Source: Terriglobia bacterium (GTDB taxonomy: Bacteria; Acidobacteriota; Terriglobia; Terriglobales; Acidobacteriaceae). Taken from it: a DNA stretch of 64,000 bases. Each line of letters opens with the position of its first letter. Position 1 is the first letter of the stretch. A program made the position numbers and the translations under genes. Location: contig JAIQFA010000018.1 in NCBI GenBank assembly GCA_020073525.1, positions 38,775 to 102,774 on the forward strand, given 5' to 3'. The notes below the pieces were generated by a model. That model was not told the origin of the DNA, did not search any database, and worked only from the letters and a program-made list of their open reading frames with translations. This document shows, piece by piece, positions 1 through 64,000 of the stretch.

Positions 1-2
1 TT

Positions 3-587
3 TATAACAACCGTACCGGCGAACTGACGATCATCGACTGGGCGTTGCGGGAACGCTTAAGCCGCGATCAGCGCCGGCATCTCGCGCTCCTGTTCCTGAT
101 GGTGACTTTACGGGACCCGGTGGGCACCTACAACGAAGTCCTGGCGCTCAGCCAGCAGCGCATCAGAAGCGCCTCGCCGCGCGGGCAGATGGTTGCGGAA
201 TTGGTCACAAATTTTCTGCGCGAGTTGCCGGTCGCCCGTTTGTCCAGCGGCGTGGATGCGATGTTGCTGCTGGAACGCCTGGCCATGAAGGGCATCAAGT
301 TCCCTGGACCTCTGATTATGTTGTCCAAGGTGATGTTCACGCTCGATGGAATCCTGGGTGACATTGGAGGATCGGCCAATGGCATGGGCTTCACCATTGC
401 GCGTCACGTGGCCCAGCATTGGATACGCCACCGCGAAGAGTTCCGTTCGCCTCTGAAGACCAGGGACTGGATCACGCTCCAGTGCAGCGCGTTGCTCTAC
501 ACCGGCCGCTTGTGGCTGCAGTGCGAGCAGGCAATATTGGACCGCCTGCTGCCCGCCGGTTCCACCGCCTCACGCGCGTCGACATGA
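3..587 (+). CDS. ABC1/AarF/UbiB-family kinase-like protein, C-terminal part (open at window start)
   Basis: Frame is open to the window edge and reads YNNRTGELTIIDWALRERLSRDQRRHLALL; NxxG..IDWG-like kinase C-lobe motif followed by a helical tail. Confidence 0.6.
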   Translation, partial: YNNRTGELTIIDWALRERLSRDQRRHLALLFLMVTLRDPVGTYNEVLALSQQRIRSASPRGQMVAELVTNFLRELPVARLSSGVDAMLLLERLAMKGIKFPGPLIMLSKVMFTLDGILGDIGGSANGMGFTIARHVAQHWIRHREEFRSPLKTRDWITLQCSALLYTGRLWLQCEQAILDRLLPAGSTASRAST

Positions 588-648
588 GGTAGTGGGCAAT
601 TTGCAGAACCGCCAACCACAAAGGCCAGGAAGGTACACGAAGGAAACG

Positions 649-693
649 CCTGAGACCATAAACCTTTGTGATACTTTCGTGTCCTTGGTGGTT
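649..693. repeat. Intergenic repeat copy containing TTCGTGTCCTTGGTGGTT (676-693)
   Basis: cctgagaccataaacctttgtgatactttcgtgtccttggtggttc closely matches 59123-59167; core also at 54129-54146. Confidence 0.8.
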
Positions 694-722
694 CAGGGTT
701 TTCGCTGCACCGCGGTAACCCA

Positions 723-2390
723 CTACCCGGCATGATTCGGCATTGAAGCGCAATCGCTCCAATGGGTCTCTGTCGCTGGAGGGATGAAAGTCATAGCCCG
801 TTCGGCCAGAGCGGTAATCGTGAGGCTGGGATTAACTCCGAGGTTGGCCGCCACCACAGACCCATCACAAATGTACATATTCCTGTAATTGAAGACACGG
901 TGGTGAGAATCAACCACGCCGTGGCCGGAAGTATCAGCGATCACGCAACCTCCAATACAGTGTGCCGTGCCCGGAACATCGAAGAGGATCTCCGGAAGCA
1001 TGCTCATGGCAAAACCTCCGGTGAGTTGCGCGTATTTCTTCGCGAACTCGTTGGCCTTCGGGATATAGGTCGGCACCTTGCCACCGCGGCTGACAAGAAA
1101 CTTCCGGAACGGCCAGAACCAGAGCCGTTGCCAGTGCATCTCAATCTCTCCCTCCAGCGCCTGCATGCAAAGGAGAATCACAAACTCCCGCGCCCATCCC
1201 AACGGTTGCAGCACGCGCACCGTCCTGAACGGATGCCGCAGCATGGAGGCCACAACATTCTTCAGCCAGAGTGCAATGCGCTGCGGACCGGGACGGCCAT
1301 CGGTCAGGATGGTGGTCAAAAACCCCATCGTGTCGGAGCCATTGGGATAGCGAACGGCCTCAATGTGAGTATGCTCGTCGATATAAATGCCAGAGCCGAT
1401 GGCGATGCCCTGCGACACATCCTGGGAGCAGCCCGGCGTCCGCGCCCCGATCAGCGATTCGGAATTGGTGCGCACGTGTTGGCCCAGTTGGCCACTGATG
1501 GCCGGCAGAGATCCTCTTTCCTTGAGCCGGAACAGAAGTTCCATCGTGCCCAGCGACGAGGCGGAGAACACCACGCCGCGGCAGGTAAACCGTCCAGCCG
1601 GCCGGTGCATAAACGCGGTGGACCTCACCGTGGATACTTCGTACCCGGCGCTGCCATCGCCGATGCCAGCCAGCGGTTTGACATTCACTACCTTGGTTTC
1701 GGGAAGGAGCCGCGCGCCGTGTTTTTCGGCGAGGTAAAGGTAGTTGACATCGAGTGTATTTTTCGCGCCGTAGCGGCAACCCATCATGCAACCGCCGCAG
1801 CCGCGGCAAGTGGTTCGTGCCGGGCCTTCTCCGCCGAAGAATGGATCAGGGAAGGTCTGATTGCCCGGTTGTCCCTCCGCAGCCTGAAAGATTCCCACCT
1901 TCGTGCAGTAGAACGTGTTCCCGGAGCCTGCGACTTCCGCCGCTTGTTTTAAGAGAAGGTCGGCCGGTCCGAGAATCTTGTTCTCCGTCACCCCCAGCAT
2001 TCGCGAGGCGGTTTCGTAGTGCTGGGGCATTTCCGCTTTCCAATTTGCCAACCCCGTCCAAGACCCCGTGCCCCACACTTTCTCGGGAGCGGGAAGCAAG
2101 GTGCTGCCGTAGGTAATGGATCCTCCACCCAGTGCGCAGCCATGGAAGATGGTTGCGTGTCTGAAAAACCGCATGCTGAAGAAGCCACGCAGACCCAGGT
2201 TCGGACGCCAGAACCAGCGATGCAGGGACCAACTGGTGTGCGGCAGATTGTCAGGCGTCCAACGCCGCCCCATTTCCATGACCGCGACTTTGTATCCCTT
2301 CTCTACCAACCGAAGGGCGGAGACACTACCGCCGAAGCCCGAGCCGATGACGATGAAGTCGAAATCGAATTGGTTATCGCAGTGCGTCAT
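723..2390 (-). CDS. GMC-family (cholesterol-oxidase-like) FAD oxidoreductase
   Basis: N-terminal VIGSGFGGSVSALRLVEKG Rossmann motif; HGCALGGGSITYGSTL; C-terminal GGCVIADTSGHGVVDSHHRVFNYRNMYICDGSVVAANLGVNPSLTITALAERA. Confidence 0.88.
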   Translation of the reverse strand: MTHCDNQFDFDFIVIGSGFGGSVSALRLVEKGYKVAVMEMGRRWTPDNLPHTSWSLHRWFWRPNLGLRGFFSMRFFRHATIFHGCALGGGSITYGSTLLPAPEKVWGTGSWTGLANWKAEMPQHYETASRMLGVTENKILGPADLLLKQAAEVAGSGNTFYCTKVGIFQAAEGQPGNQTFPDPFFGGEGPARTTCRGCGGCMMGCRYGAKNTLDVNYLYLAEKHGARLLPETKVVNVKPLAGIGDGSAGYEVSTVRSTAFMHRPAGRFTCRGVVFSASSLGTMELLFRLKERGSLPAISGQLGQHVRTNSESLIGARTPGCSQDVSQGIAIGSGIYIDEHTHIEAVRYPNGSDTMGFLTTILTDGRPGPQRIALWLKNVVASMLRHPFRTVRVLQPLGWAREFVILLCMQALEGEIEMHWQRLWFWPFRKFLVSRGGKVPTYIPKANEFAKKYAQLTGGFAMSMLPEILFDVPGTAHCIGGCVIADTSGHGVVDSHHRVFNYRNMYICDGSVVAANLGVNPSLTITALAERAMTFIPPATETHWSDCASMPNHAG

Positions 2391-2405
2391 ACAAGAACCC
2401 GTCAA

Positions 2406-3131
2406 CTACGCGCACCGGGAAGCGCCGGAGGAAGAGTATGCCGGGAGGTTTAAGCGAATCGGTGGATCTGGCAGCGGATCCGCGACCACGGTTCGCACAA
2501 AGTTGTCTGCATTTTGACACCAACCATGGAAGACGTGGCCTGCAGTATAGCGAACCTGCAGTGGGCTCCAGCCATTGAGGTCGAATGAATCGGCGCGTGG
2601 TTTGACGATTACACATCGGGTGTCGATCCGAAGTCCCGCGCGTAGCGCTTTGAGCGCGCTTTCTTTTGCGCTCCAAAGCATGGCCAAAAGCTGAGGCCGG
2701 TCGGTGACGAATGCCCGCGCCACCAGTGCCTGCTCTTCGAGGGTGAAATAGTCGGCGACAAAAGCATCGCTTCGCGGCTCAACCAGTTCCACATCACAAC
2801 CCATTTGCACGCCCGACATCGCCACGGCGCACATCGCCACCCCAGCACGGTGGCTGAGTGAAACCGTGACCGCCGCCGGTTGGTCGTCGAGAAAAACCTC
2901 GGGTGCGCCAGACGCCGCTGGACGTATTTCTATTTTCTGAAGGACCGGAAGATGAGGCGGCAGATCCAGATAGGCGGACACTGCGCGTTTGGCCGTCCAG
3001 CGTCCCAGTCGCCAGTCAGCACGGCGCTTCGGAAAATGCAGCGCGTTGAGACACACGGCTTCATTTGAGCTCAACCAACTATTTTCTGTGGGTACCTCTG
3101 CTTCGGTTTGTTGCAGCCAATACACGTTCAT
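2406..3131 (-). CDS. 4'-phosphopantetheinyl transferase (Sfp-type)
   Basis: MGCDVELVEPRSDAFVADYF and WSAKESALKALRAGL match the Sfp-type GxDxE and WxxKEA motifs. Confidence 0.9.
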   Translation of the reverse strand: MNVYWLQQTEAEVPTENSWLSSNEAVCLNALHFPKRRADWRLGRWTAKRAVSAYLDLPPHLPVLQKIEIRPAASGAPEVFLDDQPAAVTVSLSHRAGVAMCAVAMSGVQMGCDVELVEPRSDAFVADYFTLEEQALVARAFVTDRPQLLAMLWSAKESALKALRAGLRIDTRCVIVKPRADSFDLNGWSPLQVRYTAGHVFHGWCQNADNFVRTVVADPLPDPPIRLNLPAYSSSGASRCA

Positions 3132-3150
3132 TCAATTCACTCCGGCCGAC

Positions 3151-6100
3151 CTAGGCCGCTTCCGTCACTCTGATTTCCAATTTTGCGGTTTCGGATTCCT
3201 CTTCTCTGGCCATACCGCGTTCGACCGCATCGATGAGATAAGGCCGCAGGTTGGCAGGCGGAATAATGTAGTTGAGAGCACCCACGTCGAGAGCCCGCTG
3301 CACGCAGTGCACACGGTCAAACTCGGAGGCCATCTCGCCGAGCTTTTCGGAGTGCACAACCTTGAAGAGTTCGTCCCACTGGGTGCGCAGCCGTACTTTT
3401 TCTGCGCCGTCTGCCTGGGCCATTGCCTGGCTCAGGGCCTGCAGACGCGGATCTTTTTTAGCACGAGCCTCGACCTCGCCAGCGAACACCACGGCTGCCG
3501 CCGGAGCGCCACCAATGACCGAGGCATAGGTTCCTTCGAGGGCGGCCACCTCGACGCTTTCATTCAGCGCGCGAGAGAAAACTACGTAAGCGCCGCCGTG
3601 ATAACGTGAGATGACGCAAAAGACGATGGGACCCTTGAAGTTGATGACGGCCCGTCCGATCTCGGCGCCGTATTCAAGTTGCAGCCTGCGCATCGACTCC
3701 GGCGAACCGTCAAAGCCCGACAGGTTGGCCAGGACGACCACCGGGCGATTGTTACTGGCGGCGTTGATTGCGCGCGCCACTTTTTTTGAGGACTGCGGGA
3801 AGAGCGTGCCGGAGGTCCATTGATCCGGCCCGTCGGCCGGCACGAATCCCAATCGGGTCAGCGGCCGGGATTCGATACCGATCAGGCAAACGGGATAGCC
3901 GCCGAGATGAGCATCCCACACGACCGCCGTCTCTGCCGCGCGCATCCCGGCCCAGCGCTCCAGCGGCGGGTGGTCCTGGTCGATGGCCGCCATCATCACT
4001 TTGCGAATATCAAAGGATCTCTTGCGCCCAGGATTGGTCTCGTCCGACAAGATCTCTCCGATGGTGTCGAAGCCGTCGTCGCCATTGCCATTTCCATTCC
4101 TGCCGTGAGGATGGACTCGCACATCTCGATCCAGAGGATCGGAAGTTGCCGCCCGCCGCGGGAAGCGCTCGCCGGGAGCCACGTAAGTGTGATCGTAGTG
4201 GCGCATCAGAATGTGGCAGGCTTCATCGATATCGCGAGCCCAGTACTGTGCCTGGCCGTTAATACCCATGATGCGGTCGTAGCCGCCGATCCCTTGATTG
4301 TCCTCGGCCGAAATACTGCCGGAGAATTCCAGCGCACGTTTGCCGGTCAGCACCATCGCCGCTTTCGGCGTCATGATCAGAATGCCCCGGGTGTGCATGA
4401 GCATCGTGGCCTCGGCGTTCCAGTAAGGTTGCGCGCCGACGTTGATTCCATTCACCACCAGATTCACTTCGCCGCCCCCCTGCGTGAACTCCACCAAGGC
4501 CCGCAGGACGCGGGCAATCCAATCCATATTCTCCACGCCGCTGTCCATGGAAATCTTGGCGCCGGCCGAGATGGGGAACCATTCCAGGGGAACGCTCTTC
4601 GCTTGCGCCAGATCCAGGGCGGCAAGGATGCGCCGGCACTCCGGTTCGGCAATCGCGCCCAGATCCTTGCTTGGGTCTCCCATCACCAGAACGCGGGTCA
4701 TGCCCTCGGGATACTTGGTTGTGAAGTTGCGAATGACGCCAACGATGACATTGGCCTTGTTTTGGCCATAGGGACGATCAACCGCGACCAGACGTCCTTC
4801 CGAGTCCAGATCATGCTCGACAAAATCGCCGGTGGGAAATTCGGCCCGCGTATGTTCCGGAGCGGGTGTGAGCATCTTGATGATTTCGTAAGGGTAGATG
4901 AGACCGCGTTGGCGCATGCGGACGACTTTCTGGTCGTATTCGGTTAGCGGTTTGATGGGTTGCAGTGGGCCAGCGGGCCGGAAGGTAATGAGCATACCGC
5001 TGCCGCCCGGACTCGAGATGCGCACCACCATATCGCGCAGTTCTCCCGTCGCTGGATTGGGAATCCGGGCGCGCACGACTACTTGTTCCAACCCCAGACC
5101 TTCGGTTGCGGGCGCCAGTTTGTGCACGAGATCGCGCAATTCATCGCGGCCGAGACTGAGTGGTGGCCAGACGTTCAGTAGGATGCGATTCCAATGCAGA
5201 CGCTGGTGAGTAGGCCGGCGCGACTGGAACAAGCGGATGCTGGCCATTGCTTCCATTAACATGCGCTCCAGATGCGGCAGTTGCACGATGCGACCCGCCT
5301 CGTTCCGAACCGGCGTTACGTCGCGAACTTCCGCACACGCAAACAGCCGCTCATCCTTCGGGTTATCGCGGGCAACGGCATGGATCAGGTACACATCCTC
5401 AACCGACGGCAGCCGGTCAATCTTGAAATTGCCGAGACGCCAGAGGTGCAGGCGTTTCCCCAGCATGGGATGAATTCCGCGATAGAACTTCTCCTCTTCG
5501 TAAGTATTCCCGCTCGGGCGGTAGGTGAAATGCTGCGTGCCCGCCATGCCATGAGTTGGACCGGAGCCGGCGACCGTCGCCACGATGCGCCGGATCGATC
5601 GCGGGAAGCTAACTTCGTTGAGCACCGAGCCCACTTCCTGTTGCGTGGCCTCCGCGTCGCCCATCCACCCGGGATGGAAAACGTAGAAATCGATCGTAAT
5701 GTCGTGGTCCGCCGGCACTTCCGCGATCATGGGCAACAACGTCCGCGCTGAATCGGAGAGCCGGGAATACTCGGCGTAAGTGGTGAACACGTGAATGCGC
5801 TTTCCTTCATGATCGTACTCGGCCGATGCATAGCACAGCCCGTCCAATTCTAGGGTGCGAAAGTTCGTGAGCTTTCGAATGCGGTAATAGCGCCATGTCA
5901 GCGCCTCCAACATCAATCTGCGCAGGGCTATGTTGGCTCCCGCAAACCGGCCGGCGAATAGGCTCACCAGCGGCTGCGGACATTCGACCAGTGCGCGGAG
6001 TCGCTCGTGGCGGTCCGCGGCATCCGGATTGGCAGACAGGTAGGCGAGGTGTTCTTCGACCTGCTCGTACACTTGCTGGCGGGCCCGTTCAAACAGCGGC

Positions 6101-8766
6101 TGGTCAAAGTAGCGATAGCGCACTTCCCGCGCGAGGTCGGTAACCGCGGGGAAAAGCCCGTTGGCCATGGAGGCCATCCGGTCGAGGAGTGTCCGAAAGG
6201 ATTCCACCGCAGGCGGCGGCAGCGTCTGGGCGTGCCGCAGGCGTCGTTCGAGGACTCCCACAATGGGCGCGATCTGCTGCTGCACGCGTTGATGCGATTT
6301 GTAGATCCAGAGCAAGCTCTCCTCGAGTTCGGGGGAGCGATCCAGTGTCTGCACGCCGTAGTGCGCCAGCGCGCGTTGCAATGCGGTGACAAAGGCTGGT
6401 GGAAGTCCCTGTCCTCGTGTCTCCAGCATGCGCAAGTAAGAAAACAGATAAGCCTCAGCGCTCGGCTCTTCCCCGCTCGCCCGATGGTTTACTTCTGGAT
6501 AGCGTTGGAACAGGGAACAAATGTCCACAAAGATGTTGAGGATCTCATCTTCACGCTGTCTGATTTCGTCGCTGTCAACGGGGCAATTCTGGCTCCAGTC
6601 GGCGAGCAGGCGGGCAGTGTGTTTCGGATCGACGTCAAAACCCAACATGAGCTGGCGGAGTTCATCCAGGCTCTGACGGCAGCTGGATTGGGCGGCGCTT
6701 GCTTTTTCCTCGGAAGCGCATGAAGCGCCAAAGACCACTCGCTCGGCGTCCGCAATGGAGTCGGCCCCCGCCTCCGGATCGATCTGCAGGAGTGGGGCTC
6801 CAGTGTCGACCTGCACGTTGGGAATGATCATCACCTGCCGGATTTTTCCGGAAAATGGGGCTACGATCTGCGTCTCCATCTTCATGGCTTCCAGCACAGC
6901 CAGGCGGTCCCCAGCCGCAACCGTGTCGCCCGGTTTGACAGAAATGGAAACTACCACGGCTGGTGCCGGAGCGTGCACCACGCCCCCATCATCTCGATCA
7001 ACCTGGTGCGACACGCCGTCGATCTCGATCCGGTAGCTGAGTCCTTGGGCTGCAGACACGACACGAAAACGCCTCCCGAAGACGGTGAGCCAGGATTCGT
7101 ACTCACGCACGCAGTCGATCTGGGCATTGATGCGCGCGCCATTGACCTCAACCCGATAGCGTTGAGGGTCAAGGCGATAAGTTTTAGGCGAGTAGCCATG
7201 GCCTCGATAGCGTAACTCCGCCGTCAGACCGACTTCACTCCGCGCCTGCGGACGCCCGCGCAGTGCCGACGCATAAAACTGCTTCTGCTCCACTGCCAAC
7301 TGGGCATCGTAGGCCTCGATCGCGGCTTGAATAAGAGCCACATCGGCGTAACTCCTCGGTAGGCGCTCACCCGTTGCTGCCAAGTGGTCGAGCCATCCAA
7401 CATGGGCCTCTCCGCGCTGCACTTCGGGACGACTCAGCAATTCCAGCAGAAACGCTTTGTTGCTGGCTCCGCCTTTAATGACGACCACGCTTTCGCGCAG
7501 CGCCCGTTGCAGACGGGAAAGCGCTTCCTGCCGGTTTTGACCGTAGGCAATAATCTTGGCGACCATCGAGTCGAACTCGGCGGGAACGCCGTCGCCTTGC
7601 GCCACGCCGCTGTCTACACGTATCCCCTGGGCTGGCAGAATTCTGAACCGCTCAATCATGCCCGGAGCCGGAGCAAAGCCGTTGTCCGGGTCTTCCGCAT
7701 TGAGCCGCACCTCAATGGCATGACCGGTGGTACGCGGCGCTTCTCCATCCAGGCGGCCGCCGCGCGCAATGTGAATCTGAAGTTTCACAAGATCAAGCCC
7801 CGTCGTGCATTCGGTCACCGGATGTTCGACCTGCAACCGCGTGTTCATCTCCATGAACCAGAAGCACTTTGTTTCCGGTTGATACAAAAATTCGACGGTG
7901 CCCGCATTCTGATAGCCCGCCGCCTGGCTCAAGCGCACGGCCGAGTCTCGCAATGTCCGGTCCTGTTCTGGCGAAAGCGCTGGGGATGGTGCTTCTTCCA
8001 GGATTTTCTGGTGACGTCGCTGGATGGTGCAGTCGCGAACTCCGGCCGCCCACGTCGTTCCGTAGTGGTCGGCAATAATTTGGACCTCGATGTGGCGCGC
8101 GCTTTCCAGCATTTGCTCCAGGAAGACGGTTGGATCCCCGAAGGCCTTGAACGCTTCGGACCGTGCGCTGGCAAAGGTTTGCGCCAGTTGCGCCGCCGAA
8201 CGCACCAGGCGAATCCCGCGACCGCCGCCCCCGGCCGTCGCTTTAATAAGGAGCGGATAGCCCAATCGCTCAGCCTGTCCCTGTGCGTCAGTGAGCGTTT
8301 CCACGGGCCCATTGCTCCAGGGCGCGACCGGTATCTGAGTCTGCTCCGCCAATCGTTTTGAAGCGATCTTGTCACCTACCCGCCGCATCACGTCGCCATC
8401 CGGGCCGATGAACGCAACCCCTATCTCGCGGCAAAGGTCGGCGAATGCCGCGTGCTCCGCCACAAAGCCCCATCCCGCCCAGACCGCGTCCGCACGCGCC
8501 TGCCGCAGGGCGCGTTCGAGCCGGCCATAGTCGACATAACTGCTCTTGAGTTGATTGGTGTTTGAATCGAGGACTTGGGCGGGACCGAGACACACTGCCT
8601 CGTCGGCCTCCCGCACAAACATGCTGTGCCGGTCCGGTTCGGTGAATAGCGCGATCGTGCGCAACGATGTCCCGTGTTCTTGATTGAAATCGCGCGCGGC
8701 GTGGATGAAACGCATGGCCGCTTCGCCACGGTTCACGATGGCCACGCGTTGAAATTCATGTTTCAT
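3151..8766 (-). CDS. Single-chain multidomain acyl-CoA/acetyl-CoA carboxylase (BC + BCCP + central + CT)
   Basis: Biotin carboxylase (VAIVNRGEAAMR, KATAGGGGRGIRLV, EMNTRLQVEHPVTE), biotinyl motif VLEAMKMETQIVAP, ACC-central-like ERMLMEAMASIRLF...NRILLNVWP, C-terminal carboxyltransferase; RBS gaggaactt before ATG. Confidence 0.9.
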   Translation of the reverse strand: MKHEFQRVAIVNRGEAAMRFIHAARDFNQEHGTSLRTIALFTEPDRHSMFVREADEAVCLGPAQVLDSNTNQLKSSYVDYGRLERALRQARADAVWAGWGFVAEHAAFADLCREIGVAFIGPDGDVMRRVGDKIASKRLAEQTQIPVAPWSNGPVETLTDAQGQAERLGYPLLIKATAGGGGRGIRLVRSAAQLAQTFASARSEAFKAFGDPTVFLEQMLESARHIEVQIIADHYGTTWAAGVRDCTIQRRHQKILEEAPSPALSPEQDRTLRDSAVRLSQAAGYQNAGTVEFLYQPETKCFWFMEMNTRLQVEHPVTECTTGLDLVKLQIHIARGGRLDGEAPRTTGHAIEVRLNAEDPDNGFAPAPGMIERFRILPAQGIRVDSGVAQGDGVPAEFDSMVAKIIAYGQNRQEALSRLQRALRESVVVIKGGASNKAFLLELLSRPEVQRGEAHVGWLDHLAATGERLPRSYADVALIQAAIEAYDAQLAVEQKQFYASALRGRPQARSEVGLTAELRYRGHGYSPKTYRLDPQRYRVEVNGARINAQIDCVREYESWLTVFGRRFRVVSAAQGLSYRIEIDGVSHQVDRDDGGVVHAPAPAVVVSISVKPGDTVAAGDRLAVLEAMKMETQIVAPFSGKIRQVMIIPNVQVDTGAPLLQIDPEAGADSIADAERVVFGASCASEEKASAAQSSCRQSLDELRQLMLGFDVDPKHTARLLADWSQNCPVDSDEIRQREDEILNIFVDICSLFQRYPEVNHRASGEEPSAEAYLFSYLRMLETRGQGLPPAFVTALQRALAHYGVQTLDRSPELEESLLWIYKSHQRVQQQIAPIVGVLERRLRHAQTLPPPAVESFRTLLDRMASMANGLFPAVTDLAREVRYRYFDQPLFERARQQVYEQVEEHLAYLSANPDAADRHERLRALVECPQPLVSLFAGRFAGANIALRRLMLEALTWRYYRIRKLTNFRTLELDGLCYASAEYDHEGKRIHVFTTYAEYSRLSDSARTLLPMIAEVPADHDITIDFYVFHPGWMGDAEATQQEVGSVLNEVSFPRSIRRIVATVAGSGPTHGMAGTQHFTYRPSGNTYEEEKFYRGIHPMLGKRLHLWRLGNFKIDRLPSVEDVYLIHAVARDNPKDERLFACAEVRDVTPVRNEAGRIVQLPHLERMLMEAMASIRLFQSRRPTHQRLHWNRILLNVWPPLSLGRDELRDLVHKLAPATEGLGLEQVVVRARIPNPATGELRDMVVRISSPGGSGMLITFRPAGPLQPIKPLTEYDQKVVRMRQRGLIYPYEIIKMLTPAPEHTRAEFPTGDFVEHDLDSEGRLVAVDRPYGQNKANVIVGVIRNFTTKYPEGMTRVLVMGDPSKDLGAIAEPECRRILAALDLAQAKSVPLEWFPISAGAKISMDSGVENMDWIARVLRALVEFTQGGGEVNLVVNGINVGAQPYWNAEATMLMHTRGILIMTPKAAMVLTGKRALEFSGSISAEDNQGIGGYDRIMGINGQAQYWARDIDEACHILMRHYDHTYVAPGERFPRRAATSDPLDRDVRVHPHGRNGNGNGDDGFDTIGEILSDETNPGRKRSFDIRKVMMAAIDQDHPPLERWAGMRAAETAVVWDAHLGGYPVCLIGIESRPLTRLGFVPADGPDQWTSGTLFPQSSKKVARAINAASNNRPVVVLANLSGFDGSPESMRRLQLEYGAEIGRAVINFKGPIVFCVISRYHGGAYVVFSRALNESVEVAALEGTYASVIGGAPAAAVVFAGEVEARAKKDPRLQALSQAMAQADGAEKVRLRTQWDELFKVVHSEKLGEMASEFDRVHCVQRALDVGALNYIIPPANLRPYLIDAVERGMAREEESETAKLEIRVTEAA

Positions 8767-8838
8767 AAGTTCCTCGAATCGGCCATTCGTTTCTGGTGGA
8801 GAGCCATGCGTCCTCGCCCGCCCTCCACCTATGACTCT

Positions 8839-11800
8839 TCATGCGGCGACGGCTTCCAGTAACATCGCAGCCTGCAGCGCCTTCAACCGCTCGGCATCTA
8901 CGACGCCGGCAACAGCCACCGTGCGGTAGCCACTGAGGTGCAAGTATCGATTTCCTTCTGTATCCACAACCTCCGCATCGAACTTGTCGCTAACGTGGTT
9001 CGGAGTGATTACGGCATATAAGCGGGTATCGACCGACTCCGGCGTTCGCAGTAATGAAGAAACGCAATCAATGTGCTGTGGCAGACCCACGCGTCCCTGT
9101 GCGCCCATCTCCCAGAGCCCGGCAGTTTGGAAGCACAGCTCAATCAAGCGCGGTTCCATTAGCGTTGGCAGCTCGGACGGCAGATGATTTGCGGGCAAGC
9201 CTTTCGTCATCAGCCCGATCATCCGGATTCCGTCCCACCACGCCCGCTCGACAACTTGGTATGCGGGTCCGTGGAAGTAGAGGTGATAGATGTCGGCGGC
9301 TTCGATGATGTGTCCGTTGAGCGAGCCCAACGCCGGCCCGATCTTGGCCAGAAGCATCTGTTTTGTGAGCCGCACCCGGGCGGTGAAGTGCGTGGTCACT
9401 TGCGGCTCGGCTTGATTGGGAAGATTCCGACGACCGGTCAAGCGGCAGTGGGCCACCAGAGCGTCGCCTTGCGGATGGATAGTTGCCTCAACCGCCACCG
9501 CGCGCGGTTCGTTCCGATAGAACTTGAATGGCGCGAGGAAATTTACGTCTTCGATCGACGCGACATGCCAGCCGGGAAGCAGACAGAGCACAGCTTCGGC
9601 GAATGCCTCGATGCCCATGACCCCGGGCAGCACCGGCGTGCCGTCAATTTGATGGTCATGGAGAAATGGTTGAGTCGCCGGGTCGAGCGTGGTTTCGATG
9701 GTGAAGCCATTCTGCACGCTCACGCTCGCGATCTTCCCGATCATCGGTCCTTGCTTTGCTGGCAGCGTGGGAGTTTGCGCGATGGAGGTATCCAGTCCCC
9801 CAGTGGCATCCCACTCGTTCAGCAGAACTCCGAGACGCTGGCCAATAACGATTTCTCCGACACCAGCGGATGTAAGTTCGCGGCGGATCAAAGGAATGCC
9901 CGCCTCTGGCGGCAGCATGTCGATCCTCGCCAGTTCCATCATCTTCGGGATAGAGCCGCGCGTGGCCATGCCGATGCCGCCCCAAGCCGTCCAGTCGATG
10001 ACGATGCCGCGCGTCGCCGGTCGGGTGGTGCGGAAACTCGACGTGATTTTGCACAACAGGTCGTTGGCCGCGCTGTAGTCGGTTTGTCCGGCGTTGCCGA
10101 AACGCCCGGCAATTGAACTGAACGCCACCGTTACCCCGAGGGGCATGCCGCCGATGGCGCGCAGCAGATTAAACCAGCCGTCACTCTTAACGTCGAAAAC
10201 CAAATCGAATTCGCGTTCGTCCTTGTCTGGCAGGAAGTGGCTGCGCTCGGTACCGGCGGCGTGAAGCAGCACGTCGATCCGCCCGCTGCGCTCCCGCACT
10301 TGCTGGATGATTTTGGTCACAGCGTTTGCGTCCGTGAGGTTGACGCTGAAGTAATGCGCGGTACCGCCAGCGCCTCGCACAGCGTCAATCGCACTGCAGG
10401 CTGCCTGTGCTCGCTCCAGCGCTGCCAGCTCTTTTTCCACGAGGGCCGGCGTGGCGCGCTCGCCGCGTGCCTGAATGCGCGCGAAGAGTTCGCGCTTGAG
10501 CCCGTCCTTGTCGGTCACGAAGCGCTTGAGATCTGGATTCGCGGGATCAGGCTCGGGCACCAGATCGAGCAGGTAGAACGTGCCTCCGGAGGCCGTGGCC
10601 AAATCGGCGGTGATCGCCGACACGATACTTCCGGCCGCGCCGGTCACGAGAAAGACGGTGCTGTGATCCAATCGCAAACTGGGCTTGCCAGCTGTGGCCA
10701 GTTGTTCCTGCAGGCCGACCGTCCAGCGCAGTCCTTCTTTGTATCCGATTTCGACGGCGCCCGGATCGCGCAGCGTTTCCTCAATCAGGATGTCGGCAAC
10801 TTCTGACGGCTTTCGTTCCGTTTCAAAGTCGATCACCTTGACCAGAGCGTCCATCCGCTCTCGCTTGTACGTTTTCGTGAAGCCCGCGACCGCGCCGCCT
10901 AACGGCGCTGTCGCTCCGATGTCATCGTAGCCATGTTGACCGCCCAGTCGCGTCGCCGACACGAGGAATGTGCCCGGCGTGGCAACCTGCTCATACAAAA
11001 TGCGCATGGTGGCATACAACGATTTGACACGCACCCGCAGGGCTTCATGCCAACGGGTCAAGTCCAGATCTCGGAGGTCTCCCTCGTTGTCGAGCGCGGG
11101 CAGCCAGTACACTCCATGCACCGGACCTGCGCCTAGCCAGCTCTTGAGACGATTCACGAGTGCGTCCGTTTCCGGCGCGTTCTCGATGCGGAGAACTGCT
11201 ACACCCATCGTCTGTAACCGTTGCTCAAATACGTCTGCGACGCCAGAGCTGTCCGACATCAGGACCACCCGGCGACCGGACGCCAGAGTCACCCCGGTTG
11301 GCTTGCAAAGGGCAAGGGGCGGGCGCAAGTTGGGAACCGGTACGCGGCGCGGAATACGATTGGCCGCCTCGAAACTGGCGGGGATCGGACGCGCTGCCGG
11401 AATCTGCTGCGGGCTCGGAGCAGGAGCGGGCTCTTGAGTCGAAACGGGCTGCCGGTCGTGAGCGAACTTGATCACGTGGGCCAGGGTAGGGAAGTCGCGC
11501 AGCTTCAGATTCTCATCGCGCGGAATGTGATATGCCGCCCGGATCGCGGCAAACATTTCCGCTTGTTTCACGGTGTCGACGCCGAGGTCAGCCTCGAGGT
11601 CCAGATCCAAGTCCAACATGTCTTTCGGATAGCCAGTCTTCTCAGCCACGATCTCCAGCACCTTCTCCTTGATAGCGTCGTCCGTGGCCGCTTGGGTCGC
11701 AAGCGGCGGCGTGGGAGGTGGCGGCGCGGTGGGAATCGGCTCATTGCTGGTCGGTGACGATGGAGCCGCAGCTACCCCAACTAGATCGGGCCGCTTCTCA

Positions 11801-14800
11801 TACACGAAGCGGATGACGTGCGCTAACGTTGGGTAATCGCGCAGCTTGCGATTCTCGTCGCGCGGAATGCTATAGATCTCGCGGATGGCCGCGAACATTT
11901 CTGCCTGCTTGACGGTATCGACACCGAGGTCCGCTTCGAGGTCCAGATCCAAGTCCAGCATGTCTTTCGGATAGCCAGTTTTCTCCACGACCAGTGCGAG
12001 AATGCGCTCCTTGACAAGTTCGCCGGTGCCTCTTGGCGAGGATGTCACAACGGACGCTGGTTTTTCGGCGACCGCGGCAGTTATCGGAGCCGCGAGTTTG
12101 ACTTCTTCCCTCGCCGCCGCCGGGGTTGCGGCCAAGTCAGGACGTTTCTCATATACGAAGCGGATGACGTGAGACAGCGTGGGGTAGTCGCGCAACTTGC
12201 GGTTCTCGTCGCGCGGAATGTTGTAGATCTCGCGGATGACCGCGAACATTTCCGCCTGCTTGACGGTATCGACGCCGAGGTCGGCTTCGAGATCGAGATC
12301 CAAATCCAACATGTCTTTCGGATAGCCCGTCTTCTCCACCACCAGCGCGAGAATGCGTTCCTTGACCGCATCGCCAGCGACGACTTGCGCCGATGTCGTG
12401 GCGGGCGCTGGTTTGTCAGTGACCACAGCGAGTTTCGGCGTGGCGAGTTTAACTTCTTCCTTCGCGACCGCCGGGGTTGCGGCCAAGTCAGGACGTTTCT
12501 CATATACGAAGCGGATGACGTGAGACAGCGTGGGGTAGTCGCGCAGCTTGCGGTTTTCATCGCGCGCAATGTTGTAAGACTCGCGAATCGCGGCAAAGAC
12601 CTCCGCCTGTTTCACTGTGTCGACACCCAGATCCGCCTCGAGATCGAGATCCAGATCGAGCATGTCTACCGGATAACCGGTTTTCTCGGCCACCAGGCCC
12701 AGAACCTTCTCTTTCACAGGATCGTCCGCCGCCGCCGGTTTTGGCGGCGCCGTAGACGCGGGAACGGCGACTTGAACTTTGAGCGGTTCAGCGACCGCAA
12801 CGGGCGGTGGTGGCGGTGACGTCGGTCTCGTGTCAATGACCGGCTTCGCAGGCGGTGCTTGCGCCGCACGGGGTGGTGCCGTCGTTGCTGTCGTCGCGGC
12901 TCGTGACTCCCGAGCGGTTTCGAATGCCCGGGCAGTTGCCGCTTGATCTCGTACACGTAACGTGCGATGGACTACTTCCAGATCGGAGGCGGGATGGCCC
13001 GCGATGCTCGTCAGCCACGCACTCCACGCGGTGTCATCGGTGATGCGGTAGGCATAGCCCAGAGCATTTGCGCTCGGACGAACCCCGCTCTTCGGCTTGA
13101 TCCAATGCAGCAGCGTCATGCTGATCTGCGAACCAAATCCTGCTCCCAGGTGAATTGCATACTCGACCGGATAGGCGCCACCTTTCGAGAGGTTCAACTG
13201 TCCCAGCTCAGGATCAACTTCCTTGAAATTGGCCACGGGGGGCACGCAGCCGGTTTCTAATGCCTTGACCGCGACGACATCTTCGATGCCGGTGCCCATG
13301 GCGTGGCCGGTGAAGCCCTTGGTGTTGGCGATCACGATGCGATCCGCTGCCTCGCCGAAGACGCGGCGTAGCGCATAGATTTCGGCGGAGGCGCTACCGC
13401 CGCGCGCGGGCGTGTAGGTTTCGTGGGAAACGAAAACTGTCTGTGGCGCGATCTCGCGACGAGAAATGCCGCGCGCTTCGGCCTTGGCAATCAGGGCCTC
13501 CATTACCTGGCCGATGTGCTGGACGTCGAGCCGGGTGCCGTGAAAAGCGCTGTTGGCGGTGACAGAGCTCAACACCTCGCAGATGGGCTGGATGCCGCGT
13601 TCGCGGGTGGCGTCCGTACTCTCGACCACAAGCGCTGCGGCGCCCATGCCGACAATCAACCCGTGCCGCCGGCGGTCGAAGGGAATGGCGGCATCTGCGA
13701 CCGCTTCGTCGGTGGCGGCGGCTCCACTAGCCAGGAAACCGGCGCCCATCCAATCGATCAGATGGTCAGAGGTGACATCGTCAGCCGAGACGACAATCAC
13801 GCGGCTGCACCGCCCGGCATGGATCCAGTCTTCCGCCAGCGATACGGCTTGGGTGGTGCTGGCGCACGCTGAGTTGATTTGAGTGTTGGGACCACGAGCG
13901 CCGATGAATTCGGCAAATTGCGAGTGTCCCATCGACAAGACTCGGAGCAGGAAGCGCCGGTTGAAGACATATGGTTCTTTGTCGATGGCGGCACGTAACT
14001 CCTCGATTCGCCGGCCAATTTCTTGCACAAGATTGGAATGCCCATTCCCCTCGACCGCGCGGCCGAGCAGGCTTTCGAGCGCGGTCAATTGCTCGCGCCG
14101 TTCGTGATCGGCGTAGTAGCGCGACATTTCATCCGCGAGCGAGTCCAGCCCGGGGAAAGCGGAAGCCATAATCACACCGGTATCGTCACGCAAGGACTCA
14201 GGCAATCCCCACCGCTCCGGCAATTGCGTGCCTTTGGTTGTGGTCTTGTAGCGCATGACCAGCGGAATGCCGGCATCGCGCAACGCGTCGAGGCCTGCGG
14301 CAATCGCCAGTTGCGTGACACGGTCGAGAGCGCCGACGCGGTCGGAGGAGATGCCGAATTCATTCTCCAGATCAAAAGCGCCTCCGCGGCCCGCCAGCTT
14401 GATGACGTCCGCGACGTCCGTGATGGTCTCGAACGTAGGCTCTCCGTTCTCGCTCTTCACCAGACGCGTGATGTGCTTGTCGAGCATGGCGCGCCGAAAA
14501 CGTGTCGGGATCGAATCGATAAACTGATCGCCCCGCAGAATGCGGCCGATGTTTCCATCATCGAAGATGCGCTCGGTTCCGGGCAGGCCTAGCGCCGCGC
14601 CCGTGATGACCACAGGGGCAGACGTGGAGCGCCCATTCTGCCCGTGGTAGATTTCGTAGCCGCGATCGAGAACGTCGGCGAACAAACGGCCGAGCTCGTT
14701 GTAGCGAGCGCCATTTGACGGCGCGGCTTGCGTATTGGAGTTGTTTGTCTGCGACGCTGCGACCGCAATTGGTTTTGTATCAGGGTAAAGGGGTTTCGTA

Positions 14801-17733
14801 TCAGGGTATCGCTTTAGCGATACCGCAAATCCATCGAAATCAAGTGCCCCTTTAGGGGCTGAGGTCTCGACCTTTTCAGCAATCCGTTCAGCGTCCGCGA
14901 TCCCGTTCCCCAGCCCCGCCGCATACAGCCCGCACAGCGCCTGGTTGAACGCGACGATATCGCCAACCTTCGGATGATTGGTAAATAACGAAACCACATC
15001 GTTGTGGCCGCCGAGCACATCTTCGGCAAATCCCTGCAAGGCCTTCTTCGGTCCCACTTCGACAAACATGCGAGCGCCAGCATCGTACAGAGTGTGCAAG
15101 CCCTTGACGAACTGCACAGGAGCAGCAACCTGCTGCGTGAGAATGTCGAGCATCTTGGGCACTACATCGGGTCCCATCGGATAAAACTCTCCGTTGGTGT
15201 TGGCGACGATCGGCAAACGCGGCGATTCGAGATGCAAACGCTCCAGAACTTGCCGCAGCGGCTTGCTGGCTCCCGCCACAATCGATGTGTGGAAGGCGTG
15301 GCTGACAACAAGCGAGGACACGTCATAGCCAGCCTTCAGGAAGGCTTCCATGGCTTGCTCGACTGCTTTGCTCCCGCCGCCGATTACCGCCTGATGGTTG
15401 CTGTTAACGTTCGCGATTACAACGTTGCCGTTGATCGCCTTCAGGATGCGTTCGATTTCTTCCAGCGGAGCAAACACAGCGGCCATGCGGCCGTTGTCTT
15501 CCATTGCCACCTGGGTCATGCCGCGCCCGCGAGCGCTGACGGCTTCGAGAGAATCAGTAAAGGGCAGGCCACCGGCTGCGACCAGGGCTCCGTATTCGCC
15601 CAAGCTGTGTCCCATCGTGAAGTCGGGTTTGACACCGTAGGCCGCAAGCAGTCGAGTCATCGCGAGGTCAGTTGCCAGCACGGCTGGTTGAGTAATCGCG
15701 GTTTGTCGCAGATCGTCTTCGGCCTTCGCGACGGCGTTGGCATCGGTTTGGTCGACGAAGATGAACTTGCTGAGCGGCTTGCCGAGCAAGGGCGTCATCA
15801 CGCGATCGGCTTCGGCAAAAGTTTCGGCCACAATCGGCTCCGTCGCTCGGAGCAGTTCGAGCATGTTCACGTACTGCGAGCCTTGACCGGTATACAGGAA
15901 TGCCACCTTGGGAGCCGGACCGTGCCCGCGGAAGATGCCTTGTGCGCGCAGCGCCTTCCACAACGCCGGCTGATTGGCCGCCAGCGCTTTGATTGCGTTG
16001 CCGGTTTTGTCCGCCAGTTCGCTCGCGTTGGCATAGTCGATGGCCACGCGCTCGGGTGCGCGCAGGTCGGATTCAGCCGGGGCAGTTGGCGCCGGGGCTT
16101 GGCCCGCTTTGGCGGATTTCTCCACCGCGCGCAAACGCTCGACGAGCGTAGCGACGGAAGCGGCGCCAATGACCAGCGCACCGCGTAACGGAGCTTTGCA
16201 TTGAGAAAAGGTAGAAGCGCGGGAGACATCTTTCGCATTCATAATCGGCTCTTTCGCTTGCGGAGGTATCTCACTGACCGCAATAAACCGTTTGCCGTTT
16301 CCGTTTAGCCTGCCGGGAATGTATTCCTCAAGCACGGCGTGGAAGTTTGTGCCGCCAAAACCAAAAGCACTCAAACCGGCGCGCCGCACGCCATTCGGAG
16401 GCATCGTCCAAGGTTTCAGTTCGGTATTGACGTAGAGGGGAGAGTGAGCAAAATCGATGTTCGGATTGAGGTGCTCGCAATGCACGCTTGGCGGAAGCAC
16501 TTTATCCCGAAGCGCCAGCGCGGCTTTCAGCAGTCCGGCAGCGCCGGCCGCTCCTTTGAGGTGTCCGAAGTTCGATTTAACCGAGCCGAGCGCCACAGAG
16601 TGCGAGGGGAGATGAGAATTGCTGAGCACGTCGATCATGCTCTGTACTTCCACCACGTCGCCCACGGCGGTCGAGGTGCCATGGCCCTCGATCAACGTTG
16701 CGGTCGCCGGCGATAGTCCGGCATTCTCCCAGGCACGTTCGACAGCGAGTTTTTGGCCGGCCGGGTTAGGCGCGGTGATGCCCTTTCCCTTGCCGTCGCT
16801 CGCTCCGGCCATGCCGCGCAGCACGGCATAGATTTTGTCCCCATCCCGCTCGGCATCAGCCAGACGCTTGAGCAGGAAGATTGCGGTGCCTTCGCCCATG
16901 ACAAAGCCATCAGCCCCTTCGGCGTAAGGACGAGTGCCGGTCGCCGACAGCGCTCCGATCTTGCAGAACTTGACGAAGGTCGAGGCGCCCATGTTGCGGT
17001 CAATGCCGCCGGTGACAGCTACATCGAAATCGTGTGCAACCAAGCCTTCTGCCGCGGAACTGATCGCCGCCATCGCCGAAGCGCAAGCGGCGTCACAAAC
17101 GTAGTTGGGACCGTGGAAGTTGAAAATGTTGGCAATGCGGCCGGCGATGCAGTTCGCCAATTCGCCGGGCATGCTGTCTTCCGTAATTTCAGGAAGCCGC
17201 TTTCCCATCCGGTCGTGTAATTCACGCGTCATCTCGCGGCGCACCGCTTCTGGCAACGCGGCAAAACTCGCGGTCTCGGCCAGTTCGTGCGCGTATTCCG
17301 GAAAGAGCACGCGCAACACGGTGAAATAATGTCTTTCTCCACCCATAGCGTTGCCCAGAATTACCGCGGTACGATCCGTGTTGAGCGGTCGCTTGGGATA
17401 GCCGTAGTCTTCCAAGGCCGCGCGAGTGCAAGAGATGCCCCATTTTTGCGAACCGTCCATCGCGTCGGCGACGCGCGGCGGGATCGGCAAGCGCCATGAC
17501 ATGGGATCCCACACGTGTTCACGCACCCAGCCGCCGATCTTTGAGTAGGTCTTATCCGGAGCGCTGTGATCGGGATCGTAATAAGAGGCCGGGTCCCAAC
17601 GGTCCGGCGAAACCTCACTGACGCTGTAACGGCTGTTCTTCACGTTTTGCCAGAAAGCGGCGACGTTCGGGGCATCGGGCAGAACAGCTCCCGCACCCAC
17701 GATCGCAATAGCTCGATGCGCGGTGTTTTCCAT
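8839..17733 (-). CDS. PfaA-like polyketide/PUFA-type megasynthase: KS-AT-KS-ACP-ACP-ACP-ACP-KR-DH
   Basis: KS1 [45 protein letters not shown] and SHAFH; KS2 [34 protein letters not shown]; four ~117-aa ACP repeats ([13 protein letters not shown]); SDR KR ([17 protein letters not shown]); hotdog DH ([25 protein letters not shown]). Start set at [13 protein letters not shown], preceded by AGGAG. Confidence 0.92.
   Translation of the reverse strand: [2964 protein letters not shown]
11455..12725 (-). repeat. Four tandem ACP-domain repeats within the megasynthase (approx. 12489-12725, 12135-12378, 11785-12030, 11455-11690)
   Basis: Repeated protein unit [56 protein letters not shown]; DNA 12117-12194 is identical to 12468-12545 (78 bp, offset 351). 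Confidence 0.95.
14765..14870. repeat. Two-hairpin palindromic repeat element embedded in the megasynthase coding sequence
   Basis: tttgtatcaggg...ttcgtatcagggtatcgctttagcgatacc...gcccctttaggggctgagg; same TTTGTATC..TTCGTATCAGGGTAT layout is found intergenically near 44806-44890. Confidence 0.75.
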
Positions 17734-17813
17734 GATGACGCTCCTGCTGAAATGAAGAGAGGGTATTCGGCCCCTGGGAGAGCCGGATGCCTGCACAACT
17801 TTTAATGAAACGA

Positions 17814-19493
17814 CTAGGCGGCTAGTTCTGTGCGCTTGGCCGCGCGGCCGTACAGTACATCTGCTACGTAATCCAAATCTGAAATCAGGCCCGACTGTGC
17901 GCGGTGAATTGCGGGCAGTCCCAAACTTGTTTCAAACGTCGCGACCTCTGAATCGCTGATGCCCCCGGCTCCGACCACCCAGCGCAAACCTTCTTCCGCC
18001 ACCTTAAGCGCAGCATCGCGAGCAAAGATTCGGCTGATCGCGGCTAAAGCCGTCGCGTCGAAGCGCCGGTTCGCTTTTTCGTGGAGCTTGCCTTCCGACA
18101 TAAGCGCGGCGCGGCGGGACAAACTACCCGCGCACTCGGCATAAGCGATCAGCTCACCGAGCCGCAGGAGAATGTGCTGATAGCGGGTGAGGCGCGCCAC
18201 TCGCGCCTTTTCCATCACCTCGGCCAATGCGTGGAACGCCAGTGCCGCAATGTCCGCGCCCACGTCCGGATGCCGAGCGTGCAGCGCTTCAAACGTCCGC
18301 GCCTGCTCGTGATAGTGCTGCCCGCGCGTCTTGAGATGAGACTGCCAGCGGTCGCGGCTGATCGTCATCTCCATGATCTCGGACGTGCCTTCGTAGATCG
18401 TGGTGATGCGAACGTCGCGGCTGATTTTCTCCACCATGTATTCGTGCGTGTATCCGTAGCCACCCAGCGCCTGGATACTGGCCTCGGCCGCCGCATTCCC
18501 GGCTTCCGTCGCCATGTACTTTGCGATAGCGCCCTCGGTGTTCAAGCTGCCTTCAGCCCCGGCGTCGATGCGTTCCGCGGTTTCCTCGATGTACGCGCGA
18601 GCAGCCTCAAGACGCACCACGTGCGGCACGATCAACTTGTGCGTGTATCCCTGCTTTTGCGAGAGCGGCGCCCCGGCCTGGATACGTTTGGTGGAATAGG
18701 GAATTGCCCTGTCGAGCGCGGACCATCCCGCCCCGAGGCCGAACGCCGCTACCATCAGCCGCGTGTAGCCAAACACGGCCTGCGCCTGATTCAACCCCTG
18801 GCCTTCGACGCCACCGACAAGCCGGTCAGCATCGACATAGACATCGTTGAACGCGAGAGCCGCCGTGTTGCTGAGGCGAATGCCGTGCTTGTCTTCCGGG
18901 TCGTCGTGCGTGAAACCCTTGGCATCTTTCTCGACGATGAACCAGCTCGGCCCGCTGGGTGTATTGGCCAAAACCGAGTAGGCGCCGGCGATTCCGCCGT
19001 TGCTAATCCACTGTTTGTTGCCGTTGATCTTGTAGCCAACAACGCGCCCGTCCTTGGTGACTGGGTCCGCCGTGGTTTTAAGCGCTCCCAGATCGCTGCC
19101 GGCTTCCGGCTCAGTGGCGCCGTAGGCGAACAGCAATCCCTCTTCCGCGATGCGCGTCAGCCACAATTTCTTTTGCTCGGGAGTGGCGCCGACCGTGATC
19201 GGGTCGCTGCCTAAAAACGTTGCCAGCACAGCCGTGGCCACGCCCAGATCGATGCGTGCCATCTCTTCGCAGACGCAATACACATCGAAAGTATTGCCGC
19301 CCATGCCCCCAAATTCTTCGGGGATGAACAAGAGCTGAATGCCCAGCTGGTCGGGACTGCACATGTGGTGGACAATCTCGAGCGGACATTCATCCCGTTC
19401 ATCCAACTCTCGAAGTACTTCGTCCGGCAAACGTTTCTTGGCGAAGTCCTTGAGCGACTTCAAACTTAACTTCAGGGTCTTATTTGTAATCAT
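17814..19493 (-). CDS. Acyl-CoA dehydrogenase
   Basis: [60 protein letters not shown]; acyl-CoA dehydrogenase family motifs. Confidence 0.93.
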
Positions 19494-19511
19494 GGGCGGT
19501 GCCTCACTTTG

Positions 19512-20492
19512 CTATGCGACGTGTCGCAATTCCCGAACTTTGTTGGTCATTTCCGGCAGGAATTCCAGGAGGTCGTCGACAATCCCGACGTCTGCCACCT
19601 GAAAGATCGGAGCCTTCGGATTCTTGTTGATGGCGATCAGGAACGGACTGCCTTTAATGCCAGCCAGATGCTGGAAGGCGCCACTGATGCCGCATGCCAG
19701 ATAGACTTTGGGTTTCACGGTCTTTCCGGAGGACCCCACCTGGCGGGATTTCTCCATCCACTTGGCATCGACCACGGGCCGGGAGCAACTCACAGCCGCG
19801 CCCAACGCATCGGCCAGTTCCTGCGCAATAGCCACGTTGTCTTTTTCCTGGATGCCACGGCCGACGGAGACCAGCACGTTGTACTTGGTGATATCTACAT
19901 CACCTGCCTCAGGCACGACCGTCTCCAGATAGCGGCGGCCTGCTGCCAGAACGCCAACGTCAGAGGATTTATCGACGATCACGCCACTGTCAGCAGAGCC
20001 GTCCAGCCCCTTGAACGCGCCCGGACGTATCGTGACCACTGCACCCGCCGAAAGGTCACAGCGAACGTGAGCGCTCACCTGTCCGCCAAATTCCTGGCGG
20101 ACGATTTTGAGGTCGGGGCCTTCAACGCCTGCGATTTCCACTACGTCGGAGACAAATGCTGCATTCAACTTGATGGACAGACCCGGCGCCAGATCAATTC
20201 CGAAATGCTCGTGAGCAACCAGCACGATGCTGTCGCTCGGCAATACCTTTACAAGCGCTTTGCGGATTAATTCAGCATTGGGGTAGGCAAGAGCTTCATT
20301 GGCGATCTTCCAAGTTTCAGCGAAAGAAGTATCGACTGCCTTGCACGCCGCATCAAGGTCCGCGCCCCAACCGGCGAGAATGGCCGTCGGCGAAGCGGCG
20401 GGGTCGATCTTGCGTGCGGCGGCCGCCAACTCGAACGCGGTGTCGTCAGTCGCGCCGGCTTTATGCGCGATGTAACAGAAGATGCGAGCCAT
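19512..20492 (-). CDS. etfA: Electron transfer flavoprotein alpha subunit
   Basis: C-terminal FAD domain: VSVGRGIQEKDNVAIAQELADALGAAVSCSRPVVDAKWMEKSRQVGSSGKTVKPKVYLACGISGAFQHLAGIKGSPFLIAINKNPKAPIFQVADVGIVDD. Confidence 0.95.
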   Translation of the reverse strand: MARIFCYIAHKAGATDDTAFELAAAARKIDPAASPTAILAGWGADLDAACKAVDTSFAETWKIANEALAYPNAELIRKALVKVLPSDSIVLVAHEHFGIDLAPGLSIKLNAAFVSDVVEIAGVEGPDLKIVRQEFGGQVSAHVRCDLSAGAVVTIRPGAFKGLDGSADSGVIVDKSSDVGVLAAGRRYLETVVPEAGDVDITKYNVLVSVGRGIQEKDNVAIAQELADALGAAVSCSRPVVDAKWMEKSRQVGSSGKTVKPKVYLACGISGAFQHLAGIKGSPFLIAINKNPKAPIFQVADVGIVDDLLEFLPEMTNKVRELRHVA

Positions 20493-21292
20493 TATTTCAA
20501 CCCTCCTTTGGCTGCCACTAACTCCAGAATCTTGTCGATGTTCTCTTCCCGCGTGCCGTGCAGAATTTCCGCGCCCTTGCCCAGCGTGGGAACGAAGTGG
20601 TCCACGCGTTTCACTTTCGCGCTAGCCTCCCCTACAGCGGCGGCGCCAAGTCCCAGTTCCGATGCGCCGAGAGTTGGAATAGGAATAGAGGCCACTTGCC
20701 GGATGCCTCGCATGCCGACATAACGGGGTTCGTTGATGCCCGTCTGGATCGAGAGCACACAGGGCAGATCAATCTCACTCATTTCTTTGTTGCCGCCCTC
20801 GATCTCGCGACTGATTTTCAGCTTTTTGTCGAGCACCTCAATGGAGTTAACCAGCGAAGCGAATGGGTAGTCGAGCAACGCCGCCAGCATCCCGCCGACC
20901 TGGGCGCCACCGTCCTCGGCCTGAACCCCGGTCAAAATCAAGTCGTAGCTATCCTTCTGGATGAAGGCTTTGAGGATGGTCGCGATGCCCCTGCCGTCCG
21001 ACCCGCTGAACGCATCGTCCGTGATCAACACTCCATGATTCGCACCCATGGCCATTTCGCGGCGCAGGATCTCTTCGTCGTCTTCGCCGCCAACCGTGGC
21101 GACGGTGACGTGGCCACCGACTCTGGCGACAATCTGCAGCGCCTCTTCGACCGCATAGTTGTCAGGCTCGTTGATCGAATAGACCAACTCATCGCGCTCG
21201 ATGTCATTTCCCGCGCTGTTGAGTTCGATCTCGTTTTCCGAAGTGTCGGGCACCCTTCGCACGCAAACCAGAATTTCCACGTTCACCTCCAC
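20492..21292 (-). CDS. etfB: Electron transfer flavoprotein beta subunit
   Basis: ILVCVRRVPDTSENE, NEPDNYAVEEALQI, DLILTGVQAEDGGAQVGGMLAALLDYPFASLV; stop/start junction with etfA. Confidence 0.95.
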   Translation of the reverse strand: MEVNVEILVCVRRVPDTSENEIELNSAGNDIERDELVYSINEPDNYAVEEALQIVARVGGHVTVATVGGEDDEEILRREMAMGANHGVLITDDAFSGSDGRGIATILKAFIQKDSYDLILTGVQAEDGGAQVGGMLAALLDYPFASLVNSIEVLDKKLKISREIEGGNKEMSEIDLPCVLSIQTGINEPRYVGMRGIRQVASIPIPTLGASELGLGAAAVGEASAKVKRVDHFVPTLGKGAEILHGTREENIDKILELVAAKGGLK

Positions 21293-21314
21293 AGAATTTC
21301 GCTTACTTCCAATC

Positions 21315-23474
21315 TCAATCGGGTCTAGTGGACGACGCCATCACGACGGCTTCGTTGATTTCGGTAGCAGGCTCTACTTTCACATCAGGGCACTCACGCG
21401 CGATTTGCTGGTCGACGAGTTCCACCAGATCGATGGCTGTCATCTTTGCTTCCAGCCCCGCGACCTTGATCGCATCTTCGATATTCACCATGCAGAACGG
21501 GCAAGCCGTCACGATCACATTGGCTCCAGCTTCGGCGGCCATCTGCACTCTCTTCACGCCCATTTGCTGCTCTTCTTTCGGCTCGTAGAACAGCATCAGC
21601 CCGCCACCACCACAGCAGAACGAGCGGTCGCGAGATCGGGTCATTTCGACTCTCTTCAATTTCGGAATCGCATCCAGCACATAGCGAGGATCGTCATAGA
21701 TATGGTTATGCCGCCCCAGATAGCACGGATCGTGGTAGGTGTAGACGCTGTTTCCGTTCTCTACGGGATTGAATGTGATCCTGCCGGATTTCACCTCTCG
21801 GGCGATCACCTGGCTGATGTGCTCCACCGGCGGCACATCCTTATAGTCGTGTTTCAGCGCGTTGTAAGCGTGCGGGTCCGCCGTGACGATCCGCCGGACT
21901 CCGGACGCTTTGATGGCGTCCACGTTGTGGTCGCGCAGGGCCATGAAAAGCGTCTCTTCGCCGAAGCGGCGGACTTCGTGTCCGCTATCTCGCTCCGCCG
22001 CGCCGAGGATTGCGAAATTCTCTCCAACGTGGTTGAGGATCTTTGCTGTTGCCCGCCCGATCGACTGCATCCGGTCGTCGTAGGAGGTGATGCTGTCGAC
22101 GAAATACAGAGTGTTGGCGCCATTGCTCGTACCAACGGTTTTGACCCTGCAGGTTTGCTGGAATTCTTTGGCGTTGGCCCAGTCGGCCTTCTTCTTCTCC
22201 ATCTTGCCGTAAGGATTGCCGCGGCTCTCCAGCGCCTTGAGCGGCTTCTGCAGGGATTGCGGCACATTCCCGTTATCGACCAGGCCCCGCCGCAGATCTA
22301 CGACCTTGTCGATGTACTCGACGAGCAACGGGCACTCTGCCTCGCAAGCGCCGCAGGTGGTACAGGACCAGATTTCGTCTTCGGAGTAAATGCTGCCGGA
22401 GTCTTTGCTGCCGACGAGAGCCGTGCCATTGCTCGCGCGCCCAAGCACTGGATAGTGTTGGAAGCTGTAATCTCGGGCCTTGATAGTGAGGAATCTTGGC
22501 GACAACGGCCGTCCCACCGCATGGGACGGACAATTGTCCGAACACCGCCCGCAATCGGCGCAGGAATAGAAATCCAGCATGTGCTTCCAGGTGAAGTCTT
22601 CGAACGTCTTCACGCCGAAGGATTTCACCTGATCCAGATGCTCCTCGGCGACGCCCCATCGCACCGGCTTCAGAATCTCGCGGTCCAACTTTGCGAAGTA
22701 AACATTGAAGAGGGAGGTTTCCACATGGAACTGGATTCCAAAGGGCCGATAGCAGAGCAGGAAGTAGAAGGTCAGTTCGTGGACAAGATAAGCGCCGAAG
22801 TAGAACCTTCCGAGAGCGGGCAGGGAAGCTGAGACCAGAGCCTTCTGCAACATCCACGGGAGCGAAAATGCGGCCAATACTTCAACCGATTGACCTGCCT
22901 GCAATTGGGCAGCGCCCTTAGCGGCGGCAAAGAGGCTGTCGGCCACCATCAGGATTGCGATCAGCGACAGAAGGAAGATGGCGTCGGCCGTGTGGGCTTT
23001 GCCGTACCTTGCCGGTACCGCGTACCGCGCAGGTTTGAAAACTAGGCGGCGAGTCACGGCAATCACCATGCAGAGAAAAACGATGGTGGCGGCGTAATCA
23101 GTGACGATGTCGTAGATCGGGCCGGCTCTTCCTGCAAGGCCAGGCATAACGAAATTCTGGGAGACACCGACAATCAGCACCGAGAAGGCGCGAATGGCGA
23201 GAACCAGGAAGCCCGCAAAAATGAAGATATGAAGGATTCCAGCAGTGCGGTAGCGCGGATGCTTCCACTGGCCCAGCCAATACTTCCCAACCCTTCCCAG
23301 TCGCACCCATGGCTGGTCAAAACGAAAGTCGCACTCGCCCCGAAGGAGCGGGACCAGACGTTTCGCCACAATATAGGAGAAACCCACGACACCTAGAAGG
23401 TGAATGGCTAAGAAGAGGTCTCGGCCCGTGACCAACCAAGAGGTCACTTGCGCAGCTGACTCGATGCCTACCAC
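21315..23474 (-). CDS. Membrane FeS oxidoreductase of the ETF:(methyl)menaquinone oxidoreductase (EMO/DUF224) type
   Basis: N-terminal multi-TM heme-b-like domain, two 4Fe-4S motifs (CADCGRCSDNCP, CTTCGACEAECP), two CCG domains (DPCYLGRHNHIYDDPR, SFCCGGGGLMLFYE); adjacent to etfBA. Confidence 0.87.
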   Translation of the reverse strand: MVGIESAAQVTSWLVTGRDLFLAIHLLGVVGFSYIVAKRLVPLLRGECDFRFDQPWVRLGRVGKYWLGQWKHPRYRTAGILHIFIFAGFLVLAIRAFSVLIVGVSQNFVMPGLAGRAGPIYDIVTDYAATIVFLCMVIAVTRRLVFKPARYAVPARYGKAHTADAIFLLSLIAILMVADSLFAAAKGAAQLQAGQSVEVLAAFSLPWMLQKALVSASLPALGRFYFGAYLVHELTFYFLLCYRPFGIQFHVETSLFNVYFAKLDREILKPVRWGVAEEHLDQVKSFGVKTFEDFTWKHMLDFYSCADCGRCSDNCPSHAVGRPLSPRFLTIKARDYSFQHYPVLGRASNGTALVGSKDSGSIYSEDEIWSCTTCGACEAECPLLVEYIDKVVDLRRGLVDNGNVPQSLQKPLKALESRGNPYGKMEKKKADWANAKEFQQTCRVKTVGTSNGANTLYFVDSITSYDDRMQSIGRATAKILNHVGENFAILGAAERDSGHEVRRFGEETLFMALRDHNVDAIKASGVRRIVTADPHAYNALKHDYKDVPPVEHISQVIAREVKSGRITFNPVENGNSVYTYHDPCYLGRHNHIYDDPRYVLDAIPKLKRVEMTRSRDRSFCCGGGGLMLFYEPKEEQQMGVKRVQMAAEAGANVIVTACPFCMVNIEDAIKVAGLEAKMTAIDLVELVDQQIARECPDVKVEPATEINEAVVMASSTRPD

Positions 23475-23501
23475 GATCTCTACTCTCCTGCTTGACGATC
23501 C

Positions 23502-25127
23502 CTAGGCGATCAGCCGCGTCAAGACTTGTTCCTCCTTAACTGGGGCCCCTGGTGGTATTGCTGATTCGATGGAAGCGGGATGCGGAGCCGGACCGGATGC
23601 GCGAGCGGGCGCTGGTACCGGCGCCGGTCTCCATGCAACCTTCGCTTTCGCACGCACCCTCTTCTTGTTCTTCATTTCAGCTTTCTTTCGCGGAGGTGTG
23701 ACACCGGCGGCTTCCCGCAGTTCTGTGAAGCTCCTTTGCAGGAGCGTTTCCAGACGCCGCAAATCCGGCGCTGCATGCACATCTCCGCTGAACCCGAAAT
23801 ATGCCGTGCCGTTGTAGGTCAGGATGGCGCAGTTGAGCGCCATCTCGCCGCCGACCGGGACATACGGGTAACAGTGCAGCATCTTGTGGCCGAGCAGGTA
23901 GAGCGGATACTGCGGTCCCGGCACGTTGGTGCACACCATGTTGAACGGTGTGAACGGCAACCGGCTCAGGATGTGACCGCCCAACGCCTGCGCTGAGGTT
24001 GGGAACATGCCGATCAGGCCGCCGGTCAAACTCACCAATTCGGCGGCATGTGCGCGCTTGAGAAACTCTGTTCTCTTATGGACGGCCGCCAGCAGTTTCC
24101 GCGGATTGCGGATATCCAGCGGAATGGTGACCGGGACCAGCGAAATGCGGTTCCCTAATTCGCGCGTAGTGTCGCTGCCGCGCAGGTTGACCGGAACCAT
24201 CATGCGGAACAGCCGCCCCTTGACCGGGTCGCCATGCAGTTCGAGGTACCGTCGGACGGTCGCTGTCACCAACGCCAGAATGACGTCATTCACGCTGGTG
24301 CCGCATGTGTGCTTTATCGCTTTAATCTCCGCCAGTGGAACTTCGGCCCAGGCAAACTTTTGCGGACCGCGGTAGAAAACGTTAAACCGCAGCCGCTCGG
24401 TGGATGCGCTAAGTTCCGGGAGTAAACCTGTGAACTCGTCGGTGGCCAGGCTTCCGCCATTCGCGGCAAAGCGTTCCGCCATGCTCGACACGTCCGCCAT
24501 TGCGTCGAGGATTCGTTTGACCAATTCGGAATAGGTGTCGACGCAGCCGTTCGTGAGCGAAGTCAAGACGCCACGCGGTGGGGGGATCTGGAGGCGAAGC
24601 TTTCGTCGGGGCAACCGCGGCGCCACCGGGCTCGCATCCATGAGCACATTCATGATCCCAACCCCGGCGATGCCATCAGCGAGGCAGTGGTGCAGGCGGA
24701 AGATGAGTCCGCTGCGATTGTCCTTCAGCCCATGCACCAGAGTCATGTCCCAGAGCGGGTGGCGCCGGTCCATCACCGTGCTCAAAATTTTTCCCGCCAG
24801 CGTCTTCAACTCCGCGTCGGAACCATACTTGAGCGTCACCTCGTGCACGTGCCGGAGGACGTCGAAGGTTGGGTCATATTCCCAACTGGGCAGGCCGATA
24901 TTAAGCGGCGGGGACACCACCCGCTTGAGGTAGCGGGGAATCAACGGCAGTTTCGACTCGACAAACTGGATGCAAGCTTTGAAAGGGACTTCGCCCTCAA
25001 ACACGCAGACACAGGCCACGTTGAGCGGCATACCTTCGCGTTCCAGATGGAGGAATACGGTGTCCCCCCAGGAAAGGCGGTCGCTTTGCTCGTTACTCTG
25101 CTCAACGTTCTGCTCATGGCTCGACAT
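23502..25127 (-). CDS. Wax ester synthase/diacylglycerol acyltransferase (WS/DGAT)
   Basis: HHCLADGIAG (HHxxxDG motif), GTSVNDVILALVTATVRRYL, TPFNMVCTNVPGPQYPLYLLGHKM, Pro/Ala/Lys-rich C-terminal tail. Confidence 0.95.
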   Translation of the reverse strand: MSSHEQNVEQSNEQSDRLSWGDTVFLHLEREGMPLNVACVCVFEGEVPFKACIQFVESKLPLIPRYLKRVVSPPLNIGLPSWEYDPTFDVLRHVHEVTLKYGSDAELKTLAGKILSTVMDRRHPLWDMTLVHGLKDNRSGLIFRLHHCLADGIAGVGIMNVLMDASPVAPRLPRRKLRLQIPPPRGVLTSLTNGCVDTYSELVKRILDAMADVSSMAERFAANGGSLATDEFTGLLPELSASTERLRFNVFYRGPQKFAWAEVPLAEIKAIKHTCGTSVNDVILALVTATVRRYLELHGDPVKGRLFRMMVPVNLRGSDTTRELGNRISLVPVTIPLDIRNPRKLLAAVHKRTEFLKRAHAAELVSLTGGLIGMFPTSAQALGGHILSRLPFTPFNMVCTNVPGPQYPLYLLGHKMLHCYPYVPVGGEMALNCAILTYNGTAYFGFSGDVHAAPDLRRLETLLQRSFTELREAAGVTPPRKKAEMKNKKRVRAKAKVAWRPAPVPAPARASGPAPHPASIESAIPPGAPVKEEQVLTRLIA

Positions 25128-25168
25128 GGCAGCTACTCTCCTATTCAGTTGTCAAAAAATCGCATGTC

Positions 25169-25444
25169 TCAGCTCACGAACGAAAATCGTGACGCCAGCT
25201 TCACCAGCTTGAGCACTTTGTAGACACCGACGTTGACGCCGCGCAACGCGACGTTGACGCCCTTGACGTCCGCTATGTCCGCGAATTCCTCCATAGCTCT
25301 GAGAGCACTCGGATCGATCCGGCGCACGCAAGAAAAATCCAAGGCCACTTCGCCCTCGACGCTATCCAGTCTTTCTTCGGCTTCTTGCAACGCTTGCACA
25401 ATGCGTTCTTCGTCAATCTTGAGCCACACTGCGGTCATTCCCAT
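25169..25444 (-). CDS. STAS-domain (anti-sigma-antagonist-like) protein
   Basis: EGEVALDFSCVRRIDPSALRAMEEFADIADVKGVNVALRGVNVGVYKVLKL; start MGMTAVW 12 nt downstream of the adhE-like stop. Confidence 0.65.
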   Translation of the reverse strand: MGMTAVWLKIDEERIVQALQEAEERLDSVEGEVALDFSCVRRIDPSALRAMEEFADIADVKGVNVALRGVNVGVYKVLKLVKLASRFSFVS

Positions 25445-25455
25445 GCCACCACCTG

Positions 25456-28134
25456 CTAGACGGTTTGCTGCAGCGTTCCTTGCTGCTGAACTGCACTCGC
25501 CTTCACCGCGCCTCGCCCCTGATAAGCCTTCCAAAACAAGTCAGCCAACTCGCTCATCAATGGCATACGAGGGTTCGACCGCCAGGACGGATCGTCAAAG
25601 GCAAGCTTGGTCAGTTCCGGCATCGCCCGTTCGAATTCTTCCTTGGAGATTCCCAACTCGGCGATTGAACGCGGGAATCCCAATTGGTCAAGCAACTGTT
25701 CGGTCGCTGCCACCAGGTTCTTCACTTTTTCCTCGATTGTGTGGCCGCCCAGACCCAACAGATCGGAAATCGTCGCGTATTTCTTGTTGGCGACGTATCC
25801 CTTCTGGTACGGCGACGGCAAGAACTTCATGGGCACAGAAGCGTTGTAGGCAATCACGTGCGGCAACATGAGCGCATTCGCCCGGCCGTGTGCCACGTGG
25901 AAGTGCGCTCCGAAAGCATGTGCCAGGGCGTGATTCACGCCCACCGACGCGTTGGCAAACGCCATCGCCGCAATGCAAGCGGCATTGTGCATCATGGAGC
26001 GCGCCTCTTCATCGCGGGGATGCTCATACGCGATGGGCAGGTACCTGAATGCCAGCCGGATCGCCTGCATGGCGTTGGAGTCGGTATAGGCAGAGGCGTA
26101 GCTGGAGACGGCGGCTTCTAAAGCATGGGTGAGGCAATCGATGCCGGTGTCAGCGGTAAGGCCCTTCGGCATGGAGATAACAAACTGCGGATCGACGATC
26201 GCCACATCCGGGCTCAGCGAGTAGTCGGCGAGAGTGACCTTGCGGCCGCGTTCCTTGTCAGTGAGAACGGCAAAGGGAGTGACTTCGCTTCCCGTTCCGC
26301 TGGTAGTGGAGATGGCAATCAGCCGCGCCCGGTTAATCTTCTCGGTTGGGTACTGCACCACGCGCTTACGCAGATCCAGGAAGGGCGCGGCCAGTTCTTC
26401 CAGATCAGCGTCCGGCGACTCGTACTTGAGTTTCATGATCTTGGCCGCGTCGATCACCGAACCACCGCCGAGCGCAATGATCTGGTCCGCCTTGTAGAAA
26501 TTGAGCGCCTCCACTCCTTGCATCACCACCTTGACCTCGGGCTCCGCATCGGGAATGACCGAGACGTGGACGTGGGTTCCCTCCGGAATGTAGCGCCGGA
26601 CAAGGTCGACATGGCCGATATGCTCCAGGGCTGGATTGGTAACGATGATGGTGGAGCGCGACGGGAACTCGCGTATATTCTCCACCGCATTCATGTTGAA
26701 ATAAATCTGGTTGGGCACCCGGAACCACATATGGGCTTGGGTCCTCCGAGCCACACGCTTGATGTTGAGGTAGTGATAGATATTGACGTTGTCGGTGGTG
26801 CTGTTGCCGCCGCCGGTGCCACATCCGAAGGAGAAGGTCGGTGGCAGATCGTTGTAAACTCCGCCTACCGCGCCTACTGAGCCGGGCGAGTTCACGAGGA
26901 TGCGCCCCGCGTTCATCACTTCGCCGAACTTGCTGATGACCTCTTCATTGCGCGAGAAGATGACCGCGGTATGGCCCAGCCCGCCGGCATGATTCACGTC
27001 GATGCACACCTTGAGGGCTTCATCAACGGATTTCGCGCGATAGACCGCGAGCACTGGAAACAGCTTCTCCACTGACAGGGGATATTTGCGGCCTACGCCT
27101 TGAATCGGCGCAATCAGCAGTTTGGTGCCCGGCTTCACCGAAATACCCGCAAGTCTGGCGATATCACTTGCCTTCTGCCCGACTGCCGCAGGTTGCATGA
27201 ACCCAGTCTCGGGATCGATGACCGTGCGCGCCAGCAGTTCCGTCTCTTTCTCGTTGCAGATGTGCGTGCCCAGCTCCGCAAACTTCTTCAGCACGACATC
27301 ATAAATCTCATCGTCGATCACCGCGGTTTGTTCGGAGGCACAGATGGTTCCGTTGTCGAAAGTTTTGGAGAGGATGATGTCCGTCACCGCCGTGTTCAGG
27401 TCCGCGGTTTTTTCTAAATACACCGGCGTGTTCCCCGGCCCCACACCGAGAGCCGGTTTGCCGGAACTATACGCGGCTCTGACCGCCCCCGGCCCGCCGG
27501 TGGCATCAATCAGGCCCACGTCTTTGTGCCGCATCAGGTAAGCGTTGTCCTGTAGGGTGTGCGATTCCAGGCAGCTAAAAACACCTTCGGGCGCACCATG
27601 CTTCAGCGCGATTTCGTACATGATCTTCACGGCCTCGGAGCAACAACGCCACGCATTTGGATGGGGACTGAAGATGACCGCGTTGCGCGTCTTGATGGCC
27701 ATGATGCATTTGAAGAGCACCGTGGAAGTGGGGTTCGTAATCGGCGTGATTGAGAAGATGACCCCGATCGGTTCCGCCAGTTCCACCAGGTCGCGTTCGG
27801 GAAACTCGCGGATAATGCCAACCGTCCGTTTATCCTTTATATAATTGTAGACGAACTCGGTGGCCACCATGTTCTTGATGACCTTGTCTTCCATGACTCC
27901 GACTTTGGTTTCCTCAACCGCCAGGCGGGCGAGATGTTGAGCTTGTTCCAGGCCAGCCAGGACCATCGGCTTGACGATGCGATCCACGTCCTCTTGCGTG
28001 AATTGCGTGAAGACGGCTGCTGCTGCTCTGGCTTGACCGACTAGCCTCTCCAGGTAGGCAATCCGTACTTCACTTAGGCATTCTGCGGCCAGCGGGATCT
28101 GAACCCGTTCCTGCACTGCTTCACTCGTCACCAT
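25456..28134 (-). CDS. AdhE-type bifunctional CoA-acylating aldehyde dehydrogenase/Fe-alcohol dehydrogenase
   Basis: ALDH Cys motif FDNGTICASEQTAVI; Fe-ADH GGGSVIDAAKIMKL, TGIDCLTHALEAAVS, ALAHAFGAHFHVAHGRANALMLPHV. Confidence 0.93.
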   Translation of the reverse strand: MVTSEAVQERVQIPLAAECLSEVRIAYLERLVGQARAAAAVFTQFTQEDVDRIVKPMVLAGLEQAQHLARLAVEETKVGVMEDKVIKNMVATEFVYNYIKDKRTVGIIREFPERDLVELAEPIGVIFSITPITNPTSTVLFKCIMAIKTRNAVIFSPHPNAWRCCSEAVKIMYEIALKHGAPEGVFSCLESHTLQDNAYLMRHKDVGLIDATGGPGAVRAAYSSGKPALGVGPGNTPVYLEKTADLNTAVTDIILSKTFDNGTICASEQTAVIDDEIYDVVLKKFAELGTHICNEKETELLARTVIDPETGFMQPAAVGQKASDIARLAGISVKPGTKLLIAPIQGVGRKYPLSVEKLFPVLAVYRAKSVDEALKVCIDVNHAGGLGHTAVIFSRNEEVISKFGEVMNAGRILVNSPGSVGAVGGVYNDLPPTFSFGCGTGGGNSTTDNVNIYHYLNIKRVARRTQAHMWFRVPNQIYFNMNAVENIREFPSRSTIIVTNPALEHIGHVDLVRRYIPEGTHVHVSVIPDAEPEVKVVMQGVEALNFYKADQIIALGGGSVIDAAKIMKLKYESPDADLEELAAPFLDLRKRVVQYPTEKINRARLIAISTTSGTGSEVTPFAVLTDKERGRKVTLADYSLSPDVAIVDPQFVISMPKGLTADTGIDCLTHALEAAVSSYASAYTDSNAMQAIRLAFRYLPIAYEHPRDEEARSMMHNAACIAAMAFANASVGVNHALAHAFGAHFHVAHGRANALMLPHVIAYNASVPMKFLPSPYQKGYVANKKYATISDLLGLGGHTIEEKVKNLVAATEQLLDQLGFPRSIAELGISKEEFERAMPELTKLAFDDPSWRSNPRMPLMSELADLFWKAYQGRGAVKASAVQQQGTLQQTV

Positions 28135-28266
28135 CACTGCCCCCGTAATTACTTGTCGGAGTCTCTTCCCTGTGAGGAGCGTGCTTGCTTTTCTGGTCCC
28201 AGCTCTCTCGACCATCTCTCGTGACCATGAGGACAGTCGTCGGATCGCTGGTAAACTTCACGGTTC

Positions 28267-28653
28267 TTACGCGTAGTCGATCGGATGCTTGGTCAGCCAG
28301 CGCTCATCGCGCACTTTGCCCATGTTCCTCATGGCGCCACCAGCAACGCTCGCGGTGAAACGGCGGCTTTTCCATGCCAGGCTTGCGCCAAGACCGATTA
28401 CGCCACCCAGCAAACCGTATGCTAACGATCTGATAATGGATTTCTGCCGATATCCTCGATAGCCGCCGAGCACACCGATGCACGCCCCAAGGGCGGCAGG
28501 CTTCAAGGCATTTCGAACCGACTCGCTAAGAAAAGGAGTGAGAGATTTTCCGTTGAGGAATGCTTCCTGGCCGGAACGCGCTCCCTGAATTCCGGAATCC
28601 AGGAGCCTTCGGCCGTACTCAGCGTTTGACTTTGACCACTCGCGCAAATCCAC
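28267..28653 (-). CDS. Small hypothetical protein with glycine-rich hydrophobic segment
   Basis: ORF in cluster orientation; ALGACIGVLGGYRGYR and LAYGLLGGVIGLGASLAW segments. Confidence 0.5.
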   Translation of the reverse strand: MDLREWSKSNAEYGRRLLDSGIQGARSGQEAFLNGKSLTPFLSESVRNALKPAALGACIGVLGGYRGYRQKSIIRSLAYGLLGGVIGLGASLAWKSRRFTASVAGGAMRNMGKVRDERWLTKHPIDYA

Positions 28654-28871
28654 GGGATCGCCTCAGGGGTGCTCGATCGGAAATACCAAGATCACTACAC
28701 CACTAAAGGGGGGGCCAAGTCGGTACCGCCAGTCACACTACCTTGTGAGCCTCACGACATCGTAATGTTCGTGGGACAGAACGCTGGGCGGTGGCTCAGC
28801 GTGGAAAGCGAGCCTGCATATTGCGGTGTGGTTTACAATGAAAGTTTCTGTGCGGTTCGTTCACTCTCCAA

Positions 28872-29345
28872 TCACGGGGCCATCTGGCTCCCCTCGACTC
28901 GCTTTTTGCGGACGTGCAAAACTTTTTGCACTTCCGCGATCACAGTTCCGGTTTCATCTTTGACGTCTACGGAAAACGTGGGTTCGATCTTCTCTTGTGT
29001 CTGCAATTCCCGGCGGACTTCTTCGATCTGCTGCTCCGACAACCGAAAGGCTGCGAATACCTTGCCCTTTCCCGGTTTTCGAAAACGGATGTTCGCGAAC
29101 TTGTCCCACACGATGTAATCGCGGCCCAGATTTTCGATGAGCATCAGCATGTAGAACGGGTCAGTCATGGCGTAGAGCGAGCCCCCGAAATGAGTGCCGA
29201 CGTAGTTGCGGTTCCAGACGCGCAGCTTCATCTCCACATCGATGGCCTTCCAATCGGACTGCAGGCGTGTCACGCGGATGCCCGCCCCAAGGAAGGGCGG
29301 CCAGAGATTGATGAGCCAGCGCAGGTGCCTCTTCACGATTGTCAT
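28872..29345 (-). CDS. DUF4442-like hotdog-fold (thioesterase-like) protein
   Basis: MTIVKRHLRWLINLWPPFLGAGIRV...NRNYVGTHFGGSLYAMTDPFYMLML...YIVWDKFANIRFRKPGKG. Confidence 0.75.
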   Translation of the reverse strand: MTIVKRHLRWLINLWPPFLGAGIRVTRLQSDWKAIDVEMKLRVWNRNYVGTHFGGSLYAMTDPFYMLMLIENLGRDYIVWDKFANIRFRKPGKGKVFAAFRLSEQQIEEVRRELQTQEKIEPTFSVDVKDETGTVIAEVQKVLHVRKKRVEGSQMAP

Positions 29346-29395
29346 ATCGAGTCTCGCCGCATGCAGAGTCACCCACGATTCCACATTGCAGCGCG

Positions 29396-31009
29396 CTACG
29401 CAACCGTGCTCTGCGACGATGTCCCATACTTTTGCCGCAGCTCTCGTTTCAGAACCTTGCCCGTTCCACTCTTCGGCAGGCTTGCGAGAAACTCGACCGA
29501 ACGCGGACATTTGTAGTGCGATAGGCGTGCGCGGCAGAACTCCAAAATGTCGTCTTCCCTCGCGAGTGCGCCCGGCTTCAAGGTAACGAGCGCTTTCGGT
29601 ACCTCGCCCCACTTCTCGTGAGGAACGGGAATCACGACCGCCTCATATACGTCCGGGTGGCCAAGAAGTACCTTCTCCACTTCCAGCGAAGATATGTTTT
29701 CGCCCCCGCTTACGATGATCTCCTTCTTGCGATCGACAATCTGGATGTAGTTGTACCGGTCCACCGTGGCCACATCACCGGTGTGAAACCAGCCGCCCTC
29801 CATTGCGGCCGCTGTGGCCTCCGGCTGGCGCCAGTAGCCTTCCATGACGACGTCGCCTCTCGCCACGATTTCACCCATGACCGCGCCATCGTGCGGTACA
29901 TCTTTCCCGTCGGGTCCAACCACGCGAAGTTCCACGCCGGGAATCGCAAATCCGGTCATCGCCTGGCGGGCATATCGTTGTTCCCCTTCGACGGTAACAT
30001 CCGATTTCACTTGCGATTTCGCAAGCGTAGGGCAGGTCTCAGTCAGGCCGTATCCCGAGATGCAGGTGCAGCCCAGCTTCTCCTCCACTTCTTTCACCAA
30101 GGTAGGAGATGAGGCCGCTCCGCCAATGATGACGATCTGCAGGCTGCTTAGGTCGTAGTTCCGTCTCGCCGGAGAATTTACCAGGGCTGTCACCATAGTG
30201 GGCACCATGGCGCAGGTAGTCACGCGCTCCTCCTCGATCAGCCGGAACACTTCCACCGGATTAAAGTGCTGAATCATCACGTGCGTACCGCCGACAACGG
30301 TAATGGTGTGGGCAGTGCCCCAGCCATTCGCGTGAAAGAGCGGAATGGTTTGCAGCATCACCGTCTTGCACGACATTTCTCCAATCGTGCTGGTGGAAGT
30401 CTGTCCTGCCGCGATCACGGACAAGGCGTGCAGATACACATTGCGATGCGTGAGCATCACGCCTTTGGGGCGGTCGCTGCTGCCGCTGGTGTAGAAGAGT
30501 TCGGCGACCGAGTCTTCATCAATTTGCATGAAGTCACACTGGAACGGAGGAGAAACGGACAGAAGGTCGTCGTAGTTCCTTGACGCCAGCCAGTTCGCTT
30601 GCGGTTGACCGTCTAAAAGGAAAGAAGTCTCGATCGAAGCGACAGTCGTCCGAAACGATTCCACTAACGGTACGAAGATCGATTCGACAAACAAGAATCT
30701 TGCCTGCGCATCATTCAAAACGAAAGCAAGTTCCTCGGCACCCAGGCGAATGTTCAGGGGCACCAACACGCATCCGGCTTCCAGAACCCCGTAATAGGCT
30801 TCCAGGAGCCGATGACAGTTTGTGCCGAGAAAGGCGATGCGATCGCCAGGTTTCGCCCCCGCGGTGATGAGGGCGCCTGCCAAGCGCGCTGCGCGGTCGG
30901 CGAATTGCGCATACGTAAACCGCTGTCCGCCGCATACTACTCCGACTCTGTTCGGAAATTGTTCACACGCATAGCGCAGGAAGCGAATGGGAGTTAGCGG
31001 GATTTTCAT
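29396..31009 (-). CDS. AMP-dependent acyl-CoA synthetase/ligase
   Basis: LFYTSGSSDRPKGVMLTHRNV, GYGLTETCPTLA, GWFHTGDVATVDRYNYIQIVDRKKEIIVSGGENISSLEVE, PKSGTGKVLKRELR. Confidence 0.95.
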   Translation of the reverse strand: MKIPLTPIRFLRYACEQFPNRVGVVCGGQRFTYAQFADRAARLAGALITAGAKPGDRIAFLGTNCHRLLEAYYGVLEAGCVLVPLNIRLGAEELAFVLNDAQARFLFVESIFVPLVESFRTTVASIETSFLLDGQPQANWLASRNYDDLLSVSPPFQCDFMQIDEDSVAELFYTSGSSDRPKGVMLTHRNVYLHALSVIAAGQTSTSTIGEMSCKTVMLQTIPLFHANGWGTAHTITVVGGTHVMIQHFNPVEVFRLIEEERVTTCAMVPTMVTALVNSPARRNYDLSSLQIVIIGGAASSPTLVKEVEEKLGCTCISGYGLTETCPTLAKSQVKSDVTVEGEQRYARQAMTGFAIPGVELRVVGPDGKDVPHDGAVMGEIVARGDVVMEGYWRQPEATAAAMEGGWFHTGDVATVDRYNYIQIVDRKKEIIVSGGENISSLEVEKVLLGHPDVYEAVVIPVPHEKWGEVPKALVTLKPGALAREDDILEFCRARLSHYKCPRSVEFLASLPKSGTGKVLKRELRQKYGTSSQSTVA

Positions 31010-31218
31010 GGGCGCCTCGCGATGGATGATGGACAACAGAGTGCCCGCCGGCAGGAGCCCGCCAGCGCGATACTCAACCGGAAATGTCAATTGAGTTGAC
31101 TGGTTGTCCCGTGCGGAGTCGAAGGACCCCGTGGCCGCGTACCTTTATGCCCGCCCCGCAAGGAACTTTCTCCCGTGCTGGTTTACACGCGCGAAACAGG
31201 CTTTCGAAGAGAACGCCC

Positions 31219-32139
31219 TTAGGCGCTCCCGGTACTCGGCCAAACGAGGGCCTTCGACTCGGCATGGCTCGCATTTGGCGCGAACCATTTGCGCTCGCCA
31301 CCTGGCTTCACCATGACATCCATCAATTCTTTCTGGGCGTCGACATAGCTTTTCACGCCTTCCCGAGTCAGTTCCGCCAACGGCAGGAAGGGAAATGGCC
31401 GCAGGAGTTCGAGGGTCTTGCCCGCGGTCTTCACATTGGCATTCATCTGCCGCCCGGCTACATCCACCAGTTTCCGCTGTGCGTCGATGAACGACTCCGT
31501 GGCATGGCGCGCCAGTTGCGACAGTTCGGTCTTCTTAATCTTCTTAGCCCCATTGGTGTGGGCCTTGCTGCCGGTGGCCTTCGCTGTCTCGTCGGCGACA
31601 ACGTCCATGAAGTGCTTCTGGGCTTTGACAAAATTGTCCATCGCCTCGCGGGCCAGATCCACCAGGTGCTCGGTCTGGTACGGCTTTCCCGCCTTGGCGG
31701 CCTCCACCCAGGTATGCGTTTGCTTGCTGGCAATCTTCAGGAACTCCTGCTGCATGTCGATAAATGTCTCCACGCTGCGCCGGAGCAGGTCGGTCACAGC
31801 CTGGGCCGCAGGCCACTCCCCGACACGTTCCTTGACACCCGACATCAGGATTTCGTTCTGCTTTTGTCCCAGTTCCAGCAGGACCTTTTGGCCTTCAATG
31901 AAGTTCGTTACGCCCTCGGCCGTCACTTCGCTGAGAATGGCCGTGGGGGAATGGTTAGGATCGGACAGTTGCTGCCGGAGCGAGTGCATCAGGCTTGCAT
32001 TCTGCCGCATGGCGAGATCCAGGAGGATCCGCTGTGTGGCAAAGAAACTCTGGACACCCTGCTGTGCCCAACCCGACAGAAGGGAAACGAAAGAAGACTC
32101 CGCGGAATGAGTCCGGGGATGTACAGCGGTTGTTGCCAT
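31219..32139 (-). CDS. Phasin-like granule-associated protein built of ~6 amphipathic repeats
   Basis: Repeats: GVQSFFATQRILLDLAMRQ / GVTNFIEGQKVLLELGQKQ / SVETFIDMQQEFLKIASKQ / AMDNFVKAQKHFMDVVADE / ATESFIDAQRKLVDVAGRQ / GVKSYVDAQKELMDVMVK. Confidence 0.7.
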   Translation of the reverse strand: MATTAVHPRTHSAESSFVSLLSGWAQQGVQSFFATQRILLDLAMRQNASLMHSLRQQLSDPNHSPTAILSEVTAEGVTNFIEGQKVLLELGQKQNEILMSGVKERVGEWPAAQAVTDLLRRSVETFIDMQQEFLKIASKQTHTWVEAAKAGKPYQTEHLVDLAREAMDNFVKAQKHFMDVVADETAKATGSKAHTNGAKKIKKTELSQLARHATESFIDAQRKLVDVAGRQMNANVKTAGKTLELLRPFPFLPLAELTREGVKSYVDAQKELMDVMVKPGGERKWFAPNASHAESKALVWPSTGSA

Positions 32140-32155
32140 TTGACACCTCCACATA

Positions 32156-32170
32156 TGCTGCATCGCAGCA
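32156..32170. promoter_or_regulatory. Inverted repeat TGCTGC-ATC-GCAGCA, candidate PhaR operator (CTGC-N3-GCAG)
   Basis: Perfect 6-bp inverted repeat in the divergent intergenic region between the phasin-like and phaR-like genes. Confidence 0.65.
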
Positions 32171-32262
32171 TCGATTAAAATATACGAGGATATGGGGTTT
32201 GTGTCAATATATATCTGTCGTATGTGCAGAGCAGCATAGTTGCGATCAGGACCGTGACCGAA

Positions 32263-32802
32263 ATGAAGCCCAACTCCGTCGTCATCAAGAAATATGGGAA
32301 TCGCAGGTTGTACGATTCCTCCAACAGCCGGTACGTGAACCTCGACGATATCGCCGGATTCATTCGGGAAGGCAGAGATGTTCAGGTTGTCGATGCCAAG
32401 ACCGGCCTGGACCTGACCCGGGTCACCCTGACGCAGATCATCACTGAGGATGCCAAAGACAAACCGACGGGTCTTCCACTCGAACTGCTCCGCCAGTTGA
32501 TCGTGGCCTCCGACGAGGTGCGGCAGGAGTTTGTCATGTGGTACTTGAAATCCGCCTTTGACACTTACCAGAAGGTGCAGGACGCGGTGCAGAGCCGGCT
32601 CGGTGAGGTCCAGTCCGCCATTCTGTCGCCCGTCGAAATGATGAAGCAACTGCTGGGCACTCAAGTACCAGCTCAGGGCCGAAGCGAGGCCGAACCGGAA
32701 TTGGAGGCACTGCGTAAGCGAGTAGCGGAACTGGAATCCCGGCTGGGAAAGCCCGTGCGAGCAAAACGAGGCTTACGCCGGAAGCAAAAGCGAAAGGTAT
32801 AA
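32263..32802 (+). CDS. phaR: PhaR-type polyhydroxyalkanoate synthesis repressor
   Basis: VVIKKYGNRRLYDSSNSRYVNLDDIAGFIREGRDVQVVDAKTGLDLTRVTLTQII is the PHB_acc_N DNA-binding domain signature. Confidence 0.92.
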   Translation: MKPNSVVIKKYGNRRLYDSSNSRYVNLDDIAGFIREGRDVQVVDAKTGLDLTRVTLTQIITEDAKDKPTGLPLELLRQLIVASDEVRQEFVMWYLKSAFDTYQKVQDAVQSRLGEVQSAILSPVEMMKQLLGTQVPAQGRSEAEPELEALRKRVAELESRLGKPVRAKRGLRRKQKRKV

Positions 32803-32880
32803 TGCGCAGGGGGCAAGCTGCCGCCAGCTCGGCGCGCTAGCCCGATTTGGGTAAAATGCTGGGACAGAATTAGGACAAAA

Positions 32881-33687
32881 GTGCCGAGCAAAGAGAAAAA
32901 GACCACAGGTTCATCGAAGGCCGGGGATCGGCAGCAAACGCGCCGGGCCGATTCGGGAGCGGACATCTCACCCTGGACAGAGGCGCTGTTTGCGGCTGAA
33001 GTTCTCCTGCTGCACGCAACTCCTGTCTATTACGGGTTCGGCGTGCCCCGGGGAGATGGCTCGGCAGTGGTCATTATCCCCGGTTTTCTCGGTACCGATC
33101 TTTATTTGATGGAACTCCACTCATGGCTGGGGCGCATCGGATACCGGCCCTATTTCTCCGGCATCGGTATAAACGCCGAGTGCCCGAATCTCCTGGTCCA
33201 ACGCCAACTGAGCAAAACCATCGAAGAAGCCCTAACCGACACCGAGCGGAGAATTCACTTGATCGGTCACAGTCTCGGAGGGGTGATCGCACGTTCGGTG
33301 GCGGGCCAGCGACCGGGAGATGTGGCTTCGGTTATCACGCTGGGCTCGCCCTTTCGCGGTACTGTTACCAGTGGAGCCGTTCTCCACGCTACCGAAGCCA
33401 TTCGTCTGCGAATCCTGCAGGAGCATGGTCGAAAAGTACTGCCCGACTGCTACACCGGGCGTTGTACCTGCAATTTCGTGGATTCCTTGAAGCGCGAGTT
33501 TCCGGAAACGATGGTCCAGACCGCGATTTACACGCGTGATGACGGCATTGTGGACTGGCGCTATTGCATGACCAGGAATCCGGAAGCCGACTTTGAAGTT
33601 CCGGGCACTCATATTGGACTGGCATTCAACCCTTCGGTGTATTCCATCGTCGCCGAGCGCCTGGCGAAGGCGCAATCTTCCGAGTGA
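32881..33687 (+). CDS. Alpha/beta hydrolase (lipase/esterase-like)
   Basis: VVIIPGFLGTDLYLMELHSWLGRIGYRPYF, IHLIGHSLGGVIARSVA (GHSLGG), LGSPFRG; GTG start. Confidence 0.85.
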   Translation: MPSKEKKTTGSSKAGDRQQTRRADSGADISPWTEALFAAEVLLLHATPVYYGFGVPRGDGSAVVIIPGFLGTDLYLMELHSWLGRIGYRPYFSGIGINAECPNLLVQRQLSKTIEEALTDTERRIHLIGHSLGGVIARSVAGQRPGDVASVITLGSPFRGTVTSGAVLHATEAIRLRILQEHGRKVLPDCYTGRCTCNFVDSLKREFPETMVQTAIYTRDDGIVDWRYCMTRNPEADFEVPGTHIGLAFNPSVYSIVAERLAKAQSSE

Positions 33688-33857
33688 GTTGTTTCCGTAC
33701 ACGTTCCGTGCGGATGCCTTTGAGCGACCCGACCATGCCTGTACCATCGGCCTTCATGGATTCTTGAAGCTATCTCCTAAATCGTTTGGGAAGGGCGGGC
33801 TTCAGCTCGGGATCGGGGGTTGCGAGCCATGCCTTCGTTGTATATACGAGCGCTGCC

Positions 33858-34661
33858 TCATTGCTGTCCGCTCAAGTCGGCCAGCTTCCGCAACCTAACT
33901 GTCGCGTCATTGGCGATGTCCTGCTGTAACCATCCGAGGTGACCGGCCCCATAGATCACGAGAATCCTTTCGTTCGGAGATTCGATCAGCTTGACGATAT
34001 TGTGATAAATGCGAATATTTCTCTGATACCACAGTGCCAGCAGGTCAGGTCCCGCATAGTCACCAGGTTCTCCGTAGGGCACGATGGCGTAATAGAAGGC
34101 CATGCCCTTTACCGCCATCGAATCGGAATTCATGTACTCCAACGTATCGAGCACAGTGTGCGATCGCAAGAAATCGTCCTGCTCCTTCACCAGCGTGCCC
34201 ATGCCCGCCATCATCGCGTCGAACTTCTCTGCCCGGCCACTGGCTTTGGCGTAGTTGGCCACCCGTTGCATCGGGAATTCGCCTTCGACATCGATCGGGT
34301 AGATCGCATGATGGCCAAGTTCCTTGGCCAGCCGGTATCCGATTTGATCGATCTCGTTACGCGACAGCGTGTACTTTCCCGCCACGTAGTCGGAATACTC
34401 ATGCCCCACCTTCTGGCTATCGATATCGGCTTCAATCGCAACCTTAGTCGGATGAAACCTCTTCAAAACTTCGATCAGCTGCGCGATTTCTTGCTGGCGT
34501 TTCGACGATTGGACATCGTCAGCTTGCATGTTGTAGATATCGCGTCCCGGGTTCGACATGTGATACGTCCCGAGCACTAGAATCTCTGGGCGAGCATCCG
34601 GTTGAGCCCAAGAAACTACCGATATTGCCAGTACCGCCAGAAACAGAAAAATCTTCCTCAT
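33858..34661 (-). CDS. Secreted DUF5694-like (TraB/GumN-related) protein
   Basis: Signal peptide MRKIFLFLAVLAISVVSWAQ; ILVLGTYHMSNPGRD, PTKVAIEADID, ILVIYGAGHLGWLQQ. Confidence 0.7.
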   Translation of the reverse strand: MRKIFLFLAVLAISVVSWAQPDARPEILVLGTYHMSNPGRDIYNMQADDVQSSKRQQEIAQLIEVLKRFHPTKVAIEADIDSQKVGHEYSDYVAGKYTLSRNEIDQIGYRLAKELGHHAIYPIDVEGEFPMQRVANYAKASGRAEKFDAMMAGMGTLVKEQDDFLRSHTVLDTLEYMNSDSMAVKGMAFYYAIVPYGEPGDYAGPDLLALWYQRNIRIYHNIVKLIESPNERILVIYGAGHLGWLQQDIANDATVRLRKLADLSGQQ

Positions 34662-35349
34662 GCATCCTCCGCTTCTGCATACGAATCTCCGCTGGGCAAA
34701 GTTCCATGTCACAGGGCGAAACAGCGCGGCTTTGTTCCCGGTGTCCGACTATCCACGCGGCGGAAGTTTCGCATCTGCTTGTGAATGGCTTTCCTACGCT
34801 GCTTTTCAGCCTGTCTTGAAAAGCCGCCAGCAACCTGAGTCACGAGGATGTCGCCGTGATAGGTGGCGATCAATCGCGTTACCACGCACAATATCAGTTT
34901 GAGACCCGACCAGATGCCATAGCTGCGGCCGCGGCAAGACCTCGCTGCGTGAGGTCTACTGCGACCAATGTTCGGACGGAATTGCGGCAGAGCGGGAAGA
35001 ACAGCGAGCGGCACGTAGGGAACAACGACAGGTGGGCGGCGTACACCCCGGAGTTCTTGATCTTGAATCCAGCCGGGTCACAGGCCGTGCTGACACTTCC
35101 CACCGGTCTTTAGCCCCTGAGGGACCTGGCAGCGCACTCCTTCGGTTTCATTAATTCATGAGATGGGTTCTACTTACACTGTCGCGTCGGCCCGTGCTAT
35201 CATCCCTCAACCCAGTGCGCTGTGGACCGAGTCCGCGGTGTTACCCGGGGTATGCGCGGGGCGTGCGACCGATACTAAGGAGAACCTGAACCATGGCTCC
35301 GCTTCCTCTCCATCCCGCTAGTTGTGTTCGCGCAGTTAAAACCTCGTTC

Positions 35350-37161
35350 ATGAAACGTTGCCAATTGTTCTGCCGGCTCTTCTGTCTGGCGTTCGCTTTG
35401 GTTGCCGCGTTGGCGGTGCAGGCGCTAGCGGAGGCTCCTCCAACCGGCGAAAATGCCTATTGCGGCAAGGCCAATGTCGCGCGGTTTGGCGCCAAAGACG
35501 GCGTCGCCGAACTCCCCAAGACCTGTTACTACACCGCGCTCGATGGAACGCCATCGCCCGGAAAGCCGATACGCGTTGCCGGAAGTTCTAACCTGGCGGG
35601 AGCGATCGCGGATGCCAAGTGTGGCGACACGCTGCTCCTGGCCGCCGGAGGTTCGTACGACGTCAAAGAGTTACCCGCGAAAAAGTGCGACGATCAGCAC
35701 TACATCACCGTGCGAACCGATACGCCTGACTCCCAACTTCCCCCGGAAGGCACACGTATTTCTCCCGCCTGGGCGGGGGTTGCCAGCCTTCCCGGGCGAC
35801 CGGCTTTTGCCCAACCTTCGGGCGGACCAAGGAAGTTGATGGCGACGCTGGTGGTCCGGCGCCCTTCCGGAGCAACCGTTGGAGATCACATCCGCTTCAT
35901 CGGTATTGAGTGGACTACCGCTCCCGATGCCAACGTGGCTCGCATCGCCTCAGCCGAACACTCCGACCACGTCATCTTCGATCGTAACTGGTTCCATCCC
36001 GCCGAGGGCGTGGAAGTGGGGCACGGCCTTGGAATCAACCAAGGCTCGAACACGATTGCCGTTATCAACTCCTACATCAGTGGAATGTATTGCGTCGCGG
36101 GCACCGGGAAATGTACGGATGCAACCGCGGTGGGTGGGGGCAGCGGTGACGAACCCATCTCCACCCTTAAGATCTACAACAACTTTCTCGAGTCCGCAGG
36201 ACAGCAGATTATGTTCGGCGGCAGTGCCTCCACCATCAATCCCAGCGATATCGAGATCCGCCGCAACCATCTGTTTCGCCCCATGCTCTGGAAAGAGGGC
36301 GAACCCGGCTATACACCGAGTGCCTCGGGAAAACCCTTCGTCGTCAAGAACAACTTTGAACTGAAGAATGGGATCCGCGTTTTGTTCGAAGCCAATCTGC
36401 TCGAAAATACCTGGGGCGGCTTCAGCCAGACGGGATATTCCATCTTAATCACCCCCAAGAATCAGAGTGGCAGGTGCCCAGTTTGCCGCGTCAACGATGT
36501 TACCGTTCGTTATGACCGGATTCGAAACGTTGCCGGGGCCCTGCAGATTGCCAACGCGCTGGCCAGGGGCGGCGCTTCTGCCGCCGATGGCGGCCGTTAC
36601 AGCATTCACGACATCTTCGTCGACGGTCTCCACGAACGCGATTTCAAAGGCGGAGGAACGTTTCTGATATTCGTCGTCGAGAAACCGCCCGTGCATGACG
36701 TGCAGATCGATCACGTTACGGCGTTCGTACCGGGCGTTCTGATGGCGATTCTCGCTCATGAGAAGATGCCGAACTTCTCGCTGACCAACAGCGTCTTTTC
36801 CGTCGGAGGTCGGCGGGAGCCGATTGCTTCCGCGGGCGGAGGCCCGGAAGCCTGCGCCTCCAAGAACCAGGTGCTGGGCGGCGAAGCCGTGCTGGCAGCC
36901 TGCTTTGAACCGTATAAGTTCGACCGAAACTTAATTATTGCTGGGCGCGGGTCGTTTCCTAAGGGAAACATTGTTGTTGGGTCGCCGGAGGCGGCGGGCA
37001 TTCGCGACCTTAAGGACAACATCAGCAAGGATCCAAGGCTCTGCCATGCCAAGGGATCGGGGTGTTCGAAGGCATCTCCAGGAGTCGGCGCGGGTTCGGA
37101 TGGGCGGGACTTGGGGGCGGATATTGACGGAGTGGAAGCGGCGATTGCAGGCGTGGAATAG
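35350..37161 (+). CDS. Secreted right-handed parallel beta-helix-like protein
   Basis: Signal peptide MKRCQLFCRLFCLAFALVAALAVQALA; repeated NN/IEIRRNHLF, VIFDRNWFHP, LKIYNNFLES rungs. Confidence 0.65.
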   Translation: MKRCQLFCRLFCLAFALVAALAVQALAEAPPTGENAYCGKANVARFGAKDGVAELPKTCYYTALDGTPSPGKPIRVAGSSNLAGAIADAKCGDTLLLAAGGSYDVKELPAKKCDDQHYITVRTDTPDSQLPPEGTRISPAWAGVASLPGRPAFAQPSGGPRKLMATLVVRRPSGATVGDHIRFIGIEWTTAPDANVARIASAEHSDHVIFDRNWFHPAEGVEVGHGLGINQGSNTIAVINSYISGMYCVAGTGKCTDATAVGGGSGDEPISTLKIYNNFLESAGQQIMFGGSASTINPSDIEIRRNHLFRPMLWKEGEPGYTPSASGKPFVVKNNFELKNGIRVLFEANLLENTWGGFSQTGYSILITPKNQSGRCPVCRVNDVTVRYDRIRNVAGALQIANALARGGASAADGGRYSIHDIFVDGLHERDFKGGGTFLIFVVEKPPVHDVQIDHVTAFVPGVLMAILAHEKMPNFSLTNSVFSVGGRREPIASAGGGPEACASKNQVLGGEAVLAACFEPYKFDRNLIIAGRGSFPKGNIVVGSPEAAGIRDLKDNISKDPRLCHAKGSGCSKASPGVGAGSDGRDLGADIDGVEAAIAGVE

Positions 37162-37250
37162 GACCCTTGTTCTGATTGATAAAGAATAAGGACGAGTTTC
37201 AATACTGGGTTGTAAGGGCGAAGTCCCGGTCAGATCATCGGAAATTGGAT

Positions 37251-37997
37251 CTATGACGCGGCTTTAAGCAATTTCGCAAGACTATCAATGTCAGCCGCAC
37301 TCGCGTCACCAATCACGAAATAGCGCAGCCCGCCTTGACTCCACGTCTCCATGTTGAACATCAGTTTCTTCGGCCAGAGAGGGCTCTCATCCAAACTGGC
37401 TGGTAATGATCGCTCCTGGAACACGAACACCGAAATGTGGTGCTTCCGCACATCGTAGACGAGATGCGCGCCCGGCGTTTGGTCGAGATAGGTCATCCGT
37501 CCTCCGAGCAAAGTGAACTCGGTGTTCTGGAGTTCCGGTAAATTGAAGGCGAAGGGAATCTTTCCCTGGAACCAGGGCTTCACCGTGTGTCGATCGGTGG
37601 AGATCACATCCACTGGCGTCGAACTGGCCAGTGTGGCCACGTGCAAGTCTGCAATCTCGCTATAAACCCGATTTCTAACGGAGCGGGTTGCCACGTAGGT
37701 TGAAGTCAGCGCACCGACCGCTACAACGACCGCCACTGCAGCTAAAATCCATCCCAGGCGGAAACTGCGCCGTGGCTTGGGAGCGATGCTCTGCTGTATC
37801 CGTTTCCGGAATTCATCACTAGGAGTGAAGCGTTTTCCCGTGACTTGAATCGCGCGCTTCATCTGCACGCGTCCAAGGGCATCCGCCGCGCAAGAGGGAC
37901 AGTTTCGCACATGAGCGTCGAAGGTGCCCATCTCCTCTTCCGGAAGCTCACCGTCGAGGTAAGTATCGAGTTTTGCCTTCCATAACTCACAAGCCAT
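37251..37997 (-). CDS. Anti-sigma factor with N-terminal zinc-finger (zf-HC2) and one TM
   Basis: MACELWKAKLDTYLDGELPEEEMGTFDAHVRNCPSCAADAL; TM LGWILAAVAVVVAVGAL; overlaps upstream sigma gene. Confidence 0.88.
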   Translation of the reverse strand: MACELWKAKLDTYLDGELPEEEMGTFDAHVRNCPSCAADALGRVQMKRAIQVTGKRFTPSDEFRKRIQQSIAPKPRRSFRLGWILAAVAVVVAVGALTSTYVATRSVRNRVYSEIADLHVATLASSTPVDVISTDRHTVKPWFQGKIPFAFNLPELQNTEFTLLGGRMTYLDQTPGAHLVYDVRKHHISVFVFQERSLPASLDESPLWPKKLMFNMETWSQGGLRYFVIGDASAADIDSLAKLLKAAS

Positions 37998-38547
37998 AGT
38001 TCACCCTTTGGCTCATCCCTTTTTGAGACCGTAGCCGCAGGCCGTCGCGCAACGTTTTTCTGGCACGCGATAAACGCGACATCACTGTGCCGATCGGAAT
38101 GGAAAGAGTTTCCGCAATCTCCTGATACGACATCTCCTCCACTTCGCAAAGGAGAAGGATCTCTCGAAAGTGCAACGGCAGATCGTCGATGGCGCTCTGT
38201 ACCAGTTGGGAATCGGAACGTTTCAGCAGAATCGATTCGGGGTTCTCGTTCTCCACCGGCAATTCCGTTCCGTCCTCCTCCGAATCAATGGGAACGGTAG
38301 AAGTCGCTTTGAGTCCGGTGCGCGAGGTTAGGAATGTGTTGCGCAGGATGCGATACATCCATGCCCGAAAATTAGTCCCCAACTGGAACGACGAGAAGCC
38401 TTTCAACGCCTTCGCGTAGGTTTCCTGAACCAGGTCTTCAGCCTCTTCGCGATTCTGCGTCAACCAGTGCGCGAAACTGTACAACTGTTTGAAAAGGGGC
38501 ATTGCCAGTTCTGCGAACGAATCGGATTGAGGACCTGCTCCTGACAT
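37987..38547 (-). CDS. ECF-family RNA polymerase sigma factor
   Basis: LYSFAHWLTQNREEAEDLVQETYAKALKGF (region 2), HFREILLLCEVEEMSYQEIAETLSIPIGTVMSRLSRARKTLRD (region 4). Confidence 0.95.
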   Translation of the reverse strand: MSGAGPQSDSFAELAMPLFKQLYSFAHWLTQNREEAEDLVQETYAKALKGFSSFQLGTNFRAWMYRILRNTFLTSRTGLKATSTVPIDSEEDGTELPVENENPESILLKRSDSQLVQSAIDDLPLHFREILLLCEVEEMSYQEIAETLSIPIGTVMSRLSRARKTLRDGLRLRSQKGMSQRVNYGL

Positions 38548-38785
38548 CCCCACAAGATTAAACCAGCGCGCCCGAGTTTTTATTCCCTTCGATCGCAATG
38601 ATTTTGCGATGGGAATAAATCACTGTCTGGCCGGTTATCCGTTACGACGCCGGAACGACGGTCTAGGAAATAACAAGATTAAGAAACGGGGCATGGGGTG
38701 GCGAATCCTTTTGATCCGAAAACTGCACTCCTGGCGCGGCACGCACAACATTTAACAACGGTTGGCAAAATCGCAGGAGGAGAAA

Positions 38786-40111
38786 ATGAACAATCCCGAC
38801 AAAATAAGGGCCGACGCAACGGAGATTTCCAGCGGAGATGGCGTCGATCGCCGCGGCTTCCTCAAGTGCATGGCGTGGGCCGGCACTGGGGTGGTATGGA
38901 CATTCGCCGGCGGCGTGCCTCTATCACAGGCGTTCGGCACGAGTTCGAAGCATGCGGGGGACGCTTCGTTTTCTTTCGTCCAGATCAGCGACAGCCACAT
39001 CGGCTTCGATAAGCCGGCTAATGTCGACGTTACCGCGACCCTACAAGCGGCGATCGACAAGATCAGCGCGTTGCCTGTAGAGCCGGATCTGATTCTTCAC
39101 ACCGGAGACCTAAGCCATCTTTCGAGGCCGGGCGAGTTCGATACGCTCGACCAGGTTTTGAAGGGTGTCCATCCCAAGCAGATCTTTTACGTGCCCGGCG
39201 AGCACGACGTCGCCCTCGACAACGGGCGCCAGTTCCTTGATCGTTACGGCAAAGGAACCCAAGGGGGCGGGTGGCAGAGTTTCGATCATAAGGGTGTTCA
39301 CTTCGTCGGCCTCGTCAATGTATTGAACTTCAAGCCGGGAGGCCTTGGCGTTCTGGGGCACGAACAACTGGAATGGCTTGAGGAGGATTTGAAGGGTCGC
39401 ACCAGCAGTACGCCCATCGTCGTTTTCGCGCACATTCCGCTGTGGGCCGCCTATCCGGAGTGGGGCTGGGCAACTGAAGACAGCGCCCAGGCATTGGCCT
39501 ACCTCAAACGCTTCGGCTCCGTTACCGTGCTCAACGGCCACATTCACCAAATCATGCAGAAGGTCGAAGGCAATGTCACCTTCCACACAGCCATGGCTAC
39601 GGCGTTTCCACAACCGGTGGCGGGCACCGCTTCTTCGGCCGGCCCTCTTAAAGTACCGGCGGACCAACTGCGCCGTGTCCTGGGCATAACCAACGTGAAC
39701 TTCGTCGCCGGCAATCATCCTCTTGCCGTGGTTGACGCTACGCTAGCCGGCACACCTCCCGAGGAGGTCAGCGGGATCCTTCGCAAGGCAGCAGCGGCAC
39801 TACCCGCCGCGGCCGCGCAATCCCAGAGCAACCAGAGCCAGCCCAAAGCCGTTGCTACGGGAGAAACGATCCCCGCAGCGATCGATAATTTTTCCTTCAC
39901 TCCCAAGGAGATGACAGTCAAAGCCGGGACAACCGTGCGCTGGACGAACAAGGATGACATCCCGCACACCGTCACCAGCGACAACAACGTGTTTGCATCA
40001 CCGGTGCTCGATTCCAACCAGAACTTCCAGTTCACCTTTGCGAGCGCTGGCAAGTTCACGTACTTCTGCAGACTGCACCCAAAGATGACCGGTGAGGTAG
40101 TAGTGCGGTGA
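38786..40111 (+). CDS. Tat-exported metallophosphoesterase fused to a C-terminal cupredoxin domain
   Basis: DRRGFLKCMAWAGTG Tat motif; FVQISDSHIGFD, ILHTGDLSH, PGEHDV, FAHIPLW, LNGHIH; C-terminal DIPHTVTSDN...YFCRLHPKMTGEVVVR type-1 Cu ligands. Confidence 0.9.
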   Translation: MNNPDKIRADATEISSGDGVDRRGFLKCMAWAGTGVVWTFAGGVPLSQAFGTSSKHAGDASFSFVQISDSHIGFDKPANVDVTATLQAAIDKISALPVEPDLILHTGDLSHLSRPGEFDTLDQVLKGVHPKQIFYVPGEHDVALDNGRQFLDRYGKGTQGGGWQSFDHKGVHFVGLVNVLNFKPGGLGVLGHEQLEWLEEDLKGRTSSTPIVVFAHIPLWAAYPEWGWATEDSAQALAYLKRFGSVTVLNGHIHQIMQKVEGNVTFHTAMATAFPQPVAGTASSAGPLKVPADQLRRVLGITNVNFVAGNHPLAVVDATLAGTPPEEVSGILRKAAAALPAAAAQSQSNQSQPKAVATGETIPAAIDNFSFTPKEMTVKAGTTVRWTNKDDIPHTVTSDNNVFASPVLDSNQNFQFTFASAGKFTYFCRLHPKMTGEVVVR

Positions 40112-40489
40112 GCCTTGACGTTTGACTGTTTTCAGATAGTCGAGATCCGGCCAACCCAATTCGCCGAGCCCCAGCCGCGAAGCGGCAGAATAGGAAAGCC
40201 CGGGGCGTGAGCCCCGGGCAGCCGAGAGGGAAAAACTGAGCCCCCTTCACCGGACGGCACGAGTTTCGTAACCGCCGCCATCTAGGCCGGTGTGCAAATT
40301 AACTCCGATTCGTTTACCCTGTCTTGGCGGTTCGGAGCGTGGGGCTCCTTTGCTGTTTTGAACCGCATTCCTGTTTTGCGAGTCGCCGTTGGGGTCCGCG
40401 TGAAGTCCAGGTCGTAGTTCTCCCGGCGTTGTAACTCACCGCGGGGAAACGCTCGCCTCATCGCCATTCTGCAATCAAGGGAGTCAGGA

Positions 40490-40996
40490 ATGGCAACGAA
40501 AGAAATCCCGGCGCAGCGATTCAGCGTGACTTCTTCCAGAACGTTCCGGGACGTCGTAGCGGCGTTCGAGGCGGCGGTTGGGCATCCCGACATGAACGCG
40601 TTTCGAAAGAATGTCGGCGCAGCCAAGACGTTTGCCGAACTCGAAAGTATCGTCCAGGGAGCGATTGGCCCCTCAGGGTTGATGGAGTTCGCGCGCTTTG
40701 ACCTGGGCGAGGTGCTGCGCAAGCGAAATGGATCAGCAACACCGCAATCTCTGCGTTTCGTCGTGGGCAATCCCGTGATCATGAGCCAGATGGTGCAGCA
40801 TGTGCCAGACGCTGGCTCGTACGCGCCAGTGTCAATCCTGATCGACGAGCGGCCGGGCGGAGTTCATCTGTCTTATGACCGGATGGCGAGTTTCCTCGCC
40901 CCGTACGGAAACGCCGATGCACTGCAAGTGGCGCGAGACTTGGATGCGAAGGTCGAGGCTTTGTTAACGGCCACGGCCCAGGGGCGGGTCAAATAG
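40490..40996 (+). CDS. DUF302-like protein
   Basis: FRDVVAAFEAAVGHP...RFVVGNPVIMSQMVQHVPDAGSYAPVSILIDERPGGVHLSYDRMASFLAPYGNADALQVARDLDAKVEAL. Confidence 0.75.
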   Translation: MATKEIPAQRFSVTSSRTFRDVVAAFEAAVGHPDMNAFRKNVGAAKTFAELESIVQGAIGPSGLMEFARFDLGEVLRKRNGSATPQSLRFVVGNPVIMSQMVQHVPDAGSYAPVSILIDERPGGVHLSYDRMASFLAPYGNADALQVARDLDAKVEALLTATAQGRVK

Positions 40997-41054
40997 CGGA
41001 ATAAATGTATCGGAATGAACGGAGCTGACATCTAGGTTTTGAAAGGAGAGCAAC

Positions 41055-41555
41055 ATGATCCTCGGCATGTCAACAGCAACCTTCACGTCCTTGCACGTAG
41101 TGATCAGTATGGTGGGAATCGGCTCAGGGCTGGCCGTCATGTACGGGTTTCTCGCCGGGAAACGGTATGACGGCATGACTGCGATTTTTCTGGTCACAAC
41201 CGTGCTGACGAGCGTGACCGCATTCGGATTTCCCTCCGAACATCTTCTGCCGTCCCACAAGGTCGGCATCATCTCACTGGTGATCCTGGCGATTGCGATA
41301 CCGGCGCGCTACGGATTTCATCTTGCCGGGGCTTGGCGTCCGACCTACGTCGTCGGGGCCGCCATGGCGCTCTACCTCAATGTCTTCGTCCTGGTCGTGC
41401 AGCTTTTCGAGAAGGTGCCGGCGCTAAGAGCGTTGGCTCCCACACAGAAAGAGCCGCCCTTCCTGGTCGCGCAACTTCTCGTGCTGGCGTTCTTTGTCGC
41501 ACTCACGATTCTGTCGGCCAAGCGGTTCCACATCGAGCAGACGCGGACCACGTAA
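41055..41555 (+). CDS. Small integral membrane protein
   Basis: Four hydrophobic segments; RBS aaaggagagcaac before ATG. Confidence 0.65.
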   Translation: MILGMSTATFTSLHVVISMVGIGSGLAVMYGFLAGKRYDGMTAIFLVTTVLTSVTAFGFPSEHLLPSHKVGIISLVILAIAIPARYGFHLAGAWRPTYVVGAAMALYLNVFVLVVQLFEKVPALRALAPTQKEPPFLVAQLLVLAFFVALTILSAKRFHIEQTRTT

Positions 41556-41608
41556 TCACGCACCGCTTCTGTTGATCACAGGCAGCTTGCTGCGAGGGAG
41601 AAAAGTTT

Positions 41609-42451
41609 ATGAGCACAATCACGACGAAAGACGGTACGCAGATTTACTACAAGGACTGGGGTACGGGACAGCCTGTGGTTTTTAGCCATGGCTGGCCACT
41701 CAGCTCGGATGCCTTCGAAGACCAAATGCTATATCTTGCCGACCGCGGCTATCGCTGCATCGCCCATGACCGCCGCGGCCATGGCCGGTCCGGCCAGCCG
41801 TGGGACGGCAATGACATGGACACCTACGCCGACGACTTGGCGACACTCGTCGAAAAGCTCGACTTGAAGGAAGCGATCCATGTTGGCCACTCCACTGGCG
41901 GCGGTGAAGTCGCACGCTATATCGGCCGCCACGGCACGAAGCGCGTTGCCCAAGCCGTCCTCATCAGCGCGGTGCCGCCGCTCATGGTGAAAACGTCGGC
42001 TAATCCCGGCGGCTTGCCGCTGGAAGTATTCGACGGTCTTCGCGCTAACGTCCTCGCCGACCGCTCGCAATTCTTCACGGATCTGAGCGCTCCCTTTTAC
42101 GGCGCCAATCGGCCCGGCGCCAAAGTCTCCGACGGATTGCGACACTCGTTCTGGCTACAGGGGATGGTGTGCGGTCACAAAGCCGCCTACGACTGCATCA
42201 AGGCGTTTTCCGAGACCGACTTCACCGAAGATCTGAAGAAGTTCGATGTGCCCACACTCATTCTTCACGGCGACGACGACCAGATCGTGCCGATCGGCGC
42301 TGCGGCCATGCTTTCTTCGAAGCTGGTGAAGGGAGCCACGCTCAAGGTCTATCCGGGCGCTCCGCACGGCATGTGCTCGACCCTGAAGGACCAAGTGAAC
42401 GAAGAACTCCTCTCGTTCTTCAAGCGAAGCAGCGAACAAGTGGCAGCGTAA
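41609..42451 (+). CDS. Alpha/beta hydrolase, non-heme chloroperoxidase/arylesterase type
   Basis: [74 protein letters not shown]. Confidence 0.93.
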
Positions 42452-42562
42452 ACCAGTGGCCCGGCTTTTTGCTTAGCTGCGAAGGCCGGGCCTTCAAAGG
42501 GGAAGTGTCGGCTTGTGCGCCACTCCATATCCCGCTAAGCGTTCTCAGGTAAAACCGATCCC

Positions 42563-43537
42563 CTACTGCGTGACGTTCCCGTAAGTCGGAACTCCTCCCT
42601 GCACGAGAAAGAGCAAAGTTTGCCCGCGCGACGACCAGTCGCTTTGCGGGTATTGCGAGATCAGTTGCTGGGCGAGCGCGATGGCCTGGTTCTTGGCCTG
42701 GTCCGACTTCTTCGGTTGTTCTTCCGTTTTATATATCTCAATCAGCGCCGCTCGGCGTGAGGCGGCGTTGTAGAGCGCCTCGGGAGCGGCCGGAGAATCC
42801 GGATGTTCCTTCCAGTACTTTTCGTAGATATCGGCTTCCTTGTCCGGACACTTCGACGAACCCTGCCAGTCGCCGCAGAGTTTGTTGTCGATCAGATGGA
42901 AGGCTGCGAGGTGCGCCCACTTCGTGTTCGGAAACTTCTTCATCACCTGCTTCATGGCTTCCTCGTCGATGCCCTGACGAAGGCCCGGGTCTCTCTCGCG
43001 AGCGGACGGGCGAGACAGAACGTCTGCCCTGTCGACTTGCCACTTGATGTCGGCGGCCCGGTAAAGGGCTTCGCCGGCTAGGGGAGCGCTGGGGAAAAGA
43101 TCGTAGACGCGATGATAGAGTCGCAAGGCTTCCTGGGCGGCGCCGCGGCGTCCATGCCGGCGGCTGGCTTCGTCTTCCGAATCGACGGCCGCGCCAAACA
43201 AGATGCGGTCGCCGTTGGGAGTGGACGCCCACACGATGCCGGTATCCAGCACCCAGCCGCTGATGGTCTTGCCTTCGTCCTCATCTTCTTGGACAAAGGC
43301 GGGATCGGGAGCCACGTTAGTGCCGAGAAGAGCTTCGACATGCAGCCAGTTGCGGCTTTTGTCGAGCAGAATCAGTTCGCGTCCGCGTTGCACCTCGCCC
43401 AGTTTGTTGGAAGAGGCGTCCGGAGACAGGTAGAGAATGGCCTCGCGGACCAGGGTGCCGCGATCGGCGGCCAGCAGCAGGGAGTTTCCCAGCACGATCA
43501 GGATGATCAAGTGCAATAGCTTGGTAATCGGTTTCAC
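42563..43537 (-). CDS. Secreted SH3-like/TPR-like repeat protein
   Basis: Signal peptide; VREAILYLSPDASSNKLGEVQRGRELILLDKSRNWLHVE SH3-like segment; Tol-Pal YbgF-like tail (QLISQYPQSDWSSRGQ). Confidence 0.6.
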   Translation of the reverse strand: MKPITKLLHLIILIVLGNSLLLAADRGTLVREAILYLSPDASSNKLGEVQRGRELILLDKSRNWLHVEALLGTNVAPDPAFVQEDEDEGKTISGWVLDTGIVWASTPNGDRILFGAAVDSEDEASRRHGRRGAAQEALRLYHRVYDLFPSAPLAGEALYRAADIKWQVDRADVLSRPSARERDPGLRQGIDEEAMKQVMKKFPNTKWAHLAAFHLIDNKLCGDWQGSSKCPDKEADIYEKYWKEHPDSPAAPEALYNAASRRAALIEIYKTEEQPKKSDQAKNQAIALAQQLISQYPQSDWSSRGQTLLFLVQGGVPTYGNVTQ

Positions 43538-43896
43538 AGTCGTGTTCGTCTCCGGTTCGAGGGTAGCATGTAGGTTGGATGCGCGGAACTGGCGAAGAAC
43601 TGGGCGGGCTACACGATATCCACAAACCCTTCAAGGCGCCCTGAGTAGCCCCACTCTGGCAAAAATCAAACTTGGATGTCGACACCATGTCAAGGACAGG
43701 CATCACAATGTCAAGTGAGCTGCGGTGCAGCCCTCTCCACCGCGTTCGATGGTAAGCTCCCCCACTGCGAGGCTTGGATTGAGGTTGACAACGATGCAAT
43801 GGGTGCTGTACACGGTTGTGTTTCTGCACTGCCGGACTTTTGCGTGGAGATTGCCATGCCTTGGGAAAAGAACGGGAAGCGCGCGAAGGGCCACCC

Positions 43897-44784
43897 ATGA
43901 TGTCCCGCAGCGCCGCGCAACAGATCGGGATTCGCGACCTCAAGAGCATCGAAGACCTCAGCCAGTTGAAAGCCGTCGAAAAGGAAGTCTGGGGGATGGC
44001 GGACGAGGACACGTTGCCGCTTACGCTGGCCATCGCGTGCAAGGCGGCGGGCAACATTTTCGTCGGAGCCTTTGACACAAGTAAAGATAAGGACAAGCTC
44101 GTCGGCTTCGCATTCGGATTTTTCGGCCGCGAGCATGGCACGACAACGATTCACTCACACATGCTGGCCGTGCTCGATGCGTATCGGCATCTCGACCTGG
44201 GTACGCGCTTGAAGCAGGCGCAGCGCGAGCGGGCCATGGCCATGGGTGTTCATGAGATGACTTGGACCTACGATCCGCTGCAGAGCCGTAACGCGCACTT
44301 CAATTTTTCCAAGCTGGGCGTGGTTTCCGACATCTATAAGGTAGATTTCTACGGCCCGGAGACTTCGAGTATGCTGCATCGGAACGGAACGGACCGGTTG
44401 TGGGTACGGTGGATACTGAAGTCGAGCCGGGTTCGGGACCGGCTGGCGGGGAAGAATGCACGGATGGAAACGCTGGATGCCATGAAGCTGCTGGCTCCGC
44501 TGGTGCGTTTCGATCCGAGCGGACAGCCGGGACGCGCCGACTTGGCGGAATCGCTGGCGCGGCAACGCGTGTGCATTGAGATTCCGGGCGACATTCTGGA
44601 GGTCGAGCGCGCGGACATGGGATTGGCGCGAGAATGGCGCGACGCGACGCGGTGGGCTTTCCGCGAAGCCGTGAAAGCGGGATTCTATGTTGCCGAGTTC
44701 TGCCGTTCGATTCGCGGCCAGCAAGGCCCAGGAGCATACCTGTTGCAGCGGGGCACGGTGAACGAGTTTGTTCCCGAGGGTTAA
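43897..44784 (+). CDS. GNAT-superfamily acetyltransferase (COG3375-like)
   Basis: VEKEVWGMADEDTLPLTLAIACKAAGNIFVGAFD...VGFAFGFFG...SHMLAVLDAYRHLDLGTRLKQAQRERAMAMGVHEMTWTYDPLQSRNAHFNFSKLG. Confidence 0.85.
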   Translation: MMSRSAAQQIGIRDLKSIEDLSQLKAVEKEVWGMADEDTLPLTLAIACKAAGNIFVGAFDTSKDKDKLVGFAFGFFGREHGTTTIHSHMLAVLDAYRHLDLGTRLKQAQRERAMAMGVHEMTWTYDPLQSRNAHFNFSKLGVVSDIYKVDFYGPETSSMLHRNGTDRLWVRWILKSSRVRDRLAGKNARMETLDAMKLLAPLVRFDPSGQPGRADLAESLARQRVCIEIPGDILEVERADMGLAREWRDATRWAFREAVKAGFYVAEFCRSIRGQQGPGAYLLQRGTVNEFVPEG

Positions 44785-44805
44785 CCGAACTTGGTGCAGG
44801 TCCGA

Positions 44806-44890
44806 TTTGTATCGGGGGACGCCTTCGGGTTCGTATCAGGGTATGCCTTCAGGCGCTGGTTTTTGGCGTCGAAATTTCACGCCTACGGGT
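44806..44890. repeat. Intergenic copy of the TTTGTATC/TTCGTATCAGGGTAT hairpin repeat
   Basis: tttgtatcgggggacgccttcgggttcgtatcagggtatgccttcaggcgctgg. Confidence 0.7.
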
Positions 44891-44962
44891 AGAATTTGTT
44901 CGATCCCCAGCCGAACGCCGGGGCGGCGGCATAAATAAACCGATCCATACCGAGGATGATCC

Positions 44963-46933
44963 ATGGCCGAAGCAACCGTACCGCAGGTAAATATCGATTC
45001 GATTCTTGACGAGCATCGCAGTTTTGAGCCCTCTCCCGAGTTTTCCCAGAAGGCTCACATCAAGAGCCTGGCCGAATATGAAGCGCTCTATAAGGAGTCG
45101 GTAGAGCAGCCGGAGAGATTCTGGGCTCGTGCCGCCGAAGAACTCCACTGGTTCAAGAAGTGGGACAAGGTTCTGGAGTGGAAAGCGCCGTGGGCCAAGT
45201 GGTTCCTTGGAGGACAGATCAATCTCTCCTACAACTGCCTCGATCGCCACGTGCACACGGCGCGCAAGAACAAAGCGGCGCTGATTTGGGAAAGCGAGCC
45301 GGGCGAAGTTCGTACCTATACTTACCAGCAACTTTGGAAGGAAGTGCAGAAGTTCGCCAATGTGCTGAAGACTCTTGGCGTGCGCAAAGGGGACCGCGTC
45401 GCCATCTATATGGGCATGACGCCGGAACTGCCGATTGCCATGCTGGCCTGCGCCCGCATTGGCGCGCCGCATTCGATTGTGTTCGGCGGCTTCTCCGCGA
45501 ACGCGCTGGTCGATCGCATTCACGATTCGCATGCCGTGGCCGTGATCACCCAGGACGGATCCTACCGGCGAGGCGCGGAGGTCAAGCTGTTCCCGGTGGT
45601 GGAAGAGGCGCTGAAGTCCTGTCCGTCGGTGAAGCACGTGGTGGTCTACAAACGCACTGGGTCGGCGATCAACATGACGCCGGGACGCGATCACTGGTGG
45701 CACGAGTTGATGGCGAAAGCTTCAGACGAGTGCCCGGCCGAGCCGCTCGACGCCGAGCACCCTCTGTATATCCTTTATACGTCGGGCACGACCGGGAAGC
45801 CGAAGGGCATCGTGCATACTACCGGCGGCTATTCTGTCGGCACCTACCTCTCTACAAAATATGTTTTTGACCTTCGCGAAGAAGATACCTACTGGTGCAC
45901 GGCCGACATCGGCTGGGTTACCGGACATAGCTACATCGTGTATGGTCCGTTGCAGTGCGGTGCAACCAGTCTGATGTATGAAGGCGCGCCGAATCATCCA
46001 GAGCCTGATCGCTTCTGGTCGATTATCGACCGCCATCAGGTCAACGTGTTCTACACCGCGCCGACTGCCATCCGCACCTTCGCCAAGTGGGGCGATGAGT
46101 GGCCAAAAAAACACAAGATGGAAAGCCTGCGCTTGCTGGGCACGGTCGGCGAGCCTATCAATCCCGAGGCCTGGATGTGGTATCGGGAGACGATCGGGCA
46201 TAACCGTTGCCCGATTGTGGATACGTGGTGGCAAACGGAAACCGGCTCCATCATGATCACGCCAATCCCCGGCGCAATCGCGACCAAGCCGGGTTCCGCA
46301 ACCAAGCCATTCTTCGGAGTGGTTCCGGAGGTTGTCACCATGGAAGGGAAGCCGGTGCCCGAAGGCTCCGGCGGTTATCTAGTCATTCGCCAGCCCTGGC
46401 CCGCCATGCTGCGAACCATCTACGGCGATCCCGATCGTTATGAGAAGCAGTACTGGTCGCAGATTCCCGGCGGCACCTACTTTACGGGCGACGGCGCGCG
46501 CAAGGATAAAGACGGCTATTTCTGGATCATGGGGCGCGTGGACGATGTTCTAAACGTGTCGGGCCATCGCCTGAGCACCATGGAAGTGGAATCGGCGCTG
46601 GTGGCGCACGAGAAAGTCGCCGAAGCCGCGGTGGTTGGGCGGCCGGATGACATCAAGGGACAGGCGATTTCGGCCTTCGTGACTCTGGAGCAGGGAATCG
46701 AACCGACGGACGCGCTGAAAGAAGAGCTAAAGAAGTGGGTGGCGAAAGAGATCGGTTCGCTGGCCAAGCCGGATGATATCCGGTTTACCGATACGCTCCC
46801 AAAGACCCGCAGCGGAAAGATCATGCGCCGGTTGTTAAGAGAGCTGGCGAGCAGCGGGGAAGTGAAGGGCGATACCACCACGCTCGAGGATTTCGGGGTG
46901 ATTGCGAAGCTGAAGGAGCAGGACGAAGTCTAG
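44963..46933 (+). CDS. acs: Acetyl-CoA synthetase (AMP-forming)
   Basis: [92 protein letters not shown]. Confidence 0.97.
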
Positions 46934-46967
46934 CTTGCCGCCGAAAACTCAAGGTTCTCTACGAACG

Positions 46968-47033
46968 GGAAGGGCACGACTTCAGTCGTGCCGCGAAGAA
47001 CGATAGACAGCGGCTTTAGCCGCTGAGGTTACG
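46968..47033. repeat. Two-hairpin intergenic repeat
   Basis: gggcacgacttcagtcgtgcc ... agcggctttagccgctgagg, two adjacent palindromes. Confidence 0.75.
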
Positions 47034-47087
47034 AAACTTCGGCCCCAGATTCAATGGTTGAGTTAGTTCGCGAGGCGAGGTGTCGCC

Positions 47088-48257
47088 CTAGTTGGTGTGC
47101 GACTCGACCGACTGCCGCTGTTCGCGCATTTGCTGCAGGAACGTATCCACCGGCACCTGAAACTTGTGCCGGAAAAGATCGACCAGGGCATCTTCGGTAG
47201 CCGGGATTTCGGCGCAGCCTTCAGGCGCAGAAGCCGCTTGCGTTGCGAAAACCTGGAACCTGGCAAAATCACCATCGGGAAATGACGTCTCCAGCCCTTG
47301 CGGTTCGACGAGAAGTTCGGGAGCCTTGTCCGGGTTCGTACGCAGAATCGTGATCATGCGGTGCACCTGATCCCGCTGCTCGGTTGTGGTCTGCAGGAAC
47401 TCCACTCCCATGCCGAATTCGGGGTGTGCCACCAGCACGACTCCTCCCGCGCGGACTTCGAGGTCGGTGGTCTTGATCGACAGGACAACCCGTGTGCCCC
47501 TCGGAAAGGGCGAGACGGTCGTCAGATAGCAACCGCCCAGGCTGAGGTCGGTGAGGCGGCAGTTCACGGGCGGATCGTCCGGTTCGGACTCGGGAAGGTG
47601 GCTGCTCAGCCACTGCCGCAGAGCGTGGCGCTGCTCATCCGTGGCGTTCTTGAATCGGACTCCGGCCTGATGGCTGTTGCCTTCCCACGCCAATTCCCCA
47701 TGGAGGTCGAGCTTGTTGGCCATGCCCGGCAATTCGAGCGAGAAGCGCAGCGATGTTTCTTTAGGGACGCGTCCCGAAAACTGAATCGCCATTCCGCCTT
47801 CGCAGAGGTCGATGGTCTTGGCGTTGTACAGACTGGTCCCGTAGCATTCGACTGGGATCTGCACTGGGACCCGCATCTGGACGCGCCGTTCGCGTTTCAT
47901 CAAGGCTCGAACCGCCCGGAAGCTGGCTTTGGCCCGCTCGACCGCAAAGGGCTTGTGCAGGACGAAATGCGCCCCCATCTCGAAGCCGCCCTTGAGCCCG
48001 ACCGAAGATTCCACGAGCACGATCGCGAGGGCTCGTTTGTTGACGGGAGCGGCATGGGCTCCACGCAGTACGCTGCTGGCGTCTCCCACATTAGCGGCGT
48101 CTACGATGATGGCTTCAAAACGTTGGCGGGTGATCCGCCGGATGGCATCGTCGGCGGAGGAGCAATGCTCGACGCCAATTTCCAGGTCGCTGAGGACCCG
48201 GCGCAGAATTCGCACCGTCTTCTCGTCGGAACTCAACAATAGAGACTTTAAATTCAT
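47088..48257 (-). CDS. Degenerate receiver domain plus two PilZ domains
   Basis: N-terminal REC-like (LLLSSDEKTVRILRRVL ... VLHKPF), PilZ-1 RRVQMRVPVQIPVE..IDLCEGGMAIQF, PilZ-2 CRLTDLSLGGCYLTT. Confidence 0.8.
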   Translation of the reverse strand: MNLKSLLLSSDEKTVRILRRVLSDLEIGVEHCSSADDAIRRITRQRFEAIIVDAANVGDASSVLRGAHAAPVNKRALAIVLVESSVGLKGGFEMGAHFVLHKPFAVERAKASFRAVRALMKRERRVQMRVPVQIPVECYGTSLYNAKTIDLCEGGMAIQFSGRVPKETSLRFSLELPGMANKLDLHGELAWEGNSHQAGVRFKNATDEQRHALRQWLSSHLPESEPDDPPVNCRLTDLSLGGCYLTTVSPFPRGTRVVLSIKTTDLEVRAGGVVLVAHPEFGMGVEFLQTTTEQRDQVHRMITILRTNPDKAPELLVEPQGLETSFPDGDFARFQVFATQAASAPEGCAEIPATEDALVDLFRHKFQVPVDTFLQQMREQRQSVESHTN

Positions 48258-48809
48258 GATTCCAATCGCAGTGCAGAGCGATCTGGCTACCCGTCTCGCT
48301 CGTGTAGAGACGGGGCTTGCCCCGTCTTAGGCGCGCATCGGCGGCTTTCGGGGGCGATCCCGAGCCCCTTTGTGCGATCCGGAGCCGTCCCCTCTCGCAC
48401 TCTAAGTGTATGAGATTCCATGGTCAACGCCATGGCCCGATGTTCCGGTTACCGTAGTCACCTCTTGCCCAGCCGACCTCTCGGTAGGGGTCCTCCACCT
48501 CCCTCATCGGCGCAAGGGATATTTTCACCAGGGTGGGACTGGGGGGGAGAGGGATGGGGAGTGGTGTCGATTCCGCAAGTGGCTGTGCTCAAAGGGGATA
48601 TACAAAAAGTTGTAGACGATCCAAGTTTTCTATTGACTAATATCAAAAAACCTATTATTATCAACAGCTTCCATAGATGCCGAGGGTTATGTTTCGTAGT
48701 ACTTATTTTTCTTGGTGCGCATGAATCTCCTCGGTCCTCCATGGAATCAAAGGATATAGCGGCTGGAACGAATTTAGTCCTTATCACACATACAGGGGAT
48801 ACATTTTTC

Positions 48810-49037
48810 ATGGCTAAGCGACGCGGAAACCCGAACTGGGGCAAGCCCGAACCTATCGGGCCGGTTACTCCCACAATCACGGAATTCGAGCAGGTTGTGC
48901 ACGAGTACAAGCTCTCTCCCGACCAGTATTTGCGTTCTACGCGACTGCGGGAATGGGCACGCCGGAACAAGAATTCCAAGTACATCCCCGAGCCCTTGCT
49001 CGAAGCTTGGGGTTTTGAAATCGAATCCACCCTGTAA
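48810..49037 (+). CDS. Small hypothetical protein (75 aa)
   Basis: MAKRRGNPNWGKPEPIGPVTPTITEFEQVVHEYKLSPDQYLRSTRLREWARRNKNSKYIPEPLLEAWGFEIESTL; ggggat upstream; followed by a strong terminator. Confidence 0.6.
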   Translation: MAKRRGNPNWGKPEPIGPVTPTITEFEQVVHEYKLSPDQYLRSTRLREWARRNKNSKYIPEPLLEAWGFEIESTL

Positions 49038-49063
49038 GACACAGGGAACAAGGGGTTTGAGAG

Positions 49064-49089
49064 GGGTCGCCATCCGGCGACCCTTTTTT
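49064..49089 (+). terminator. Rho-independent terminator
   Basis: GGGTCGCC-ATCC-GGCGACCC-TTTTTT, perfect 8-bp stem plus T6. Confidence 0.93.
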
Positions 49090-49092
49090 GTT

Positions 49093-50965
49093 GTGTGCCG
49101 AACATGTTCGACAGCTTGAGGGTGGAAGTCCCTTTGACAACCGGATGGAGGTGAAGTCATAGCGAAGCGCAAGGGCGTCGTCGCGAGGCGGGGTCTGAAA
49201 GAAGCGCGGAGCAAAAGCGCGAGCCGATGAACAAGAACCGGATGAGGAGGCCTACGGTGCCGGGCGAGCTGGCAACTGACAGCGAAGCCCATCTCCATCA
49301 AGGGCACTGGTGGTAAATCCGGCGGTTGTGCGCGGAAGGCGGTCGAACTTACTTCGGGAGACCCGCCGCATGTCACGGAAGCGTGACTGAGGATGGAGGG
49401 ATCCATTCTGACCGTGAGGCGGGAGTCAGCAGCGGGCATAGTAGGCCGGAAGGTCGAAGGCCCAAACAGCCAGGAGCGGCGAGTAGGACGCAGGACTCGA
49501 TGAACGACAAGCGGCAGAACAACCAGCTACAGAAGGTGCTGGCCTTTACCGAGGAGGGGAGGAGTGAAGCTCCAAAGGCTCCGCGGAAAGGGACCGAATC
49601 GTTCACGGCGAACTGCACAACCGAAAGCCCGGCTGGAGAAGAGCAACTGATGGAAGAGGTCTGCGGGCGGGAGAACTGCCAGCAGGCCATACGGCGAGTG
49701 AAGGCCAACAAGGGTAGTCCGGGAATCGACGGCATGAAAGTGTCGGAGTTGCCGGAGTACCTGAAGCAGCACTGGCCAGCTTTACGGGAACAACTGCTAA
49801 GTGGGACCTATCAACCACAAGCGGTGCGGCGAGTAGAAATCGCCAAGCCGGACGGAGGGAAGCGCAAGTTGGGGATTCCGACGGTGCTGGATCGAATGAT
49901 TCAGCAGGCGGTGATGCAGGTTCTGCAGCGCAGATGGGACCCGACGTTTTCCGAACACAGTCACGGGTTTCGTCCGCAACGCTCAGCGCATCAGGCGGTG
50001 GCCAAGGCGCAGCACTATATCGCCGACGGGCATCGCTGGGTGGTGGACCTTGATCTGGAGAAGTTCTTTGATCGGGTCAACCACGATAAGCTGATGGCGG
50101 CGATCGCGCGGCGGGTGAGCGACAAGAGGATGCTCAAACTGATCCGAGCTTTCCTGGAGTCGGGCGTGATGGAGAACGGGCTGGTGAGTCCGGTGGAGGA
50201 AGGGACTCCGCAAGGAGGGCCGTTGTCTCCCCTGCTGTCGAATCTCGTGCTCGACGAACTCGACCGCGAGTTGGAGCGGCGTCAACACCGTTTCGTGCGC
50301 TACGCGGATGATTGCAATATCTACGTGGCGAGCGAACGGGCGGGGAAGCGAGTGATGCGGAGTGTCACTGGTTTCATCAGGCGCCGACTCAAGCTCAAGG
50401 TGAACGAGGCAAAGAGTGCAGTGGCGCGACCGCAGGAGCGGAAGTTTCTGGGCTTTAGCTTCACCTACGGGACAGAACCAAAACGGCGCATCGCGCCCAA
50501 GGCTCTACTCCGCTGCAAGCGAAGAGTACGGGAACTGACGCGACGGACACGGGGCATCGGTCTGGAACAGATGACGAAGGAACTCTCCGCCTATTTACGC
50601 GGATGGAAGAGCTACTTCGGCTTCAACCAGACGCCCTCCGTGCTGCGACGGCTGGAGGAGTGGATACGACGCAGGTTTGCGATCCATGATCTGGAAGCAA
50701 TGGAAGCGTGGCACGGTGCGGCTGGTAAAGCTGCGCCAACGGAACGTCGGCGCTGCCCTGGCGGTCCAAACCGCTGGCAGTCCCCACGGTCCTTGGCGTG
50801 TAGCCAACAGTCCGGCCCTGTCCTCCGCTTTTCCGATTGCTTACTTCGACGCGCTCGGTGTTCCGCGATTGCTGGATGGTGTCTAGCTCAACCGAACTGA
50901 ACCGCCGTATGCGGACCCGCATGTACGGTGGTGTGGCAGGGGAGGAGAGGTGACTCTCCCCCTAT
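49093..50965 (+). mobile_element. Group II intron, terminator-associated (bacterial class C-like)
   Basis: 5' GTGTGCC, internal RT/maturase, domain V-like hairpin accgccgtatgcggacccgcatgtacggtggt near 50900-50935, DVI-like hairpin and 3' ...cccctat; lies 3 nt after a terminator T-tract. Confidence 0.82.
49497..50886 (+). pseudogene. ltrA: Group II intron reverse transcriptase/maturase, frameshifted near 50676-50678
   Basis: RT motifs through FVRYADDCNIYV and GRP..FLGFSFTY; expected C-terminus LVKLRQRNVGAALAVQTAGSPHGPWRVANSPALSSAFPIAYFDALGVPRLLDGV lies in the +1 frame; deleting one T in aggtttgcg restores one ORF. Confidence 0.85.
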
Positions 50966-51016
50966 GCCGATTTTGGGTTTACGATTTGTACTGTATTGGG
51001 GAGGCGAAGTCCGGGT

Positions 51017-51667
51017 ATGCTGGCAGGCATGAAGTTTGGTGGCTCCGAACTCGTCGGCCTGATCGTGGCCGTAAGTTTCGCGGCGGGGCTCAACGTTTAT
51101 GCCACGGTGGCCACCCTCGGACTGCTGGCCCATGCCGGCCTCCTCGGTCTGCCATCCGGGCTGCAGCTCGTTGCCAGTTGGTGGGTGATTGCCGCCTGCG
51201 GCGTGCTTTTTGCCATTGAGTTCTTTGCGGACAAGATCCCCGCTTTCGATTTGTTTTGGAATGCCCTGCATACCTTTGTGCGGATTCCCGTCGCCGCGTT
51301 GATTGCCTACGGTGCGACGTCGCAACTTTCGCCGGAAAAGCAGTTGCTGGCGGCGCTGGCGGGCGGGGCGATCGCCCTGGCGGCCCATGGAGGCAAAACC
51401 GCGGCGCGCGTAGCCGTGACGCCATCTCCCGAGCCGTTTTCGAATTTCGCACTGAGCGCAGGGGAAGACACGCTGGCGGTGTTCCTGACCTGGCTAGCTA
51501 CGCAGCACCCGGTTGCCGCTGCCCTGATCGTCGCCGCCTTTCTGGTCGTGATCGGGGTCGTGATGCGCTGGGTGGTTCGGGCGATGACGCGCGCTCTGAT
51601 GAATCTGTTTCGTGACGCCGAGAACGAACCGGCGCCGTCGAAGCCCCGCGATTTAAATGCCGCGTAA
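51017..51667 (+). CDS. DUF4126-like membrane protein
   Basis: LVGLIVAVSFAAGLNVYATVATLGLLAHAGLLGLP...FADKIPAFDLFWNALHTFVRIPVAALIAYGA. Confidence 0.8.
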   Translation: MLAGMKFGGSELVGLIVAVSFAAGLNVYATVATLGLLAHAGLLGLPSGLQLVASWWVIAACGVLFAIEFFADKIPAFDLFWNALHTFVRIPVAALIAYGATSQLSPEKQLLAALAGGAIALAAHGGKTAARVAVTPSPEPFSNFALSAGEDTLAVFLTWLATQHPVAAALIVAAFLVVIGVVMRWVVRAMTRALMNLFRDAENEPAPSKPRDLNAA

Positions 51668-51835
51668 ACTTGATTTTGGGTGGCCAGCGCTTCAGCGCTG
51701 CGATAACTGCACTGTTTTGAATTCGGCTTTAGCCGCTGCGGTTAGATTGCGGCGTAGACACAATACTTTCCGCAGCCCGTTCCGCCGCGCTATTTTGAAG
51801 AGGGGCCTTTTAGCCCCTGAGGGAAGCAGCCTCAT

Positions 51836-53002
51836 ATGAATCCAAACTCACCCTTTACCGACGTCCCCACCGCGATCGAAGAAATCCGCGCCGGCCGGAT
51901 GATCGTCGTGGTTGACGATGAAGATCGCGAGAACGAAGGCGATCTCACACTGGCCGCCGAAAAGGTGACTCCCGAAGCGATCAACTTCATGGCCAAACAC
52001 GGACGCGGCCTCGTCTGCCTGGCTATGACCGAGGAACGCCTTGACCACCTCCGCCTCGGTCCCATGACCAGCGAGAACACATCGCAATTCGGCACCGCTT
52101 TTTGCGAAGCGATTGACGCCCGCGAAGGCGTGACCACGGGAATTTCGGCCCATGATCGCGCCCACACCATCAAAGTCGCAATTGATCCAAAGACGCGCCC
52201 ATCGGATCTGGCGCGCCCCGGCCACATGTTCCCCTTGCGAGCGCGCAAAGGGGGAGTGCTGGTGCGTGCCGGGCAGACCGAAGCCTCCGTAGATCTGGCG
52301 CGGCTGGCCGGCATGATTCCGGCCGGCATCATCTGCGAAATCATGAAGGACGACGGCACTATGGCGCGCGTGCCTGACCTGATCGAGTTCTGCCGCACGC
52401 ATGGAATGAAAATGCTGACGGTCGCTGAGTTGATCCGCTACCGCATGCAGCATGAACGCTATGTGCATCGCGTGGGCGAGGCAATGGTCGAAACCAAGCA
52501 CGGCGAATTCCGCCTGCTCGCCTACGAAAGCGAAGTGCACGGTGGAGAATCGCATATGGCTCTAATCCGTGGCGATATCAGCGATTCGTCGGTGCCGGTG
52601 CTGGTGCGCATGCACGCGCATTGCCTGCTGGGCGACGTTTTCGGCGCCACCGGCTGCGATTGCAACCAGACGCTCGAGGCTTCGCTGAGGATGATTGCCG
52701 ACGAGGGGCGAGGCGCATTGATTTACCTGCACCAGACCTCCAAAGGCTTCTCGGCGGAAAAAATCGGCGACCAGTCGTTTCTAACGTTTCATCGCGAACG
52801 CCGTTTGCCCTCGCTACCCGAAAGCGAGCGCAAGATTCATCGCGAAATCGGCCTGGGAGCGCAAATCCTTTCCGATTTGAATTTGAAGCGGATTCGACTC
52901 CTGACGAACCACCCAAGAAGGGTAGCCGCGTTAGAAGGATTTGACATCGAAATAGTCGAGCAGGTTCCAGTGAAGTTTTCCGTTCCGAAGACTTCACTGT
53001 AG
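51836..53002 (+). CDS. ribBA: Bifunctional 3,4-dihydroxy-2-butanone-4-phosphate synthase/GTP cyclohydrolase II-type protein
   Basis: VVDDEDRENEGDLTLAAEKVTPEAINFMAKHGRGLVCL; MHAHCLLGDVFGATGCDCNQTLEASLRMI Zn-Cys motif. Confidence 0.93.
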   Translation: MNPNSPFTDVPTAIEEIRAGRMIVVVDDEDRENEGDLTLAAEKVTPEAINFMAKHGRGLVCLAMTEERLDHLRLGPMTSENTSQFGTAFCEAIDAREGVTTGISAHDRAHTIKVAIDPKTRPSDLARPGHMFPLRARKGGVLVRAGQTEASVDLARLAGMIPAGIICEIMKDDGTMARVPDLIEFCRTHGMKMLTVAELIRYRMQHERYVHRVGEAMVETKHGEFRLLAYESEVHGGESHMALIRGDISDSSVPVLVRMHAHCLLGDVFGATGCDCNQTLEASLRMIADEGRGALIYLHQTSKGFSAEKIGDQSFLTFHRERRLPSLPESERKIHREIGLGAQILSDLNLKRIRLLTNHPRRVAALEGFDIEIVEQVPVKFSVPKTSL

Positions 53003-53189
53003 AGACGCGGCTTGCCGCGTCTCAGGCAGCGAGAAAACCCTCGTGCCGTAAGTCGCTGAAAGTGTGTGTTGCGCTTTAGCTCCCGTAAGCTCTTCGGCGC
53101 CTCTGAATAATTCTTCTGCAGGTTCTCTAGACGCGGTGCCCAAACCAGCTTGCCAGCAAGCAGAGACGCAGCAAGCCGCGTCTCTACGA

Positions 53190-53456
53190 TCAAAACGGTT
53201 TCCGCGGCGTAATCTCTTCGTCCTTAATAAAAAACTGTGCCGAGCATATAGAAGAGCCGCAGATCGTCGGCAGCAACCCGGCCATTTGCTTGCGGGTAAT
53301 CAACCCCAGCGTGCCGCACGAAGGGCAGGAGAGCACCGCCCAATAGGGGTCTTCTCTCTCTCCCACTTCGCCTGCGTTCTCCAGCACGAACACGGTGCCG
53401 GGCTCCATCTGTTCGGGAATCCATTCGTTAATAATGCTCAATTCGCCGATCATCAT
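53190..53456 (-). CDS. Small Cys-containing hypothetical protein
   Basis: CPSCGTLGLITRKQ...CGSSICSAQFFI; sits just downstream of the merR-like gene. Confidence 0.5.
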   Translation of the reverse strand: MMIGELSIINEWIPEQMEPGTVFVLENAGEVGEREDPYWAVLSCPSCGTLGLITRKQMAGLLPTICGSSICSAQFFIKDEEITPRKPF

Positions 53457-53475
53457 GTGCCTCCCCGCCTTCCGT

Positions 53476-53967
53476 TTACGCTCTTCGAGTCCGACGCAGA
53501 GGCCGAACCCGTTCCGACACCGCAGTTTTCTTGCGGGACTGAATCTCCGCTCGCACTCGACGGACTTCGTCGCTCAGGCAAATATCGAACATCGGCTGGC
53601 GCGCGTTCTTTAGCAGATCCACAACCTGTCGCGCCGAGGTGCGCAAATAAAGATGAATGCCGTCGGTCAGAAGGTGATACTCCGAGGACGCATTGACCGT
53701 AGCGGCCAGGCTGGTGCCGAATTCCTGCTGCAAGAAGCGAATCACCTTCCGCATGCGCTGCAGCGAGAAACCGCGCTGGCGAAGCTGGCAGATCACGGCT
53801 ACTGCGACCAGTTCGTCCCAGCTGTAGATGCGACGGTGTCCCTGGCGGCCCGGAGCAACAATGCCCCGTTCGTCCCACCACTGCAGCTGGCGGGCGGTGA
53901 TCCCAGTCAGGGCGATCACGTCGCTGGATGTAAACTGTTGTTGCATCTTGAGCCCGTTCTGTTTCAA
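53476..53967 (-). CDS. MerR-family transcriptional regulator
   Basis: FTSSDVIALTGITARQLQWWDERGIVAPGRQGHRRIYSWDELVAVAVICQLRQRGFSLQRMRKVIRFL. Confidence 0.92.
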   Translation of the reverse strand: MKQNGLKMQQQFTSSDVIALTGITARQLQWWDERGIVAPGRQGHRRIYSWDELVAVAVICQLRQRGFSLQRMRKVIRFLQQEFGTSLAATVNASSEYHLLTDGIHLYLRTSARQVVDLLKNARQPMFDICLSDEVRRVRAEIQSRKKTAVSERVRPLRRTRRA

Positions 53968-54254
53968 ACAAAAAACTGCGGAAATGTTTCGAACATTCTA
54001 GGCGGCGGAGGCAGAAATCCAGTAACGTTTCGTCACAGGTCGTGTTGACTACGCGGGTACGTCGGCGGCAGCAGGGGGAGGACGCCAACGTTCTACGGAA
54101 ACCTCAGCGGCTTAAACCCCCGTGTTCCTTCGTGTCCTTGGTGGTTGATGATTTTCCGCGGTACTAACCATAAGGCTGTCTCCGTTTGTACGTTTCACGC
54201 TCCAGGCATTACCATTAGCGGACAACAAATTCTCTTCTCGGGGCCATTGAATTC

Positions 54255-57200
54255 ATGATCCAAAAGGTGCGGGTGTGCATTGCTGTGCTTGCCTTGTTTG
54301 TCCTGTTTTCGGGTACGCTAACTTTCTCCCAGCAAAAAGAGCGGAAGCGCAAGTCGGAAGCGGCGCAAAACAGCGTGCCTGCCGCGTCGACACCGGCAGC
54401 GAAAGACGACAAAGACGAGAAGAACGAAGGCGACCCGCTCTTCAAAGGAATGAAATATCGTTCGATCGGGCCCTTTCGTGGCGGCCGCTCGCTTACAGCA
54501 GCCGGAATCCCCGGCGATCCGACTACCTACTACTTCGGCGCAACCGGGGGCGGCGTGTGGAAGTCGACCGATGGTGCCAATACCTGGTCTCCGGTTTTTG
54601 ACAAGGATGGCGCTCCTTCGATCGGGAGCCTCGCGGTCTCTGTGTCCGATCCGAACGTAGTTTATGTGGGGACCGGCGAAGCTTGCATTCGCGGAAATAT
54701 CTCACACGGCGATGGCGTGTGGAAGTCGGTGGACGCCGGAAAATCCTGGAAGAGCGTTGGCCTGAAGGATTCGCGTGCCATTGGCAAAGTGATCGTGAAT
54801 CCGCGCAATTCCGACAACGTTTTTGTGGCGGCGCTCGGTCATCCGTTTGGTCCAAACACCGAACGGGGCGTCTTCCGTACGACCGATGGCGGCAAGACCT
54901 GGGACAAGGTTCTCTATAAAGACGAGAACACCGGAGCGATCGACGTCGCTTTCGATCCGCAGAATCCCAACATTTTATTTGCTTCGCTGTGGGAAACTCG
55001 ACGCACTCCGTGGACGCTTTCCAGCGGCGGGCCAGGCAGCGGCATCTATCGCTCGACCGATGGCGGCAGCACGTGGAAGCACTTGGAGGAGCACGGGCTT
55101 CCGAAGGGACCCTACGGGCGCATCGGACTGGCGGTGGCGGCGAACTCCGAACGCGTGTACGCGATTATCGAGGCGAAGGAAGGCGGCGGACTCTACCGCT
55201 CCGACGACGGTGGAGACGCTTGGGATCTGGTAAACGGCAGCCATGGCCTCTTGCAGCGCGCATGGTACTACATGCACGTGATCGCCGATCCGCAGGATAC
55301 CAACACGGTCTACGTGGCGGATGTGGAGTTCTTCAAGTCGACTGACGGCGGGCGCAACTTCAATAAAATTAAAGTTCCGCATGGCGACAACCACGGGCTG
55401 TGGATCGATCCCAAGAACACGAAGCGCATGATTGCTTCAAACGACGGAGGCGTCACGGTCAGCCTCGATGGCGGCAAGTCCTGGACGCGCGAAGACAACC
55501 AGCCGACCGCACAGTTCTACCATGTCATCACCGACACGCGGACGCCTTATTACGTGTACGGCGCGCAGCAGGACAATTCGACGGTGGCGATTGTCAGCCG
55601 CAGCGATGACGGCGCCATTGGCCGCGACAACTGGTACGCGGTCGGGGGCGGGGAAGCGGGCTATATCGCGCCCAACCCAACCGACCCGAACATTGTGTAT
55701 GCCGGCGACTATCAGGGCAACATCACGCGCTTTGACCGGCGCACCAACCAGGTCCAGAGCATTGCCGTCTGGCCAGAACTTACCGATGCGCGCGGTGCGG
55801 CCTCCCTCGACCACCGATTTCAGTGGACGGCGCCCATCGTGACCTCTCCCCACGACCCGAACACGATTTACTACGGAGGCGAGCGCGTTTTCAGAACCAC
55901 CGACGGCGGTACGCATTGGGAAACGATCAGCGGCGACCTCACCCGCAATGACAAATCGAAGCAGCAGCCTTCGGGCGGTCCCATCACGGTGGACGATACC
56001 GGCACCGAATATTACGACACCGTCTTTTCGATTGCTCCCTCGCCCCTGGTGAAGGGCCTGATCTGGGCGGGCACCGACGACGGTTTGATCCAGATCACCC
56101 GCGATGAAGGAAAGAATTGGACCAACGTCACCCCCAAGGGTCTTGCCGAATGGAGCCGCATCAGTTTGATTGAAGCCTCGCCGCATGATGCCGCCACGGC
56201 GTACGTCGCGGTCGATCGTCATCAGAATGATGACCTCGCACCCTATATCTACAAAACGAGCGATTACGGAGCCAACTGGAACCGGATCACCGCCGGAATT
56301 CCGGATGGAGTCTTTGTGCGCGCCGTGCGCGAGGACCCAAAGAAGAAAGGTTTGCTCTATGCGGGGACAGAGCGCGGTGTCTACGTATCGTTCGATGACG
56401 GAGCGCACTGGCGTTCGCTGCAAATCAACTTGCCGATCACTCCCGTCCACGACCTGGTCATCAAGAACGACGACCTGGTGGTGGCGACGCACGGGCGTGC
56501 GTTTTGGATCGTTGACGATATCTCACCGCTGCGCCAGTTCGCCGACTCGGTGGCTGCTGAAGACATGCATCTCTACCAGCCCGCGACCGCGTATCGCGTG
56601 CATACCGGCGAGGCTCCGGCGCACTTGGTCTTTGCCGGAAAGAATCCGCCCAACGGCGCCGTGATCTATTTCAACTTGAAGCAGGCGCCGAAGGAGCAGG
56701 AAGTAAAAATTGACATCCTGGACGCGGCGGGCACGGCCGTCCGCAGGTACTCCAGCAATAAACTTGAGCCTCTCGACGAACCGCGCGATCCCGACGACAA
56801 GAAACCCGAGAAGCAGATCAAGGCGGAAGAGGGCCTGAATCGCTTCGTGTGGGATCTGCATTACGACGAGGCGAATCGTGTCCCGGGCTACTATCTGTGG
56901 GAATACGGCGACGGCGCGCGCGGGCCATTGGCAGTGCCGGGCAATTATCAAGTGCGGTTAACTGTGAATGGTAAGAGCGCAACCGCTCCTTTCGCAGTGA
57001 AGATTGATCCGCGAGTGACCACTTCGCAGAGCGATCTGGAGAAGCAGTTCAAGTTGGAGATGGACGTGCGCGAGCAGTTGAATCGCGTCTATTACGCGGT
57101 GAACCAGATCCAGGACGTTCGCGAACAGTTGGAAGGTCTCAAGAAACGCCTGGTACCGGGCGATCCCACGAAAGCCCTGTTCGACGGTGCGAGCGCGCTG

Positions 57201-57530
57201 GACGCGAAGCTGATTGCGGTTCGCGATCCGCTGATTAATTTCAAAATCAGCGCCAGCGAAGATTCCTTGTCCTACGCACCGGGCATCGACGCCAAGCTGG
57301 CATTTCTTTCCATGGCGGTGGCGGGTTTCGCCGACTCGGCTCCGACCGCAGCCCAGTACCAGGAATTCGACAAGCTGAAAAAGCAGACTGATGAATTACT
57401 AGCACGCTGGGACCAGGTTCGGAATGCGGATATCGCGACGTTCCAGAAAGTAGCGGCGGAACAAAACGTCCACTCGATCTACGTGCCTGATGTGCAAAGC
57501 GAGCGAGTGCAGGGCCGCGGCGAAGAATGA
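54255..57530 (+). CDS. Secreted VPS10/sortilin-like BNR-repeat beta-propeller protein
   Basis: Signal peptide; FKGMKYRSIGPFRGGRSLTAAGIPGDPTTYYFGATGGGVWKSTDGANTW; repeated GGVFRTTDGGKTW/SxDxGxTW BNR motifs. Confidence 0.92.
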   Translation: MIQKVRVCIAVLALFVLFSGTLTFSQQKERKRKSEAAQNSVPAASTPAAKDDKDEKNEGDPLFKGMKYRSIGPFRGGRSLTAAGIPGDPTTYYFGATGGGVWKSTDGANTWSPVFDKDGAPSIGSLAVSVSDPNVVYVGTGEACIRGNISHGDGVWKSVDAGKSWKSVGLKDSRAIGKVIVNPRNSDNVFVAALGHPFGPNTERGVFRTTDGGKTWDKVLYKDENTGAIDVAFDPQNPNILFASLWETRRTPWTLSSGGPGSGIYRSTDGGSTWKHLEEHGLPKGPYGRIGLAVAANSERVYAIIEAKEGGGLYRSDDGGDAWDLVNGSHGLLQRAWYYMHVIADPQDTNTVYVADVEFFKSTDGGRNFNKIKVPHGDNHGLWIDPKNTKRMIASNDGGVTVSLDGGKSWTREDNQPTAQFYHVITDTRTPYYVYGAQQDNSTVAIVSRSDDGAIGRDNWYAVGGGEAGYIAPNPTDPNIVYAGDYQGNITRFDRRTNQVQSIAVWPELTDARGAASLDHRFQWTAPIVTSPHDPNTIYYGGERVFRTTDGGTHWETISGDLTRNDKSKQQPSGGPITVDDTGTEYYDTVFSIAPSPLVKGLIWAGTDDGLIQITRDEGKNWTNVTPKGLAEWSRISLIEASPHDAATAYVAVDRHQNDDLAPYIYKTSDYGANWNRITAGIPDGVFVRAVREDPKKKGLLYAGTERGVYVSFDDGAHWRSLQINLPITPVHDLVIKNDDLVVATHGRAFWIVDDISPLRQFADSVAAEDMHLYQPATAYRVHTGEAPAHLVFAGKNPPNGAVIYFNLKQAPKEQEVKIDILDAAGTAVRRYSSNKLEPLDEPRDPDDKKPEKQIKAEEGLNRFVWDLHYDEANRVPGYYLWEYGDGARGPLAVPGNYQVRLTVNGKSATAPFAVKIDPRVTTSQSDLEKQFKLEMDVREQLNRVYYAVNQIQDVREQLEGLKKRLVPGDPTKALFDGASALDAKLIAVRDPLINFKISASEDSLSYAPGIDAKLAFLSMAVAGFADSAPTAAQYQEFDKLKKQTDELLARWDQVRNADIATFQKVAAEQNVHSIYVPDVQSERVQGRGEE

Positions 57531-57606
57531 AGAACAGCGAAGAGTAGTGTGGAGGCGGGGCTCGGCCCCGCTTGGACGGGGCGAAGCCCCGTCCCCACAC
57601 ATGAAA

Positions 57607-58119
57607 CTAGATAAACATCTCGTCCTGCGGCACGCCCGCTCCATTTCTCGGATGGCGCCTTTTCTGCCCGAGGAAGACTTCGACTCCGGTGCTGAGCGCA
57701 GCCATGAGTCCGTTGACCTGGCGCAGCGGCGAGATCACGGTCTTGTGGACGACCTCGCTGGTCTCTTCGACTTTATCCATGGTGCGATTCAGCAGTTCAT
57801 CGGCGCGGATGACCTGCAACCGGGTTCGGTCGAGCGCGTCGGTCAACGTTGCGTCGATGCGGGCGAGTTGATTACGCACCATGTTGCTGGACTCGGCGGC
57901 GTTCGTAGTCAGCACCTCGATTTTAGGGCGCAGTTCCACCAGCATGTTCTGCACCGTTTGCACCGTGGGCAGAGTCTTGCTGGTCACTTCGGTGGCCAGA
58001 GCTTCCATTTTTGCCGTGCTCTTGCGGACCGCAAGGTAGAGGCCGACGAGAATTCCGGCCTGGATCACGACGGCGAACGTCGTCACCGCGATGAAAATTC
58101 TTAGGAGATTGTCATCCAT
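57607..58119 (-). CDS. Membrane-anchored coiled-coil hypothetical protein (DUF948-like)
   Basis: N-terminal TM ITTFAVVIQAGILVGLYLAV followed by long heptad-like helix. Confidence 0.55.
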   Translation of the reverse strand: MDDNLLRIFIAVTTFAVVIQAGILVGLYLAVRKSTAKMEALATEVTSKTLPTVQTVQNMLVELRPKIEVLTTNAAESSNMVRNQLARIDATLTDALDRTRLQVIRADELLNRTMDKVEETSEVVHKTVISPLRQVNGLMAALSTGVEVFLGQKRRHPRNGAGVPQDEMFI

Positions 58120-58146
58120 GGCTGCTCCTGAGGGCTGCTCTTGCCG

Positions 58147-58458
58147 CTAGAGATTCTTCTGCGGTTCGGTTCCGGCAGCGGTCGTCTCGTTATACGCCTG
58201 ACGGCCAGCCTCGTAGGCAGAGCGGAAGCGCTCTTTCTGCTGGTTGAGCACGTCATTACCGCGATCCACCCATTCACCCGCCTGTTCGCGTGCCCGGCGA
58301 GCCGACTGACGCGCTCGCTCGCTGCCTTCCTGCGCCTTGGAGCGAATTACGTTGCGCATTTCATCGCCCGACTTCGGCGCATACAACACGCCCACCACAG
58401 CTCCCACGCCGAGACCTGCCAGGAACCACAAAAAGCCGTTGCCATCACGATCCGCCAT
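58147..58458 (-). CDS. YtxH-domain protein
   Basis: FLWFLAGLGVGAVVGVLYAPKSGDEMRNVIRSKAQEGSERARQ. Confidence 0.88.
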   Translation of the reverse strand: MADRDGNGFLWFLAGLGVGAVVGVLYAPKSGDEMRNVIRSKAQEGSERARQSARRAREQAGEWVDRGNDVLNQQKERFRSAYEAGRQAYNETTAAGTEPQKNL

Positions 58459-58651
58459 AATTGCCTCCTCGAAGTCTGTCTATATCGGATGGTAGCACCG
58501 CGATATGTGAAAGACAATTCACCGCACCCACGCCTTGCCAGCCGCTTTAGAGCATTCTTCCCGCAGCGGGGTTGCTCCCAGGCGGCGCCAAAGAAACTCT
58601 TGTGCGAGGCGCGCCAAAGGCGGACAATGAGGCATTTTTCAGGAGGCACTT

Positions 58652-59080
58652 TTGTCCGATCGCAAGTACCGGCAACACGGATACCAGGATTCCGGCGGTG
58701 GAGCGAAGAAAGAGTTCGAGAAGCCGGCGGCTCCGAAAAGAGAGAATACATTCGGGCCGCGGCCGATCAACATGCCGGGAACGCGGACCGTCTCCCGCTG
58801 CGCGGAATGCGGCGCCCTGCTCCAGAATCTCTCAGACGCCGTCGGTAAGTGCCCGAAGTGCGGATTCGACCTGCACGCCTGCAAACAGTGCGAACACTTT
58901 GACCCGTCCAGCCGCTTCGAATGCAACCAGCCGATTCCCGCCAGGATCTCTCCTAAGGACAAGCACAACGACTGCTCGCTCTATTCGATCCGCGTGATGG
59001 TTGAAAAGGAAACGTCGAGCAAAGGCAGTCAGCGTCCGAATGATGCGCGCGCGGCGTTTGACAATTTGTTCAAGGATTGA
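58652..59080 (+). CDS. Zinc-ribbon hypothetical protein
   Basis: CAECGALLQNLSDAVGKCPKCGFDLHACKQCEHFDPSSRFEC. Confidence 0.65.
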   Translation: MSDRKYRQHGYQDSGGGAKKEFEKPAAPKRENTFGPRPINMPGTRTVSRCAECGALLQNLSDAVGKCPKCGFDLHACKQCEHFDPSSRFECNQPIPARISPKDKHNDCSLYSIRVMVEKETSSKGSQRPNDARAAFDNLFKD

Positions 59081-59272
59081 AGGCAGCTCTTAGCTGTCGG
59101 CTCTCATCCATCCGAGGACATGCCTGAGACCAAGAACCTTCGTGATACTTCGTGTCCTTGGTGGTTCACGGTCTTGTAAGTTGCATCGCAAAATTGACCC
59201 ACTATCTGACAGTCGAACGCGCCCACCGAAATGCGGATCGAATTCTGCCCGGACGTCCGCGATTAGCCCACC

Positions 59273-59302
59273 AAAAAAAGGGCCTGCCAACGTGGCAGGC
59301 CC
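59273..59302 (-). terminator. Rho-independent terminator for the minus-strand peptidase gene
   Basis: On + strand AAAAAAA-GGGCCTGCCA-ACG-TGGCAGGCCC: 10-bp perfect stem followed by T-run on the minus strand. Confidence 0.9.
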
Positions 59303-59343
59303 GAAGTTTCGTACAGAAGAAGAGTCAGACAGCAGTGGAGCAA

Positions 59344-60573
59344 CTAGGGCGTGCAACCACCCGAGTACGCGCAGTTCGCGTCGGACATCCAGAAGCTATA
59401 CTTACCCTGGTTTCCGCCCGTACCGTAAAAGACCGGATACGAAATTGTGGTAGCGCCATCATCGGCAACCATGCTGATGATGTAGGTTTTGAGACCGGTA
59501 TTGCCCGGAAAGAACAGCGTACCGGCAACGTCATACGCGAAGCTGTCATCGAAAAATTCCCAGACGTAGTTGCCCAGCGGGTACTCATTGCTCCCATTGC
59601 AGCAGGGACGCTCGACGATATACTCCGCGCTGCTTCCCACCACTCCCGGTCCTGTAACGTAGGTCAGCCCAAACGTGCCGGACCACTGTTGCGTGACATC
59701 TTCGACAAAGACAAATTGTTCGGAGGTTCCCGGAGCGGCGAAAGTGACTACTTCGAAATCGTCGCCAGGACCCACGGGGCAGGGACTGCTGCCGCAGTAG
59801 ATCGCCAGGATTGGATAGCTTGGATACCATTCGACCCATCCGAAGTAGGAAATGGCCCCGCCGCATCCGCCGCCGTCCCAATAGGAGGAACTGCCGCCTT
59901 GTACCACATCACCATTGCTGAAGCCGTCGATGCCGTTCCAGGTCACTTCCCACCACGGGCCTTCCGAGCAGGGCAGGTTGCCAAATGGATGGTTCGCCAC
60001 CGGCACGTTCCAGACGGACACAACTTCATCGAACGACGTCTTGTTGTTCCAGGACTTGAGCGCGTTGGTCTGAGCGATACCACTCCAGTTGTAGAAACTT
60101 ACGGAGCGCGTGCCCTCACCGTTCAGTTTCTCGGTCTGTCCGGGGACTGCTTGCGCATTCCGGCTTGAGAATGGCATCGCTTTCACGTCGTTGCCGTGAC
60201 ATGCCTGGGCCGATGAGGTGGTCTTCGCATTGGATTGGGCGTGCTGGTTGCAACTCTGCAATGCCGACATTGCCTTTTCCCAACGGTCATAGCCGTGAGC
60301 GTCAGTCGCCTTGTCGGGACGCTGCGGCAAGCCATAGGTGAGCAGTTCGCGGTTGCTGGCGGTCATGATATTGAAGCCGCTCGGCGTATCCGGAAAAGCG
60401 TGGACTCCCGCAACACTCGTGTTGACTTTGGGTGCCGCGGCGAAGATGGCGTGCGCGTCTTCGCGCTGCGCGGATGCCAAGGTTGAGAAGCTCACTACCA
60501 CTACCGTGGCCGCTGCAACGACTGCCCGGTTCAAGGATCGCCAATTTAATGACTGCCGATTTCGGTTCTGCAC
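59344..60573 (-). CDS. Secreted G1-family (eqolisin/glutamic) peptidase-like protein
   Basis: GTG start after AAGGAG; signal VVAAATVVVVSFSTLASA; SFYNWSGIAQ...VSVWNVP...WEVTWNGIDGFSNGDVVQGGSS...YFGWVEWYPSYP...VGSSAEYIVERP (candidate Gln/Glu dyad). Confidence 0.72.
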   Translation of the reverse strand: MQNRNRQSLNWRSLNRAVVAAATVVVVSFSTLASAQREDAHAIFAAAPKVNTSVAGVHAFPDTPSGFNIMTASNRELLTYGLPQRPDKATDAHGYDRWEKAMSALQSCNQHAQSNAKTTSSAQACHGNDVKAMPFSSRNAQAVPGQTEKLNGEGTRSVSFYNWSGIAQTNALKSWNNKTSFDEVVSVWNVPVANHPFGNLPCSEGPWWEVTWNGIDGFSNGDVVQGGSSSYWDGGGCGGAISYFGWVEWYPSYPILAIYCGSSPCPVGPGDDFEVVTFAAPGTSEQFVFVEDVTQQWSGTFGLTYVTGPGVVGSSAEYIVERPCCNGSNEYPLGNYVWEFFDDSFAYDVAGTLFFPGNTGLKTYIISMVADDGATTISYPVFYGTGGNQGKYSFWMSDANCAYSGGCTP

Positions 60574-61187
60574 AAGGATTCTCCTTTTCCCCTGAAGGGA
60601 ACATTGCTGGTGCTCAGAAGAGATTCCATTTTTGAGCAGAGGTCTCCCACAGCTTCCAGTCCGGGAAGGACACTCCAAAGGAATTTCCCCTTCGCAGTTA
60701 CGGTCAATATTTCGAAGGATTCAAATCAGGGAATGCGGTGAGGTACCGTTGAGAATGGCGGTGACCTATGCCGACTGTCGCAGCATAGCGCATTTTCAAA
60801 CGGAGTCAAGCGAAATAGTCGCTCATCCAGAAAATAAATATTGCACATTTTGTGAAACGAAACGCGCCTAACTCGCACCCACACAGCCGTTGTTAGTCGG
60901 TGGAAAATCGTGTTCCGAGAAAGAAACCAGGGGCGGACGGGACGTTTTCTGTTGCGCGGCGCCCATCCTTGCGCGCGTTCTTTGGTAAGCGTGAGATCCG
61001 ATGCTCGTGTCCCGCTTAAACTTTTCTGCGATGTCGTAGTTCGACCGCGAACTCCAGAGCCCACCCTAGAAAGTGCAAATAGTTGCGCCAACCCGCGCCA
61101 TTCGCCCCGTTTCGCGCTTGCATTTGTGCAGTACAACCGTCATTATTACCGACGGCAAAATTGCCGACTGCACACAGGAGTCAATGA

Positions 61188-62405
61188 ATGAAACGTGTCT
61201 TTGGAATATCCATGATCGTCGGGGTTATGACCATCGGCGTCGCCTTCTTTCTCGGCGTGACCTCTTCTCCCGCTGCCGCCCAGGCACGTATGGAGTCCGT
61301 TTTTAACGGACACAGGATTATCTACCCGCAATCCAGCATTCCGCAGCCCGGCCGCCACCACACCAACTACTTTTTTGTGGACTCCGACAAACCAAATTCC
61401 AACGGGCCGTCTGCTGCCGACGAGACGCCGGCATCGCTGGCCTGCGTTTACCAACTCGTGACGGGACCTGCGGGTTGCCCGATCTCCGGCACCACCAATC
61501 TGCCGACCGGAGGATGGGGCGCGATTGCCATCGTCGATGCCGGCGACTACCCAACTGCCGCTGCCGATCTGGCTGCTTTCTCGAGTCAATATGGCATACC
61601 GCCTGCCGACCTTACCGTGACCTGGCCCGGCACGAAGAAGCCGCCGGTCTATTCGGATTGGCTGGTCGAGGAAGCACTAGACATCGAGTGGGCCCACGCC
61701 ATGGCGCCACAGGCCAAGATCTTCCTGGTCGAATCGAAGCAGGTCAATACGGATCCGACCTGGGCGGCGGTGAGGCTCGCGGCCAATCTGGTCAAGGCAG
61801 CCGGAGGCGGTGTCGTGAGCATGAGCTGGGGCGACCCGGAAGTTAGCAATGAGCTCACTTGGGACAAGTACTTCATCAAGAAAGGGGTTGTCTTTTTCGC
61901 CGCCAGTGGTGATTCCGGCTTGGGCGTCAGCATCTATCCCGGGGCGTCTCCTAACGTCGTCTCGGTCGGCGGCACATATTTCAACCGCGACCATAGCGGA
62001 AAGTTTGTGAGCGAGGTGTACTACACCGGCGGTGGCGGCGGCGACCTGAGTCCCTACGAGCCCACCCCGAGCTATCAGAGCGCAGTGACTGGCGTCGTCG
62101 GAACCCATCGCGGATATCCTGACGTGGCAGCCGATTATTGCTGCGCTGCCATTTACCTCGAAGGAGGCTGGTATTCCGTCGGCGGCACGAGCTGGGCTTC
62201 ACCCACTTTTGCCGGCATAGTGAATGCCGCAGCCAACAAGCAGACATCGAGCAAGAATGAGCTAACGATGATGTACGGTGAGTTGGCCGATCCAACTAAG
62301 TACCAAGCCGATTTCAACGACATCACCCAGGGTGATGCGCGCTGCATCGTCGGCTTCGACCAGTGCACAGGGATAGGCTCTCCGCGCACCTACGTCGGCA
62401 AGTAA
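61188..62405 (+). CDS. Secreted S53 (sedolisin/kumamolisin-type) serine-carboxyl peptidase
   Basis: VEEALDIEWAHAMAPQAKI (Glu/Asp), FFAASGDSG, SVGGTSWASPTFAG (Ser), C-terminal Ca site FNDITQGDARCIVGFDQCTGIGSP. Confidence 0.9.
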   Translation: MKRVFGISMIVGVMTIGVAFFLGVTSSPAAAQARMESVFNGHRIIYPQSSIPQPGRHHTNYFFVDSDKPNSNGPSAADETPASLACVYQLVTGPAGCPISGTTNLPTGGWGAIAIVDAGDYPTAAADLAAFSSQYGIPPADLTVTWPGTKKPPVYSDWLVEEALDIEWAHAMAPQAKIFLVESKQVNTDPTWAAVRLAANLVKAAGGGVVSMSWGDPEVSNELTWDKYFIKKGVVFFAASGDSGLGVSIYPGASPNVVSVGGTYFNRDHSGKFVSEVYYTGGGGGDLSPYEPTPSYQSAVTGVVGTHRGYPDVAADYCCAAIYLEGGWYSVGGTSWASPTFAGIVNAAANKQTSSKNELTMMYGELADPTKYQADFNDITQGDARCIVGFDQCTGIGSPRTYVGK

Positions 62406-62491
62406 CCAGGGTTGAGACCGCTTGGTGGAGAGCCGGGCTTTCCCCCGGTCCGGCTGGGACGGGCAAGATGCCCGTCCCTCCATGCGTCGTC

Positions 62492-63052
62492 TCAAAGATA
62501 GTTGCGCACCGTGCGCAGTACCATCTCTCCCGTCAACCCGTAAACCGCGTGTGATGCGAAACCGTCAACATGCGCCGAAACCGGTGTTTCCTTCGGACTT
62601 CCAGAAAGCCCAAAAGCGGGCACCGCGATTTCGTCCGCTCCCACGAACAGCGCTCCCCATAGACGAGCCCCGGCCACGACCGGGTGCATTCGTCGCACGG
62701 ACTTGGGCGCTACTTCGCGCAAAACTCCGTAAACTGCCCCCATGGCGGTGCCGAATCCGTAGTGTACGAACGGACTCGCTCTCTTCTTCTGTTCATAAGA
62801 GAGCCGATAACCGCCCGCCTCCGCTACTTTGCCGGCAGCCTTCATGGTGGCGTCTTCGTTTTCCTGCTCTGAGTGTTTACGGGATTCCTCGTTCGCCGAT
62901 CCCCCGTTTCCTTCTGCTTTTAAGGCCTTGGACGCCTTCTGCCAGCCGTTCTGAAACTGGCTCATCACAATCGTTCCTGCCAGACCGCCTGCCATTCCGG
63001 CGACCAGTCCCTTCCATACTTGAGGCCGATGTTTCCGAGCAAACTTCAACAT
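62492..63052 (-). CDS. DUF1440/YagU-like membrane protein
   Basis: VWKGLVAGMAGGLAGTIVMSQFQNGWQK...HYGFGTAMGAVYGVLREV...HAVYGLTGEMVLR. Confidence 0.65.
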   Translation of the reverse strand: MLKFARKHRPQVWKGLVAGMAGGLAGTIVMSQFQNGWQKASKALKAEGNGGSANEESRKHSEQENEDATMKAAGKVAEAGGYRLSYEQKKRASPFVHYGFGTAMGAVYGVLREVAPKSVRRMHPVVAGARLWGALFVGADEIAVPAFGLSGSPKETPVSAHVDGFASHAVYGLTGEMVLRTVRNYL

Positions 63053-63210
63053 ATTTCCTCCAGGCTTTCGATGCCAGATTCGAGGAAAAGGGAGGATTGA
63101 GAGGGCTACGTTATCTTCGGCCACGGCCCCTACAGACTTTCGCAACTAGTACTACGACTTCTGGTGCACATTGCCCTTACCAGAACTGCTAGACTTTGCG
63201 TAGAGCCTCC

Positions 63211-64000
63211 ATGCCACGCCTCTCCTATTTCGGAGCCCTGCTGGCCTTCGCGATTTTGTTGTCGTGCCCGGTCTTGGGACAGAAGCCTGCGCCAACCAAT
63301 GCGCCGCCAACTGCGCGCGTTCAGCGCGTGGTCGTGCGCGGAACGGGCGATGCCATGGAAGTCGAGATTCAGACCTCCGGCGCCCCCGTTGCTCCCAACA
63401 CCCAAGCCATCACCGGGCCTGATCGCATTGTTGTGGATTTTCCAGGCGCGCTCCCGGACGCGGAATTGCGCGCCCTGAAAGTCAATCGCGGTGCGCTCAA
63501 GGCCGTACGCTCGGGACTGTTTTTCAGCAATCCTCCAATTACGCGGGTCGTGCTCGATCTCACCGGGCCCCAGCCGTATCAGATTTCGACGATGAACAAT
63601 GTGGTTGTGGTGAAACTGGGCTCAGGGAAACCAGTTTCGGACAACCTAAGCTCGGTCGCCACAAGAACTGAAACTCCGCATGCTACGGCCACGCCCGTAG
63701 CCCGGCTTCAGAATGCCACGCTCGCCACAGCCCAGGGTGCCGCGACGCCGAGAATCTCAAGCGCAGTTTCCGAAGCGCGGGCGACGCTGCAACCTGCCGC
63801 CAGCGAGCCGCCGCCACCGAAGCCCGCCGTCACTGTGACCTTCGAAAATGGAATGCCTCTCTGGTCTCTGGTCTCTGGTCTCTGGTCTATTGTTCACTGT
63901 CTCGCAGCCCTTCCGCCCGCTCCTCGGCCAGCACTTCGCGCTGGATCGCGTCGCGTTCGGACCTCCATTGTGCGTACCACGCGCGCGTCACTTCCCCGGC
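63211..64000 (+). CDS. AMIN-domain-like secreted protein, apparently altered at its 3' part (open at window end)
   Basis: Signal MPRLSYFGALLAFAILLSCPVLG; VVVRGTGDAMEVEIQTSGAPVAPNTQAITGPDRIVVDFPGALPDAELRALKVNRGALKAVRSGLFFSNPPITRVVLDLTGPQPYQI. Confidence 0.65.
   Translation, partial: MPRLSYFGALLAFAILLSCPVLGQKPAPTNAPPTARVQRVVVRGTGDAMEVEIQTSGAPVAPNTQAITGPDRIVVDFPGALPDAELRALKVNRGALKAVRSGLFFSNPPITRVVLDLTGPQPYQISTMNNVVVVKLGSGKPVSDNLSSVATRTETPHATATPVARLQNATLATAQGAATPRISSAVSEARATLQPAASEPPPPKPAVTVTFENGMPLWSLVSGLWSIVHCLAALPPAPRPALRAGSRRVRTSIVRTTRASLPR
63887..64000 (-). CDS. C-terminal end of an unidentified minus-strand gene (partial)
   Basis: Reverse frame AGEVTRAWYAQWRSERDAIQREVLAEERAEGLRDSEQ* is open from the window edge and has coding-like composition. 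Confidence 0.4.
   Translation of the reverse strand, partial: AGEVTRAWYAQWRSERDAIQREVLAEERAEGLRDSEQ

Follow-up and report, generated by a model that had tools for sequence, protein, structure and literature searches.

Acidobacteriota are among the dominant soil bacteria, and the 64-kb stretch of DNA analysed here (the window) places a DNA switch and regulator of the kind associated with PHA granules within a predicted oil- or wax-droplet gene cluster (Table 1). Does the palindrome between the divergent phasin-like and phaR genes act as a PhaR operator, and which storage material would such a switch serve? The arrangement suggests that a granule sensor has been re-used for a droplet coat protein. 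The source genome (G000) is a MAG with a completeness of 100 and a contamination of 5.65%; the named relatives in its genus are Candidatus Sulfotelmatobacter.

Table 1. Features of the phaR–WS/DGAT cluster, in window coordinates.
Feature	Position	Strand	Remarks
Fe-S (CCG-domain) oxidoreductase and both electron-transfer-flavoprotein (ETF) subunits	19512..23474	-	fatty-acid oxidation context
WS/DGAT	23502..25127	-	both WS/DGAT domains, HHCLADG
STAS-domain protein	25169..25534	-	
AdhE-type acyl-CoA/aldehyde and alcohol dehydrogenase	25456..28215	-	
p128, conserved small protein	28267..28653	-	no Pfam match; linked to cluster in genus
ORF with DUF4442 hot-dog thioesterase-like domain	28872..29612	-	start tentative; overlaps ligase
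AMP-binding long-chain acyl-CoA ligase	29396..31009	-	
Phasin-like protein (phasinA)	31219..32139	-	306 aa; repeats predicted to be all-helical; PF09712 match weak
Shine-Dalgarno GGAGG, phasin-like gene	32146..32150	-	
Operator O1	32155..32171	.	ATGCTGC-ATC-GCAGCAT, perfect 7-bp-arm dyad; putative PhaR site for phasin gene
-10 element TATATT, phasin promoter	32179..32184	-	TA.ATT-type element aligned in clade A
-35 element TTGACA, phasin promoter	32202..32207	-	17-bp spacer
Operator O2	32221..32237	.	TATGTGC-AGA-GCAGCAT, weaker, a single good half-site; probable site of phaR autoregulation
phaR, clade A	32263..32802	+	179 aa, PF07879
Serine alpha/beta-hydrolase (GHSLGG)	32881..33687	+	conserved third gene of clade-A module; proposed neutral-lipid lipase

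The phaR–phasin intergenic region

The initial annotation placed a TGCTGC-ATC-GCAGCA site at 32156-32170, a position that proved exact; upon closer inspection, the dyad is one bp longer per side (ATGCTGCATCGCAGCAT), ending 16 bp short of the start codon (32139) of the phasin-like gene. The core of this site, O1, is the TGC-rich CTGC-N3/4-GCAG motif that is reportedly the PhaR operator in Paracoccus. As a genome-wide marker the core by itself was rejected as too common, with 5 occurrences in the window versus 3.5 expected. It arose in 0.2% of 20,000 dinucleotide shuffles of 32140-32262, and the full 15-mer site in none of them. The full TGCTGC-N3-GCAGCA form has four copies in the 6.0-Mb genome, in which O1 is the sole exact TGCTGC-RNY-GCAGCA (~0.15 expected from base composition).

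Published PhaR sites include CTGCNNNGCAG in R. sphaeroides and, in S. meliloti, YGCRNYGCR flanked by AT-rich arms (PMC12542648), as well as a footprint-based consensus, TGCRNYGCASMA, in B. diazoefficiens (PMC6201568), to which O1 is a perfect match on both strands. The YGCRNYGCR pattern was also present in 57 of 62 other phaR upstream regions (nearly all non-acidobacterial), compared with 22 loci for a control stretch. On this evidence, the Paracoccus motif named in the initial annotation was a good lead.

The same region had been described as AT-rich and promoter-like, and it is indeed 55% AT (67% in 32172-32222) versus 41% for the window, with a near-consensus (11/12) sigma-70-like promoter on its minus strand. 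Read along this strand, TTGACA is followed by a 17-bp spacer, TATATT, a further 7 bp, the dyad, GGAGG and ATG, which places O1 between the -10 element and the Shine-Dalgarno sequence of the phasin-like gene. The transcription start of this gene is predicted at ~32172, on the edge of the dyad, so that a protein bound to O1 would block initiation or clearance. A second site that had been overlooked, O2, lies on the phaR side; the centres of O1 and O2 are 66 bp apart, and the pair brackets the phasin promoter. An O2-type sequence (TGCNNNGCA) occurs 66-70 bp from O1 in 24 of the 25 loci with exact O1 that belong to the PhaR lineage of the window (clade A), and O2 is probably the site of phaR autoregulation. 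The further site suggested ahead of the AMP-ligase did not materialise: 31010-31218 contains no good TGC-type dyad, and no separate operator for the AMP-ligase or for WS/DGAT was found in the window. The ligase would therefore be reached only via read-through from the phasin promoter.

With respect to the encoded proteins, PhaR matches PF07879 (E 1.3e-26, 92.9 bits; cut-off 25) and scores 97.5 bits against the NCBIfam equivalog TIGR01848, under the curated cut-off of 109.45; by these profiles it is a homologue, not confirmed as a PHA repressor equivalog. PhasinA scores 23.1 bits against PF09712, below the cut-off of 25.7, and has 23-27% local identity to proteins beside the PHA synthase (PhaC) of a second PhaR lineage, clade B. 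Its structure model was poor (pLDDT 44) and was used only for the description 'helical', and searching PDB sequences with profiles of PhaR and of phasinA gave no matches.

Conservation of O1 among relatives

The initial annotation took absence of the site from orthologous intergenic regions as evidence against an operator, and the outcome of this check favours the site. We gathered 38 phaR loci from the order and genus and compared their upstream regions, finding the exact 15-mer in 34, always with an RNY centre; O1 holds ~1.86 bits per column versus 0.3-0.6 in the flanks. Among the exceptions, one locus (L029) has O1 with one mismatch, and another (L012) is a second phaR copy with no adjoining phasin. 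In G035 (L021) the phasin has been relocated from phaR, and an exact operator is found with it at its new place (L189). In G154 (L035), a genome without WS/DGAT, the phasin is missing from the locus and p128 now adjoins; here O1 has decayed to TGCTGCAACACAACA, with O2 intact. Within the genus p128 accompanies the cluster at 50-74% identity and persists after loss of the phasin. In G072, a second clade-A phaR copy (L181) has neither an operator nor a phasin neighbour.

A dyad of this kind could be bound by another transcription factor or could be a chance palindrome, given that the CTGCN3-4GCAG 11-mer is common and that exact 15-mers occur in 55 of the 128 PhaR-less genomes of the order. However, the 15-mer is present in each of the 22 PhaR-positive genomes in the order sample (p ~1e-7), the site has a fixed position at the phasin promoter, and both its match to the footprint-derived consensus and its decay upon phasin loss argue for PhaR, leaving either explanation highly improbable. 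Owing to the consensus match and this decay, together with the conservation of the site and the presence of O2, O1 is, very probably, a genuine operator through which PhaR controls the phasin gene, and the sequence comparisons make its operator role a strong proposition. The control of both the phasin gene and phaR itself that the initial annotation envisaged is likewise strongly supported by comparative genomics and published PhaR sites.

PHA synthase and WS/DGAT in two PhaR clades

The PhaR tree separates clade B (10 loci, support 1.000) from clade A (28 loci, including the window). A class-III-like PHA synthase was identified in all ten clade-B genomes, always at the phaR locus (within ~3 kb); the clade-B locus L048, followed over its full length, has a divergent series in which a phasin-like gene precedes a small gene without a Pfam match, placed where phaE would stand, and then phaC. 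Using TIGR01836 for PhaC, which also detects a class-I control genome, we found that 24 of 27 clade-A genomes lack a full-length synthase. WS/DGAT, in contrast, was identified in 16/16 clade-A genomes of the order sample versus 1/134 others, plus one marginal match (p ~1e-20), and in 11/13 clade-A genomes of the genus versus 0/11 (p ~3e-5), where both p-values ignore shared ancestry and are hence inflated, the linkage being a cluster association. Clade A and WS/DGAT are jointly present or absent within genera g1, g6 and g25, and the distance from WS/DGAT to phaR is 1-15 kb in 22 of 25 genomes (different contigs in the other three). WS/DGAT went undetected in two clade-A genomes, G169 (72% complete) and G154, and G095 possesses WS/DGAT without PhaR. 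The flanks examined at ~70 other phaR loci, almost none of them acidobacterial, contained no WS/DGAT. The 'non-PHA setting' of the initial annotation is supported by these distributions, with clade A travelling with WS/DGAT and not with PHA synthase.

Within the window, WS/DGAT scores 153.6 bits against PF03007 and 97.7 bits against PF06974, has HHCLADG as its HHxxxDG motif, and is co-directional with the phasin, acyl-CoA ligase, DUF4442, AdhE and ETF genes. An acyl-CoA ligase, an acyl-CoA reductase and WS/DGAT are together able to make wax esters; the ligase, reductase and WS/DGAT of this cluster would do so, with the AdhE-type enzyme as a possible source of the alcohols. The serine hydrolase is ~60-80% identical among clade-A loci, placed downstream of phaR in some and behind the phasin in others. 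Its model (pLDDT 63, moderate) resembled only generic lipase/esterase folds (TM ~0.55), and a role as PHA synthase was rejected, the lipase box GHSLGG having serine and not cysteine. A DUF5694 protein (33858-34712) adjoins the hydrolase.

It is nonetheless conceivable that clade A retains a classical PhaR-phasin switch, making PHA via an unrecognised synthase, or via a real class-I enzyme represented by a fragment in G000, with WS/DGAT as an independent storage gene. In favour of this, the regulator, the phasin and the operator all belong to the PHA type, and a 56-aa class-I PhaC-like piece (ISWVNPD...GYCVGGT) is encoded at the very end of C137, the contig that holds the window (L050:1-168; G000:C137:1-168). 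However, this piece, fused to unrelated sequence, matches PhaC over only the last 168 bases of a contig end in a MAG of the contamination given above, and G000 gave no PF07167 match and no full-length TIGR01836 match. The contig end is most likely chimeric or contaminant, PHA synthesis in G000 being still conceivable given the piece. Furthermore, full-length PhaC is confined to 3/27 clade-A genomes, two of which have a separate clade-B PhaR beside PhaC, and G154 no longer has a phasin at its clade-A locus; WS/DGAT tracks clade A almost perfectly. We therefore consider a PHA-serving switch in clade A unlikely.

A candidate lipid-droplet switch and its further targets

In the mechanism that we propose, the PhaR/phasin switch would have passed from PHA granules to the storage of neutral lipids. 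Clade-A PhaR would bind O1 over the transcription start of the phasin-like gene and block initiation, and the weaker O2 would provide phaR autoregulation. The phasin-like protein would coat the wax-ester/TAG droplets that the linked WS/DGAT would produce, and growing droplets would sequester PhaR, thereby derepressing the coat protein. In PHA bacteria, granule-bound PhaR leaves its operator (PMC12542648), and R. eutropha PhaR is described, in a 2006 paper as cited in PMC3570403, as binding PHB film by non-specific hydrophobic interaction, which makes binding of PhaR to neutral lipid plausible. It is likely, in our assessment, that O1 is the clade-A PhaR operator of a switch re-used for neutral-lipid droplets and derepressed by PhaR sequestration. 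If true, a granule-sensing switch would be movable between chemically different storage materials with its DNA code unchanged. The cluster provides candidates for a droplet coat, a regulator and a lipase, and a single operator suffices to test the whole idea.

Clade A resembles the PhaR/AniA-phasin switch of Ralstonia, Paracoccus, Rhodobacter, Sinorhizobium and Bradyrhizobium in its PF07879 domain and in the TGCRNYGCA dyad at the phasin promoter (PMC12542648, PMC6201568, PMC3570403), as well as in having a site at phaR itself and the phasin as main target. It differs in that most clade-A genomes lack PHA synthase, possessing instead WS/DGAT, acyl-CoA ligase, AdhE and the serine hydrolase, and in its longer palindrome with very few exact sites per genome. 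The clade-B loci (L047-L048, L051-L058) share the dyad at a divergent phasin-like promoter, and their PhaR is 57-65% identical to clade A in the N-terminal part; however, in clade B the class-III-like PHA synthase follows downstream of the phasin-like gene, the phaR side has no O2, and an extra GCAGCAT half-site stands beside O1.

In Rhodococcus jostii RHA1, droplets sequester MLDSR, the regulator of the droplet protein MLDS, giving a droplet-sequestered repressor that controls a major coat protein and itself (PMC5504291), much as would be the case for clade A. MLDSR has an XRE-type helix-turn-helix, whereas PhaR of the window has PF07879 only and no XRE domain, and MLDS is an actinobacterial protein, whereas the acidobacterial partner of PhaR is phasin-like. 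As MLDSR is unrelated to PhaR, any similarity would be convergent. We lean, with some reserve, towards a reading in which a distinct Terriglobia PhaR clade, convergent with MLDSR, is dedicated to sensing lipid droplets and governs both the droplet coat protein and the lipases of wax-ester/TAG storage. To our knowledge, no lipid-droplet regulator of this kind is known outside Actinobacteria. Our search of the open-licence literature found no report of PhaR or phasin paired with wax esters or lipid droplets; one paper noted a WS/DGAT scaffold of pseudomonadotal origin with a phasin gene on it, and described the storage of neutral lipids in Acidobacteriota as unexplored (PMC10351704).

The phasin/phaR site is the only exact operator in G000, from which a homologue of a second alpha/beta hydrolase is absent; a wide regulon drawn from one-mismatch sites in this genome was rejected, 8/9 of these lying inside ORFs. 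Among relatives, exact 15-mers also precede this second hydrolase gene (G064, G099, G125 and G151, with one mismatch in G127), where the operator overlaps the likely -10 element, a universal stress protein gene (G099, G090) and a phasin paralogue (G087, G135). Phasin and lipase-like hydrolase as joint targets are the pattern expected for storage-body control, and in some relatives droplet-driven derepression may extend to the lipase-like hydrolase and the universal stress protein. Alternatively, clade-A PhaR might control the phasin via general hydrophobic or metabolic signals, or by constitutive binding, with droplets playing no part and the WS/DGAT cluster merely co-inherited. Such a role would accord with the universal stress protein among the extra targets and with the wide regulons of rhizobial PhaR homologues beyond PHB (PMC6201568, PMC12542648), but each genome has few strict operators, and these stand at phasin and lipase-like genes, as expected of a coat-protein switch, and we regard it as improbable. 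In G150 (L214, L215; C49:6614-7809), the second-hydrolase gene is split in two frames and is without an operator. A second phasinA paralogue in genus g6 (L187:12408-13055, L188:3166-3876) has its own exact operator, and the universal stress protein gene (L195, L200) displays the same -35/-10/operator layout, with a second TGC-type site on its far side.
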